The position numbers and the translations under genes were made by a program. From Rugalucina vietnamica (lineage: Eukaryota > Mollusca > Bivalvia > Lucinida > Lucinidae): a DNA stretch of 64,000 nt. Below, piece by piece: positions 1 to 64,000 of this stretch. The stretch's first letter is position 1, and each line of letters opens with the position of its first letter. The notes beneath the pieces were generated by a model. That model did not search any database, had not been told where the DNA came from, and saw only the letters and a program-made list of their open reading frames with translations. The DNA lies in contig OZ024872.1 of the NCBI GenBank assembly GCA_964017185.1, positions 38,570,188 through 38,634,187 on the forward strand. The letters are read 5' to 3'.

Positions 1-480
1 ACGGACAGACGTTTACAGGAGCACGCGCTTTTTCGCGCCAAAAATGTTTTTCCGTTCTTTTAAAGTGACTAATGCAAATATTGAAACCAAACTAGAGCAG
101 ATGTGTTGCATACAAACCCGTCTAGTTGTCTGTGCTCAAGAGCACAATGATTTTTCAGGGGGTTCGCCATAACTGCCCAAGACGTGTGAAAAATGGCATA
201 TTTTGTATTTTTTTTTTGGCTGTGTGTCGAGATTGCTTGCAAAATAAGCCATTGTCAACCTTTTGGATTTAGTCCGTATGTAGTTAAATATGTCCTGAAC
301 CACCAGACATTAAATATTTTATATGTTTTCCAGTAAAAATAGCCAAGATTGTTTTTTTTTCTGAAGTGTATGGCAATTTCATGGTTACGGGGCGGTACAG
401 TCGTTTGTTACGGAGCGGAACAGACGAAATGACGCATTTCCATACGAAACGGAACAGACGTAGGCGAGCTTTAGAATACG
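1..480. repeat. Fragment of the fold-back family found at 3.5-10.3 kb
   Basis: Bases 1-46 are the reverse complement of about 10214-10259, which shares the GCGCGAAAAAGCGCG-type palindrome and the CCTGTAAACGTCTGTCCGT run. Bases 390-470 carry several ACGGAGCGGAACAGACG-like words that recur, in the other orientation, near 3530-3625 and 10240-10285. The left edge of the window therefore cuts a second copy of the same repeat family. No coding capacity is seen. Confidence 0.6.
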
Positions 481-519
481 GATAGAAACAGACGCTGTAT
501 CATACTATAATTTGAGCAA

Positions 520-2262
520 CGTTTGTCTGTTTGTTTGTTTGTTTGTTCCCCTACTCCTCCCATGTCCTTGGGCCGATCTTCACCAAACTTGGAGGGAAGG
601 TGGAGGGCGTCCCCGGATATGACCTTGAGGGGTTCATTTTTTGAATGGTCAAGGTCATCGAGGTCAAGGGTCAAATTTATGTTTTTTTTTCTGTTTGTTC
701 CCCGAATTCTCCCAGGTCCTTGGGCCGATCTTCACCAAACTTGGTGGGAAGGTTGAGGGCGGCCCCGGATATTAGCTCGAGGGGTTCATTTTTTTAAAGG
801 TCAATGTCATCGAGGTCAAAGGTCAAATTTCTGTATCTCGGCAGTCCTTGGTCCGATTTGCATGAAACTTGGTGAGTGTATACAGGTTGATCCCTGATTA
901 AGATTTATGGGTCCAATTGGGTCAATGGTCATCGAGGTCAAAGGTCAAATTTATGTTTTTTTCTGTTATCGGGGTCAAAGGTCAAGTTTCTGTATCTCGG
1001 CAGTCCTTGGTCCGATTTGCATGAAACTTGGTGAGTGTTTACAGGTTGATCCCTGATTAAGATTTATGGGTCCAATAGGGTCAAAGGTCATCAAGGTCAA
1101 AGGTCAAATTTATGTTGTTTTTTTTTTCTGTTTGTTTCTCCCAGGTCATTGGGCCGATCTTCACCAAACTTGGTGGGAAGGTTGAGGGCCGCCCCGGATA
1201 GAGGCTCGAGGGGTTCATTTTTAAAGGTCAAGGTCATCGTGGTCAAAGGTCAAATTTCTGTATCTCGGCAGTCCTTGGTCCGATTTGCATGAAACTTGGT
1301 GAGTGTATACAGGTTGATCCCTGATTAAGATTTATGGGTCAGGGGCAGATTTATGGGTCAGGGGTTCATTTTTTTTAAGGTCAATGTCATCGAGGTCAAA
1401 GGTCAAATTTCTGTATCTCGGCAGTCCTTGGTCCGATTTGCATGAAACTTGGTGAGTGTATACAGGTTGATCCCTGATTAAGATTTATGGGTCCAATTGG
1501 GTCAATGGTCATCGAGGTCAAAGGTCAAATTTATGTTTTTTTCTGTTATCGGGGTCAAAGGTCAAGTTTCTGTATCTCGGCAGTCCTTGGTCCGATTTGC
1601 ATGAAACTTGGTGAGTGTTTACAGGTTGATCCCTGATTAAGATTTATGGGTCCAATAGGGTCAAAGGTCATCAAGGTCAAAGGTCAAATTTATGTTGTTT
1701 TTTTTTTCTGTTTGTTTCTCCCAGGTCATTGGGCCGATCTTCACCAAACTTGGTGGGAAGGTTGAGGGCCGCCCCGGATATTGGCTCGAGGGGTTCATTT
1801 TTAAAGGTCAAGGTCATCGAGGTCAAAGGTCAAATTTCTGTATCTCGGCAGTCCTTGGTCCGATTTGCATGAAACTTGGTGAGTGTATACAGGTTGATCC
1901 CTGATTAAGATTTATGGGTCCAATTGAGTCAAAGGTCATCGAGGTCAAAGGTCAAATTTATGGGGGTTTTTCTGTTCCTCCCAGGTCCTTCTGCCGATCT
2001 TCACCAAAATTGGAGGGAAGGTGGATGGAGGCCCCGGATATTAGCTTGAGGGGTTCATTTTTTTAAAGGTCAAGGTCATCGAGGTCAAAGGTCAATTTTT
2101 TTTCTTCTGTTTGTTCCCCTACTTCTCCCATGTCCTTGGGCCAATCTTCACCAAACTTGGTGGGAAGGTGGAGGGCGGCCTCGGATATTAGCTCGAGGGG
2201 TTCATTTTTTGCAATCATCTTACTGCTACGTCGAGACGGGTAAAATTTACTAGTAGTAGAAA
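520..2262 (+). repeat. Tandem array of AGGTCA-rich bivalve-type repeat
   Basis: Units of two alternating modules. One begins CCCAGGTCCTTGGGCCGATC and ends near GAGGGGTTCATTTTT. The other contains CTGTATCTCGGCAGTCC and GATCCCTGATTAAGATTT. Both are joined by runs of AGGTCA half sites. The block from about 790 to 1340 is repeated at an offset of exactly 580 bp (813 to 1393, 935 to 1515, 1094 to 1674), with few differences, so that duplication is young. Short open frames here only reflect the repeat and are not genes. Confidence 0.85.
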
Positions 2263-3241
2263 TGTAAGATACAAACATGTTTTAGCTCACTCGAGCTTTC
2301 TGATTCACTATAGACAGCGGAATTTTTACAGACCCAGCGTCTGTCTGTCCATCTGTTCCTCACCATCCTGCTTAGCAAATATTTCACCACATTCATAGGG
2401 TGAATCAAACAATTTTAACCCAGGTGCAGTGTCATGAACAACTATGCCTTCTCAATCGGCCAGTATACAGTGGATCGCAGCTAGCTAGTGGCTGACAGTC
2501 GTTATTGTGTCCTTGTCACAGCTAGACGCACTAGCACTTCAATGAGTAATCAGGCAGCGGAAGCCATTTCCCGACAGGTTTCTGTCATGACATCTAAAAT
2601 TCTAAATCCTTACTTTAATAAATGTTTATGGCGGACGTCATAACAACATGGATTCATTCGATGCTTCATCATGTTCATATTCCGATGCTTCATCGTGTTA
2701 ATATGCACAAACATGGCTAAATAGTAATAAACTGCGAGTAAATCAAATAAGTAAGGTGCATGACAGAATCATATATGCTTACAAATCACGCCAAAGATTT
2801 TATCTCCCGCCGCAAGCTCCCTTTTGCGGCGTCTTGGCTGATTCTCACGCATCATTCATATATGGAAAGACTTTGGAATATATGACCGATGCTTTGGAGA
2901 GTACTCCCGCCGGTGTGTACGGAGGTGGGTGTTCGCTTGATGACTTTGCTTAAGGACTGAGTATGCAAACAGGGAACCTTTTCCTTTGGCCCAAATTCTA
3001 GGGTCTCTATATTACTAACGTATTCAGCACGAATGCCAGCCTTCCATATAGACCTCCGGTTAAAACAGACATGAGTCTTATTATCGGACCTTTTCAGACT
3101 TTTTTCAGTCTTTTATTTTAGAATTTATTGTTAGATATGCACTATTAGTGATACTATATTTAAAGGAGAAGAAAAGCCGTGATTGCCTCGTGATGCTGAG
3201 CACCAAGGAAGACATTTTTACCATTTTAACGCATTTGATAT
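2263..3241. other. Non-coding stretch, nothing recognised
   Basis: Unique-looking AT-rich DNA after the tandem array. A short open frame at 2756-2953 has no domain, splice context or family resemblance that I can see. Confidence 0.4.
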
Positions 3242-3312
3242 GGCGCGGCCTGGGCGAACCCACGACATCTCGCCCCCGAAGCGGGCGCTTTTACCACTGA
3301 GCTATCGGGACC
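3242..3312 (-). repeat. tRNA-like sequence (SINE head or tRNA pseudogene)
   Basis: Read on the minus strand, it starts GGTCCCGATAGCTCAGTGG, which contains a good Pol III box A (TAGCTCAGTGG). A five-pair anticodon stem CGCCC/GGGCG encloses a 7-nt loop with TTC at the anticodon place, followed by a box B-like GGGTTCGCCC. The base before the anticodon is C rather than the invariant U33, and the acceptor ends do not pair well. It is therefore more likely a tRNA-derived SINE head or dead tRNA than a working tRNA gene. Confidence 0.55.
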
Positions 3313-5095
3313 TCTCCCCCCTCTCTCTCTGATCTGCTGTTTGCCCCCAAACAACTTTTTGTTTTCACAACATAGTCGATGCTATTCTGTTACATGTACG
3401 ATGCTGATCCAGGTCACCAGGTGTATTCCATCTGGTCACGTTCGAGTGCTACAATACAGAAGGTTGCCGCAAAGTGTTATATTTGACATCACAGTGTTGT
3501 TCATGTAGTATTCATGGCCGTCTGTGACCGCTCCGTATGCTGATTCGTCTGTTTTTTTCGTAGGCTACGTCTGTTCCGCCCCGTAACATAAACGAATCTG
3601 TAGACTGTTCCGCTCCGTAATGTTTTTGTTGCTAAGCAACAAAATTCTGCTTAAACTACAAGGCTTCCATATCTGAAATTATGGTGTTTTGGAAGATAGT
3701 AGATGGACATGCAAGATCAATATAGTGGAGCAAATATGATTCAAAAAGTAGCTTAGAAATAGGAGTAGGTGGTCTACGGAGTACCACATTTGTTTCTATA
3801 TACCAAAATGTTCGTCTTGGTCTGTAGTTTTGAAATCCAGCGTTTGCCACCTTGGCAAACCTTGCATAATTCCAGTATTCAAGATGGCGTCCAAGATGGC
3901 TGCCGTTTCCTAAAACTAACCCTTACTCCAAAAATGCATCATATTTTTCATGTGTTTGCATTGTAATGGTATTTTACAGTCCCATTTCATGTAAGAATGA
4001 TATATTTGTATATTTCAAGTAAAACACCTGACAGTTGTAAAAATCATGTTTAAATTCACAAATGCACGTGCCCAAGGTTTTTTAACTAGGGATGTTTGTT
4101 TAATGGCTCATAATTTATGATCAGATAGTTATGGCTGCTTTTTTACTTCTTTTCTATCAAGTATAATATCTGTAAAGATTTTAGAGAAACAGAAATTGTT
4201 TCTATATATAAGCTTCATGCTTAAAAACAGGTTTTAGACATCCAATCCAACACGACAAAAACAACAAAAAGTACATATTTTCTTATATAAAATATGCTCT
4301 TCAATCGTATTTGTTTTTGATTCTATATACCATAGTGTTTGTCTCAGTCCTAGTTTGTAGCATAAAATCCAGTGTTTGCCACTTTAGCAAAGCACAGGCT
4401 AGCTCCAGTATTGAAGATGGCATCCAGGAAGGCCGTCAAAATATAGAATTTTGAAAAATGAGCCAGATATGTCCCTTGACTTTCTTTAAGTAATAAAAAG
4501 CTAAAATCAAGTTGTAAAACACTTAGAACATTTTCTTAATGTTATCTTCATGTGTGTTTTTCCTTGTTAAAACAAAGTTATTCAGACACCATAACCTTTT
4601 TATAACACTATTGTTGGGGTTCAAACCAATCTTTGTGTTAGCTATATTCAATTTTTGTTATAGCGAGAGTAAAGGATATAGACATATACCAAAGGTAGTA
4701 TGAAATGACCATTTGGAGTCCAGCTATGATCAGTGCTATATCCAAAACTATGTTTCTTGAATCGAGTTATAGGAAGGTCCAGATGTATTTATTCTAGAAA
4801 TGTGTGGAATTTTCTTGACCGGCAAGAAAAAGATCAACAAAGAAAACTTATTTTCTTGTACATCATTAGCTCCGCAATCTTATTACAAATGTTATTCACA
4901 AATTCTGGTTCTGCAATTCTTAATATAACTTTGGTGCAGTATTAATCTTACAATTAATAAAACCTTGGTGCAGACATGGATGTACAATATGGCACTATAT
5001 AAAACAAAATAATACCAAACCATGTTTTGTTTTGACACTATAATCATATGTAGGTTCTAATTCTTCATTTACTGATTATGCTTTGAGTATTTATG

Positions 5096-5520
5096 TACAA
5101 GGTTTATGCAAACTGTGGTGCCATAAGAACTGTAAATCCACTTATCAGAGAATTAAAGCAAAACAGTAGAGAGGTAAAGTCAAACATAAGAAATGATTAG
5201 ACTAACCCTAGAAGTACCATATCATTTACAAAGTATTTTATTGGAAGAATAATTGCTTATTTGTGGCGAGGTTTGTGACCTGTTAGAAATGAAAGTAAAG
5301 TAAGTGGAAGCTGGTCGATGTTAGCATGCGCAATGGGTGATTGTAACATTGATGTATTTATAAGAGTTGTTGAAGCACAGGGAAAGGCAATTACTTCAAA
5401 GTGCTATACATACATGTACTAATGGACCTTCCAAATGGTGACTTAGTTGCAGCTGGAGCAATATATTGTGCAGTAAAAAGAGCTGTTTGCTCAATGGCAC
5501 TGAGTATGAAAGTTCAATAA
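5096..5520 (+). pseudogene. Decayed coding-like relic inside the fold-back element
   Basis: Several frames stay open for 30-45 codons with protein-like composition and are then cut by stops. From 5101 a frame reads on to a TAG near 5200. From about 5284 another reads NESKVSGSWSMLACAMGDCN and on to a stop near 5420. A third begins MDLPNGDLVAAGAIYCAV near 5421. No intact ORF or catalytic motif can be assembled. It may be the remains of a transposon-encoded protein; I do not recognise the family. Confidence 0.3.
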
Positions 5521-8500
5521 TGATCGAAAATCAAGTTGTAGAGTTATCCAATTAATAGACAAATTTAAACACCTGGAGTTAGAAAGCTGGGTTATATACT
5601 GTTAATTTCCAATGAGCGTGGACAAACGAATTTACCTGTTTTTTCAAACTGTAGTCAGTCAGTCAGTCAGTGTAGAAGAAAAATCAATACTGTCACTTGG
5701 ATACTTACAGTATCAGTGCACAGAAAAATCTATTGTTTGTCTTCATAATTATAACTCTATACATGGAAATATGATAACCAGCGAACACTAGAAATCCAAA
5801 TCAAAACAAACTTCCTCAAATAAACTTTATACATACCTAAAGAAAGTGAAAATATGCAAATAAAATTGATATAATAATTTCATGTTGTTTACTTCTTTTT
5901 TTTTTTCTTTGCCTTGACCATGCTGATTCACAAAGGGTAAATGTTCTAATTTAAGACACTTTGTGTAAATTGATTGGTCAGTATCTTACAAGTGAAGTCT
6001 TATCAATGAAACTTTTTACAATGATAGTCCATGCTCATTGGAAATTTACAGTAACATAGAATGTTATAAAAACAATCCATATAAAGAGCCTTTTTATTTA
6101 ATTATGGTCAGAATTATCATTTACATCCACTTAATAGAAAGCTGGGTTATGTGACATAGAATGTTATAAAACAAACAATATATAAAAGGTACAAGTAGCC
6201 AATGATCAGGAAAATGAGCAATCAGAAAGAAATTTCCACTCCGAAAGCCGAGGTGGGAAAACTAAATTGACAATTAGGTACTTATAAAAAGAGCCTTTTT
6301 ATTTAAAGTTATGGTCCAAATTATCATTTACGTATTGAGATTGATTTGGTACGAATCAGTGTGGCTGAAGCGCTGAATATGTTTGATCAACTATAAAAAT
6401 TAAACCAAACCATTTCAGCTGATTATACACACAGGCTTCTTGTAAATAATAGCAGAAGATACGATAAATCATAAAACTATCGGTATGTTTATAAATGGTA
6501 TTCTTAGAAACATTGAAATTGTAATGGATCAATATGCCACCATTGCAAGCCTTTCAAGCTATTTTACTGTACTAGACAAATGGTCGGCTTCAAGTGTAAG
6601 GAATGAAAGATTTGCTAATGCTTCAGACATATAGGCTGAGCTTCAGTAGACTTGCACTGTCTTTAAGTTGCTTGTAATATTACAAAGCAGCAATTTCTAT
6701 TGCATACCCAAAACATGTAGGTCTTATTGTTCATGATCAAATAGTAGACTCTTTGATAGCTTATCTTCGATATACGATTACATACCCTGAAATGAGGCGA
6801 ATTTTATCATCAGCACACAAGCTAACATTCCCTCAGTGGAACCGTCCCCTCAGAAATTACGTCAGAAATCAGGGGGTATGCTTATACTGGGAGTTACCGA
6901 TAACTTTGACAATAACGAAAAGGCAGTAGATGTAAACTTACCAAACATGCAATGACCTCTATCGTTCTGATTGCGCCATTTCCTGGTTGTTATTTTCATT
7001 TAGCTTTGTTATCACATTATACAGGGTCCTGAAACGAATATAGATCGGCACCATCTAGGTGAAGATTTAGAACACTCGGAGGATCATAGGTGGTCTAAGT
7101 TCGTAACAAAAACAGTTTGTCTTTAAACTCACTGTGCGCAGAGAAGGCAATATTGTTGATGGCTAAAAAGCTACCTCGACAGATAAAAGTTTCGCGTTTA
7201 TTGCCTGAGGTGTGCCTATCAACTGCATATTTGGCGGAATGGGTTGCACTATGTTCAAGAACTGAAATCACCATCAGACTTTAGATTTGAATAGGACAAT
7301 GAATGATAAAATAAAATGCTTAGTATTATTGGTAACACTATCAGTTGCAGCTCCAGAGCTATTGAATGACACTGTTTGCTAACCTAAAGAAATGAGTGAT
7401 GAATACAGCACAAGCTCTATGTGTCGACAACCATACACTGTGGAAATTAATGTGCATGTAGTTATATACACAAATGTGCATACTATCTTTTCAGGCATGT
7501 TGACAGAGGAAAATTGCAGTGATTCAGATTATTAAAAGGAATTTAAGTAGCATCTTTTCAAGCATACATGTACTCCAGCCCTTACCCCATGCATTTCTAG
7601 ATTTGTATGCATAATGTAATATTGAAAAAGAAATATATACATAAAAATATTTTTAAAAAGATAGATCTAAGTGTTTTAGCTTGATTTTTTTAACTGTTTT
7701 GTTAGTAAAAAAAGGTTAAAGGACACATGCGGCTTATTTTTCGAAATGTTTTGTTTTGACGGCCTTCTTGGATGCCCTTTTGAAACCGGAGTTATGCTGG
7801 GTTTGCAGAGGTGGCCAACGCTGGATTTAAAAGCTTCAAACCTTCATAAGCTTGCAAGACAAAATATTTGGTATATAGAATCAATAACAATCACGATTCA
7901 AGAGCCTATAATGTATAGGAAAATATGTATTTTTCGTTCTTTTTTGCCTTGTCAGTGAGACCTTACTCCATTCATATCTAGAATATATATGCATAATGTA
8001 GTTTTAACAATGGAAAACACATGAAAATAACAATAATAAGATAACTCTAAGTGTTTATAGCTCAATTTAAGCATATTTGTTTCTAAACAAAAGTCAAGGG
8101 ACATATGTGTCTCATTTTTTTCAGAATTGTAAATTTTGACGGCCTTCTTGGGTGCCATCTTGAATACTGGAGCTATCTTGTGTTTTACAGAGGTGGCAGA
8201 CACTGTATTTTTATGCTACAAACTAAGATCATCACAAACACTATGGTATATAGAATCAGTAACTAATTAGATTTTAGAGCGTACTTTGTATAGGAAAATA
8301 TGTACTTTTTGTTGTTTTTTCCGTGTTGGGTTGGATGTCTAAAACCTGTTTTTAAGCATGAATATTATATATAGAAACAATTTCTGTTTCTATAAAATCT
8401 TTACAGATATTATATTTGATAGAAAAGAAGTAAAATAGCAGCCATAACTATCTGATCATAAATAATGAGCCATTAAACAAACATTCCGAGGTGAAAAACC

Positions 8501-8796
8501 TTGGGCACGTGCATTTGTGAATTTAAATATGATTTTTACAATTGTTTTACCTAAACTGTCAGGTTTTTTACTTGAAATAGACAAATACATCATTCTTACA
8601 TGAAATGGGGCATTAAAATACCATTACAGTGCAAACAAATGAAAACTATGATGCATTTTTGTATAGGGGTTGATTTTAAGAAACGGCAGCCATCTTGGAC
8701 GCCATCTTGAATACTGAAGTTATGCAAGGTTTGCCAAGGTGGCAAACGCTGGATTTTTAAACTACAGACCAATACGAACACTTTGGTTTATAGAAA

Positions 8797-10095
8797 CCCG
8801 GGGGGGGGGGGGGGCACTCCCTGGTAAGCAGTGTACCGATGCGTGATCAAAAAAACGATGAGAAAGGGTACTTTTTTTCAAGAAGGGCAGTGCGCAGCGC
8901 TGACATCATTTAGGGTAGGCAAAATGTCGTTTTTGTGGAAAAAGGGTATGTTTTTTACAATTCTGCTAAAACGCTGTGAAAAGGGGTGGACCGAGGCGTC
9001 CTTGGCCGATATGTTTTGGGCCGAAATGACTAAAATGTCTAAAAACTAAGGGATAAAATATGATTTTCCCTTTCTGTTCAATAATGTGTGTTGCTTCAAT
9101 AGAAATTATTGTTTCTGCTAATTGAGTAGTTCATACAAATAAAAATGGTTTGTATTAAATCTTGTCTTTTGTACCTTGTTCTCCATAATGCTTGCTATAT
9201 GTAAGTGCTTGGTATTTATCTACTATATCAAGATTTATTTCAAGTATGTATAGAAGCCTAGTGGTGTAGTGGGAAAGCTGCTTGCCTTGTAAACCAGGGC
9301 TCAATTCCAGGCTTCTCCAGTTTTTCGTACAAGACTTAAACTAATTTCCTATCGCCATATTACCTTAGCTGTTTAGTGGGACAAAACACAAAATTAACCA
9401 ACCAACCATTATTTCATATATATTTGTGTCAATTTTCTGTGTACATTTGAACAAATTCAGATGCTGAGGGCAAAGCTTGAAAGCCCTGAAACAATTTAAA
9501 CCCCCAATACTTTATTACTGACAGTTCCAAGGCGATACTTCCTCTGTGGTTAGTCTGTTTCTCGTTTCAGTGATGACAATTTCTTTTGTATGTGCATTTT
9601 AAGGTTTACCATCTTTTCTTATTGTACCTGTATGTTGCCTATTTGTAACTTTAGCTATTTCATGTGTTGATTGCATGACCAAATGTTTGTTTATGATCAT
9701 ATCAGTTCCACATTTTTAAGCATTTTAACCCAACAGAGCCAAAGTCTCAAAGGTGATCTTATAGGATAGGCAGGTACCTGGCATCCATCTTCTGTTACTG
9801 TAGTCTGTCTATATTTTAAAATTACTTCTCTGAAGCCATCAGGCAGATTGTTTTCATATTACACATATAGCATCTTCACGTGGTTATAAAAGAATTATTG
9901 CATTCCAGTGTTTTAGTTGACTACAGTGGAAAGGGGTACTTTTTGACGGGACACAGTGGAAAGGGTCACATTTTAAAGCAAACACAGTGAAAAGGGGGGT
10001 CAAATTTTAGATGTCGATCACACTGTTTAGGGTATGTTCAACAATCCTTTGATCACGCATCGGTACACTGCTTACCAGGGAGTGCCCTCCCCGGG
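8797..10095. mobile_element. Nested TIR element (G-run ends) with 7-bp target duplication
   Basis: The left end reads CCCGGG and a long G run, then GCACTCCCTGGTAAGCAGTG and TACCGATGCGTGATCAAA. The right end (about 10037-10095) is its reverse complement. The flanks carry ATAGAAA on both sides (8790-8796 and 10096-10102). Removing the element restores the sequence of the opposite arm of the fold-back structure (GTTTCTAT next to GTGGTCTACGGAGTACC at 3766-3797). It holds a SINE (9255-9408) and a repeat fragment at about 9455-9680, but no transposase ORF, so it is non-autonomous. Confidence 0.75.
9255..9408 (+). repeat. tRNA-derived SINE (family 1, copy 1)
   Basis: The head GCCTAGTGGTGTAGTGGG has a box A-like motif, and GGGCTCAATTCCAGGC is the box B region. 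The body and tail share CAGGCTTCTYCAGTTTKTCG, ACCTTAGCTGTT and the GGGA...AAA end with the copy at 23099. The tail runs into AACCAACCAACC. It is nested in the G-run TIR element. Confidence 0.65.
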
Positions 10096-10330
10096 ATAGA
10101 AACAAATGTGGTACTCCGTAGACCACCCCCTTGAAAGATAGCCCCTGATATTTGCTCCACTAATATAACAATACATTCGAAGCGTACAGTTTTGGATGAA
10201 AAACTGTACAAAACATTTTTGGCGCGAAAAAGCGCGTGCTCCTGTAAACGTCTGTCCGTTCCGTAACCGTCTGTTCCGCATACGCTCGGATATACACTGT
10301 GAAATAAGGTTCGCTTTAATGATATTCACC

Positions 10331-11703
10331 AGGAAAACATTTTACAACAAAAAAATCTGTTTATTGCACGGACATGTTTTCCTCAGATGACCCGGTCGAG
10401 GATACTGGCTTAATGTCGAACACAACCATGAACGCAATCATAGAACTGATTAAAATAACAAAACTATGAACCGTGTAGTTTAAATTAGCTTTTACTTCCC
10501 ATAAACATTTAACTTTTTCAGATTTTTGATGTAATTTATGGCTCCTGACCTTAAGAAAACATTTTGTATATGTTCAGTCCCTTTTATAAAGCCTTGTTTT
10601 CAATGAAAATGGTTAATATTGTTAAACGAAAGAGAATTAACAATTTATGTTCCGAATGCAACACATTAGTAGTATATATTTTTGACAATTATTACATTTC
10701 AAGAAAGGGTAAATTTTACATTCATATCATAAGGACCCACATCAATTGAACACGGAAAAGTCAAAGTATTATGGTAAGCTGCACGTTTCTGATCAGTTCA
10801 AATAGCCCTGGGCTTATACTTTACTGGGTGTGTGTTGATACCTGTGTATATGCGCATTGAACTCCCTAAATCCCTATATATGCGTTGTTTGCCTGCAAAC
10901 AACTTTTCAAGATAAGTGCCCAGCATGTCATCATGTTAACATGTAAATGTATAAGACCCACTGTATCTGCAATTGAGATGAGTGTGGGAGCATGTCGTTT
11001 GCTGGGATAAGGTCGGGAGGGGCTATGGGCAAAAATGCCCTTTAAGTTTCAAATGGCTCCTTTAATTGGAAAACATGGCCATTTTTATTATGTAAGGAGA
11101 TACGCGATAATTGTTTTAGACGGTTTATCCCAAAATGGTCCCTCCAATTTTAGAGCCTGCGTTTGCTTCCACTCAGAACAGTTTCACGGCGGTTTTCCAG
11201 ATACAACCAACGCGATTGGGAACAACCAAATCCAGGTGAAATCAATAATTGACATTAGGGAGTACATGTAAGCACGTGTCTCTGAACACATTGCCACAGA
11301 TCAGAAGACATATAAATGACTATTGCCAGGTAGGATATCAATTTTATCCGTTTGTTGTACTCGTTCGCGTCAAAAGGCGGACTAACCAAAACACTGTCAT
11401 GAAGAAGCTATATTCATAGGCGTATGAACGAAATCACATCGCTAAAATTGCAGCGTAGGTGTTCCGAAACCAGCAGAAAAGTGCACGCGCATTAGCCTCG
11501 TTATGACACGCCTGTCTGGTGTGTGTTATTTACATGACACCCCATGGAAACATGCGAAATCTACATTCTTATGACATGTTTCATATGTCAAGATCTGCCA
11601 GCTTATTTGTATGTTTTCCACGCCTCAGATAGTTTCTGTCAATTATCATAAGTAAACATCTCAAGTTAGATATGCTGAACATTGGAAAGAAGTGTGCAAA
11701 ATG
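10331..11703. other. Gene-free stretch
   Basis: AT-rich DNA to the right of the fold-back element. Short open frames at 10564-10749 and 11035-11271 show no recognisable domain or splice structure. Nothing else is supported. Confidence 0.4.
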
Positions 11704-11937
11704 TGCCACTGCATGAGAAAACCAACAATTTTGGATTCCGACCAGGTCCGACACAAACCAACCTGTACAAGTACAGAAGATGGTTAGAGGCTGGAAATTT
11801 TGACTTTAAATTAGAAGGAATAGGAATTGTACTATCCGTGAAGCGAAATCAAAGGCGCTGATCAGCTTCAAAGTTACTCCTTAGCTGATCTGTCTTTGTT
11901 TTCGCATATGCAAAATGTTGGTTTTATCACGATGTAT
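11704..11937 (+). mobile_element. MITE family A copy A1
   Basis: The TIR-like ends are GCATGAGAAAACCAACAATT and, inverted, the AATGTTGGTTTTATCACG end. Internal landmarks match the family: GACCAGGTCCGACACAAACC, the ACTATCCGTGAAGCGAAA box, and the palindrome. The palindrome is decayed here: AGCTTCAAAGTTACTCCTTA replaces a clean inverted centre. Confidence 0.7.
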
Positions 11938-12515
11938 GCAAAATATGACAGAAAATACACATTATCAGACAATTGCGTGAACAGCATCGTGCTCACAAGA
12001 CAATGCAATCACACAATATCATAGTATTCTTGCAATATACTCTGTCTTGGTATTAATTTTGAATTTTATCTGGTCCGAGAAAGGTCTTTTTTGTTTTCGG
12101 CTTTTATAGCCTAATCGGGCTTTTACTTGATATCACAGGCGTAAGCAAACATGCACAAAACGCGGTTCTTCTGGTCATAAAGGGCTAGTAGAGCTATAAG
12201 GCTGTATAAAAGCCCAAAATCGGCTTTTTCCAGACCTGTCCATAGTGGGATAGGAGGGCGTTACAGAGTTGCGTCCTCGAGAAAGCGACTTTAAATCGCA
12301 AAAACACTGGCTTATTCCAACGAATCGGTGGCTACGTCCCGATATGACATACACTTGTTGACTGAGAGGTAACAAGCAGTCCGTATATTTCTCACGGCTC
12401 AATTGGTGGGTCGTTAGAAAAATCTTTTTAAGTACTATTAGATCTATATGGTTCATTGGCTTCGATTCGCTCTGGACGTTGTGAGGTCGTCATGGTCTGT
12501 CACCATTAAATGAGG
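11938..12515. other. Gene-free stretch before minisatellite
   Basis: No recognisable gene or repeat. A minus-strand open frame at 12175-12456 (93 codons) lacks any domain and probably reflects chance. Confidence 0.35.
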
Positions 12516-12519
12516 CTTG

Positions 12520-12725
12520 TATAGGGTATTTTGGGATACGGGATATTTGTCTATTTTTAAGGGATACTGGGATATTTGTGTGTGTGTGTTTTTTTTTATT
12601 TTGGGATATGGGATATTCAGGAATTTTGGGATATGGGATATTGGAATTTATTTTGGGATACGAGCTAAATTTATTTTGGGATATGGGATATTTTGGAGGG
12701 TTTATTTTAGGATATGGAATATTGC
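12520..12725 (+). repeat. Degenerate GGGATATGGGATATT minisatellite
   Basis: About ten imperfect repeats of TTTTGGGATAYGGGATATT with variable spacers. It produces overlapping glycine/tyrosine/isoleucine-rich open frames on both strands (12490-12831, 12517-12750, 12578-12847), which are repeat artefacts rather than genes. Confidence 0.75.
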
Positions 12726-12904
12726 CTACCCCCCTGACCAAGCCTCTTAAATGCACAGAGCCAAATCTACTCTCCTTACATATGCCTATGGAAACCACTC
12801 TTCCTGAGAACACCACAAATGATCTCGTCATACAGCTGCTTTCTTAATGTACCAAACGATTTAATTTGGCCACAAATAAACATTTCAAGCTATCATGCAA
12901 ACAC

Positions 12905-13125
12905 GTTCATACAAGGAATACCCCCATTAAACCCCACTTTTATATAGTACAACTGGGGTATGGAGGGGTATACCTATTTTTCTTATTTTTGTTCCATTTC
13001 TAACGTGTTCCCATAATCTATGTTTTGAGCAAAAATAAGAAAACTATCAAAAACATTCTACTGAAAAATTTCATTTTTTATAACTTAAGAACAATGGGTA
13101 TATTACATGGGCGTGTTGTCGGTTT
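12905..13125 (-). mobile_element. MITE family B copy B1 (palindrome partly deleted)
   Basis: It carries AAACCCCACTTTTATATAG, GGGGTATACCTATTTTTC, ATCTATGTTTTGAGC and the TTACATGGGCGTGTTGTCGG end typical of family B. One arm of the central palindrome is missing: only TTCTAACGTGTTCCCATAATC remains. Confidence 0.65.
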
Positions 13126-13423
13126 GGCTAAATATCACCTCTCAGTATTACTTTGAACATTGTAACAATGATAGCATGGGAAAATCACAATGTTTCAAGA
13201 TGGCATGCGTACGTCTCAGTACTTCCGCCCGGATTGCAAAGGGGTGATACAATCAGAGGTTTGTCGGTGATACATAATTTATATATTTGAAGAAGCTGAA
13301 TGTAAAATGTGGTTTCCATAGTATATTGTAGGGACAGTAGTTACCTGCCAAAAAGGTTATTTTATAAGATTAAATAAAACTACTAGTAAACTGTCATTTT
13401 GCCGTTAAAAAGACTGGCATTCC

Positions 13424-13425
13424 AA

Positions 13426-13460
<35 letters not shown>

Positions 13461-13463
13461 ATA
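13424..13463. repeat. (AAAT)n microsatellite
   Basis: About ten uninterrupted AAAT units. It abuts a truncated family A MITE (13464-13590). Confidence 0.95.
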
Positions 13464-13590
13464 GTGTAATTCCTCTTCTTTTCCAATCCGAAATTTCAAA
13501 CTGCTAGCCATCTTCTGTGGCTGCACATTCCGATTTGTGACAGAACTTGTCGAAAACCCCGAAGACCCTTATTTCTCGCACTGCGGCTCA
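13464..13590 (+). mobile_element. Truncated MITE family A copy (right half)
   Basis: It contains CCGAAATTTC, CTAGCCATCTTCTGTGGCTG and ends TTTCTCGCACTGCGGCTC, the family A right end. The left half and the palindrome are missing. It is bounded on both sides by AAAT arrays. Confidence 0.65.
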
Positions 13591-13591
13591 A

Positions 13592-13622
<31 letters not shown>

Positions 13623-13624
13623 AT
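13590..13624. repeat. (AAAT)n microsatellite
   Basis: About nine AAAT units directly after the GCGGCTC end of the truncated family A element. Confidence 0.95.
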
Positions 13625-14384
13625 ACCTTTCCCCTTTCTTGGATTTCTGAGACGGACAGCGAAGACCCGGATGTTCCAACTGCTAGACAAGAAAAAACAA
13701 TACATAGCAGACAAGCTGGATTCATTATCCTGAAAATGTCCTGTCAGCTGATTGAATCACATGATAAAAGTCCACTGGCCGTTCACTCGTAGAAATCGTA
13801 CACATTTCATTCCTTTCACTTATTAAATAGCTTCACACGCATGGATCATTCATTTAAATACTATTTTCAAGTGTTTATTTTTTTTTTTCTTTATTTTATT
13901 TCAATTTTTATAATCCTTTTACCATCTTTATTTCAATGTATCCGTTTTGTAATAATTAATACTTTAGTTCTAAACACATTATGTGAAATCTAGTCCTATA
14001 ACCACATGCAAATGACTAAAAGGTGATAACGAAAATGCACATTTTCACACTTTAGTGGAATAAGATACGAGTATAGATCGCACTAGAGTGAAATAAATGT
14101 GTTTGTCTTTCCAAAGTATGGTTTGATAATACAATAGCATTTTCTCTTGCGATAAACATCCGAGATTAGAAGTAGTGGATTTTAATATCTGCACAATCAA
14201 TTATTTCACACTACACCATACTTTTTGAATGGTTTCGCACACCAATATTGTGAAACTTTTAATCGTATTAATCCAAATAAAATCCAGTTTTTGTGAAATG
14301 CGTTAGTTCTACACTTGTAAGGACAGTCTGTGTTGTAACCTGTCTAAATTAATATGAGAAATGAAGATTTTTCCTCAAAGTTGT
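13625..14384. other. Gene-free AT-rich stretch
   Basis: No gene, RNA or strong repeat seen. Poly-T rich around 13875-13920. Confidence 0.35.
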
Positions 14385-14620
14385 TGAGCCGCATCGTGAG
14401 AAAACCGGTTTTTTGCCTAGGCGAAAACAAAGGCGCAGATCAGCTTCGCGGTAACCGCGAAGCTGATCAGCGCCTTTGTTTTCGCTACACGGATAGTACA
14501 ATTTCTCTTCTTCTTAAATCCGAAATTTCAAGCTTCTAGCCTGCTTCTGAGACTGTACAGCCTGGTTTGTGTCGGACCTGGTCGGAAACCCCGAAGACCG
14601 GTTTTCTCGCGTCGAGGCTC
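14385..14620 (+). mobile_element. MITE family A copy A3 (near-intact)
   Basis: It runs from TGAGCCGCATCGTGAGAAAA to TTTTCTCGCGTCGAGGCTC. The palindrome at 14421-14485 has 32-nt arms, one mismatch and a one-base centre. Its centre reads CGCGGTAACCGCG where other copies read CGCAGTAACTGCG, so both arms changed together. No coding capacity. Confidence 0.8.
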
Positions 14621-15290
14621 TTTTGGTCTACAGCTATATCTGTCAGTTTCTATAAAATTTGAGCAACATCTTGTCAAAAGCAATGCATTTGCCGGTGCGC
14701 GAATCGAAGACACAGATCAGCCGGCGAAACAACACAGGAATGCTGAAAAGCGTCTTTGATTCGGCGCTTAAACCTGCAATCGATCAGCGAAAACTGATCA
14801 CATTTGCGCAGTGTAGTTGAAGCATTTGTTGAAACCACATTATATTTTGTTACTTTTGAAAAGGAGCGACTGATTTATATCCGTTGCAATGAAATAATAT
14901 TTCACGGAATAAAATTATCTTTTCAAACCTGTAATAATAGGAAGACGCACGGTTTAGTGCGTCCAATGTGTTTCGGACACTTCAAACTAAACAGGTGCAT
15001 AATGTACTTTGACTCCCGTAATTTTGCTGGATGTCGACCTACACGGTGACGCTGTCAATATGGTCTTGTTAACATAAAAGGACCCAGACTGCTTTAGAAA
15101 TAGGGTGCACAGAAGCCATCGCAAATTTACGCGTTTAATGCACACGTTGAAGACTGCAACGCCATGCAAGAACTAGCTCATACGCTTGGTATAAGTGTAA
15201 TGTACATGTAGTTTGCTGCTATTGAATGCAGTTAATCCATATTTGACGAATGGATTTTCCCATCTTTATCATTAGTGTGAGTCCACTTTC
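14621..15290. other. Gene-free stretch
   Basis: Short open frames at 14804-15049 and on the opposite strand have no support. Nothing recognised. Confidence 0.35.
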
Positions 15291-15470
15291 ATTTTAGGGG
15301 TGTTAGGAGTGATTTTTATTTTTTATCTCATTTTTCGATGAAAATTCTCTAAGCAAACAGAATAGCCCAAGATGGGACACCGCGTCTGCGGTGTCACATC
15401 TGGGGCTGTTCTGTTTGCCTATGTCCCATAAAAAGGACGCCGGGCTTAAATGAATTAACCTGTCACCGGT
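15290..15470. repeat. Hairpin repeat (third palindromic type)
   Basis: Around 15357-15420 the sequence is an imperfect palindrome: CAAACAGAATAGCCCAAGAT on the left and ATCTGGGGCTGTTCTGTTTG on the right, with a GACACCGC/GCGGTGTC core. A diverged relative, without a clean palindrome, lies at about 40775-40930 inside the intron of the second AllA-like gene (GGAGTGATTT, CAAATAGAATATC, AAAAGGACAC). Confidence 0.55.
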
Positions 15471-15782
15471 CACGCTGACATACTTTTAAACCGTAGACAT
15501 TTCTCTAAATTTTAGTAAGCATTTTTAACAGTGAGCCTAGCGTTGAATGTTCGCTTAATGTCCTTTTTCTACCGTCTGCTTATTTATGGCCGATCATGTT
15601 TCTAGAACAGGTGGTTTAAACCATATATGCGACCCAGATTTGAAAAGATACCTTATTAGTATCTTAAGAGTAAATAGCTTCTTTTTCCGCACTTTATCTT
15701 AATACTATCGCAGGACAAGCAAATAATTGACTGCGTACAGCACAGACCGATTCGATTCTTGAGATTGGGCTAAATGTATGTT

Positions 15783-16060
15783 GCATGACGAAAACTTGCC
15801 CAAATATCATACAGAGAGTTTGTATTTTCTCCTGAAAACATTCACATTTCGTTCAAAAAAAAAAGTGATATATTTAATATTTTTGCCGAAGCATTGATTG
15901 TGGGTACACGTTAGAACCGCCTCGGCGAGGCGATTCTAACGAGTACCTACAATCTATGTTTTGGATCTAAAATAAGAAAAATATGTATACCCCTGCAAAC
16001 CTCAGATTTTCTTTATAATTGTGGGGTTTAATGTCAACATTTCACGGACATGTTCTCAGT
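15783..16060 (+). mobile_element. MITE family B copy B2
   Basis: It runs from CATGACGAAAACTTGCCCA to CACGGACATGTTCTCAGTGA. The core GATTGTGGGTACACGTTAG pairs with CTAACGAGTACCTACAATC around CCGCCTCGGCGAGGCG. The right half carries ATACCCCTGCAAACC and the GTGGGGTTTAA box. Confidence 0.8.
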
Positions 16061-16615
16061 GAATGTCTAAACTGTACCAGTTATATATGCACGGAATGAA
16101 GTAATTTATGTACATGTAGTTCTGTGTCTGCAGATGTCATTGATAATTCTCGTTTAAGGTGAAGTGGAAGCGGAGTGGAATATCTTTTATTCGCAACACT
16201 GAATTTTGTATGGGTTTGGTCTTTTTTTATGTAAAGCTATTACTTTCTTTCAAACCCGCGACTGTCAAGGAAGGACAATCCAATAATAAGTTTGTGTTGA
16301 TTTATGTTAAAGTTTTCTCCCTTCGGGTATGGCAAGATATAAATAGATCAGATTGGTTTCCAGCTGTTAAATCGCTGTACATGTTATGGATTGATGATTA
16401 TTTCGAAAACGCCGGAGAAAAGCATTAATAAATTTCACTTCCGGCATTTATTTTTCATTTTTTGGGTCAAACATTTCTTTCTTTTGATAGCAAATATGAG
16501 AAAATATGCCAAAAATGGATTGATTTTTAAAATGTAAGTGGCTAGTATTATTCACTTTGAAAAAAAAAATCGCTTTAAAAAATCATAATTCTTACTATTG
16601 TTAAATCAACCCAGA
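16061..16615. other. 5' flank of the 7SL gene, nothing coding
   Basis: An 89-codon open frame at 16159-16428 shows no domain. The immediate 7SL flank is AT-rich. Confidence 0.35.
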
Positions 16616-16621
16616 GCTTTC

Positions 16622-16920
16622 GACTGGGAGTTGTGGCGTGCTCCTGTAATCCAGCTACTTGGAGGTCGGGGTCTGGAACGGCTTGAGGGCGGGGGTTCTG
16701 CTCTCCGGTGTGCTATGTCGATCGGGCGTCCGCACTAAGCTGGGCATCAATATGGGTCTCTCGGGGGAACCCAGGAGGTCCAGGTTGTCTAAGGAGGGAC
16801 GTACCGGCCCAGGGTGGAAACACAGCAGGCAAAAGTTCCCGTGTCGAGCAGTAGTGGGATCGCGCCCGTGAATAGGCATCGGTTGGCAGCCCGTCCAATA
16901 TAGTCGGACTTGATCCTTTT
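16622..16920 (+). ncRNA. Signal recognition particle RNA (7SL RNA)
   Basis: Across about 300 nt the sequence aligns by eye to animal 7SL RNA. The 5' Alu domain has GTGGCGTGCTCCTGTAATCC and AGCTACTTGGAGG. The S domain has GTGTGCTATGTCGATCGGG, CGTCCGCACTAAG, GGCATCAATATGGG, AAGGAGGGACGTACCGGCCC, GGTGGAAACACAGCAGG and CAGTAGTGGGATCGCGCC, then GTGAATAG near the 3' end. The helix 8 loops that bind SRP54 are intact. It ends in a T-rich Pol III terminator (16917-16940). The 7SL RNA is the scaffold of the SRP, which halts and targets ribosomes making secreted proteins. Because no core motif is broken, it could be functional. A retro-copied pseudogene is less likely, as there is no poly-A tail. Open frames on both strands here are artefacts of the RNA gene. 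Confidence 0.93.
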
Positions 16921-16940
16921 TCTTTTCTTTTTTTCTTACA
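16917..16940 (+). terminator. Pol III T-run terminator of the 7SL gene
   Basis: TCCTTTTTCTTTTCTTTTTTT directly follows the conserved 3' end of the SRP RNA. Runs of four or more T on the coding strand stop RNA polymerase III. Confidence 0.75.
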
Positions 16941-17434
16941 TAAGAATTTTCTTTTACTATTTATGCATTAAACCCCATTATTTTCGTTCTAGCATTATGA
17001 CAATATTTATCTTTTTTTAAATTCATATTTCTACGTCGGGCGTGTTGAACAAATCGCAAAATTCAACAAACGTCAGAAGCACGTCCGAGATCACGAACGT
17101 TAAATTTAATTGCATCGATTCCTGGTCCCCCTGTCCTTATTGTACGTGTGTTAAGCGTCAGTTTGATACGCGCCTGTAGCGCGTGCTTAAATTTTCAGCG
17201 TGTTTAGATTATTTATACGTCTAGCACACGCCTGAGTCACAAGCTAATGTGTGACTGCCATTATTAAATTTTAAGAAGCAAAGAAGCAAATAAATTATTA
17301 TCTTTTACACACCCAGAATCTTGAGCGTATTGTCACGGATTTTTCATACACCCGGCGCGTTACTGTGTGACTGCACTTTTATTAAGTATCTCTGAAGCAC
17401 AAAACCTATGCGACAATAAACAATGCAAGGATTA

Positions 17435-17435
<1 letters not shown>
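16941..17435. other. Gene-free stretch
   Basis: Nothing recognised. CG-containing words (CACGTCCG, CACGCC) are scattered but form no clear repeat. Confidence 0.3.
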
Positions 17436-17473
<38 letters not shown>

Positions 17474-17475
17474 AT
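17436..17475. repeat. (AAAT)n microsatellite
   Basis: About ten AAAT units. Confidence 0.95.
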
Positions 17476-17819
17476 CATTTACTGGTGTGCTATGGTGTAT
17501 ACTGTGTCTGAATAAAAGGATAATGACGCACTTAAAACCGTGAAAACACCATATGTTTTGGTTCACTTTAAGGCATTTAGCTTTAGATCGATTTTGATTT
17601 ATTGAGATACTGTCATAAATACAACTAATGCTAAATGTTACAAAAGGATTAATGTATGAAGTATACAAATAACGTTTTATTTGTATGCAATTTATATTTA
17701 AACTTGATATGTTAAAACATTGATTAAACGGATTACCAAAAGCCCCAGTTGTGTTTAAAATGGTAGGAAGTTTATCTAAAATTATTATACGATATTAATA
17801 TTAAACAATTTATACAAGT

Positions 17820-17821
17820 GT

Positions 17822-17872
<51 letters not shown>

Positions 17873-17876
17873 TTTT
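17820..17876. repeat. (TTTA)n microsatellite
   Basis: About fourteen TTTA units, the reverse complement of the array at 17436; the two are roughly 350 bp apart. Confidence 0.95.
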
Positions 17877-18080
17877 ATAAGTATAGTGACAATGGTTTAG
17901 GCTAGCTAATCAAATGCATGTACCGTGCTCAAAATCTTGGTTCAATATGATGCTCTTTTTTATCTAGACTACTACTATTCACATACTTCAACATACATAC
18001 ATGTATAATCATGTCAAATTTCTGTTTCGAGATTCAGCAATTAAGCTTGAAGCATTCTCCTTAAAATGCGTAGATTTTCA

Positions 18081-18365
18081 CATTACGCAAACTTGTCCAT
18101 GCATTATACATCTTCTAGTATTTTTGAGCTTTAAAAAATGAAAATTTGTAGCTGAAAAATTTTGATATTTTTTCTTATTTTTGCTCAAAACATAGATTGT
18201 GGGTACACGTTAGAACCGCCTCGGCGAGGCGGTTCTAACGAGTACCCACAATGTATGTTTTGGATCCAAAATAAGAAAAATAGGTATACCCCTGCATACC
18301 CCAGTTTTACTATGTAAAAGTGGGGTTTAAGGGGGTATTCATTGCACGGACATGTTTTCCTGACG
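18081..18365 (+). mobile_element. MITE family B copy B3
   Basis: It runs from CATTACGCAAACTTGTCCAT to CACGGACATGTTTTCCTGA. Palindrome 18195-18252 is centred on CCGCCTCGGCGAGGCGG and nearly perfect. The flanking arms CTTATTTTTGCTCAAAACAT / ATGTTTTGGATCCAAAATAAG extend the pairing. Confidence 0.85.
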
Positions 18366-18443
18366 ATTCAGTTATGGCAATGGAGAAATATGACATGGGG
18401 CTAAACTTATTTTGACCCGTTTAGTTAGGCAATGCGATATCAC

Positions 18444-18711
18444 ATTACGAAAATTTGCCCATGAAACATACATAAAATATTTTCAGCATTAAAAATTGAA
18501 AAATTCATTGGAAAAAGTTTGATATATTCAATATTTATGTTCAAAACATTGATTGCGGGTAAACCTTAGAACCGCATCGGCAAGGCAGTTCTAACGAGTA
18601 CCCACAATCTATGCTTTGGATCAAAAATAAGAAAAATAAGTATACCCCAGTTTTACTATATAAAAGTGGAGTTCAAGGGGGTATACATTTCATGGACATG
18701 TTTTCCTGATG
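18444..18711 (+). mobile_element. MITE family B copy B4
   Basis: It lies only about 80 bp after copy B3 in the same orientation. Ends CATTACGAAAATTTGCCCAT and CATGGACATGTTTTCCTGATG. The palindrome is mismatched in places (GCATCGGCAAGGCAG), so this copy is older. It ends about 45 bp before the first visible exon of the EF-hand gene. Confidence 0.8.
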
Positions 18712-18756
18712 AGACAAATCGACTTTTGACCATAACAACATCGTTTCCGTTTCCAG

Positions 18757-21700
18757 TCCAAAGCTGATTCCGATGAGGAGCTTGACGCTATCGCTGCACT
18801 AGGACTGTCAGAGGACCAGCTACAAGGTAACCATTCAGCATCAGGAAACATACATGTATGAGCCGCCTTTTGGGAAACCCAACAATGTGGTTACCGAACA
18901 GGTCCGACACAAACCGACCTGTACAGTCACAGAAAAGAGCTAATAGCTTGAAATTTCGGATTTAAGTAGAAGAGGAACTGTAGTCACCGAGGAGCGAAAA
19001 CAAAGGCGCTGATCAGCTTCGCAGTCACTGCGAAGCTGATCTGCGCCTTTTGTTTTCGCCTATGCAGAATGTTGGTTTTCCAATGCGGCGGCTCATATCC
19101 TTGTAAAGTATACCTCTTTGAACCCCAATTTTATTTAGTTAAAGTGGGGGCGTCAAAGGGTATACAATTTTCTTAATTTTGCTCCAAAACATATACATAT
19201 ATTGTGCATGGGCACTCTATAGAACCGCATCGGCGAGGCGGTTCTTACGCAGACCCACAATCAATGTTTTTTAAGCAAAAACTTCAAAACACGTTAAAAA
19301 TCAACTTTTTTTTTTCATTTTCAAAGCCGAAGACTGCATGCATGTGTTTTCGTAATGGTGGGCTCAGTTTAATGCATGCACGAAATGTTTGTTGCATGAA
19401 TCGTGTCTCACAGTTCCGAAAAAATGTTATTGTTGTTGTTGTTGTTTTTTTCTCTACTACTTTATATGTATTTCTATTGCCTTCGCTCTTTTTACCTATG
19501 CGCATATACCGCAGTGATTTATTTACAATTTTGAGACTATGGGTCCTTGGGACTCATTGGATTCAATACCAATGGGTCCAGCTACCACTTTATGAGTCCA
19601 AAGCACTATTTTTCATTGCAAACCTGCTAAAATCATTGCATCCTGGGACCCACCAGAATAAAAACTTTGCATCCCAGAGACCAAATTATGAGTAAAAGAT
19701 GCAGGATGCGCAGGTAAAAAAATCACTGATACCGGCTTGTTTCTGAGGAGGTTACATTTAATGCCTGATATGCGTTTGTTCCGAATGAAACTTCTTTTCT
19801 TTGATCAGATTCTGAGCTCCTTACCGTACGTGTTTCCTTTTTGTGCACCATATTTACATTTCAGTAACAATTTTATTTTTCAGATTACAAGAGGGCGTTC
19901 GACCTGTTTGATCCCGATGGGGACGGGACAATCACGACCCTGGAGCTGGGCACGGTCATGCGGGTGATAGGTCAGAACCCCACAGAGGCGGAACTTCAGG
20001 ACATGGTCAACGAGGTGGACGAAGACGGTAAGTCACGTGACGTATATTGTCAAGATAGCGACAACCATGAGAGCGTTTGGTACTGTTATTAGGTTTCACG
20101 GGGTGCAACGTAGATAGGACATTACCCTGAAGTTGGGCATGCATTATGAAAACTTGCTCATGCGAGATTTTTTCTGCTGTGGAAATTTCATTTGAAAAAA
20201 AAGGATATTTTCAATATTTTTGCTTAAAACATTGATTGTGGGTACACATTAGAACCGCCTTGCCAACTAACGACTACCCACATTCCATGTTTTGGATAAA
20301 ACTACGGAAAATAGGTATACCCCTGTAAACCCCATTTTTACTATATAAAATGGATGTAAGGAGGGTAATTTATTACACGGACGTGTTTTCTTTATGAGGA
20401 TAAGGAGGTCAGAACCCCTCAGAGGCGGACCTACAGGATATTGTCAGTGAAGTGGACGATGATGATGTTTACGTTAAGATTAAAGATTAATAACCGTAAA
20501 CTGATTTGGAATGCATCCAGACTATTACACTTCATACTCCATTTAACACTTTTCGGGTCATCAAAACAATGTAAACAAAAACGGTCGGATGTTACTGAGC
20601 AAACGTTATAGGGCATACGGTGTATGCAGAAATCACGATAGCTCCTCTGTTATAGCTTGTGAAGCTTCCAAATAATTGATGTCATCACCATTGGTATATA
20701 AAGTTCTTAAATTTGTGTGATCTGCCTGTCTACAATATACGGCATGCACAAATATAAGCTGATCCTATTAGGATATAGATGGTTGATAGACGTGATGTAT
20801 AGCACAAAATAGGGATAAATGGTTCTTCTAGATTTCTAACCGTTGGTTTACCAAAATACATCATTTTTACCATCGGCAGGCAATGGAACGATTGAATTCG
20901 ACGAGTTTGTTAAAATGATGACAATTAAAGCGGAGCAGATAGAAAAGGACGTCAGCAAGGAGGCGTTCGCGGTGTTCGACCCGGAAAACAAGGGGTACAT
21001 CACGGGTCCCGGGCTGAAGAAGGTAATGATGGACCTTGGAGAGGACCTTAAAGACCACGAGATTCAAGAAATGATGGAAAAGGTGGATTTAAATGGTGAT
21101 GGGAGGATTGAATATAGTGGTAAGCTTTTCCATATTTGAGCATATACGTGAAAAAACCAACAGTTTGGGTTCTGACCAGGTTTGACACAAACCGGCCTGT
21201 ACAGTCACAGAAGCAAGTTAGAAACTTTAAATTTCAGATTAAGAAGAAGAAGGATTGTACTATCGAAGCAGCGAAAACAAACGCGTGATCAGCTTCGCAG
21301 TTACTGCGAAGCTGATCTGCGCCTTTGTTTTCACCTAGGCAAAAAATCGGTTTTCTTATGGCGCGGCTCATATGATGGTAAGCCAGAATTTACGATGAAA
21401 CAGAATGATTGCTACTGTGATTGCCAACAAAATAATAAATAATAATCTGGCAATTCCAGGGGGGGGGGGTCCGGTCAGCCCCCCCCCCCCCCCCCCCCCT
21501 GGATCTGCCCATGGCTTTGAAACTAATAAGAGGACGTGGCTGAGTACATCCTCTTGTTTTGCAGCTTCTTTTGCTGTACACACACATGCTTCTTTTGTTG
21601 AGCCTATATGATTTACGATGCTATAGGTAAAACACTTTGACCGTGCCGCTTAACCTCTGACATAGATATGCATTTGATGATTGGACTGCTTAAATAATCA

Positions 21701-22395
21701 TGTTGTCAATAATGTGATTCTATGACGGTAAACAATATATGAGCACGTGCTTCACATGACACTGAAAATGTGTAAAAGAAATAGGTGCCCCTTTTACCGT
21801 GTTTACAAAACTTAATCACTTGAGTTCAAGCGGCACGGTCAAAGTATTTTACCTATTCGTACTTTTATCCTATTTCACGAAGATCACATAACTGACGGTG
21901 ACAAGAATTCCGTTGATTGAAAAATCAGTTCAGCATGAGAATAAAGGCGTATTCGCTTTGTTCGCTGCACGTTCGTTTTTGTACGAAAACCCACTTGTAG
22001 TATCGTTGCGTATCGTTGGATATCCGTAATATATGAGCCGCATCATTAGAAAACCAACAATCTGCATATGCGAAACTGTTCAAGGCACAGATAAGTTGTG
22101 CAAAAACTGCGAAGCTTACCAGAGCCTTTCTTTCGGCACACGTTACATGTATAGTACAATACCTCTACTTCCTAAATCTGAAATTTCAAGCTTCTAACCA
22201 TCATGTGTGACTGTCCATACCAGCTTGTGCATCGCGGCTCATTTATTTCGCTCTATTACAGAGTTTCTGTGGATGATGGAGGCTACGGACGAGGATATTT
22301 CTAAGTTAAAACAAACACAGAGTGCGGAAGCTAAAGCGAAAGAGACTATACAAGACATCTCAGAAGAAGATCATGATGATGAAAATATGAGTTAG
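18757..22395 (+). CDS. Calmodulin/troponin C-like EF-hand protein (5' end not found)
   Basis: Four exons join in frame with GT/AG borders: 18757-18826, 19884-20027, 20880-21119 and 22262-22395 (stop TAG). Junction phases are 1, 1 and 1. The visible 195 codons encode four EF-hands with loops [36 protein letters not shown] and [12 protein letters not shown]. Loops 1, 2 and 4 are canonical for Ca2+ binding. Loop 3 has Lys at position 5 and Gly at position 12 and probably does not bind. The C-terminus is a charged tail rich in Glu/Asp/Lys ending DDENMS, absent from calmodulin. The first exon opens in phase 0 with [16 protein letters not shown] and no Met, so the start codon lies upstream and was not identified. 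By family this is a cytosolic Ca2+ sensor; troponin C or a calmodulin-like protein are both possible. The introns hold MITEs A4-A6 and B5-B6 and a relic exon at 20407. Confidence 0.88.
18859..19095 (-). mobile_element. MITE family A copy A4 (intron 1 of EF-hand gene)
   Basis: Ends TGAGCCGCCTTTTGGGAAAC and GGTTTTCCAATGCGGCGGCTCA. It lies inverted relative to A3. The palindrome GCGAAAACAAAGGCGCTGAT ... ATCTGCGCCTTTTGTTTTCGC is centred on CTTCGCAGTCACTGCGAAG. It begins 33 bp after the exon 1 donor. Confidence 0.8.
19105..19330 (-). mobile_element. MITE family B copy B5 (truncated, intron 1)
   Basis: It carries GTATACCTCTTTGAACCCC, AAGTGGGGGCGTC, TTTTGCTCCAAAACATA, then GAACCGCATCGGCGAGGCGGTTC and CCCACAATCAATGTTTT. 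The far end is lost. It lies directly beside MITE A4. Confidence 0.7.
20140..20397 (+). mobile_element. MITE family B copy B6 (intron 2)
   Basis: Ends GCATTATGAAAACTTGCTCAT and CACGGACGTGTTTTCTTTATG. The palindrome is half deleted: GATTGTGGGTACACATTAG is followed by CCGCCTTGCC and AACTAACGACTACCCACATTCC. It directly precedes the relic exon copy at 20407. Confidence 0.75.
20407..20464 (+). pseudogene. Relic copy of the 3' half of EF-hand exon 2
   Basis: GGTCAGAACCCCTCAGAGGC and the following bases match 19970-20025 of exon 2, with about ten differences in 56 bases. The same reading frame gives [18 protein letters not shown]. The 5' half is absent, with MITE B6 lying at the break, and the donor GGTAAGT is replaced by GATGATGTT. 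It is an exon duplicate that has lost its splice signals. Confidence 0.75.
21137..21370 (-). mobile_element. MITE family A copy A5 (intron 3)
   Basis: It starts TGAGCATATACGTGAAAAAACC 17 bp after the exon 3 donor and ends TTATGGCGCGGCTCA. The palindrome is centred on CTTCGCAGTTACTGCGAAG. Confidence 0.8.
21440..21515. repeat. G-run/C-run hairpin repeat
   Basis: TGGCAATTCCA followed by about 11 G, TCCGGTCAG, then about 20 C and TGGATCTGCCCATGG. The opposing homopolymers can pair. The unequal run lengths could also be sequencing error, which is common in such runs. Confidence 0.7.
22034..22241 (+). mobile_element. MITE family A copy A6 (intron 3, diverged)
   Basis: Ends TGAGCCGCATCATTAGAAAA and GCATCGCGGCTCA. 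The palindrome is eroded. Its right end lies 20 bp before the exon 4 start, within the usual polypyrimidine/branch region. Confidence 0.75.
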
Positions 22396-22805
22396 TGATT
22401 GGCAATTTATTTAAAACGGTTGATTGGCTAGAACGGATGCATAAACCTTCACGACCATAGCAACAAATGATGCATTCCCATATGGAACTAGATCTATATG
22501 GTACCTGCTTTGAACTGATAGCGCAACGTATACCGCGTTTTTAAAATGGTTTCGGCAAGTTGCTTGGATTGTTTTTATATTTATATGGATTTAATATTTG
22601 TGCTAGTCACGTTTTAATCAGAGCACACCCAGTGCTTTGTGTCAAAATTTGAATCAATATGTTATCAAACACATCGGCGCAAGAGAGTTCCCTCATGAGC
22701 CACTGGCGTCATCCGCGTTCAGCACGTGCGTGGATATACATACATGCATACTTGGCTTTCCAATATTTGACCTCAGGAAGATTTAGAAAATAAGTGCCCC
22801 AAGAA

Positions 22806-22811
22806 AATAAA
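22806..22811 (+). promoter_or_regulatory. Candidate polyadenylation signal of EF-hand gene
   Basis: First clear AATAAA downstream of the stop, about 410 bases away. No transcript evidence. Confidence 0.3.
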
Positions 22812-23098
22812 ATAGCATGACAGTGCCTTGCTATGCTATCGTACGAAAGTCATACATGTAATAAGACAAATGCATATAATGGCCAACCAGAATGAACAAT
22901 TTGATATGTCCATACCATGTTTTTAAAATTGTGACATGAAAGAACGATTTCGGTAAAAAAAAATTATTTGCATGTGTTGTTGTAAATAATTAAAATAAGT
23001 GTGCTTCAATCAATTAGCAGGTGCTTTCAACATCAGAAATTGTACTTAAGTTTTAAACAATGTTTGAGCGGTCATGTGCTGCTAACTGGATTATTGAA

Positions 23099-23255
23099 GC
23101 CTCCGTGGCACAGTGGTTACATGTGTGTCACTCGCTTGGTAAACCAGGGCTTCATCCCAGGCTTCTTCAGTTTGTCGGATGAGACTATAAAGCGAGGTCT
23201 CGCCTCCAGATCACCTTAGCTGTTGATGGGATGTTAAACCTCAAATCAACTTAAC
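23099..23255 (+). repeat. tRNA-derived SINE (family 1, copy 2)
   Basis: The head GCCTCCGTGGCACAGTGGTT holds a perfect box A consensus (TGGCACAGTGG), and GGGCTTCATCCCAGG is the box B region. The tail CACCTTAGCTGTTGATGGGA and AAACCTCAAATCAAC matches the copy at 9255 and is close to a tRNA-derived bivalve SINE layout. Confidence 0.75.
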
Positions 23256-23479
23256 AACTTACTGGGTAATGCAAGAACACATCATGTTTCAAAGTGTACG
23301 AGTATATTATACAAAGATGAGCGGAAAATTAACAGCACAGCGTATTGGTAGACCATAGTCTGGTCTGAGACATTACATCGCAAACAGTATGCCGGATATA
23401 TAAAGTGTACAAACTGTAAATTCATTTATAAACGATGTACATGTAAATGGTTGGCTGCTGTCATTGCTCTACTGTTTTT

Positions 23480-23727
23480 TGACCCTGAAAAGTATATTCT
23501 ACTGGAACACATTTTATATAGAGAAACTGGGGTATACCTATTTTTTTTATCCAAACCATAGATTGTGGGTACTCGTTAGAACCGTCTCGGTGTGGCGGTT
23601 CTAACTTGTACCCACGATCCATGTAATGACTTAAAAGATTGAAAATATCAAATTTTTTCTGATGAATTATCAATTTTTACATGTGAAAAATTCTCTGTAT
23701 ATTACATGGACAAGTTTTCATAACGAC
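23480..23727 (-). mobile_element. MITE family B copy B7
   Basis: The core GATTGTGGGTACTCGTTAG / CTAACTTGTACCCACGATCC is mismatched, and the right end is TTACATGGACAAGTTTTCATAACG. It sits about 80 bp beyond the stop codon of the first ARF-like gene. Confidence 0.75.
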
Positions 23728-23805
23728 AATAGTTTTGAAATATCTTTCACTCGGACGTCGACGATATTCTTATTTTCTTTGAGCGAAATAATGTCATTTT
23801 TAATC

Positions 23806-24339
23806 TTATACAACCCGTTCCAACCAATCAAGGCTATCCCTAAGTCCTGCTCCTTCCACTCCACTTACAGCGAATACCGCCCATTTCCTACCGACAAGCA
23901 ATTTACTTGTTATTAAATCACTGATAATTTCCTCCTTAGTCATAACATCACATAGATCTTGTTTATTAGCAAGAATCGCTATGGGAACCTCTTTCAATTC
24001 ATCGTTCAAAATCGTTTCTTCTAACATTTTCTTAGCCTCGTCGTATCTATCCGAGTCACTCGAGTCAATCACGAAAACCACCGCCTCTGTTGATTCATAA
24101 TAATGACTGCGCGATGTCAACTTGCTATCCATAATTCCAAGATCCCATGTGACGAAATTAACACTTCTGTGTTTGATAGATTCCATGTTAAAGCCAAGGG
24201 TAGGAATAGTTGTGATAAGCTGTCCTAGTTTCAGCTGGTACAGAATGGTCGTTTTGCCCACCGAGTCGAGTCCAATCAACAGAATTTTCACCTCGCGTTT
24301 CTTCCCAGGTCTACAAGACGCACTTGACAATCCACCCAT
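23806..24339 (-). CDS. ARF-like small GTPase, catalytic Gln replaced (gene 1 of cluster)
   Basis: Intronless 177-residue protein of normal ARF length. MGGLSS at the N-terminus keeps Gly2 for N-myristoylation. The P-loop GLDSVGKT is at 23-30 and the switch I Thr in TTIPTLGFN at 43-51. G3 reads WDLGIMD at 65-71, where ARF proteins have WDVGGQD. NKQD is at 125-128 and the G5 region is AVSGV. Gly70 and the catalytic Gln71 of ARF1 numbering are thus Ile and Met, so intrinsic and GAP-stimulated hydrolysis should be weak and the protein may stay GTP-bound (inference). ARFs recruit coats and lipid-modifying enzymes to membranes. The start has an AAGATGG context. It belongs to a same-strand tandem set reaching 28.9 kb and shares an upstream TTAAGCTGTTTAAA (24601-24614) with the other copies. 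Confidence 0.88.
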
Positions 24340-24999
24340 CTTCTCGCTTGGGTAGTAAGATGGAGAGTGTACATATACCTAAAACCTTTGTCTGACTTTG
24401 CTACTGTGACGGTATATTGAATCGACACGGTGCCTGTAACGCTAAGGCAGTGATATCATTTCAAACACGGTACTAACTGTTGTCATATATTAAAGCGATT
24501 TCTCTATAATATACGAGAATGTAGGCCTATCTCAAGTTTTCCTACAAATATAAGCAAGACTTAGTGATTAAACTCTTTTTTCTCTGTGCATAGAATGTTA
24601 TTAAGCTGTTTAAATAGCTATTTAACTTGTTCGCGTCAACTGTTCACTTCTTTAACTTTATATTGTGTGGATCAATATCTCACTGCCTAACCACTACATT
24701 GACCATTACGCTGCAATCACTTGGCTATTCTATATTATATCTTTCGCTTCAATACATTGCGTGGTCCATTTTAGTCTTTTCTTCAGACGACAAACTATTT
24801 CCTTTTGGAACTTTGCTTAACCAGTATCAGTATGAGCGCATCTCTCCATCATTCGTAGTTGTCTCATTTTTGTATCCAGACTGTACAAGGGTTCATTACC
24901 CAAATCCATTCACATGCTTTTCATGTCATGGTCACTGCTTCCATTTGTGTATACCTATACATTTTGTTACATGTTTGTGGTATAACTTCCTCTAGCCAG
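24340..24999. other. 5' flank of GTPase gene 1 and spacer
   Basis: It contains the TTAAGCTGTTTAAA motif shared by the cluster (24601-24614). Plus-strand open frames at 24627-24995 and 24859-25233 run into the next pseudogene and MITE and are not supported as genes. Confidence 0.4.
24601..24614 (-). promoter_or_regulatory. Conserved upstream motif of GTPase copies
   Basis: TTAAGCTGTTTAAA, exact also at 25884-25897 and 27009-27022. A one-mismatch copy lies at 27321-27334 and a two-mismatch copy at 29181-29194. Each lies about 120-265 bp upstream of a GTPase start codon. It could be a promoter element or simply shared duplicated flank. Confidence 0.45.
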
Positions 25000-25742
25000 T
25001 CAAGTCCATCACTCAGTCCGTCTTCCTGCTTATCACTCACTGCAAATACCACCCATTTCCTACAGACAAAAATTTATTTGAGCCACTGCATGAGAAAAGC
25101 AACAATTTGCATAGGCGAAAACAAAACCGCAGATCAGCTGTGCAGTAACTGCACAGCTGATCAGCGCCTTTGTTTTCGCAGCATGTATAGTGCAATTTCT
25201 GTTCCTTCTAAATCCGAAATTTCAAGCTTCTAACCATCTTCTGTGACTGTACAGGCCGGTTTGTGTCGGACTTGGTCGGAAACCCAAATTGTTGGTTTTC
25301 TAACTCACAGGCTCATTTGTTATTAAATCCTTACATATTTACTCTCTAGTCATTACATTACTTAGATCTTGTGTATTAGCCAATATCAACACGGGTACAT
25401 CTCTCAATTCATCATTTGCAGTTGTTTCTTCTAACATTTCCACAACTTCTAGGTAAAACTCATGACCGTGCGTGTCAACTACAAAAACTACTGCTTCTGT
25501 TGATGGATAATAAGTACTTAACAATGGCCGCATTTTTTCACTACCCCCAACATCCCATGCGATGAAATTGACGTTCCCATGTTCGATGGACTCCACGTTG
25601 AACCAAGTAGTAGGGCTAGTTGTTACAACCTCCCCATGTTTTAGTTGGTACATAATTGTAGTTTTACCAGACGAGTCCAGTCCAACGAACATAATTTTCG
25701 CCTTGCGTTTCTCCCGTGTTTACACGACACTTGACAACCCAT
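25000..25742 (-). pseudogene. ARF-like GTPase pseudogene split by MITE A7 (copy 2)
   Basis: The start ATGGGTTGTCAAGTGTCGTG is followed by a frameshift within the first 20 codons. The body then reads GLDSSGKT, WDVGGSEK (Gln71 position is Ser) and ANTQD, where the NKxD Lys is changed to Thr. A stop follows MTRE at about 25339. After ITN the gene is interrupted by a family A MITE (25079-25315). It resumes at 25000-25078 with a shifted frame, giving KWVVFAVSDK and [12 protein letters not shown]. There are at least four lesions, so it is dead. It is about the same length as gene 1 once the insert is removed. Confidence 0.88.
25079..25315 (+). mobile_element. MITE family A copy A7, inserted in GTPase pseudogene
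   Basis: It runs from TGAGCCACTGCATGAGAAAA to AACTCACAGGCTCA. The palindrome at 25115-25179 is centred on CAGCTGTGCAGTAACTGCACAGCTG, where most copies have CAGCTTCGCAG/CTGCGAAGCTG. The empty site can be read from gene 1 (CAATTTACTTGTTATTAAATC at 23889). Comparison gives a 4-bp ATTT duplication if the element starts at GAGCC, or 2 bp if it starts at TGAGCC. Confidence 0.85.
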
Positions 25743-25883
25743 CAGAGGCTGTAAGGGATGATGTCGTATCTGAAGTCTAATTCTTTCACATGACCAATTA
25801 TTTACTTCGATCTAAAGTGCCATAGCGATTTTTCTCAGTGGTCTTTGTACATATTATAGAGTATATTATTTGTACAATAATTG

Positions 25884-25897
25884 TTAAGCTGTTTAAA
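25884..25897 (-). promoter_or_regulatory. Conserved upstream motif of GTPase copy 2
   Basis: Exact TTAAGCTGTTTAAA about 145 bp upstream of the pseudogene start codon. Confidence 0.4.
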
Positions 25898-26377
25898 ACA
25901 CGTCACCGTGAGTTATGTAAACAATATTACTTTAACAGACATGCAATTCATCTTTTCATGGAATAACACGCTATTGTCGCAGAGAACCCTGTCTCTTGTA
26001 AGGTGTCGCAAGTTTGCGCAAAACATTTTACTGTGGGTCAGGCGGTGTCGATACATAAGCAGTCATAAGGTAAATCTAAAATGCCGTATTTTAGAAAGTA
26101 ATGATTATGCCACCGATCAATACGCTACATAAACATTACCTAGGTCAAACGGATTGAAATCAGTCATTTGCGTTTAGAGTAGCCAGTATCGTTATGGAAG
26201 CCGGCTACACCTTTAAATTATCTGGCTTTCGTTGCCATCTTATACGCGGGGTCACTTTTGAAGATCCTTGCCTCCACTCCACTTTTATAACGTTCCATTA
26301 CGCATTACGACCCACACACTTTCTTCTCAAGAATGCACATGCTTCTAAAGTATCACTATTTATATTTCTATTTCAGT

Positions 26378-26887
26378 TACTTGTTAGAACTTCCTTTAGC
26401 CAGTCAAAACCATCACTCAGTCCGTATCTTGTCCCCTGATTATAACTAGTTTCATTATTTTACCCAGAAGACTCTTGTTTCTCAATAAATCCCTATGGAG
26501 TTCGTCTCTTATAATCAAACCACATAGATCTTGTTCATGACAAAAATCAATATGGGTGCCCCTTTCAGTTCATCATTCGACACTGTCTCCTCTTACAGAT
26601 TTATAGCTTCTCTTTATTTTGTCGATCGTGCAGGTCAATCACAAACACTACCGCTTCTGTTGATGTGCAATGCTGTCTTGTTAAACAATGGTAGCATTAC
26701 TATCACCAACATCCCAAGCGATGCAACTAGCATTCCCGTGTTCGATAGGTCCTACGTTAAAGCCAATGGTAGGGCTAGTTTTGAAAACTCTCCCATTAGT
26801 TAGTTGATAAAGAATAGTCGAGTCCAAGGAACAAAATTTTCACCTCACGTTTGCTCTGTGGTCTACATGATTCACTTGACTACCCAT
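26378..26887 (-). pseudogene. ARF-like GTPase pseudogene (copy 3, P-loop deleted)
   Basis: Remnants in order on the minus strand: an ATGGGTAGTCAAGTG start, LDS joined directly to TILYQL (the GKT P-loop is deleted), TSPTIGFNVGPIEHGN, IAWDVGDS (Gln71 lost), then frame-broken 3' sequence ending GLSDGFDWLKEVL near 26390. Several deletions and stops. It is the most decayed full-length copy. Confidence 0.82.
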
Positions 26888-27026
26888 CCATTTTGTCGTT
26901 ATGGCTAGACGGTGTCGTGTCGTTATCTTAGTCTAATTCTTTAACCTGGCCATATTTTTACTTCAATCTCACTTTTCATAGCTAATTCGCTCAGCTGTTA
27001 TACACATTTTAAGCTGTTTAAACGAC

Positions 27027-27330
27027 AATTAGCATTCCCGTGTTCGATAGATCCTACGTTAAAGCCAATGGTAGGGCTAGTTTTGAAAACTCCCCCATTA
27101 GTTAGTTGATAAAGAATAGTCGAGACCAAGGAACAAAATTTTCACCTCACGTTTGCTCTGTGGTCTACATGATTCACTTGACTACCCATCCATTTTGTCG
27201 TTAGGGCTAGACGGTGTCGTGTCGTTATCTTAGTCTAATTCTTTAACCTGGCCATATTTTTACTTCAATCTCACTTTTCATAGCAAATTCTCTCAGCTGT
27301 TATACACATTTTAAGCTGTTTTAAGCTGTT
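27027..27330 (-). pseudogene. Tandem duplicate of the 5' part of GTPase pseudogene 3
   Basis: Bases 27027-27320 repeat 26725-27018 at an offset of 302 bp with only a few differences. They include the truncated coding start (ATG at 27189), the same P-loop deletion and the upstream flank with the TTAAGCTGTTTAAA-type motif. The duplication is therefore later than the deletion and recent. Confidence 0.85.
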
Positions 27331-27334
27331 CAAA

Positions 27335-27958
27335 TCATAATGATTTGAGTCACTCATTGACTTAATTTACCTTAAACATATCTTATTTTAGTTTTCTAGT
27401 ATTTTCAGATGGCGGTTCAATGCCGAAGAAGTCAATATTATTATACGTCATTTTTAATATACATGTATATATATGCATTATCATTAATATTATATTGACT
27501 GATATTAGCTAATGTCAAAAGGTATTTGTAAACTAACTTGAAAAAAGTAGTCCAAAGGGCAACATCATGATCCATGAGCTGAAGCAGATAGAGACATCTG
27601 GGCACGAAAACTACAAGGAATAGATAGTATACACAAAAACGAAGACGGTTATGCTGGGCAGACGAAGGGCCAATCTGAACAAACACCGGGCAAGAAATAA
27701 GAATGAAATAGAACAATGTCTGAAAAATATATTCAATACTATAACAACATACAAACAAATAAGTATAAAATTGCAAAATTATTTTACTTTGATGCTCCCT
27801 CTATTTCATTATAGACTGGCTTTGGCAGGGAACATACATATCTGCATGCATCAAATATCAAACACAGTAAATATGATTAAATTCATGTATCGATAAACAT
27901 ATATGGGAGGTCAATTATGATCAGATGCAGCACAAAATGCGGAGTTTAATCCCTTACA
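27335..27958. other. Spacer between GTPase copies, nothing recognised
   Basis: AT-rich. Open frames on both strands (27441-27776, 27651-27896) overlap each other and show no domain. Confidence 0.35.
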
Positions 27959-28215
27959 GAAACATACCCATGCAATATACAGAAATAATTATTAAAGTTT
28001 ATAAAAATGAAAAATTGCAGTAGATGTTTTAAACTCAAAACATAGACTGTGGTTACACGTTAGAACCGCCGTGGCGAGGCGGTTCTAACGAGTACCCAAA
28101 ATCTATGTTTGGGGCAAAAATAAGACAAACAGGAATACCCTCGAAAACCTCAGTTATTCTATACAAAAATGGTGTTCAAGGGGATATACTTTTCATGGAC
28201 ATTTTTTTTCTGATG
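27959..28215 (+). mobile_element. MITE family B copy B8
   Basis: The core GACTGTGGTTACACGTTAG / CTAACGAGTACCCAAAATC surrounds CCGCCGTGGCGAGGCGG, and the right end is CATGGACATTTTTTTTCTGATG. It lies about 75 bp beyond the stop of GTPase gene 4, the same relative place as B7 after gene 1. Confidence 0.75.
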
Positions 28216-28290
28216 CACCTGTAGACCAGTCCCCGCTTTTCATCGAGTATGTGCCATGGTGCTGCCAACAAATATAGAACAAATATTATT

Positions 28291-28941
28291 TTAACGAAAT
28301 AATGTTTTCAGTGCTGAAATTGCTTGACTGTAATACGATAGTTTCGAAACATCTTTAACACTAGCTTCTGTTCCATTCGTCTCTTCTTTATCTGCGGGAC
28401 CTTTATTTGTTAGAACTGTCTCAAGCCAATCAAGTCCGTCACTCAGCCCTTCTCCTAACGTACCACTCACAGCAAATACGTCCCATTTCCTACCATCAAG
28501 CCATTTATTTGTCATCATATCACTAAGAATTTCCTCTCTAGTCATAACACCACTAAGATCTTGTTTATTTGCCAGTATCAGTATGGGAATATTTTTCAAC
28601 AGCTCGTCCGAAATAGTCTCTTGTAGCATTTCTACAGCTTCTCTGTACCTCTCCCTATCATGGGAATCAATAACGAAAATTAGCGCCTCTGTGCCGGCAT
28701 AATAATGTCTGAGCAACGTCCGCATTTTGTCCCGAACACCCACATCCCATGCCGAGAAATTTATATTTCCGTGTTCGATAGTTTCCACGTTGAATCCAAT
28801 GGTAGGGATAGTCGTAACAATCTCGCCGAGTTTTAGCTGGTAAAGGATTGTCGTTTTGCCCGCAGCGTCAAGTCCAATGAACAGAATTCTCACTTCCCGC
28901 TTTTTCCAAAGTTTACATGAAACACTCGACAAACCTCCCAT
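28291..28941 (-). CDS. ARF-like small GTPase with C-terminal extension (gene 4 of cluster)
   Basis: Intronless, 216 residues from the MGGLSSVS start. An in-frame ATG 17 codons upstream is possible, but it would bury the myristoylation Gly. P-loop GLDAAGKT is at 23-30, switch I Thr in [13 protein letters not shown] at 125-128 and AVSGT at G5. G3 reads WDVGVRDK, so Gly70 and Gln71 of ARF1 are Val and Arg. After DWLETVL a 38-residue polar tail ([13 protein letters not shown] and on) is absent from ARF1 and from gene 1. It is the best preserved copy and the likely functional reference of the cluster. Nucleotide binding should be intact; hydrolysis is likely impaired (inference). Confidence 0.88.
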
Positions 28942-30694
28942 CCTTTTGTGTCGGATGGAGGCGATAATCACAAATATAATATAATACTTCACTTCCTGAT
29001 ATCGTCATTACATTATCTTTTCGCTTTTTGGTGCATATGGACTTCCAATTGTTTACTTTTTCTTTCATTTAATCGAAAAATACGTTCATTTGCTTCGATC
29101 TTATGAACGTTTTATTTCTAGTTTATCTTTATATACTATACACAAGCAATTCTATATTTAGTTTATATATAAAATCCGTGTTGAGTTGTTTAAAACCTCG
29201 TCAACAGGATTTGCGTTAACTATTTACTTTTATGAAAATTAACTCTACCAATACACGTAAGCATAGTCCTCGATGAAGTTATGTCCCTTATGCGTGATTT
29301 AGACAGATGTACATACATAGTGACCAGACACGAATGATATACATGTATATAATGTACACTTAATGAAACATCGATTGATAATATACCGCACTGACTGTGA
29401 AATTGTCAATCGTTTTAATGTTTGTATAGTAGCTGTGCCATAACATAACAAATGTGAAGGAAGTCAATATTAACAGACGCGCCATATTAACGTATCCACC
29501 CTCATAAAATTTATTGTCGTTCATATGGAGAGACCTTATTCCATTTTAAAGAAGCCCAATTACTTTGGAGAGACCTTATGTCATTTTAAAGAAACCCAAT
29601 TATTTTGAATTGGGAAATTTTTACGTAAGGTTAATTTCGCGAATTTCCTATCTCCAAATTATTTTCGCGAACGAGTATACGTAAAGTAACCAAAGCTTAC
29701 AGTAGCGAGAACCTTAATTAGGTTGGTCGGATAGTTATTTATTATTTATAAATTGACTTTACATGTACGGGTATGTAGTTTTATCTTAGGTCTTGTATCT
29801 AAATAGTTACCATAAAAATTTTGTGCCTAACTTTGTAACTAGTATAGTTATATCTTTGGCTCTTTTGTGTTGTTGTTGATGGTGATGATGTTGCTGTAAA
29901 CTACGCGTCATCGAAACATTTCCATCAGAGAAGACTTCAGACTGTCTATGGAAACCGTAAGATTAGTATGCAAAGACGAGTATTGGTGAACCGTTTTCTT
30001 TTATATCTAAAGTATCGGAGTTCAATAACAAGTCATTTCTTTTATTCATGATACTAACCAGTCTTCGAAATAATTTGATCGCTTTCACCGAGAAGTAAAA
30101 GAAGAAAGAGATTAATCTATTGTAATATGAACAATTATATATATTATCCATTCTGTAGTAATTGCAGTGAATTTTAACAAAGAATTCTCAAAACCTGATC
30201 TATGGTAACATTGCAAATATTTGTACAGTAATTACGAAAAGGAAGAGAACAGCCGAACCATTATCCTGTAACGGCACATCGTCATTTATATTTCAACTGG
30301 CCATAGGCGTTTGGAATATACAAAGTAGGTAAGATCGATTTTGGATTCAAAAATGAATTCTTTCCAAAGCTTTACCTTTGGCAAAACTGTAAATGGTTGG
30401 AATCTATCAACACGTTTACAAAATGTTTTCTGCTTAATGGGAGGACATACTGATTTGATACGTTTTGTCTTTGAATAAGCATATTAAATGACAACTATCT
30501 TCTTTTATGCATTAAACATGTACGTGTGTGTTTAAATATTTTCAATGGCACATCATTTTTACATGTGTATGTCTTTTACAGCATGTGATATGGTAGAATG
30601 TCACCTTATTACTGCGCAAATCACATGAACTAAACAACATCACCCATGCCAAAACTATTGGCAGTACATACATTAGCAGGTAACATTCACGAAG
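28942..30694. other. Intergenic stretch between GTPase cluster and KY-like gene
   Basis: It holds a diverged copy of the cluster motif (TTGAGTTGTTTAAA, 29181-29194) and a roughly 49-bp direct duplication at 29527-29622 (GGAGAGACCTTAT, CATTTTAAAGAA, CCCAATTA in both). No gene is seen. The 5' region of the KY-like gene contains CATTAGCAG just upstream of its ATG, a possible splice acceptor in the 5' UTR. Confidence 0.4.
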
Positions 30695-32464
30695 ATGGGG
30701 TCATGTTCGTCAAAATCGAATGAAATCTCGCCTACAACGCCAAAATTCCAAGGAAATATTTCACAAAATGATCACCAAAACGCTGTAGTGGATGATCATG
30801 AAGAAGGTATACCAACAACTGATCCTGGAAAGGCTTTATCGAGTGACCACGCAAAAGTTACATTAGACGACAATTTAAAGGCTATTCCAAACGACCATGG
30901 AAAAGATTCATCAAATGATCATGACAAAATTTCTCCAAAGGACCATAAAAAGGCTACACCAAAAGATCGTAGTAAAGGAGCTACAAAGCCTCAAGGAAAG
31001 ACTAAAGATAATTTAAAACGCAAAACAAAGGAGGAAAATAACCACCTGAAAAAAGATAATAATGACGCTAAGACCGAGAAAGTTACGGTCAAAAACGACG
31101 ATCATCTAATGAAAGTCACCATAAAGACAAATCTTGTAGATAATGACAACCTCGATGCAGTTTACGATATTCCTCCTCCACAGCCACCAAAACTTCGTAA
31201 AAAGGAGATTCTTAAATACATATCAAATATACCTAAGATAGATGAACATGCAAAGAATGCATCACCAAAGTTGAAAGACAATCTTCCCGATCTTGTCAAT
31301 TATCTCTGCATACCATCAAACGATCCAGTATCCATCATTCGAGCAATCTTTGTCTGGGTGGCCTACAACATAGACTACGATGCAGATGGATATTTCGGAA
31401 GAGCTGAGAAGTCACAGTGTGACTATGTCTCTGTTCTAAAATCTGGAAAATCGGTTTGCGAAGGTTACGCAAATGTGGTTCAAGCATTGTGCAAAGAGGC
31501 TGGAATCGTGGCTAAGAAACTTAGTGGGTTTGCAAAAGGTTTTGCTCATTCAATCGATACACGCTATACGCAAGATAGTAAGACAAACCATGCATGGAAT
31601 GCCGTGTTCATCAAGGGCAACTGGTTTTTGCTGGATAGCACATGGGGAGCAGGGAATGTCAGCAGAGAAACAAAGCAATTTGAGAGGAAATTCAACGAAT
31701 TCTATTTCCTAACAGACCCAGGACAATTTATCAATTCCCACTATCCTGTTTGCAAAGAAAATATTGAAGAAAGTCAAAATTGGCAGCTTCTGAAAAAACC
31801 GTATTCACTGGAACAATTCAACGATTCAGTGAAAATTCAGCCGGCTGCTTTCGAACTTGGTCTATTACCACAATCACATAAGGAGTCGGTTATCGAGTTC
31901 GCAGACGAATTAGAGCTGGAATTTAAAGAAAAACTACCGAAAACAAACAAAGTTACAACGGGTCTATACTTAAAAGACGGCAACAAGCTGCACAAAGAAG
32001 AATATTGTTGTTTCGCCTTTTGGTCAAAGGAGAGCCTTAACATAAAAGTGAAGCCTCCAAAGACTGGTACATACGAGCTTAAGATTTATGGTAAAGTTTT
32101 AGAAGAAGACAACAGTGACTCATCTCCACATTTGTTCAGCTATACGCTGGTTTGCCACGTTCCAAACGACGTGATGACGTCGAGAAGATTTCCCTATCCG
32201 GAAATATATCCACGTGCATTTCTAGATGTATGTGAAATAATCGAGCCGCTTGGGAAACAACTGTCGCCTCACAGCAATGTGACAATGAAATTCAGGTCGC
32301 CACATTTGAAACGAATAAAGATACAAAAGGCTTTGTTAGAAAAACAAGGGGATACATTTGCAGGCAATGTTTTGACGCCAGAGAGTGGTGATGTAATAAC
32401 AGTGTTTGGGTCAAGAGAAGATAAAGGTTCATTGAAAGGAATATACAAGTTTTGTGTTGGCTGA
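30695..32464 (+). CDS. Kyphoscoliosis peptidase-like transglutaminase-core protein
   Basis: A single uninterrupted 589-residue frame. The N-terminus MGSCSSKS carries Gly2 and Cys4, a dual N-myristoyl/palmitoyl signal. Residues 20-95 are a low-complexity run of about 10-residue units built on DHxKxxPxD (NDHGKDSSNDHDK, PKDHKKATPKD), then a Lys/Asn-rich linker to about 150. A proline patch (IPPPQPP) precedes the transglutaminase-like core at about 170-330. Cys255 (GKSVCEGYA), His299 (TNHAWNA) and Asp314 (FLLDSTWG) are the expected Cys-His-Asp triad. The C-terminal 270 residues match the beta-rich region that follows this core in KY/hillarin proteins. KY proteins act at the cytoskeleton; membrane anchoring here is inferred. 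The lack of introns in the visible frame is notable. MITE A8 starts 8 bases after the stop. Confidence 0.87.
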   Translation: MGSCSSKSNEISPTTPKFQGNISQNDHQNAVVDDHEEGIPTTDPGKALSSDHAKVTLDDNLKAIPNDHGKDSSNDHDKISPKDHKKATPKDRSKGATKPQGKTKDNLKRKTKEENNHLKKDNNDAKTEKVTVKNDDHLMKVTIKTNLVDNDNLDAVYDIPPPQPPKLRKKEILKYISNIPKIDEHAKNASPKLKDNLPDLVNYLCIPSNDPVSIIRAIFVWVAYNIDYDADGYFGRAEKSQCDYVSVLKSGKSVCEGYANVVQALCKEAGIVAKKLSGFAKGFAHSIDTRYTQDSKTNHAWNAVFIKGNWFLLDSTWGAGNVSRETKQFERKFNEFYFLTDPGQFINSHYPVCKENIEESQNWQLLKKPYSLEQFNDSVKIQPAAFELGLLPQSHKESVIEFADELELEFKEKLPKTNKVTTGLYLKDGNKLHKEEYCCFAFWSKESLNIKVKPPKTGTYELKIYGKVLEEDNSDSSPHLFSYTLVCHVPNDVMTSRRFPYPEIYPRAFLDVCEIIEPLGKQLSPHSNVTMKFRSPHLKRIKIQKALLEKQGDTFAGNVLTPESGDVITVFGSREDKGSLKGIYKFCVG

Positions 32465-32472
32465 ATCAAAAA

Positions 32473-32706
32473 TGAGTCTGTGCATGAGAAAACCAACAAT
32501 TTGGGGTTCCGACCAGGTCTGACACAAACCAGGCTGTACAGTTACAGAAGCAGGCTAGAAGCTTGAAATTTTGGATTTAAGAAGAGAGATTGAACTATTC
32601 GTGTAGCGAAAGCAAAGGCGCTGATCAGCTTCGCAGTTACTGCGAAGCTGATCTGCGTCTTTGTTTTCGCCTATGCAGATTGTTGGTTTTCTCATGCATT
32701 GGCTCA
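32473..32706 (-). mobile_element. MITE family A copy A8, directly after the KY-like stop
   Basis: Ends TGAGTCTGTGCATGAGAAAA and TTTTCTCATGCATTGGCTCA. The palindrome is centred on CTTCGCAGTTACTGCGAAG with outer arms AAAGGCGCTGATC / GATCTGCGTCTTT. It must be part of the 3' UTR unless the transcript ends within 8 bases of the stop. Confidence 0.85.
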
Positions 32707-33223
32707 AATTCAAAGCGATCTCCCACTCCATAATGTCAAGAATAACTGTCTAGACTGTATTATATAGAGAATAATCTGCAAATTGTTATACACAGAATCA
32801 CAAACAACAGTACTGTGAAGTAATTAAAATGTGTATTATTAACCACATAGGTCCAAACTACTACATTGCACCACTTTGGACTTAATTGTTGGATAATAAT
32901 TTAAAACGATTTAATTACTAAAGTCTTTGTAAATACTATCTAACGCAGAATACCAAAATGAATAGATAAATGCTTATGCATTTTGTTAATTGACTACATT
33001 ACTGTTAATACGTTACTTCGCAACTGTTAGGTGTTTTATTGTGACACTCCATATACCTTCCTTTTGGAAATTTGTGATTTTATTAGGTGGGCGATATATA
33101 TTTCAGCATGGGTTTCTCATTCTTTTTTATTATGCGGACGCTAGGAATCAACAATGTGCTTAGATGTATATAATCCCATTTTGTAACATTTCGTGTCAAT
33201 GTCACCTTTGGTTCCGTGTTCCG
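32707..33223. other. Gene-free AT-rich stretch
   Basis: Nothing recognised. No clear AATAAA for the KY-like gene. Confidence 0.3.
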
Positions 33224-34491
33224 TTAAAGCCCCTGTCCGATCAAGGAGACCTTTCCACGGCGTTGGCACGGCGTTCTTAAATTGCCAAGAGCGCCGCGAG
33301 AACTCCAAGTAAAATGATTTTATTTGTCAAAAAAGCAAGCCATGGCATCTCATCGCGTCCAAGGCTTTGCTACGGAGTTCACACTGCGTTCTACCGAGTT
33401 TTTAGCTTGCGATTCATCGCGCTCGCAGGATATTTTCACTGTGCTTGCTTGGCGCTCTTGGTGTATGCATTGTGTTTTCACGGCGTTCGCTACGTGCTCC
33501 CTCGGTGTTCTGGCACTGTGCTGGCTTGTAGGCAAATCAGAAACAAAGTCTCCATCATTTGTACGTTTGCGGCTTTCAAGAAGATAATATGACTAGCAAA
33601 AGAGGAAGGGTGAAACGGGCGGGCAGCATCAGCAGCATTTAGTATCTGCTGCGCCTGCATATATACAAATTGTAAACCAGCTTGTTGTTCCACAGACATA
33701 GAAGTCCTTATGTGTGCATCTCATTTAAATAGTGTTGTGTTTGCTTTTGTCATATTTAAAATGTACATGTCTTATTTTTTCTGTCTTCTTTTTGTGTTTT
33801 ATCATAAAAACGCGGTAACAGCTCCACACAAAAGCAATTGACACCGTGACAGCGCCTAACAAACGCCAAAGGAGCGCGGTAAAGCTCCAAAACTTAGATA
33901 AGGGCAAATTACTCTGTCTGTCCGTTAAACTTCCCCCATATAAAAAATAAAACTGCGGTAGCCAGGTAATGTCGCGGCCGCTTCAAGGACAAAGGTAAGG
34001 TCTGTAGTGAAATGTACGATATAGTTGCCCATGGACAGCGCTTTACAAACGGCACCACATGAGCGTAGAAAGATACATGTAAATGACTTGCCTTGAAAGC
34101 GCCATAGACTCGCCGTATAAGAACAGTGTAATCACAGCGAGATCGCGATAGATAAACGTCATACCATCTCCGTACAAACGCCATGGGCTACCATGCCGAT
34201 TTCACTGCGCGCCCGCGGATCTCCTGCCGATTTGATATAGTCCTCACTGCGTTGCCACGGGGTCCGTTCGGCGTCCAAACGGTGCTCTTAATAGAACTCC
34301 GAGCGACAGCGTTTGTACTTAGCATGTCCAGAAGAAACGACTCTTCGCGTTCTAGGAGCTCCAACGGCGTTCGCTGGCGATGCTACCGCGTTGCTTTGGC
34401 GTTGGTGCTCACCTCGCCTAGGCGTTCTGCATTTTTCTAGAACACCGTGAGAGCGCCGTGACAACCTCGCGCTAGTGTGACTGGGGTTTAA
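33224..34491. mobile_element. TTAA-flanked CG-rich non-autonomous element
   Basis: TTAA occurs at 33224-33227 and 34488-34491. The sequence inside starts AGCCCCTGTC on the left and ACCCCAGTC on the inverted right end. The body is much more CG-rich than its surroundings and is filled with short inverted and direct words such as CACGGCGTTC and AACGCCGTG. TTAA flanks with short TIRs are the signature of piggyBac-type insertion. No transposase is present; many short overlapping frames are artefacts of the CG-rich words. Confidence 0.65.
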
Positions 34492-35100
34492 CTTAAACAG
34501 GTAAACGGGACTATGTAGGTCAAGGGGAGACGACAATAAACAAAGCAAAATTATAGTGTTTTTGCCTCGGATACGTAAATGCTAAATGCTATCTGACTAG
34601 TGTACAGTAGCTTACATTCGTGTACATTTTGATTTTGGATTGGTGTCAAGGTTGCTGAGATTTCGGTAGGTAATGTTTATTTGCTTTGTGAATCAATTTA
34701 CAATGAGTATAGAGTTGTTTAGAATTGTTAAGGACATTGTTATTAAGAGTTCTTTTTGATGCTGAAATAATTGGTGTAATTATATTAATTTCTTATTTAA
34801 TTAATGCACATGCATCAAGGTAACATGTGCAATTGCATGTTATTGAAGCACTGTTACTTGATTAAGTTTTCATGAATGCAACAAATACTAAATGCATGAT
34901 AGATTTCAATATAAAATCATATATCATCATGGACAACGTGACAATAATACTTTTTGAAAGCGGAGAAAGCGGAGTACAAATAAATAAATGCATGCCATGT
35001 CAAAACCTAAAATCGATTTTAATCAGAATGTCTAAAATCCAAATACGAGCCATACATGTGTCGTATCGTATTTGACATGTCATTGTGGGGGGTTTCTTTT
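34492..35100. other. 5' region of the first AllA-like gene
   Basis: AT-rich. The TTTCTTTTCAG at 35093-35103 looks like a splice acceptor 13 bp before the ATG, so the 5' UTR is probably split and its first exon lies in or before this stretch. Confidence 0.4.
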
Positions 35101-35116
35101 CAGCTATTAAATACTA

Positions 35117-36980
35117 ATGAGTGGATACGCGAGTTATGCCGATGCTCTTGACCCGAAATACGGAGAGCCATTTCCGGTACCAATTATAAAAGCTACCGAG
35201 GAAACACTGAAAGGATACGGGAGAATAGTGAGAGATTTTGAAAATGAAAAGGTTGAAATTACCCCTTGGCCAGTGAAAGGTTGGTAGTCATTTAACATGT
35301 ACTCTGACATGTATGGAACCCGTTAAAAGTGTGTGTGTGGTGGTGGTGGTGGTGGGGGGGGGTTACCTGCGAGTTCCGAGGCCCAGACTCGCAGTTTTAT
35401 TAATGGAATTCGCAATATCTAGCAGAACGAGCCCAAAAACTAACAACAATTGAAATTTTACTGACATATGGTAAGGGTCTACCATTTGTCATTATCTTAT
35501 ACTTGTATGTGTTTACACGTATAAAGAAACAAATGGCAATTTTACCAAAAGGATTGAGTTTTCTTGATCCATCCGTGTATGATTCGTTTAAACATCACAG
35601 TCGGATTGTCTTATGCCGACATTCTCAGCAATACGCTTATCAGCAACTTCCTGGTTTGATTTTATTGTCATCCGTCTGTAATACTGGGTAAATTTTCGGA
35701 AAAACTATTACCATAAACATCTCAATGGGGTTTACTGATTAGTGATTTTTGGTTAACGACTGCCTGCGGTAGATCCATACTTTCCCGGAGACAGGGTTCA
35801 AGAACACTTCTTCTTCTTTGTCTATACATTATGCAGGTTGTAAATGTTTAGCCAGATGTTCGATATGACTCTTTAGGACTTTAAACATCACGTTCTTGTC
35901 ACAGCTTCATAGCCGAATTATTATTTTCCGACTTTATTTGCAAAACATTCAAGAATTTTGCTTTCCATAGAAATCTGTGCAAACTGAAGATACTGTATGA
36001 TTATGTGATTTGGTGATGAAACATGAAGTTTTAGATCCAAACTCATTTATTCATTAAGAATGATCAGATTTAACATTTTATGCTTGGTTTGATTTCCAAA
36101 ATTGAGTTTTACGGAGTTAAGAAGCAAAAGGGCAAACCGTATTCAGTAAAAGTGGAGTTTTTCATACATGGAATATTAAATCCTCTGTAGCACAAAGACA
36201 AAATGTTGTGACCTTACATAAATTGGCAAGTACTTGTAGCTAGGCTTAGGCTACATATATGAAATATATGTTACAAAAATTCAGTATCATCAAAAATCCT
36301 GAAATTGGATTTTTTTCTAACTTTTCCAAAGAGCTAAAATTGTTCCCTGACTTTTTTCTATGTGTATATAATAAATATTTTCTTCATCTTATTTTACACG
36401 GGGCAGTAGATTTCTCTCTTCCTCTTCTGAAATCCCTTCAACTATATTGATAAAGAAAAGATAATAACATGTATGCCCAGTAAATTATCTTAAAATTCAA
36501 CATCATCACCCAACATTTTTTGGGGCGCAAACATTATTTTTCTCTTGGGGAGAATGTGTTATTTATCATATTTGTTGAACGCTGGTAGAGCAGATATAGT
36601 AAATAGCATCTTTTCTTCCAACATATTGACTTTTGGTTATACTTTGACTGAGCTTTTTGTCTGTTGCTTGGCCCACTAGGGTTCAACTGGTGTTTTTCTT
36701 TCTTTTGCTCCGGATTTTCAGTAAGTGGATCTCCACCGTCGGACAGCTTACTGAATCTGTGAGTCCTCATTTTTTATTCTTCACGTGATTTATTTGTTTG
36801 TCCTTGATGATTCATTGACTAGATAGAGACTCACCACGAGGACAGAACAACCAACTAAATGTTGTGAACCACTGCAGAAGCTGAGGGCGAGGTTATGACC
36901 ATGCAAAACTTGTTGAAGCCCGCCAGTAATTTTATAATGCTGATCGTTCCAAGGCGATACTTCTGTTGTTGTCCTTATTG

Positions 36981-37022
<42 letters not shown>

Positions 37023-38297
37023 TTGCATATTTGTGCTGTTTGCACCTTATGCGCGTTTTTTTTTTATTTTAGTTAGGTTTGGGTATCTGAGTGGCCACAT
37101 ATTGGGAAATAGCTGCTCACTCGGCTTACGATATGTTTTCTTAGTATAAGTACCTAATTGTCAATTTAGTTTTCTCCACCTCGGTTTACGAGTGAGATTT
37201 TCTTTCTGATTGCGCCATTTCCTGATCATTGCCTACTTGTACCGTTTCACAGATTGAAGTCATGAAGTTGTAAATCATGTTGATGGTAAAAAGGTACAAG
37301 TAGGTAATGATCAGGAAAAGGCGCAATCAGAAACAAATTCCCACTGCAAAATCTTAGGTGGGAAAAGCTAAAATGACGTTTAGGTACTTATACTTAGAAA
37401 ACAAATCGTAGGCAGAGTGAGCAACTGTTTCCCAATAGGCCACTCAGATTAATACCTAAAGTTAACTAAAACTATAAAAATCTGTTTCTAAAATTTACCC
37501 AGCATACCACACGGATGACCACGGAATCAAACAAGGAAGTAACTTGACATTTGCAGGTATGCTTGCTGCTGACTCCGCGGCACTCTATAGCTAAGAGTTG
37601 GGTCATATAATAATTTGTATCATGATGTTTGAATTACTGTCTGAACACCATCTTTCATAAACTGCATTTTTCAAAATCTCACTTTTGTGAAACACTACAA
37701 GAAAAATAGTGTGTTCTACAAGCATCACAGAATTATTGTTTTGAAGAGTCATTAATTTGTGTCATTCCATAGAGGTTTACCAGCCAGCTTTTTGTAGTTC
37801 TGATAATTTTAGGGTGGCGCAAACTTTATCCAGGGACTGGTGTGAATGGTGGCGAAGTGAGTGGAAACTTCACGTATAAATGGGCAGGAGACCGGTGCAC
37901 TGCTGTTAACGAAGCTGTAGCAAGCGGTGATTACGTCACGGGGCGGTTACCTAGCAAAGTATCACCGAACAACAGGACGCACGTGTTAGTGAGAGAAGCT
38001 AACTTTCACCCGGATGGAGGTCAAGTGTTCTTTCCGAAAGATGGCGATGCCTTTGTAGCACTTTTGGCACTTCCTACAGACGATATAAAACTCGAAGATT
38101 TCCGAGCGTTTTACTTCGACGGAAGCTTCGGTGTGCAAATACACGCTGACATCTGGCACCAGCCAGTCTATCCGGTGAATGATGAAGCGACGTTTCTGGG
38201 GAAACAGGGTGCAATTTATGCGTGCGTTGTTGTGGACACCGTAGATGAATTTGGCAGATACCTATCAGTGCCTCTGACACTTCCAGGCCCTGAATGA
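35117..38297 (+). CDS. Ureidoglycolate lyase (AllA)-fold protein, copy 1
   Basis: Two exons, 35117-35279 and 37813-38297, joined in phase 1 with GT/AG borders, encode 215 residues. The AllA fold is shown by HPDGGQVFFP (120-129), DFRAFYFDG (150-158), GVQIHADIWHQP (161-172) and GAIYACVVVD. These match the HPxGxQxFxP, LRAF and WHxP motifs of ureidoglycolate lyase, which splits ureidoglycolate to glyoxylate and urea in purine breakdown. Against the roughly 160-residue bacterial enzyme it has an extra N-terminal segment of about 55 residues encoded by exon 1 (YADALDPKYGEPFPVP). Exact substrate is unproven. A splice acceptor 13 bp before the ATG indicates a 5' UTR intron. AATAAA lies at 38416-38421. 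It pairs with the tandem copy 2.3 kb downstream. The 2.5 kb intron holds family C repeats and a TG microsatellite. Confidence 0.85.
36867..37460. mobile_element. Family C inverted-repeat element in AllA-1 intron
   Basis: Arms at about 37074-37233 and 37293-37460 are inverted copies: GAGTGGCCAC, GCTGCTCACTCGGCTTACGA, GCGCCATTTCCTGATCATTG and their complements. The leading part (36867-37070: GCAGAAGCTGAGGGCGAGGT, GATCGTTCCAAGGCGATACT, a TG run at 36985-37014, TTTGCACCTTATGCGCG) recurs at 50115-50280 and, in part, at 9455-9680. Arm fragments also lie at 6190-6300, 6955-6990 and 39225-39400. Confidence 0.75.
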
Positions 38298-38923
38298 AAT
38301 GAGAACTACATTTTATCTCTTTAAATATAACAAAACATGTTCAGTTACCTTTCTACATGAAAACCCCTGTATTTCAAAGACATACATGTAAGACTAGCCT
38401 TGCCCAAGGCTTAGAAATAAAGAAAAACGCCTTTCGTAATTTTCATTTTTTTTAATCTCTGCGGCTAGTCTAGTCTATAGATGGGGCTCGATTTGTAAAA
38501 CTCAGCCAAGACCATTGAAGAAAAATTCATTGATAGACTAGCTTAGAGACTCGAGAACTTTCAATATAGAGAAACTATTAAAAATGAAAACAATAATCAT
38601 ATGACATTAATATGTTTTACAGACTAGTAGCTAGTCTAATGTAAGACTATAAACGCACGTATATATTGTGCATACAACGACTTGTACATGTATGAATTGA
38701 TCTTGACATATTTTGCAGAGGTCATAGTCTAGCTATTTAAATGTCAATTAATATTAATTACCATTATGGAAAAAGAAAACTTAATAATAAAATAAGAATG
38801 ATAAAAAAATAATTCAATTATTGAGTCATGAGACTGATAAGGCGAGCTTATAATACACCCATATTCTGGCGATCGAAGTCTTTCCCGCCATCCTTCAGCC
38901 GTTACCCTCAGAGAATTTGATGA
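38298..38923. other. 3' flank of AllA-1
   Basis: It includes the poly-A signal AATAAA at 38416-38421. The word AGACTAG/CTAGTCT recurs many times between 38455 and 38730, a loose local repeat. No gene. Confidence 0.4.
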
Positions 38924-39203
38924 CATTACGAAAACATGCCCATATGATATACAGTAATTTTTTCAGGTCAAAAATCGATAATTTTCAGAGGAAAAATTTT
39001 GATATTTTTCTTATTTTTGCTCAAAACATAGATTGTGGGTACATGTTAGAACCGCCTCGCAGAGGCGGTTCTAACTAGTACCCACAATCTATGTTTTGGA
39101 GCAAAAATAAGAAAAATAGGTGAACCCCTGCAAACCCCAGTTTTTTTCTATATAAAAGTGGGGTTTAAGGGGGGATTTATTGCACGGACATGTTTTCCTG
39201 ATG
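38924..39203 (+). mobile_element. MITE family B copy B9 (near-consensus)
   Basis: Ends CATTACGAAAACATGCCCAT and CACGGACATGTTTTCCTGATG. The inverted arms extend over 39003-39119, about 55 nt each side of a GCA centre, with only a few mismatches. This is the longest nearly perfect palindrome in the window. Confidence 0.88.
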
Positions 39204-39224
39204 ATATTCTCCAAATTTCATATG

Positions 39225-39400
39225 AGAAGGTAAATGTAAGCAACGATTAGGAAATTGCGCAATCAGACTGTGTGACGAAAATCCCACTCCAAAAACCGAA
39301 AAAAAATACTAAATTTACAATAAAGTACCAACAAAAAGTGAATATATTGTAAGCTGCGTGAGCAACTATTTCCCAATAAATGGCCACTCAGTTATATACA
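39225..39400 (-). repeat. Family C arm fragment
   Basis: GTAAATGTAAGCAACGATTAG, AATTGCGCAATCAGACTG, CACTCCAAAAACCG and GAGCAACTATTTCCCAATAA match the family C arm in inverted orientation. Confidence 0.55.
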
Positions 39401-40051
39401 TGTATATGAAAACGTACATGAGATATGCAAAGAACACAGTAAAATTCACAACAGAAGTATCGCAATGAAACGCTCAGTAATATAGAATAACTTAAAGGCT
39501 TAAAACGGTTTTACGGGATCGCAACTTCACCTTCAGCTTCTGCAGCATTCACTTTATCGACGTTAATACCGCACAGTCGGTTTATTAGAGAACTCTCTAA
39601 ATGTGCTGTCGGCTGGCCTTCTTGTTTTGTTCCGTATTGATGTGCCGAGGTCAATGTTCAACTGTTTTATCTACGGGTCCATTCACCTCTACCTTATCAC
39701 CTATAGGTCAGTATATCAATGCCACTTTCTGTTTTACAAAACGGACCATTTTGAAGATTTTCGCGGCTTGTTTTCAAATTGGTGATAATTTTTGTTCGGT
39801 AATACTTTGAACTTTGTCAGGCTCTTTGTAGAAACCAAAATTGACAAACACTCATAAGCATACAATTTTCTTTACGTTTGCCATAAAAAGTCTACTACGA
39901 CTGTTGAAACAACTTTTAGCTTTAGCTTTGATTTAGATGAAGGGGCATTTGTTCTGTTCTAAGGTTCTATTCAGTGCCATGTCCATTAAAACATACGTTT
40001 TGAATTTTGAGTCGCGACAAATGAATGAATATTTGGACAAAAGTTAAAGGG

Positions 40052-40170
40052 TGCGGCCGCCATGGCCGAGTTGTTAAGAGCGCCGATTTCTTTACCGCGA
40101 TTAATCATGCTGTTTCTGGTATGGATTCCAGAACCACATGGTGCATATGTGAGACAAGCCAAGTTTGCTT
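40052..40170 (+). repeat. Degenerate tRNA-derived SINE
   Basis: GCCGCCATGGCCGAGTTGTT resembles a tRNA-Leu/Ser type head with box A (TGGCCGAGTTG), and GGTATGGATTCCAGAACC sits at the box B place. The tail is unclear. Confidence 0.4.
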
Positions 40171-40532
40171 GCAGGTGTGCCAGGTGTTTTTTTTTTTCTA
40201 GAGTACTCTTGTTTTCGCCCCACTTACCGATTGCCCGGTGTCATATGAGCTGAAATGATCTTTTACTCTTACTTAATGGTAAGCAATGATCAGAACTAAT
40301 GCCCCACCCCAAAACGCAAGGAAGTCAAGTGTCTCAAGTGTATTCCATTAAGAAGTAAGAATAGAGGGACCAGGAATCGATACAATTAAAGTCCCATTAA
40401 AGACAACTGAGAAAAAACGTAGAACATCATGTAACAAAACATTTTATCTGACAACAGATTGACTAGCTCTTTCCCAACAAGGTATCCATCCGGCTATAGC
40501 CGTCTAAACCTTATTCCAGGCGTTGACAAATA

Positions 40533-41565
40533 ATGAGTTGTTACACAAGCTATGCTGATGCCCTGGACCCGAAATACGGGGAACCGTTTCCTGTACCAAT
40601 TGTGAGGGCAACCGATGAAACGCTGAAAGGATACGGGAAAACAGTGAGAGACTTTGAAAATGAAAAGGTGGAGATTACTCCCTGGCCTGTCCAAGGTTTG
40701 TTTCTGTAGAATTCTTAATGAAAACAAACAATACCAAATGCCATGGAATCTGGAGTTGAGTGAGTACAGTTTTATTTAAGGGACATCAGGAGTGATTTCA
40801 ATTTTTTAAATCAATTTTAATGAAATCCCTCTTAGCAAATAGAATATCTTCAGATGAGATATTTCCCATTCTGTGGCTATACTGTTTAGATATGCCTACC
40901 AAAAGGACACAGTGCAAATGTGAATTAAAAGCAAAGTTTGAACGGTGATTTACCCAATGCATTATTAGGTAGTCTGCATCCTGAAACAGACCTTGTTGAG
41001 CGAATTGACATATATTCTTGCCAAACTTATGCAACTTTTACTTACACTTTATAGTAGATATACTTTAATGGTTTTCTATATTTAAGGGTGGCGCCCACTG
41101 TGTCCCGGAACGGGCATCAATGGAGGAACAGTCAGCGGTAACTTCACATACAAATGGAAAGGAGACACGTGCTTTTCTGCCAATGCAGCTGTCAGCGTTG
41201 CTAACTTCATAGGGCGGCTACCTAGCAACGTATCACCTAGCAACAGGACGCACGTGCTAGTGAGAGAAGCAAACTATCACCCGGATGGAGGTCAAATCTT
41301 CTATCCGAAAGATGGCGGCGCTTTTGTAGCCCTCCTGGCTCTTCCTACGGATGATGTCAAACTCGAAGATTTTCGGGCGTTTTACTTCGATGGAACGTAC
41401 GGCTTAAACATTCATGCCAATGTTTGGCACCAGCCTATGTACCCGATAAATGATGAAATGACGTTCATCGGGAAGCAGGGTGCGATATATGCATGTGTTG
41501 ATATGGACACTGTAAAAGAATTTGGTAGATATCTTTTAGTGCCTCTTACGCCTCCAGACAATTAG
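40533..41565 (+). CDS. Ureidoglycolate lyase (AllA)-fold protein, copy 2
   Basis: Two exons, 40533-40695 and 41087-41565, in phase 1, encode 213 residues. Exon 1 has exactly the same length (163 nt) as in copy 1, and the proteins differ at a minority of positions. Motifs kept are HPDGGQIFYP (119-128), DFRAFYFDG, WHQP (168-171) and GAIYACVDMD. TTATTCCAG lies just before the ATG, as in copy 1, so the 5' UTR intron is also shared. AATAAA is at 41633-41638 within the same TAGAAATAAAGAAA context as copy 1. The intron is only 391 bp, against 2.5 kb in copy 1, because copy 1 gained family C repeats. Tandem duplication is the simplest origin. Confidence 0.85.
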
Positions 41566-41632
41566 CCAATATCACCGTTTAGAACTGTTGTTATTTATGA
41601 TAAGCATAATACATGTAGAAAGGAAATGTAGA

Positions 41633-41638
41633 AATAAA
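41633..41638 (+). promoter_or_regulatory. Polyadenylation signal of AllA-2
   Basis: AATAAA 68 bases after the stop. The surrounding TAGAAATAAAGAAA is the same as at the AllA-1 signal (38416-38421). Confidence 0.6.
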
Positions 41639-41799
41639 GAAATACATTTGGAGTATTCCATAAAAATATATGTGCAAACTTAACGATTTCTTAACTGATT
41701 TCAGGCCCTGCACTGTTTCAAACATTCTATTTAAATCTACATGTATTTCAAATGTATCTGGCGAAAAGCTCATTAAACGGGACACACTGACTGAAACAT

Positions 41800-41930
41800 G
41801 TAGCGCCTTTGTTTTCGGCGCCTTGTTTTCTACACGGATAGTACAACTCCTCCCCTATTTATACCCCAGATTTTTAAGTTCTCTCGCGTCCGTCGGTATT
41901 CTCGCGTCGCGTGTCATTTATTGTTCACAT
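41800..41930 (+). repeat. Rearranged fragment of MITE family A
   Basis: GCGCCTTTGTTTTCGGCGCC, ACACGGATAGTACAACTCC and TCTCGCGTCGCGTG correspond to the right half of family A, with one palindrome arm lost. Confidence 0.55.
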
Positions 41931-42814
41931 GGTAGAGGAAGTTAATCGCTATGTGTGGAAGTGTTGGTCTGATCAAACTTCCCACAAACGAAGAGATAGT
42001 TTTATCTTTGAACTAAACACAATATTGCGAAAGAGAATGTCGAATTGATAACTTCGATAAAGCTAGCCATAACAAACCCTATCACATAATTGTAGTTCTA
42101 TATAAATGTTTAAAGAACCTACTCGCTTCATGTTAAATATATTATATTTTGTCATATTTAACCACCCATTTTTATAAGTCCATGGGCTGTGAAAAAAAAT
42201 AAAAAGAAATCAACGTGTATCAGTGTGCTGTATGATTTGACGTGTCACCATCCGATATAGCAAAATTTACCTGTTTCACCGGGAAGGTAAATCTACGTTT
42301 CACATCGATTGTGCAATAACAAATGTATAAAAATACTGGTTTGCCCGTTGAACTTTATTATAATAAATATAACTTAAAATTCTGGTAGACTGGAAGAGGA
42401 AGAAAACACGAACGCGAGGTAAGATTTTTTTTTTGAAAAATTCCATTACAGTTTTGTTTCAAGCATAAGAATTTCTGCCCAAAACCGTTTGGTGTATCGT
42501 GGAATACAGAATGAATATTTATAGATGATAAGATCAGCTAGCTAACAACTTTGGTACCTCGTTCCGTTTTCGCTTGTGGAGATATAGCGAAACACCGATG
42601 GGAATATCCCGTCAGAATATTTATTGTTACTGTACCATCATTATCCAGAATTATTTTCTTGGGTGGTTCACAATGTACAATGTATGTCTGTGCGAACAAC
42701 AAAGTGAAAAACGAACAAGCAAATTTACATATTGACGATTGGCCCTATTTTCTACATGTCTCAGATAGAAAAGATTTGAAGCTGAACTGCATGCTTTAAT
42801 ATGTCTGGCACATG
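41931..42814. other. Gene-free stretch between AllA-2 and PhyH-1
   Basis: An 82-codon frame at 42551-42799 and its opposite-strand shadow have no recognisable content. Confidence 0.35.
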
Positions 42815-43038
42815 TGGCCATTCGCATGGGAAGACCAACAATCTGCATAGGCGAAAACAAAGGTGCAGATCAGCTTCGCAGTAACTGCGAAGCTGATCAG
42901 CGCCTTTGTTTTCGCTACGCGGATAGTACAATAAATCCAAAAATTTCCAGCCTCTAACTATCTTCTGTGACTGTACAGCCCGGTTAGTGTCGGACCTGTT
43001 CAGAACCCCAAATTGTTGGTTTTCTCACGCACAGGCAT
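42815..43038 (+). mobile_element. MITE family A copy A9
   Basis: Palindrome centre CTTCGCAGTAACTGCGAAG with GCGAAAACAAAGGTGCAG / CAGCGCCTTTGTTTTCGC arms. The ends are slightly diverged (GCATGGGAAGACCAACAATC and AATTGTTGGTTTTCTCACGC). It lies about 340 bp upstream of the PhyH-1 coding exon. Confidence 0.8.
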
Positions 43039-43387
43039 AAATAATCCTAACCAACAACTAGCTACGTAACAGTCGCATACACGGATCATTTTACTGCACA
43101 CTAAGGCGGAGGAATTGGACAACAATGGTTTGAGAAGATAGCAGGACCGTGTTCTTCATGTGTACTGTTATATTTTATGCGATGTCTAGTATCGTCCTTT
43201 TCTTTCGCGCCTGTTGTCTGAATTCGGGATCCTGTAAATTCATGTGCGTTTTATGGTTACTTTTATTAGCTGTCATAATTTTGCATTCAGCAACACAATA
43301 ACAAACCAGCACTTTATCAGCACAGTTTACATATGCGAGTTTGTATCATGAAGTTATATAATTTACTTGTTTTTATTTCAGTATAAA

Positions 43388-44356
43388 ATGTTGACTGACG
43401 AGAATTTCGACGACCTTGAAAAGAAGGGCTATACCGTGCTCCCTAATGTGGCGACACCCGCGGAATGTGACGAGGCAATACGTCAGTATCGGGAATGGCT
43501 GGACCAGTTTACCAGAACAGGGTCATGGCCGCACACATTCAACGGGATAATAAACTGGTATAACACCGGTCACATGGCCCCCACGTGGGAGATGAGGCTC
43601 AGAGCGAAGAAGGTGTTCGCGCAGCTTTGGAAGACGGACAAATTATTGACAAGTTTTGATGCAATTTCCATAGGGCGGCCACCCGAAGATGGAAAAGAAA
43701 TGTTCGAAATGCCTGGTAAACATTGGCTTCACACCGATCAGACTGCGTCGCGCCTTGGACTTCATGCTTATCAGGGAGCTTTATATCTTGAGGAACAATG
43801 TAAGGACGACTGGACTTTTCACGTGCTTGAGAAATCACATAAACACATGGACATGTTCTATCATAGGTATCCAAAGGCTGCTGAAAAAGCAGAACCTGTT
43901 GGACATTATACATTAAAGAAAGACGAAATTGATTTTTATATACGGTCTGGTGCCCATAGAATTGTACGAGTACCAGTCCCGAAAGGTGGTATGGCGTTAT
44001 GGGACTCTAGACTGATACATGCAAACGCACGACCGGTTCTTGGCCGTAAGCATCCCGGTCGATGGCGATTCACAAACTTTATCTCCATGACCCCAGCAAT
44101 ATGGGCGACGGACGAGGACATCCAACTCCATAAAGAGGCTTACGAAAACGTCATGATGACATCACACTGGTCTTCCACGGAATTGCGACCATATATCCCA
44201 AAGGCACGACAGGACGTCAATTATCCGACTGAACTACCAGAAATAGCCAAAACAGATGAAGCGAAACAATTGTCAGGTGTTATTCCATATGACTTCAAAG
44301 ATGGCAAGCCAAACGGTGATGGATATATTCCTAAATGGAAAACAATGGTTGCCTAG
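43388..44356 (+). CDS. PhyH-type Fe(II)/2-oxoglutarate dioxygenase, copy 1
   Basis: 322 residues from MLTDENFDDLEKKGYTVLPN; the upstream in-frame ATG at 43367 lies within the intron, because TTTTTATTTCAG ends at 43381 just before TATAAAATG. Members of this family use Fe(II), O2 and 2-oxoglutarate. The double-stranded beta-helix ligands are His115 and Asp117 (WLHTDQ) and the distal His211 in WDSRLIHANARP, with Arg residues following to hold 2-oxoglutarate. GALYLEEQ and the MTPAIWAT segment match PhyH-family dioxygenases. The substrate is unknown, and phytanoyl-CoA itself is not implied. The coding part is a single exon, with an intron only in the 5' UTR. Copy 2 follows 2.3 kb downstream on the same strand. 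Confidence 0.87.
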   Translation: MLTDENFDDLEKKGYTVLPNVATPAECDEAIRQYREWLDQFTRTGSWPHTFNGIINWYNTGHMAPTWEMRLRAKKVFAQLWKTDKLLTSFDAISIGRPPEDGKEMFEMPGKHWLHTDQTASRLGLHAYQGALYLEEQCKDDWTFHVLEKSHKHMDMFYHRYPKAAEKAEPVGHYTLKKDEIDFYIRSGAHRIVRVPVPKGGMALWDSRLIHANARPVLGRKHPGRWRFTNFISMTPAIWATDEDIQLHKEAYENVMMTSHWSSTELRPYIPKARQDVNYPTELPEIAKTDEAKQLSGVIPYDFKDGKPNGDGYIPKWKTMVA

Positions 44357-46073
44357 CTTATAGACTTATAGTTCTATGCAAGCAGTGCAATGAAACTTTA
44401 GTTTCGACCAAATATACCATATCGGTGACCCTTAATAATGAAATCTCCGATTCTAAATTCAATGAAAAGAATATTGACATCAAAGAACTAGAAATTAAAA
44501 TTACATACATGTACAAGTACTATAATACTTTAACGTTAGAGAAGTGATTCGAAATATATTAATGTAAACGAGACAGACGAAGGAAATGCCTGAAAACAAA
44601 TTATATTTTATAAATTGTGACTATATTCCGTATTTTTCTGTTAGTTTTTAAATGCAGACTCCCAGAGGGGCTGAATGATATGCATAACCTTGGTCTGTTT
44701 CGAACGTGTAAATGCATCTGACGTTCCGTGCCGGTTACAAGTTTATGTCTTATCCTCATTTCGTTCAAACACGGGCTTTCGCATTTTAAACAAGAATGCA
44801 TACTGGAGATACACCGTATAAGCCAGACTTAGTTTTTATGAGCCGTGTACTGAGTGGTAAAGACCTCACCTGCGTCTAAATTAATGCAAACAAATATCGT
44901 TTTGCACATGCACCTTACAATCAAAATGAAATAGCCGAAATTTCTGTTTATGGTAGGCCTACCTTTGAATAATCACGCCCTAAAATGCTCGCTGGTTGCG
45001 GAAATGCCGTTTCTTTATATTGGTATAGAATACAACTTTATGTAAGCTCAACGTGAATGTGAATTTTAGCAAGATTTGATAAGAAATAGACGGTTATAAC
45101 CGCAATAGACATTCTATGACGTTATGACTTTGAAAATTCAATTGCGTTTCAATTTGTCAGTATATTTTGGGTAATGAGCGTCATTTTCTGAGGGCGATTG
45201 ATCATAAGTATTGCTACTGTTCGTGGGAAATTGCTCCAGCTCTAGATACATAGGATAATCTTGCTTGTTTTATTCTTTCTGGTCCTTGACAGACAATGTG
45301 TAGCATAAAACTGATCGGCAAAGAAACTCAATTCGAGTACATCAACTACATGTATATTGACCCCGTAACATTTGTGCACTTTGGATTTGGCCTCCTTTTT
45401 TATTCTATCATAATCTCGTGTATTTTTATGCATCAAGCAATGTTAAAACATCAATATCATTATCATGCTATAGCCTTGACATATAAAGTGTGTAGACAGA
45501 TGTGTTCATACATTAAACAGAGAACATAGCTTTGTTGCAATCTTATAAGGTAATCTTTCGAATTGTTGTACATTATCAATGTAAAATTAATACGTAGAAT
45601 TGTGAGTTATCTGTGTTAATATTTCGAATCTTTTTTTTTTTACCATTGTATTCATCGTGAAATTGCACCAAAAAAAAAATGAGACCATGTCGGAGTGGCA
45701 TTAATCTTTCCTGTCATTTTCCAGTGTGAGTTGCGCCACATCAAGAAAACATGTCCGTGAAAAGTATACCCCCTGATACCCCACGTTTATTTACTAAAAC
45801 TGGTGTTTGCATGGGTATACCTATTTTTCGTATTTTTGCTCCAAAACATATATTGTCGCCGAGGCGGTTCTAACGTGTACCCGCATTAATCTATGTTTGG
45901 AGCAAATATTAGGAAAATATCAATCAATTTCTCCTGAAATTTTCATTTTTTACACATTTAAAAATCTTTAAATTTAAAAGGCTTTGCATGGGTGATTTCG
46001 ACGAAAATCAAAGCCTCAACGCTCAATCACAGTGATGGAGGCTGGTGAAATTTAGTCTATTGAGAACATTGTT
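44357..46073. other. Spacer between the two dioxygenase genes
   Basis: No gene supported. MITE B10 occupies about 45741-45970; the rest shows nothing recognisable. Confidence 0.4.
45741..45970 (-). mobile_element. MITE family B copy B10 (core deleted)
   Basis: CAAGAAAACATGTCCGTGAA, TATACCCCCTGATACCCCACG, GGGTATACCTATTTTTC, then TATATTGTCGCCGAGGCGGTTC and AACGTGTACCCGC. One palindrome arm has been deleted. Confidence 0.7.
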
Positions 46074-46310
46074 TGGGCTGCCGCACCAGAAAAGCAACAG
46101 TTTGTGTTTCCGACCAGGCCTAACACAAATCTGTCCGTACAGTTACAGAAGCAGGCTAGAAGCTCTAAATTTCATTTTTAGGAAGAAGAGTGATGGTACT
46201 ATCTGTACAGCGAAAACAAAGACGCTGATCAGCTGTGCAGTAACTGCACAGCTGATCTGCGTCTTTGTTTTCACCAATGCATATTGCTGTTTTTCTTATA
46301 CAGAGGCTCA
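46074..46310 (-). mobile_element. MITE family A copy A10
   Basis: The palindrome at 46210-46274 reads AAAGACGCTGATCAGCTGTG on one side and CACAGCTGATCTGCGTCTTT on the other. Both arms differ from the family consensus at matching places (GGCGC to GACGC, and TTCG to TGTG), so pairing is kept. Confidence 0.82.
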
Positions 46311-46624
46311 ATTTATAACATATGTATGTTATTCACTTAACGCCAAGTCCGAAAGTAATGTGTAGCCAGCGCACATGCGCCGTGCACGTTTACGACAATG
46401 TCAATTATAGTCCTGTTCTTGACTCAGAAGGAATGCAGTTTAAAATCTAGTGCAGAATTTATGCGCAATGCATGCGCAATGTCATTGCAATATCGTGCAC
46501 TTTAAGATAATGAGGATCGACACCGGCGACAAATTGCTTAGCTCAGGAGTCGTGCCCATATAAAACTGGATTGTTGTTGAATATAATCTTTATCAACTTT
46601 CAACAATCAGGTGCTATTTTCAGT

Positions 46625-47629
46625 ATGATTACCGACCAGAACCGCGAAGACCTGAAAGTGAAGGGCTACACTGTGGTCCCTAACGTAGTCTCCCCAGAGG
46701 ACTGTAATGACGCTGTACGACAGTACAACGAGTGGCTATCCCAGTTCAAGGAAGGAACGTGGCCGAACAGTTTCAACGGTATCATAAAGGGGTATAATTC
46801 AGGCCACATGAAACCGACGTGGGAAATGCGTTTGAAGACGAAACCGGTGTTTGCTCAGATTTGGGGCACGGAGAAGCTGCTGACGAGTTTTGATTCGCTT
46901 GCGATTGCTCGACCCCCGGAGGATGGAAAGGAGGAGTTTCAAGAGCCCGGGAAATTTTGGCTGCATACGGACCAGAAAGAGTCGCGTTACGGCCTGCACG
47001 CCTACCAGGGGGCTCTTTATCTTGAAGAGCAATGCGAGGATGACTGGACGTTTCAGGTCATGGAAGGATCACACGTTCTACTAGACGATTTCTTCAAGAA
47101 GCATCCAGACGCATCGATGAAGGCTGAACCAGTATGCCACTATTCTTTGCTACCAGAAGAACTAGAATTTTACAAAGATTGCAAAATCGTGAGAGTGCCT
47201 GTTCCAAAAGGCGGCATGGCTCTTTGGGATTCCCGTCTTATTCATGCCAACGCAAGACCTTTGAAGGGCAGGAAGCATCCGGGCAAATATCGATACACTC
47301 TCTTCATATCGATGACGCCAGCGATCTGGGCCACGGAAGAGGATTTGAAGAAGAAGCGGGAAGCGTATGAAAAGGCGTTCATGACAACACATTGGTCTTC
47401 CACAGGGGTCGATCCTTATGACGCTTGTGTTACTGCAACTTACCCGTTTGTCGCGGAGACGAGCGACGGAGACGAACAAAATATCACGTTTCCACGAGAA
47501 GTTCCGGAACCTGCTCGTTCGGAAGAGGCAATGAGACTGTCAGGTTTAATACCGTATGACTTCAATGATGGGAAACCTAATGGTGACCATTATATACCGG
47601 AATTCAGGAAATGTTCATGGCAGGCATAA
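46625..47629 (+). CDS. PhyH-type Fe(II)/2-oxoglutarate dioxygenase, copy 2
   Basis: 334 residues from MITDQNREDLKVKGYTVVPN. The start is chosen because GCTATTTTCAG ends at 46623, one base before the ATG; the longer frame would begin in the intron. Ligands are His114, Asp116 (WLHTDQ) and His207 (LIHANARP). The protein is closely similar to copy 1 over most of its length. It has a roughly 14-residue insertion near the C-terminus (around VAETSDGDEQN) and shares the final PYDFNDGKPNGDHYIPEF block. As in copy 1 the coding part is one exon behind a 5' UTR intron. The higher GC and cleaner codon use than the surroundings fit an active gene. Confidence 0.87.
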   Translation: MITDQNREDLKVKGYTVVPNVVSPEDCNDAVRQYNEWLSQFKEGTWPNSFNGIIKGYNSGHMKPTWEMRLKTKPVFAQIWGTEKLLTSFDSLAIARPPEDGKEEFQEPGKFWLHTDQKESRYGLHAYQGALYLEEQCEDDWTFQVMEGSHVLLDDFFKKHPDASMKAEPVCHYSLLPEELEFYKDCKIVRVPVPKGGMALWDSRLIHANARPLKGRKHPGKYRYTLFISMTPAIWATEEDLKKKREAYEKAFMTTHWSSTGVDPYDACVTATYPFVAETSDGDEQNITFPREVPEPARSEEAMRLSGLIPYDFNDGKPNGDHYIPEFRKCSWQA

Positions 47630-48159
47630 TTCGCATTGTGGTGTGTTGATACAAGCATAATTTGTAAATATTTTGTGCCATAGAAAATAGTTTTCTCCAG
47701 AAACATTGGAAATAATTATCATGCTGACATGTTGACATTGGCGATGACAGAAGTCATATAACAATAGATTTGCTAGCTCATCTGTACATGTACCATGTAA
47801 TTGATTGACTTAAACCAAGTGATATATGCCACTTGCTAAAACACATTCAGACATATTATACATGTATTCTACGACTGAAACAAAGTTTGAACAATTCAAT
47901 TTTAAACTTAATTAGATATTCATGTTCAAAATATCTACACAAATATTAAATTGATATGTTGAGTTGTGGTACACTTTGTTCTAAAATGTCAACACCATTG
48001 ATTAAAATAGGTAAATAAGCAGTCATACTCGGCTCCATTTCATTTCTTTATTTTTTTATTCCTTTTATAATCAAAGATCATTCATCAACATAATTCGATT
48101 TACATGTTTAGTTATGTGTTTTCGGCACTCAAATTATTATCCACAGAGCTGTAAACTCA
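47630..48159. other. 3' flank of PhyH-2
   Basis: AT-rich, no gene. No canonical AATAAA near the stop; ATTAAA variants occur beyond 300 bases. Confidence 0.35.
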
Positions 48160-48869
48160 CTTTAAAGCCAGATGTACGTAATTGAAGGCGCTCAAAGGAA
48201 CGTGCGTATCTAAGGGTCGAAACGTCATTTTTACGTCGCATTCTTAACGTCAGTTTTCGCTCAAAACGTCATTTCTAGCGTCAGTTTACGTTCGGTATAC
48301 GAAACTGTGTACATACAATTATGCAGAGGACGTCAGAAATGTAAAACAAATGATATTATTTATTATTTTTGCTCAAAATATAGATTGTGGACATGTTATG
48401 CTGAGGAAAAAACATAATTTGCGTGACAGTGAGCAATATTGAATACTAAATAGCGTCGGAGATTTTGGCGCAAAATCGACGTCGCGCATAAAACGTAATG
48501 AATTCAGCAACGACTACCTCTCTTTGCACGCTTATAGCAGGAAAACGAATCCGGTAACAAAGGACTTTCTCATTATCTACATGTCGTTCAAGAATTTCTC
48601 TAATACATATCAGTTTTTTTTAAATCCTACCGTGGATTTTTTTAAATATATCAAGAAAATTAACAAAAAGGGGGTCTAAAAATCGCATTTTACGTTGACG
48701 TCAATGTATTTTCGCTCTCAAATTTGACGATTTTGAAGGCCGATATCTCGAAAACAAACTCGGAACGATATCGTTTTCTTTTCATTTTCGTATGCAGGAC
48801 ATCAAAAAACACTCACAAGCAAAAAAAAAAATTCTACCGTGAGGTCAATTACGTACATCTGGCTTTAAA
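48160..48869. mobile_element. Non-autonomous TIR element
   Basis: Left end CTTTAAAGCCAGATGTACGT and right end ACGTACATCTGGCTTTAAAG are perfect inverted repeats, extended to about 26 bp by AATTGA/TCAATT. The 710-bp body holds repeated ACGTCA/TGACGT words, a family B scrap at 48358-48395 and no ORF of note. Confidence 0.8.
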
Positions 48870-49725
48870 GCATCAGTTTTGTGTTTATGAATTCTTGCTA
48901 ACATGGTAATACATTGGTCCTCATTGTCTTTTTCACAAAGCAAAAAGTCCTCATGAGACACAAGTATAATTTTTTCTTCTCATTAAGCATTTAGGAGGCA
49001 TATTTCGTTGGTACACCATAACTGATTCTCAAATAAGTGAAAAAAGTCCTGTAGAAAAGGTAGCACAAATAAAGACCTAATATGCACTTGATTTAAGTAT
49101 GCACCCTGATCGTTGCTTGTCATGTCAGCAGCGTGATTCTTTTATCCTCAAATTGGACCGTTCAAAAATACGACGGTTGTCCATTTCCTTCAGTTCGGAT
49201 CGACAGCGACTTATACAACGGTGTCCTTCAACGACTGAAACAAAAACATGTTTTTTTCTTAATACTTCTGTCTTACAAATTTTATGTTTAATGAGTAAAT
49301 ATGAACAATTAACAATTTATGCTAACGTCAATCTAACAGAAACGAAATTACAAATTAGTGCGCATACAAAGAGAACATCTGAGTGGACGGGCGACTGCAG
49401 CTACATGTAAGGGACATTCTGGTGTTGGATAATAAATAAAATATAAAGGTTTGATCCTTTAAAGGAGTAAAAACATTCAAAGGGAGATAGTATGGACTAT
49501 ATTGCGCAATTTCGGGTAATGAACCCTCGTCAGTAGCCCTTTTTAAACCGGCAACGAACGCCAGACTATAATTGTTCTGCAATTTCGAGAATTTACACGA
49601 GGAGTCTAAATCAAAGACATATTCCTAAATTGGGTCAAATAATTAAAAAATGCTTAGAAGTATGTTTCTAAACGTGAGTGTTTTACCCATCATTATCAAC
49701 CGAAATTTTGCAATACAATTTGGTC
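48870..49725. other. 3' flank of the GPCR gene, nothing coding
   Basis: A 103-codon plus-strand frame (49099-49410) lacks any domain. AT-rich. Confidence 0.35.
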
Positions 49726-49735
49726 TTTATTTATT
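49726..49735 (-). promoter_or_regulatory. Polyadenylation signals of the GPCR gene
   Basis: Two overlapping AATAAA on the minus strand (AATAAATAAA), about 50 bases after the stop. Confidence 0.6.
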
Positions 49736-49782
49736 TGTGTAATATCTCCTAAACGTACCGTGAATATCACCTACACGTACTC

Positions 49783-52700
49783 TCATTGGTCTGTCTGTAA
49801 GGCGATAGATCTTCTAATCAACAGCAATGCTGGGTCGGGAAAATCCCCAGTCTGCGATGCAATGGACTTTTTTGACTGTCTCGCCGACGGAGCGGGTGCT
49901 ACTGACGTTTTCTTCACTCGCCCAGACACTGACTGAGATGTTTCTAAACCACTGGGTAATTGCATAGTAGCGATTGCATTGGGAGAAATTTCTATCCGTT
50001 TATAGAGTGCATAGAACTGAAAAGTAATACCAAAGATTAGTATGTCGCGTTAAGGCTTCTGCATTTATTCTGTATTTTAACCCAAGCGAAAAGTGACTAT
50101 TTGTGTATATAATAGGACCATTGCAGAAGCTGAGGGTGAGATCATGGTCATGCAAAACTAGTTAAAGCCTGTCAGTATTTTGTTTTACTGATCGTTCCAA
50201 GGCGATACTTCTGTTGTGGTCCTTATTGTTTTATGTCTTGGTGTTGAATCTTGTTTGCACCTTATGTGCGTCTACATATATTTTCAGTTAGGTTTGGGTT
50301 ACTGAGTGGCCACCTGTTGGGGAATAGCTGCTCACTCGGCTTACGATATGTTTTCTTAGTATAAGTACTTACATGTAATTGTCTATTTAGTTTTTCCAAA
50401 CCTCGATTTTTGGAGTGGGAATTTCTTTCTGACTGCGCCATTTCCTTATCATTGCCTATTTGTACCTTACTATACATGTTTACTTTGCAAATGACCAACG
50501 CATTCGCAAACCGTTAGTCCGTCATTCAAATAATTGCATCAAACAATACTTTTGAAAATTGCATGCATAACAAAGACATCATGCATACGGATCTTTTGAC
50601 GTTAAAACTTAAAAGAAAGCAAAAATCATTTGCCAAATAATCGATATTTCCCGACATCAAATGCTTCGCTCCACATAATTCAATGTGAGCAGGTTACTCG
50701 AATCTGAACATCTTTTAATCACAAGGATATAGAATAAATCTAGCAAATTATACAACTAACAATGTGGCAGGAGCAAGTAAAGAAACAGAGAGTATAAATT
50801 TACAAACCTTAGGAGCAAATATGAGTGTAAGGGTGAAGGTAACATAGACCTGTAGCTGTATGAACTCTAGCACGAGAACTAGGTTAGGTCCTATAGTTGC
50901 CTCAACGAAACTCCTGTAATTCAAAAATATGCAAAATATTAGGTTAGCAAATAAAGGGAGAAATTCTTAGAGCAAATAATAAAACACCAAGAGTCGAGTG
51001 ACATGTAGTATGAACTTTAGCACGATAACAAGAGAACTAGGTTAGGTCCTATCGCTGCCTCAACAAAACTCGTGGAAAACAAAAAAGAAATATGCCAAAT
51101 AAGTGAATAGCGTGACAAATTGTTAGGGCAAATAATAAAAAGATTCAAGGTGTGACGGTCGCATAGACCTGAAGCTACAATGTATATGAACTCTAACACG
51201 AGAACTAGAGAACTAGGTTATGTTCTATCGTTGCCTCATTCGATTTCCAAATTGTTGATTTAAGTGCTCATCGAACGTTTTCCAGTCAGATCTACGCAAT
51301 GCCTTCATGGCGAAGTGCGTTATTACTACTATCAACTGAAAGATTATTTAGCAAACCAGCTGTCAACAAATGAAAAGCAGTATAACTAGGAAGTGACCTA
51401 TCCATTGAAAACATTCAAACATCAAAAAGGCAAAATTAGATTATACAGCTCCGTTTCATTAATAACATACCCCTGCAATGTCGCAAAATAAATTGACCCC
51501 GCACCCTGCATTGCATGGCTCATTGCTGGATGGTTATTAGTCTGGCCTGGATGAAACTTCTACAATTTGTGTATACATTTATGTGTGTTAAACTGGTAGT
51601 TTGTTTATATTGATCGTGAGCAGTCCGATTGGACAGGAAGCTGTTTTCGGCATGTACCAAACTTCCGACAGAATTAATGTCAAGTTTTCAACTTTCGGCG
51701 ATTGGTATTATGAAAGTACTGTGAATACTGCCACTTTCTGACCTGAATGTTATTCATTGACATCTATTTGATATACATTAAAACTTGCACCGCATTCGCA
51801 ATACATATAAAGTTCAGAAATAATGATTAAATAAACGCTATTTCCTTCTTTACAGACATATTTCAAGGAAGCAAAACTGCTCTTAATGTCTACTTCCATC
51901 TTAGTGTGCTCTCGCGCGTTTAATATTTGATTCGTTGAAGTTTCTCTTGGATGATTGCTAATATAAGCCGTCTTGTTAAAATCGCCAGTCACACTATTTC
52001 AATCAGTTGTATTCAAAAACCATCAAATGTCCTTAATAAATATATGTTTAAGAATGTCATTACATAACTTAAAACATTGTCATAGGCAGGTACACATTGC
52101 ATTAGATACAAGGCTATCGTAACTCTCTTTAAATAATCATGTCAACTGTTAATGATATTCTCAGATGTCCAGTTTTTAAATTTGATAAACTTTCAGACAA
52201 TTTATATGCTGAAAACATGCATTTGCATGGTAGCATTATACAGGGTAGTAGGTATAGTTAGATATTCCATTTCTACTTCAGTACCATAGCGAATGTGATG
52301 TAAGTTTTAAGGTATCTACAATAGATGCCAATGAACAACATCCATGTCAGAAACTGGCAATATTCATAGTACTTACATAATACCAATCGCCGAAAGTTGA
52401 AAACTTGACATTAAATCTACCAGAATTTTGGTACACGCCGAAAGCAGCTTCCTGTCCAATCGGACTGCTCACGATCAATATAAACAAACTACCAGTTTAA
52501 CACACATAAATGTATACACAAATTGTAGAAGTTTCATCCAGGCCAGACTAATAACCATCCAGCAATGAGCCATGCAATGCAGGGTGCGGGGTCAATTTAT
52601 TTTGCGACATTGCAGGGGTATGTTATTAATGAAACGGAGCTGTAGATATATCCTTAAAACATAGCATTAATAAATGTAGCATTCGATCTTGCCAGATCTT

Positions 52701-55700
52701 ATCAAAGGAAGTCTTCATTTTTAAAGAGAAATCTTCATAAAATGGGTAAATGATAATGAAATCTATTGCTAAAAATGGTGATGTTGTTGATAATGATAAT
52801 GGTGATGGTGATAAAGATCTAGTTCATTCTGTAAACCCATTTCTTCTAAAATATCAATCGCATCTTCGAAAGTATCTATGGTAACACTGTAAGCATACAA
52901 GACAATCTCAAAGACTCCCTATACTCTTACATTTGTATATTTAAATGACTTGTCAATCTCAGTTGCTTTGACTTTCTTTCCAGTCCTGGTGTTTTGCTAA
53001 ATATTATGCATTCTGTAATATTTGATCCCGAAGCATTACTAATCCATTCTCAGCAGTAATGTACAATCTGTAGCATATGCAAAATCTAGCGCAAGTGCTA
53101 CTGACAAAGTCACTTGAGAATTATCAATGACATAATAACCGTATAGATGGAATAGATACAGCTATTGAAGTTAGCATCGTTACTAATAGCTTTCTGTTCT
53201 TTTTTTACACGTGGGAATATGTAATGTACAAATAATCTGATTTTTTTGTAATAATGAGGTATTGAGCATGCATCTTGATTGCATTTTAGAAAAGAAAATG
53301 AACAAAATGTGTTTGTATACATCAGATTACGCTTTTGAAATATCAAGGTAGTCGAACTTCGCACTCTTATCTAAGCTATGAGAGAAATAAATGAAAACGT
53401 TGTCACGAATTGCTTTGCTAATCCCTATTTGCTGATTTAAAGCTTTATACGAGATGGTTGTTTTGAAGAAAAATCACTAGGATATAAGACAGAAAGGTAG
53501 CATTTACGAAAACATGCCCATAGAATTTTTCAGCAATTCTTCAGCTGTAAAAAGTGAAACAAAAAGTGAAAAACTATCAGAATAAAATTTGATGTTTTCT
53601 TAATTTTGCTCAAAACATTGATTGTGGGTACACGTTAGAACTGCCTCGCGATAAAAGCGGGGTATTAGGGGGTATACATCAGGAAAACATGTCCGTGCAA
53701 TGAATATCCCCTTAAACCCCACTTTTATATAGGAAAACTGGGGTATGCAAGGGTATGCCTATTTTTCTTATTTTTGCTCAAAACATAGATCGTGGGTACA
53801 CGTTAGAACCGCCTCTACATAGATCGTGGGTACACGTTAGAACCGCCTCTCCGAGGCGGTTCTAACGTGTACCCACGATCTATGTTTTGAGCAAAAATAA
53901 GAAAAATATTGAAAAAATTCTACCGAAAATTTTCATTTTTTACAATTTGAAAAAAATCTCTGTATATTGCAAGGACATGTTTTCCTAATGTATTATACGG
54001 ATATGGTGATGAATACTTACGAAACAAATGCCATAAAACTGCCCAGAATGATTGCGTTGTATATCGCCCAGGTTATATGACGACTTTCGTTGAAATGGGC
54101 TGGGGCTTTCCTGACGGTGAAACACAGATACACTCCATATAGCAGCAACACTATCTCCACTGTGGAAAGAAATATAGCAAGGTCAATGAACATACGAAGA
54201 GAAAGCATTTTAAATAATTGAAAAAATGCATTTGTGATTGCTGACAGGGCCCTTTAAGACATTGAATATAACAAGTGCTGATCTTAAAATATATTAATGT
54301 GCAAAATTATTGATTTCATACCATCAAAAAGTCTTGTTCACTATAATATTTTGTTTGGTAATGGGTCTACGTCCCATCCACAAATTTCAGACATCATTAA
54401 CTTGAAAGCAGCAATTGTTTTCTGTGTATTAACCAGTACGATGCGGTATGGTCCACCCTCTTTCTCTTTAATATGTTCCCTGCTCTCAGAAGATCCCATT
54501 TTTATTTTTATTTTTTATTAAAGTGTCTTGCTCAAGGACTTTGCGCGACGGTAGGTATCGCACCCAGGACCTCTCGTCAGCCACTGCGTCATGTACTACC
54601 ACACTACCACATCTCCTTTACACTCAAATGGGTGAATGTGAGCAGCAGGAAAACATTTCCATGAAACGTATACCCCTTAAACCCCACTCAGTAAAACTGG
54701 GGTAGGCATTTTCTTTCTCATTTTCAATCAAAAACATAGATTGAGATTGAACACCAACAATCAACGTTTTTAGCAAAAAATCAAAACAATACTTTTCATT
54801 TTTTTTTATTGTTTTTTATTTTTATTTTATTTATTCATTAATTTATTTATTCATTTATTTTTGGACAGTTGTAAAAACTATTATATTGCATGGGTCCGTT
54901 ATTGTAATATTAGTACATTACTTACAACCCAGTGCAGCATACTCCCAAGGACCAAAGTCACAGGTATAAAACTTCAATCCATCATCGTTTTTATGAACAT
55001 TCATTCCTGGAGGCGTAATGGCTGTCCATGCTGCTAGAAGAACCACGGCTAAAGAGGTTATCCCGCCTATTCTGCGTAACAGGGCGTGATCGGGTAATTT
55101 AATTCGTCTTTTCATACCAACAGAAAATATAACTGATATCCTGCAAACGACAATGTAAATATAATAATTATAAGACAATTATCTGAAAAATTGTTTAGGT
55201 CTTTCCACTTCCATTTCTACCTGTTAATAACAAATTCCTATTATTCATGAAGACTGTCTATGCAATACTGTTTGCATGATTTGCTGTATAGGCTACACAA
55301 GTAAACCTCAGAACAAATCATCCCGCCTGAATTCCACCATCAAAATACTCAAAAGAAGACATTACAACATTATTCAACCAAGAATAAGGTTTCTTTTTCT
55401 TGGATTTTTCTCTTATTTCTTTGTTTTGTGTTTTATCGTCACCACTTTTCTGTCATTTCGGGACGGAGTATTCTTTCATACACTGATAATGAAGAATTAT
55501 AACATCAGACGATTTAACAAAACTCACCTCCATGTTTTGATAATAAGTGACCCATACATTAGTATGAAACCTAGGTGCATCGGCCACAACCGCAATACAC
55601 ATGTGCTGTATGATGTTTCTGGATACAAGAAGAAGAACTGCAAGAAAATAGATGTAATTGATTATTGTTTAAAACACATATACTTTATAATTATATCTCA

Positions 55701-55874
55701 AATTTCGGTATACAACAAATTGGCAGAAATTCTTTTTGATGCAATTTCATCTATTCGTTAGATGACCATCGAACGCAGCTGGCTAGAGAACGTTTTTATC
55801 TCTCTTTTATTCACCATAGATAATGAATAAATAATTAATAAATTCTTTAAAAAAATCATGAATAAATAACCACC

Positions 55875-55936
<62 letters not shown>

Positions 55937-56871
55937 GCCTTGAAGTTAACAAATAACAGATTTAAAATCTGTGTTAGTCTAACGGGATTTAAACTACAAT
56001 GTCATTAAGTGTGCTTCTTTGTTATACACCACGACTCACCTTTATGCATTGAATTGCTCCTCCAATACACATGAGCTGCAGGAAAATTGGACTAGCTGTT
56101 TTTATTACCTGAAATGAAAGTTAATAAAATTGACTGTAAAAAACGTTATTTTGACATTTATTTCTATCATTCTGGGTCATGCTTTTCTACATTAAGTTGG
56201 CTTAAAATTCATGAACTCCATAATTAAAATGACATCAATTTTCTGCAGCATAAAACAATTTGAAAGTACCACCAGAGCTACATTAGCTAATGACAGTCTT
56301 AAGTAATCGAGTTGCAAAGACATTTATGCAACAGGTAAGTGAACTGGGTCTTTAATCTGCCATCAGAGTTTTATGCAACAGGGCACAGAAACATCTACTG
56401 TAGATGTCCCACATACATTTCTGGAAACTTTTGGGTTGAAAACCCTACATACGTCTTACGTCAAATCAAGATGTTTGCTTTTCAAAATCAAAATGAAAAG
56501 GTAAAAGTAGGCAATGAAGAATTTCTAATATTAACTGCCAATGACCTTACCATCTCTGATCGGTACATAAAAGCCAGCGCTGCCACACATGCTATTGCCA
56601 CTATAGTAAATGCCACCATTATTGTTAGAAAGATCATCAGAGCTTCGTTACGCTTGAATAAGCACGGTGATCTGTCCACGCATTCGTCACAACCAGGCGC
56701 ACATTGCTCACACTGGAACATTTTGCCAGTAATCTCTAGTCCATCTCGATAGAACTTTTCTATTTCTGCGCCTGAGAAGTGGGTCCCCTCTGAGTGGGGG
56801 TAGTAATATCCTTTCTCGCACAGGCAGTTGTAAGCACCAGTTACAAATCCCAGGCCAGCTACCGGGGAACA
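49783..56871 (-). CDS. Class C orphan GPCR related to GPR158/GPR179 (5' exons missing)
   Basis: Seven exons chain in frame on the minus strand with GT/AG borders: 56871-56551, 56108-56040, 55637-55528, 55140-54926, 54159-54021, 50913-50808 and 50016-49783. They encode 397 residues to the stop. The first is an EGF-like/Cys-rich juxtamembrane part (CSPVAGLGF, YNCLCEKGYY, CEQCAPGCDECVDRSPC) and TM1. TM2 follows in VIKTASPIFLQLM, and TM3 in CVLRLWPMHLGFILMYG with KTWRISVIF. ECL2 has its Cys in YTCDFGPWEY. TM5 contains YGVYLCFTVRKAPAHFNESR, close to the GPR158 block GVYLCYAVR. TM6 is next, then TM7 VTFTLTLIFAPKFYALYKR. The tail is short, about 70 residues, ending ALQTDQ; GPR158 has a much longer one. 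The extracellular Cache-like exons and start lie upstream of 56871 and were not found. Membrane receptor; ligand unknown. Confidence 0.85.
50115..50475 (+). repeat. Family C repeat (last GPCR intron)
   Basis: CATTGCAGAAGCTGAGGGTG, GATCGTTCCAAGGCGATACT, TTTGCACCTTATGTGCG, GGGGAATAGCTGCTCACTCG and GCGCCATTTCCTTATCATTG follow in the same order as at 36867-37233. Confidence 0.75.
51005..51250 (-). pseudogene. Two decayed copies of the TM7-encoding GPCR exon
   Basis: About 51005-51080 and 51125-51245 each repeat the exon at 50808-50913 with its flanks. Minus-strand reading gives SFVEAAIGPNLVLLLSC then a stop in the first, and EATIEHNLVL then TAG in the second. Neither keeps a clean acceptor. The tandem period is roughly 150-200 bp. 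They are dead exon duplicates, not alternative exons. Confidence 0.82.
51449..52645. repeat. Long inverted repeat in the GPCR intron
   Basis: Arms 51449-51775 and about 52315-52645 are inverted copies, each about 300 bp with few mismatches. Matched words include CCCTGCAATGTCGCAAAATA, CGCACCCTGCATTGCATGGC, GTCTGGCCTGGATGAAACTT and TTGATCGTGAGCAGTCCGAT. The spacer is about 540 bp and unlike either arm. It carries no ORF; an intronic transcript could fold into a long hairpin. Confidence 0.85.
52650..53495. other. GPCR intron sequence, nothing recognised
   Basis: A short GAT/GTT-rich stretch at 52780-52815. No exon with GPCR resemblance. Confidence 0.35.
53500..53990. mobile_element. Two adjoining MITE family B copies (B12)
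   Basis: A truncated copy (53500-53685) reads into a second, full copy (about 53680-53985). The junction is GCCTCGCGATAAAAGCGGGG and the two share the CATCAGGAAAACATGTCCGTG end. The second copy has one palindrome arm duplicated with a 34-bp period (53784-53816 and 53818-53850) before the complete palindrome GATCGTGGGTACACG ... CGTGTACCCACGATC. The intact palindrome is perfect except for its centre. Confidence 0.85.
54498..54616 (-). repeat. tRNA-derived SINE (family 2)
   Basis: On the minus strand box A is TGACGCAGTGG and box B lies in CCTGGGTGCGATACC. The tail GTCCTTGAGCAAGACACTTT is a motif shared by many marine-animal SINEs, followed by TAAAAAATAAAAATAAAAA. It sits in the intron before the TM5 exon. 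Confidence 0.75.
54643..54810 (-). mobile_element. MITE family B copy B13 (degenerate)
   Basis: CAGGAAAACATTTCCATGAA, CGTATACCCCTTAAACCCCAC, AAACTGGGGTAGGCATTTTC and AAACATAGATTG. The palindrome has been lost. Confidence 0.6.
54811..54866. repeat. T-rich (TTTATT)n tract
   Basis: Imperfect TTTATT/TTCATT repeats between the degenerate MITE and the exon at 54926. Confidence 0.6.
55883..55934. repeat. (TG)n microsatellite
   Basis: About 25 uninterrupted TG units in a GPCR intron. Confidence 0.95.
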
Positions 56872-57735
56872 CTGGAATACAGAAAGGGATTCAGAATAAA
56901 AAACGATGTTTTTTCTTTTCTTTTCTTTTCACAAAGGGGCACAGCGAAAGAAATGCTACACATAATTAGGCGAGACGCTAGATTCTGTATCTACCGTATT
57001 TAACGAAATCGCACAACACCCTCCACATACTTTGTTTGCAGTATGCAATTGGTCAATTGGTCATCCTAGATGAGTTCTAGGCACGTTGTCGCCCCGGCAA
57101 GTGGTGCACAATATTTCTGTAGCTCGTTACATAAGTTACATGTTCAAAATATATTTGTACCAACAAAATAGCGATACCTACTATGCTCCACCCACTTTAA
57201 TCATGCAACAACACTAACTACATCACGTACTAGAACAATTTAACGGGTATATGCTTTATGATCTTTAAAAGTTGAAATTAGACATTATACGGTGTTACAA
57301 ACGTTACTTCTACATCTATGGCGTGAAAATAGGGGTTTGGGTTAAAAAAACGTTTTTGTTTTTAGCATTTCTTTCTTCATATTCCAAAAACGATCGGTCT
57401 TTTCTTACTGACCAATAGTTCAACTTGGCTATTACACAAAATCATATATTTATATTAAATATTAAATTTATTTTATTTAAATAATTTAACATTTCCTAAG
57501 GGTACCGCCGTATGCTGTAACATTTGAAAAGTAGTCGTTTCAACAAAAATATCAAAATGAATAACTGTTATATGTTTGTGTAAATTATTTAGTTCTATTT
57601 TACACACCCTATGATAAATACATGTTTAGTATGCTAAAATACACAGCCTGTTAGTATGCTCATGGTAACGTTTGTAACACCCTAATGTTCAAACATGGGT
57701 AGATTTCATTTTGGTGATTATAAATGTATATATAG
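56872..57735. other. Upstream GPCR intron, no exon recognised
   Basis: The acceptor of the first visible exon ends at 56872. TTTCTTTTCTTTTC runs precede it. No Cache-domain-like exon could be read on the minus strand. Confidence 0.35.
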
Positions 57736-57932
57736 TGAGCCGCTTCATGCGAAAACAAGATTCTTCCTATATGAAAACAAAGATGGAGTTACTGCACAGC
57801 TGATCAGCACACTTGTTTACTCTACACAGATAATTCAAAATTCTTCTTAAATCCGAACTTTCAAGCGTCTAAATTCTGTGACTGTGTAGAAGGAATATTG
57901 TCGGAAGAGGGTTTTTCGCGCGCTGCGGCTCA
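57736..57932 (+). mobile_element. MITE family A copy A11 (palindrome half lost)
   Basis: TGAGCCGCTTCATGCGAAAA to GCGCGCTGCGGCTCA. Only one palindrome arm remains (GTTACTGCACAGCTGATCAG), of the TGTG subtype. Confidence 0.7.
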
Positions 57933-58083
57933 CGTGAAAGTGGTCTCACATAATTATCTGCAAAGGTTTTCGCACAGTAAGGTGTTTGGAATATGTTAAC
58001 CCATTGGTGACTTGTCAGTATGCTTATGGTAACGTATGTAACACCTTTTTCATATAGGGCACCGTAAGGTATATATTACGAGT

Positions 58084-58180
58084 TGGTGACCCATCGTTTA
58101 AGCGTCTGCTCCTGATTGCGAGTTTGTGTTGTTCGACCTTTTCGGTGCCATGTTGTGTCCTTGAACAAGATCCACGATCC
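58084..58180 (+). repeat. Degenerate tRNA-derived SINE (family 2-like)
   Basis: GTTGGTGACCCATCGTTTAAG head, GTTGTTCGACC near the box B place, then GTGTCCTTGAACAAGA, which matches the tail motif of the SINE at 54498. Confidence 0.45.
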
Positions 58181-59159
58181 ACGATGAATATTTCACATGT
58201 GCGAACTTAATGACTTAGGAAGACAAAGACTTCGCAAATATCACACTGACAGTTGCATCCAACTAGATGCGGATATTATCCTCAAACTCCTGGACCCACT
58301 TATTTTATACTATATGTGGTATTTCTTACAGCTTGTGTGCGCCTTTCGAAACTATTGATTTGACGGAGTGTTTGATATATACCTGTAGAGTAAATCTATC
58401 AGATCGGATGATTGAAAATCGGATTGAATCTAGCCCTGCGACACCAGTTCCCTGGGAGTGGCAAAATCCAATGTAAAGCAGTAATAACACAAAATGTTAA
58501 TTTCTTGAGGGCCCTCGGTGTGACATCCGAACATAGAACAGAATGTCCAAACAACGTGTATGCGTTTTTACACGAAAATGCTTTCTTGCCAGGGATGACG
58601 TAACTGCACTTTAGACAATGAAGACACAGATACGCGAATTTTCATAACAACCACGATGCTTCTGACGGTACAATCATCTGAATCAGATGTCTTGGTTTTA
58701 TGCTGCTGTCTATTCTAACCAAATGATTGCAGTACATTATGGTTCCACTCTGGAAATCATGAAAAAGCACGATACTAGCAGTCTGTCGTTTTAAGCAAGC
58801 CTTGATGTCCTGGTGAGACTCTCGACCATTCCATATCTTCAAGAAAATAGAAGTTTTTTTAAATAAGGCAGTTTAGGTGAGACTCCACACAATGGCATTG
58901 ATAAAACGAAAGCTTGGAATGTTGCTGAGAAAAGCGATCAATCACAAACTACCTTGTGCAAACAGACGATAACACTCCCCACAGCACATAAGAAGGTGTA
59001 CGAAAAACCATTTGCCGATTCTGTTCATCTGCTGGTTCAATTGTAAATAGTGTCCGTCACTTGTTCTGTTGCCATTAGCGCTACACAAATGAAAATGTAC
59101 CACCAAAGCATGATCGTTTGATGACACACTTATAACGTGAAAACTTCAAAAAACATGTT
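58181..59159. other. Gene-free stretch with weak exon-like frames
   Basis: Minus-strand frames at 58642-58842 and 58953-59080 look protein-like and have possible AG/GT borders, but their phases cannot be linked to each other or to the GPCR exons. Not annotated as coding. Confidence 0.35.
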
Positions 59160-59204
59160 TTCAGCCTTAGCAGGCTCATCGGGTCCTTAAGAAATAAATG
59201 GGCT

Positions 59205-59290
59205 TCTTTTGCCTTCAGGCATAGCTTATACGCTACTTACTGACCATCTTATTACTGGTTAACCGCTCAGGTGTGAGCCTGACCAGGAAA
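59205..59290. repeat. Inverted relative of 61365-61440
   Basis: TTACTGACCATCTTATTACTGG and TTAACCGCTCAGGTGTGAGC are the reverse complement, diverged, of the repeat at 61365-61440. Confidence 0.6.
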
Positions 59291-59354
59291 AGTGTTTTAA
59301 AATCAAACCATCCATACGTACATGTATAAGCCGTCGTGGCTTACAGTACAGTCC

Positions 59355-59580
59355 AGGGGGATTTTCACCAGCCCGCCCACCCCTGCGGAGAGGGGGCTGC
59401 AAGAAAAAGGATTAAAATTTTAATATCCACCGCGGAAACGCCTTAGTCGGCGGGATTGCGGAGTTTCCGCGGCGGGGTAAGGAAGTAGAAATTTTATCGT
59501 CCGCGCTTACCTGTATTTTTTGTCTCTAACTTTCCACCGCGGACCCGCGGTGGAATGAGGCTGAATAAGGAAAGTGGGCG
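59355..59580. repeat. CG-rich palindrome-containing repeat
   Basis: A CG-rich island in AT-rich DNA with inverted words: ATCCACCGCGGAAACGCC and GGAGTTTCCGCGGCGGGG, then TTTCCACCGCGGACCCGCGGTGGAA (a palindrome around ACC). No gene. Confidence 0.55.
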
Positions 59581-59774
59581 GGGCTTGCATACTTGTACTT
59601 AGACCCGAGTTTAAATCTAATTCGATTATTATTTTTGTTTCATGTATCTTAAAAATACATGTTTTACGATCATAAAGTGTAAATGCATTTCTGTCACGAA
59701 AATCCCAGATTCTGCATGGTTGTAGAATCACTTCAGTGATTAAGATATGGTACGACGCACACACACCTAAAGGC

Positions 59775-59780
<6 letters not shown>

Positions 59781-59812
<32 letters not shown>
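59781..59812. repeat. (AG)n microsatellite
   Basis: About sixteen AG units. Confidence 0.95.
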
Positions 59813-59815
<3 letters not shown>

Positions 59816-60008
59816 AAAATCTTATTTTCATGTGACAATAATAGACACAAGGTTAACATAGGTAAAAGCTTACGTTGAATTTTTTTTTTTTTTTTTTTTC
59901 ATGGAAACACTTTCTTACACAAAGTATATATACTACATACTGGTACACAATATAGAAATATTATTTTTATAAACCGATGATTTTAATTGTTATCTGAAGC
60001 TACTGATA

Positions 60009-60244
60009 TGAGCCGTGTCATGAGAAAACCAAAACTGTGCATATACAAAAACAAAGGCGCAGATCAGCTTTGCAGTTACTGCAAAGCTGATCAATCCCTA
60101 TGTTTTCGCTTAACAGATAGTACAATTCCTCTACTTTCTAAATCCGAAATTTCCAGTCTCTAGCCTGCTTCTGTGACTGTACAGCTCGGTTTGTGTCGAA
60201 TCTGTTCTGAAACCACATTGTTGGTTTTCTGATGATGTGGCTCG
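60009..60244 (+). mobile_element. MITE family A copy A12
   Basis: TGAGCCGTGTCATGAGAAAA to TTTCTGATGATGTGGCTC. The centre reads CAGCTTTGCAGTTACTGCAAAGCTG: the usual TTCG/CGAA is TTTG/CAAA on both arms. Confidence 0.8.
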
Positions 60245-60566
60245 AAGGCTTGAGTTTACTGTCAAATGAAAATAAAAAAAAAGATTTTACAACACTTCTT
60301 AAATCACCATTTACAATTAAAAGGAAACATACAAAGACACATTTTATTTGCATATGTGAACAAGAAAAACTATAACATGTGTTACATGTTATAGACGGCG
60401 TTGTTTTTTGGTTTAATGCTGGTATTGAATGGTCAGTGTTGAATGATTATCAGAGTAGGGTTTCCAATTACCAAATATGTATTTTGAATGAAAGAATAAG
60501 AGCTGTTGCAGGGCAGCGTAGCTCGCCTGGCGTGTGCTTTGCCACTATATCTATTCAATTCTATGA

Positions 60567-61110
60567 CCCATGACCTTGACCTGAAGATCACAGGTGGGTC
60601 GTGATGGTACAGCCTAAAACTTCAGACCAATATCTACCAACATGCATAGAATTACTTAAATTCATCTACATATTCAGGAGATATGGATTTATGAGTACTT
60701 AAACCAAAAACAATAACACAAGATTTCTAAGTACATGACCTTGACCTCGAAGACACCCAGGTGGGTCGTGATGGTACAGCATTTAACTTCTGACCAATAT
60801 CTACCAACATGCAAAGTATAAACTTCATCCATCTTCACATTCAAGAGATACAGACTAATAAAAACTTTAAGCAGAAACTTGAACACAAAATTTATAAGTA
60901 CGTGACCTTGACCTCAAGGTCACCCAGGTGGGCCATGATGGTACAGAATAAAGCTTCAGACGAATATCTACCAATATGCAAAGTATCAACTTGATCCATG
61001 AGAAGTTTTAAGAGATATAGACTTATAAAAACTTTAACATTAGAGCTGCGCGAACGCCAACACGAGCGCCAACGCCAAAGTGACTGAAATAGCTCTTCCT
61101 GTACTTTAGT
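60567..61110 (+). repeat. About 167-bp tandem repeat with TGACCTTGACCT heads
   Basis: Three units start near 60567, 60736 and 60902. Each begins TGACCTTGACCT, then AGGTGGGYCRTGATGGTACAG, CAATATCTACCAAYATGCA and GAGATAT. The last is followed by GCGAACGCCAACACGAGC and AATAGCTCTTCCTGTAC, a repeat end reminiscent of common bivalve repeats. No ORF. Confidence 0.8.
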
Positions 61111-61364
61111 ATACGCGAGTAATAAATAGGGAATGTTTGATTGGTTTTCTAGTATGATTTTGTCAAAATGATCTTTTGTTTAAAGTGTTGTTTTATATCC
61201 AAGTCAGCAAACTTTGTCATGTTGGAGCATTGCCTCTATTTTATAAGACCTGTACACATGAGTGGGTGCTAAGACATGCAAATTGAGTTTTACAATATAA
61301 TAAGCCAATATATAATTAGGGTTTGTATGTGTAGATTATTTGACTATACCACTTCTCCATGACA

Positions 61365-61440
61365 GGCTCACATTTTCCAAGCGGTTAACTAGTTACCAGG
61401 TGGTCAGTCAGTAAAAAGCTTTGCCTAAATGCACAAGCAC
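61365..61440. repeat. Inverted relative of 59205-59290
   Basis: CAGGCTCACATTTTCCAAGC, GGTTAACTAGTTACCAGGTGG and TTTGCCTAAATG mirror the repeat at 59205-59290. Confidence 0.6.
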
Positions 61441-61454
61441 CTAAGGCCACATTT

Positions 61455-61850
61455 AAAATTATTTCTGTTTGCCCTCTCCCTACCCTGTCTAGAAAAGTTG
61501 GGTAGGTAGGTAGGCTTTTTTTTTTTTTTTTTATGAACTCCTGTATTATGCGTTATTTTTGGTCAAAAGAATTAGCTACAATTTTGTCAAAGTTACTTAC
61601 AATTACAGTTGCATTTTATGTTTTGTAGTGCTTGCACATAAAAACAAAATATTGAATTGGTGAGGAGGGTCATGGTTTAAATGAAAACACATTATTTTCT
61701 AGGGAAAACAATTTATCTTCTGACAGAAACATATATATATATATAAAAAAAAAAAAAAAAAAAATCTTGTAAAAGGGCAATAAAATTTTTTGAGTAGGCC
61801 CCATTTTTGGTGAGTAGGTAGGGAGAGGGCAAACAAACAAATTTTTATTT
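61455..61850. mobile_element. Short TIR element (MITE)
   Basis: GTTTGCCCTCTCCCTACC on the left and GGTAGGGAGAGGGCAAAC on the right are perfect inverted repeats. A second inverted pair just inside is GTAGGTAGGCTTTTTTTT. Poly-T and poly-A tracts lie internally (61518-61533, 61745-61763). No ORF. Confidence 0.75.
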
Positions 61851-64000
61851 TTGGCCTAATCTCTTTCTCATACTTCAATGGATGGGGCCAAAGTAATTTT
61901 GGAGTTAAAATGCAAAGCAGCACAAATAATATAATTTATGTTTTATTCTACTGTAACATGCAATTGACTTGTATACTGAACAAGTGCTACATACGTTTTA
62001 ACAGGTGAGTGGTCAGAAAAATGACTAATTCATTTTTGTAGAATGTGAATCCGAACTTGACAAATGTAACAAAAGAAACCGCTTGTCCTAGGATCCAACT
62101 TTATGTGAATTCATGAACTCATTTTTGGTGAATTCTGTTGAACAAGGCCTTTTTGTGACCGCCTACATTTTAAAATGCATGTAGCACAGCTTCTTCTACT
62201 TTGACGGGAACGAATGAGGATGCAGGTTAATGCTAAAGAATACAGGTAGACCAAGAGCTCACCTGTCAGTGAGAGTCAGGAAATACAGTCACTTTTCAAA
62301 ACTAAAGTAGAAGGGTTTTTTGCATTATATGGGCATGGTGGCCATCTTGGTCATGCAACCTTGATTTTATATACACATTGATTGTCTCTTTCTATAAATG
62401 CTTCATATAAATTTGGCTTTGTAAATTGTTTGGTCAAGAAGTTTCAGAATAAACACATTTACATGTTCGTTTCATAAGTTTAATATGAATGATCTGAACA
62501 CTTTAGATTTCTATCAATTTATAAATAGATGATAACACATTAAAGATGAAAAGCGAAATAGTATAACTTCTGTGACACAAATATCAACTTAAACATTGAT
62601 TTCTCACACTACAGGGAAGTTTGAACACATTACAATGACAGAACATCCAGTAGACTACACCTTATGATAATATTTGGTCTACCCTATTTACAGTCAAGGT
62701 TATCGAAGCTTGAAATCTTGCATCTTACAAGACTGCCTTACATTGTTTGGACTGCCTTTTCGCCATTTTGTGTGCAAGTACCTTTTCGAGCAGCTTCCTT
62801 GGGATCAAATATTTACATGCAACTGTTCGACCAGTGTTATAGTAAACACAGCCGATTTTATGTATCATTATGTATCAAAGGCTGACTGATTGTATAATAT
62901 GGTGTACCACGGCTAGTAGGGTGCAATATTTCAAGCTTCAATCTGCTTGAATATATACAGGGTATACCAAATTAGGCGTAGTGTACTGGTTGATTTGTCA
63001 ATTTAACAATATTATCTGTTAAAGATTCAACTTTTGTTGAAGTGTGTGAAACCAATGTTAATCCCAGAAGTTATGATATTTTGCTTGTCATTTTAGTGTA
63101 TTACTATTTATAAATAAATTGAGCAAAATCAAAAATGTTATCAGCGCATATTTTTATCATGTATTTAACAAAATAACGAAATCCGTTCAAGTCCTCAAAC
63201 ACTACAGGTAAATCAAATTTGGCTGAGTTTCAAGAACGTGTAGTGCTATGCCATTACTTATGAAACAAATGGCATAGTGCTAAACTTGAAACGAACCTGT
63301 ATATTGCCCCAGGGCGGGGGCAGATGAACCCCTGTAGTTTTATTCGTTGTTTTTTTTTGTTGTTGTTGTTGTTTGGGAATCATTAATATTCAGACCTACT
63401 GCCCATTTCCTGCATTTTTTCCTTTAAATGACATTTTAACAGTTTTCCTTATTCAAATAGGGGACCTAAGTTGTCCTTGACATAAATTAAGCCAAGGTCA
63501 ACTCAGAGTCATGATTTATATATACATTGAAGTACTTAGTCTTTAGTCATCAATGCTTCATGCCAAATTTCGTTGAAATCGGTCTACCCGCTCCAGTAGT
63601 TAAATAACTTTTTCATGCTCAGATCAGCAGAGACTAAAATTTATCCTGCTCATAAAATGTTAAAATGCCAATTCTTGGCATTTTAACATTTATAAACAAG
63701 ATTAATTACAAGTTTTGATATTCTAAGCCTGGAATTTCAATTTATTTTGATTATTTCAGTATTTATAAGCACTTTAATAAATTTCATATTCAGTTGAGCA
63801 TGAAAAAAGTTTTACAACCTCAGAACCAGGGAGCCAAAATTCACATTATGTTTGTGGTGCCATAATATCATTCCAGCAATAATCCAGTGATGCAGATTCT
63901 GTCTGGCACTCAACCTGAAATGTAATTTCATACATGTTAATAAGAAAACACGACACATTGGCATTACATACATTTTACCTCACAAACTAGAATACCTTTG
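61851..64000. other. Gene-free right end of window
   Basis: No supported gene. Small hairpins are at 63229-63292 (GTAGTGCTATGCCATT / AATGGCATAGTGCTA) and 63655-63689 (ATGTTAAAATGCCAA / TTGGCATTTTAACAT). Overlapping short frames at 62664-62889 show no domain. Confidence 0.4.

Follow-up and report, generated by a model that had tools for sequence, protein, structure and literature searches.

An array of ARF-type GTPase genes in Rugalucina vietnamica appears, on balance, to be a lineage-specific ARF branch whose members have become pseudoGTPases. Its two open genes, g1 and g4, have probably lost GAP-stimulated hydrolysis and normal switching, as judged from the residues that they carry at switch II. 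The array lies in a 64,000-nucleotide stretch of contig OZ024872.1 (hereafter the window).

We observed five ARF-type pieces in the array, all on the minus strand. g1 (23806..24339) and g4 (28291..28941) are open and intronless and encode 177 and 216 amino acids, respectively. g1 ends where the GTPase domain ends, and g4 runs on past it in a 39-residue C-terminal tail. A short stretch downstream of g1, in another frame, weakly matches a segment of the g4 tail (VKDISKL; E 1.6). In-frame stops lie 42 nt (g1) and 66 nt (g4) upstream of the MGG start. The other three pieces are broken. psi2 (24981..25742) is disrupted near its start by frame changes and an in-frame stop; a further in-frame stop lies at 25339-25341, NTQD replaces NKQD, and there is an insertion at 25074..25311. 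We read this insert as a SINE-like dispersed repeat; nine further copies in the window align with it over at least 200 nt at 74.5–85.5% identity. psi3 (26379..26891) is heavily broken, with the P-loop deleted. Its first part was doubled by a tandem duplication (26724..27324, minus strand; two copies at 302-nt spacing, 26724-27022 vs 27026-27324, 97% identity over 299 nt) that gave psi3' (27028..27193), a truncated partial duplicate that stops short of the switch II motif. The original prediction had counted two intact genes and two pseudogenes; the intact pair stands, but psi3' brings the broken copies to three.

The psi2 and psi3 upstream regions aligned with each other in a blastn search within the window. 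Upstream flanks of g1 and g4 (~360 nt each) gave only self-matches in that search, so duplication by DNA segments is unsupported for these two genes. Flanking palindromes were considered as part of the duplication unit and rejected; they belong to a dispersed element that recurs many times throughout the window.

The prediction of a tandem, minus-strand ARF-like cluster was upheld. The Pfam Arf profile (PF00025) scored 171 bits for g1 and 193 bits for g4 (cut-off 22.3) and covered the whole domain, and the only Pfam domains matched in either protein were of the GTPase type. Among NCBIfam models, the generic small_GTP domain alone scored above cut-off for an array protein. ARF1 proteins were the top solved-structure relatives of both g1 and g4 (best 60 of 454 and of 430 in the two lists). 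For g4, the scores with ARF1 far exceeded those with the ARLs compared, a set without ARL10, ARL13A/B, ARL15 and ARL16. No relatives of g4 were found among viral contigs and prokaryote genome contigs. Both open genes begin with MGG, which supplies Gly2 for predicted N-myristoylation, have Cys9 in common, and keep the P-loop, switch I PTxGFN and, as had been claimed, NKQD. Gly2 and switch I had been described as kept throughout; this holds for g1 and g4 but not for the starts of psi3 and psi3' (M-D-G-stop) or for switch I of psi2 (TTSPTTWFN).

A functional class I ARF is marked by WDVGGQ, with Gly70 and Gln71 (ARF1 numbering). At this motif g1 reads WDLGIMD and g4 WDVGVRD. The codons for positions 70-71 are ATT ATG (Ile, Met) in g1 (24130..24135, minus strand) and GTT CGG (Val, Arg) in g4 (28732..28737, minus strand). 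psi2 (WDVGGSE) has GGT AGT, keeping Gly70 and carrying Ser71, and psi3 (WDVGDS) has GAT AGT, with Gly70 lost and Ser71. The earlier claim that every readable copy lacks the catalytic glutamine was correct: codon 71 is ATG, CGG, AGT and AGT in g1, g4, psi2 and psi3, the four pieces that reach switch II. The loss of Gly70 in g1, g4 and psi3 was absent from that earlier description. Through this residue, the DxxG glycine, switch II normally senses the gamma phosphate. Nearby Trp78 is also changed, to Leu in g4 and to Arg in g1, and g1 has the most altered switch II in the array.

We compared the array with its relatives in the same genome, which holds 82 Arf matches. The residue table covers part of these in 17 rows (12 other ARF/ARL rows, a pair of genes on contig C1, and three window copies); the labels ARL4, ARL6, ARL13 and TRIM23 are our reading of best matches and motifs. 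Gln71 is kept in the genome's own ARF1, ARF4, ARF6 and TRIM23-like genes and in 11 of the 12 other ARF/ARL rows overall, the exception being L026, a locus on C14 with Lys71 and Ala70. Further copies with Gln lie outside the table (exons in L010, L012, L013, L018 and L022), and L023 and L028 gave no alignment at the switch II motif. Loss of Gln71 is not confined to the array's branch: Gly stands there in L021, which is ARL13-like, and His in the first of the C14 exons, within L013. The C1 pair (C1a and C1b) is itself a two-gene tandem array and carries Arg71 with Gly70 kept. In each C1 gene a single intron is predicted, after DRER. L026 contains several, one of them at the ARF1 position that follows PTIG, and the genome's own ARF1 gene has introns.

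C1a was the best non-window match over the domain for g4 (205 bits; own ARF4 187, own ARF1 181) and for g1 (166 vs 150 bits), and it tied for psi2 (133 vs 132 bits). Over the domain, identity was 56% with C1a, against 55% with the own ARF4 and ARF1, and the lead of C1a as outside relative of the array is modest. In a genome-wide exon search with g4, the first C1 exon ranked highest among non-window matches (E 2e-37; 68% over residues 9-99), a search that favours C1 because this exon is long. The main tree had 14 rows, with three long or partial rows (ARL3, ARL4 and ARL6) dropped. The window copies group closely with one another. Its six non-Gln rows grouped at 93/98, at 88/96 with positions 70-71 masked, and at 33/17 with 14 switch II columns masked. 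The clade of C1 and window rows reached 98/99 without the C14 row and 80/79 with the 14 columns masked; when long rows were included, its five rows formed one clade in 36% of bootstraps. These data suggest that kinship of the window array with C1 is likely, though not certain. Because the C1 pair and the window are joined in the trees, a single replacement of Gln71 by a basic residue probably preceded the array. Starting from Arg, the Arg, Met and Ser found at position 71 are also reached in fewer codon changes than starting from Gln, and together with Arg71 in C1a and C1b this agrees with the original view that the loss preceded the duplications. The C-terminal tails of g4 and the C1 genes look alike by eye, but the similarity was not significant (P = 0.28 and 0.67) and was rejected as evidence. 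Kinship with TRIM23, considered because human TRIM23 lacks Gln, was likewise rejected; in this genome the TRIM23-like gene keeps Gln and shows no grouping with the window copies.

g1 and g4 are together under purifying selection, as had been expected of them. Their pairwise dN/dS was 0.27 (bootstrap 0.16-0.41; dS 0.86), not near 1, and a single omega for g1, g4 and psi2 was 0.28 (P = 3e-13 against 1). By our own arithmetic, free drift would have brought ~11-12 new stops per gene; neither gene has one. The low upper bound and the lack of stops argue against a decaying array without present function, in which copies of an intronless ARF-like gene arose and mostly broke, and g1 and g4 are merely unbroken so far. 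We consider such decay quite unlikely, although three of the five pieces are broken, g1 has no tail and the most altered switch II, and no AATAAA occurs within 700 nt downstream of g1 or g4 (ATTAAA lies at +2 and +341, respectively). Decay is also consistent with one open branch in each codon analysis not being significantly below an omega of 1. In the three-row star this was g1 (0.44, P = 0.07; g4 0.16, P = 1e-5), and with the C1 pair added, where synonymous sites are near-saturated, it was g4 (0.65, P = 0.9; g1 0.22, P = 0.03). Relaxed selection on g1 or on g4 singly was rejected, the two analyses being in conflict. The omega of psi2 was 0.31, so either its breakage came late or this figure records an earlier phase.

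Absence of Gln71 from all four pieces that reach it, the P-loop, switch I and NKQD of the open genes, and purifying selection on the pair would also fit constitutively active ARFs, GTP-locked by the glutamine loss and permanently recruiting ARF effectors. The original prediction of constitutively GTP-bound forms is unsupported as worded: Gly70 is lost in both open genes as well, which makes a switch-defective pseudoGTPase at least as likely, and Trp78 is changed in both. ARF hydrolysis, undetectable without a GAP, is described as needed for function beyond switch-off, and blocking it stops the regulated pathway (PMC12554972). A Gln-to-Leu mutant of ARL14 is reported to have unchanged nucleotide binding (PMC12722892). 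Overall, GTP-locked forms seem unlikely. We regard as very unlikely that the basic residue at 71 is a built-in arginine finger, making the C1 proteins and perhaps g4 self-sufficient, GAP-independent GTPases. Arg or Lys at this position in C1a, C1b, L026 and g4, the likely ancestry of the basic state, and Lys71 of human TRIM23 favour such a device. However, the residue is missing in g1 (Met) and in psi2 and psi3 (Ser) and g4 has no Gly70, which is unlike a preserved catalytic device, and the own TRIM23-like gene has Gln.

For the pseudoGTPase branch that we favour, the founder's likely forebear is an ARF-type gene with a basic residue at 71; both the C1 pair and g4 carry Arg there. An intronless founder then likely arose and multiplied in tandem; some copies broke, and g1 and g4 stayed open. 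Both proteins would still bind guanine nucleotide, because the P-loop, switch I Thr and NKQD are kept, and they may be seated on membranes by myristoylated Gly2, possibly aided by Cys9 palmitoylation. With no Gln71, ARF GAPs would not switch them off normally; with no Gly70, they would lack the normal gamma-phosphate-driven change in switch II. g1 and g4 may mimic ARFs on membranes without cycling, binding or sequestering ARF GEFs, GAPs or effectors, an action that we liken to that of Ras-superfamily pseudoGTPases of class II or III. Only tentatively do we extend this to a branch that lost Gln71 once to a basic residue, spread over C1, C4 and perhaps C14, and went on to lose the DxxG glycine, producing non-cycling membrane look-alikes that bind ARF regulators or effectors and form, next to ARF1, a branch specialised as antagonist or scaffold. 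An immune role of the array, raised earlier, is unsupported by our sequence analysis.

Few eukaryotic switches are as conserved as the ARF1-type proteins. A branch near ARF1 without Gln71 and the DxxG glycine, yet evolving under purifying selection, would amount to a natural experiment on an ARF without a GTPase cycle. It offers biochemistry a ready series: Arg71/Gly70 (C1), Lys71/Ala70 (C14), Arg71/Val70 (g4) and Met71/Ile70 (g1). Among the titles listed from open-licence literature on bivalve and mollusc ARFs, the lost glutamine, TRIM23, the DxxG glycine and ARF evolution, none described an animal ARF1-like branch without Gln71.

Of the known systems, class I ARFs (ARF1/ARF3) share with g1 and g4 the family, Gly2, the P-loop GLDxxGKTT, switch I PTxGFN and NKQD, and g4 is 53% identical to both human ARF1 and the genome's own ARF1. 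Unlike class I ARFs, g1 and g4 have no Gln71, Gly70 or introns, Trp78 is changed, and g4 bears its C-terminal tail; by eye, the array N-terminus is less hydrophobic than that of ARF1. The GTPase domain of TRIM23 (ARD1) is described as an ARF1-derived metazoan offshoot in a 2021 eukaryote-wide ARF survey (PMC8358228). TRIM23 places a RING, a B-box and a coiled-coil before this domain, whereas the frames of g1 and g4 open at MGG without them, and we saw no tree affinity of the window copies to it. Arl20 of the same survey is defined by three specific intron positions; g1 and g4 are intronless, the C1 genes have one predicted intron each, and L026 has one at the ARF1 position among others. The survey's main text makes no mention of glutamine or Gln (PMC8358228). 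Loss of the switch II Gln is already known in several human ARLs: ARL10, ARL13A/B, ARL15 and ARL16 lack it and are discussed as atypical or pseudoGTPases (PMC12722892). These belong to other ARL branches than g1 and g4. The RND/RhoH class II pseudoGTPases are described as binding nucleotide without hydrolysis (PMC12722892). This resembles the mode that we propose for g1 and g4, by analogy only and with no kinship, since RND/RhoH are of the Rho family.

We identified five ARF-type pieces between 23806 and 28941, all on the minus strand. Two are open and intronless: g1 (23806-24339; Pfam Arf profile, 171 bits over the domain) and g4 (28291-28941; 193 bits over the domain). ARF1 proteins headed the lists of solved-structure relatives for both g4 (E 2e-56) and g1 (E 5e-44). 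The copy psi2 is disrupted close to the start by frame changes and a stop, carries an additional in-frame stop at 25339-25341, and is interrupted by an inserted dispersed element. In psi3, the P-loop is gone and several stops are present. The fifth piece, psi3', repeats part of psi3 (97% identity over 299 nt). The original prediction of a four-copy tandem cluster was correct as to the array but one piece short, and Gly2, said to be kept in all copies, is missing from psi3.

The element inside psi2 (25074-25311) is SINE-like and ~235 bp long. We observed 9 further window copies over 200 nt in both orientations (74.5-85.5% identity; for example 32478-32709, 42824-43035 and 60006-60230). A palindromic dispersed element with arms GTTAGAACCG and CGGTTCTAAC lies 3' of both g1 and g4, yet is not specific to them; its many window copies include 28020-28130, 23541-23636, 18083-18665, 38926-39128 and 53593-53998. 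The window also contains a full-length match to metazoan SRP RNA (16623-16919, plus strand; Rfam RF00017, 269 bits, model 1-299). A 589-aa plus-strand open frame (30695-32464) combines a transglutaminase-like core with a KY-type Ig-like domain and begins MGSCSS, a possible myristoylation site. Two long single frames form a tandem phytanoyl-CoA dioxygenase-like pair (43352-44356 and 46514-47629, plus strand), and two related frames match ureidoglycolate lyase (37773-38294 and 41086-41562).

The codons at ARF1 positions 70-71 are ATT ATG in g1, GTT CGG in g4, GGT AGT in psi2 and GAT AGT in psi3. As predicted, every readable copy lacks Gln71 (4 of 5 pieces, psi3' stopping before the motif). Overlooked in that prediction was position 70, where both g1 and g4 carry a branched residue instead of Gly. 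Gly70 of ARF is the DxxG-motif glycine, the counterpart of Ras Gly60. GLDxxGKTT, PTxGFN and NKQD are all retained in g1 and g4, and the final nucleotide-binding motif CAT has become SGT in g4 and SGV in g1.

In the same genome (1.09 Gb, 47 contigs), Gln71 is kept in 11 of 12 other ARF/ARL rows (ARF1, ARF4, ARF6, putative ARL1, ARL3, ARL4, ARL6, TRIM23, three ARF-like clusters and L026; the names ARL1, ARL3, ARL4, ARL6 and TRIM23 are our reading). The exception, L026 (C14:40282000-40290000), is a multi-exon ARF-like gene reading WDIGAKDKMRPLFRHYY, with Ala70 and Lys71. One of its introns follows PTIG, the same place as in ARF1, and it is possibly an Arl20 member. Outside these 12 rows lie an ARL13-like locus (L021) with Gly at position 71, one C14 exon of L013 with His (reading WDVGGHNAARHVLYRHY) and 14 more Arf-matching stretches. 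Other ARF-like clusters, also in tandem and with their switch exons repeated (L010-L013; C4:37.46-37.49 Mb and C14:17.67-17.68 Mb), have Gln71 in all switch II exons seen but that one.

A tandem pair on contig C1 (C1a and C1b; about 6432669-6433853 and 6435071-6435871) has one predicted intron each, after DSNDRER, and reads WDVGGRDKIRP, retaining Gly70 with Arg71. In domain comparisons, C1a was the top non-window match of g4 (205 bits vs 187 for own ARF4 and 181 for own ARF1) and g1 (166 vs 150 for own ARF4), and tied for psi2 (133 vs 132); its identity lead for g4 was slight (56% vs 55%). An exon-by-exon genome search with g4 gave its best match outside the window to C1 (68% over residues 9-99, E 2e-37), a rank favoured by the length of the C1 exon.

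The three window rows formed a single clade (99-100% support). Support for window, C1 pair and L026 together was 93/98 in the tree without long rows, 88/96 after masking positions 70-71 and 33/17 after masking 14 switch II columns. Without L026, window and C1 grouped at 98/99, and at 80/79 under the 14-column mask. With long rows included, they formed one clade in 36% of bootstraps; constraining window and C1 without L026 was not rejected (p-AU 0.42). The C1 pair is likely kin to the array, and L026 possibly so.

By hand count, an AGR arginine ancestor reaches CGG, ATG and AGT by one codon change each, and a CAR glutamine ancestor by one, two and three. These counts favour a single Gln71 loss, to a basic residue, before the array formed, and together with Arg71 in the likely C1 kin they favour the predicted loss before duplication. 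In outline, this descent is likely. Tandem DNA duplication of the copies rests on adjacency, common strand and kinship. psi2 and psi3 are alignable some distance upstream of the start; blastn of the g1 and g4 upstream flanks matched only themselves. Because the copies lack introns, an intronless founder is suggested.

Pairwise comparison of g1 and g4 showed purifying selection (dN/dS 0.27, bootstrap 0.16-0.41, at dS 0.86). A single-ratio codon model of g1, g4 and psi2 gave 0.28 and rejected a value of 1 (p 3e-13). Branch estimates conflicted (g1 0.44 and g4 0.16 in one analysis; 0.22 and 0.65 in the other), so we make no call on which gene is more constrained. Under free drift, we estimate that 11-12 stops per gene would be expected (from dS/2 per branch and the stop-making fraction of single changes, 0.047 and 0.044); both genes are open. 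An array in decay, which the damage to psi2 and psi3 would fit and these values would not, is unlikely.

ARF hydrolysis is described as undetectable without a GAP (PMC12554972), and ARLs without the switch II glutamine are regarded as atypical or pseudoGTPases (PMC12722892). On these grounds our best reading, held with modest confidence, is that g1 and g4 are class II or III pseudoGTPases engaging ARF partners without cycling. They would attach to membranes via Gly2 and still bind nucleotide, and both GAP-stimulated hydrolysis and the normal switch II change would fail. Constitutively active proteins are unlikely; failed hydrolysis would suit them and a failed switch II change would not. Self-sufficient hydrolysis is less likely still.

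None of the open-licence PMC titles listed in our searches described a branch that lacks both Gly70 and Gln71 and is so near to ARF1. Switch II glutamine loss in the ARF family is already published for several human ARLs. Human TRIM23 has Lys at position 71, unlike the TRIM23-like GTPase domain of Rugalucina vietnamica (L025, C5:28971000-28979000), which has Gln.
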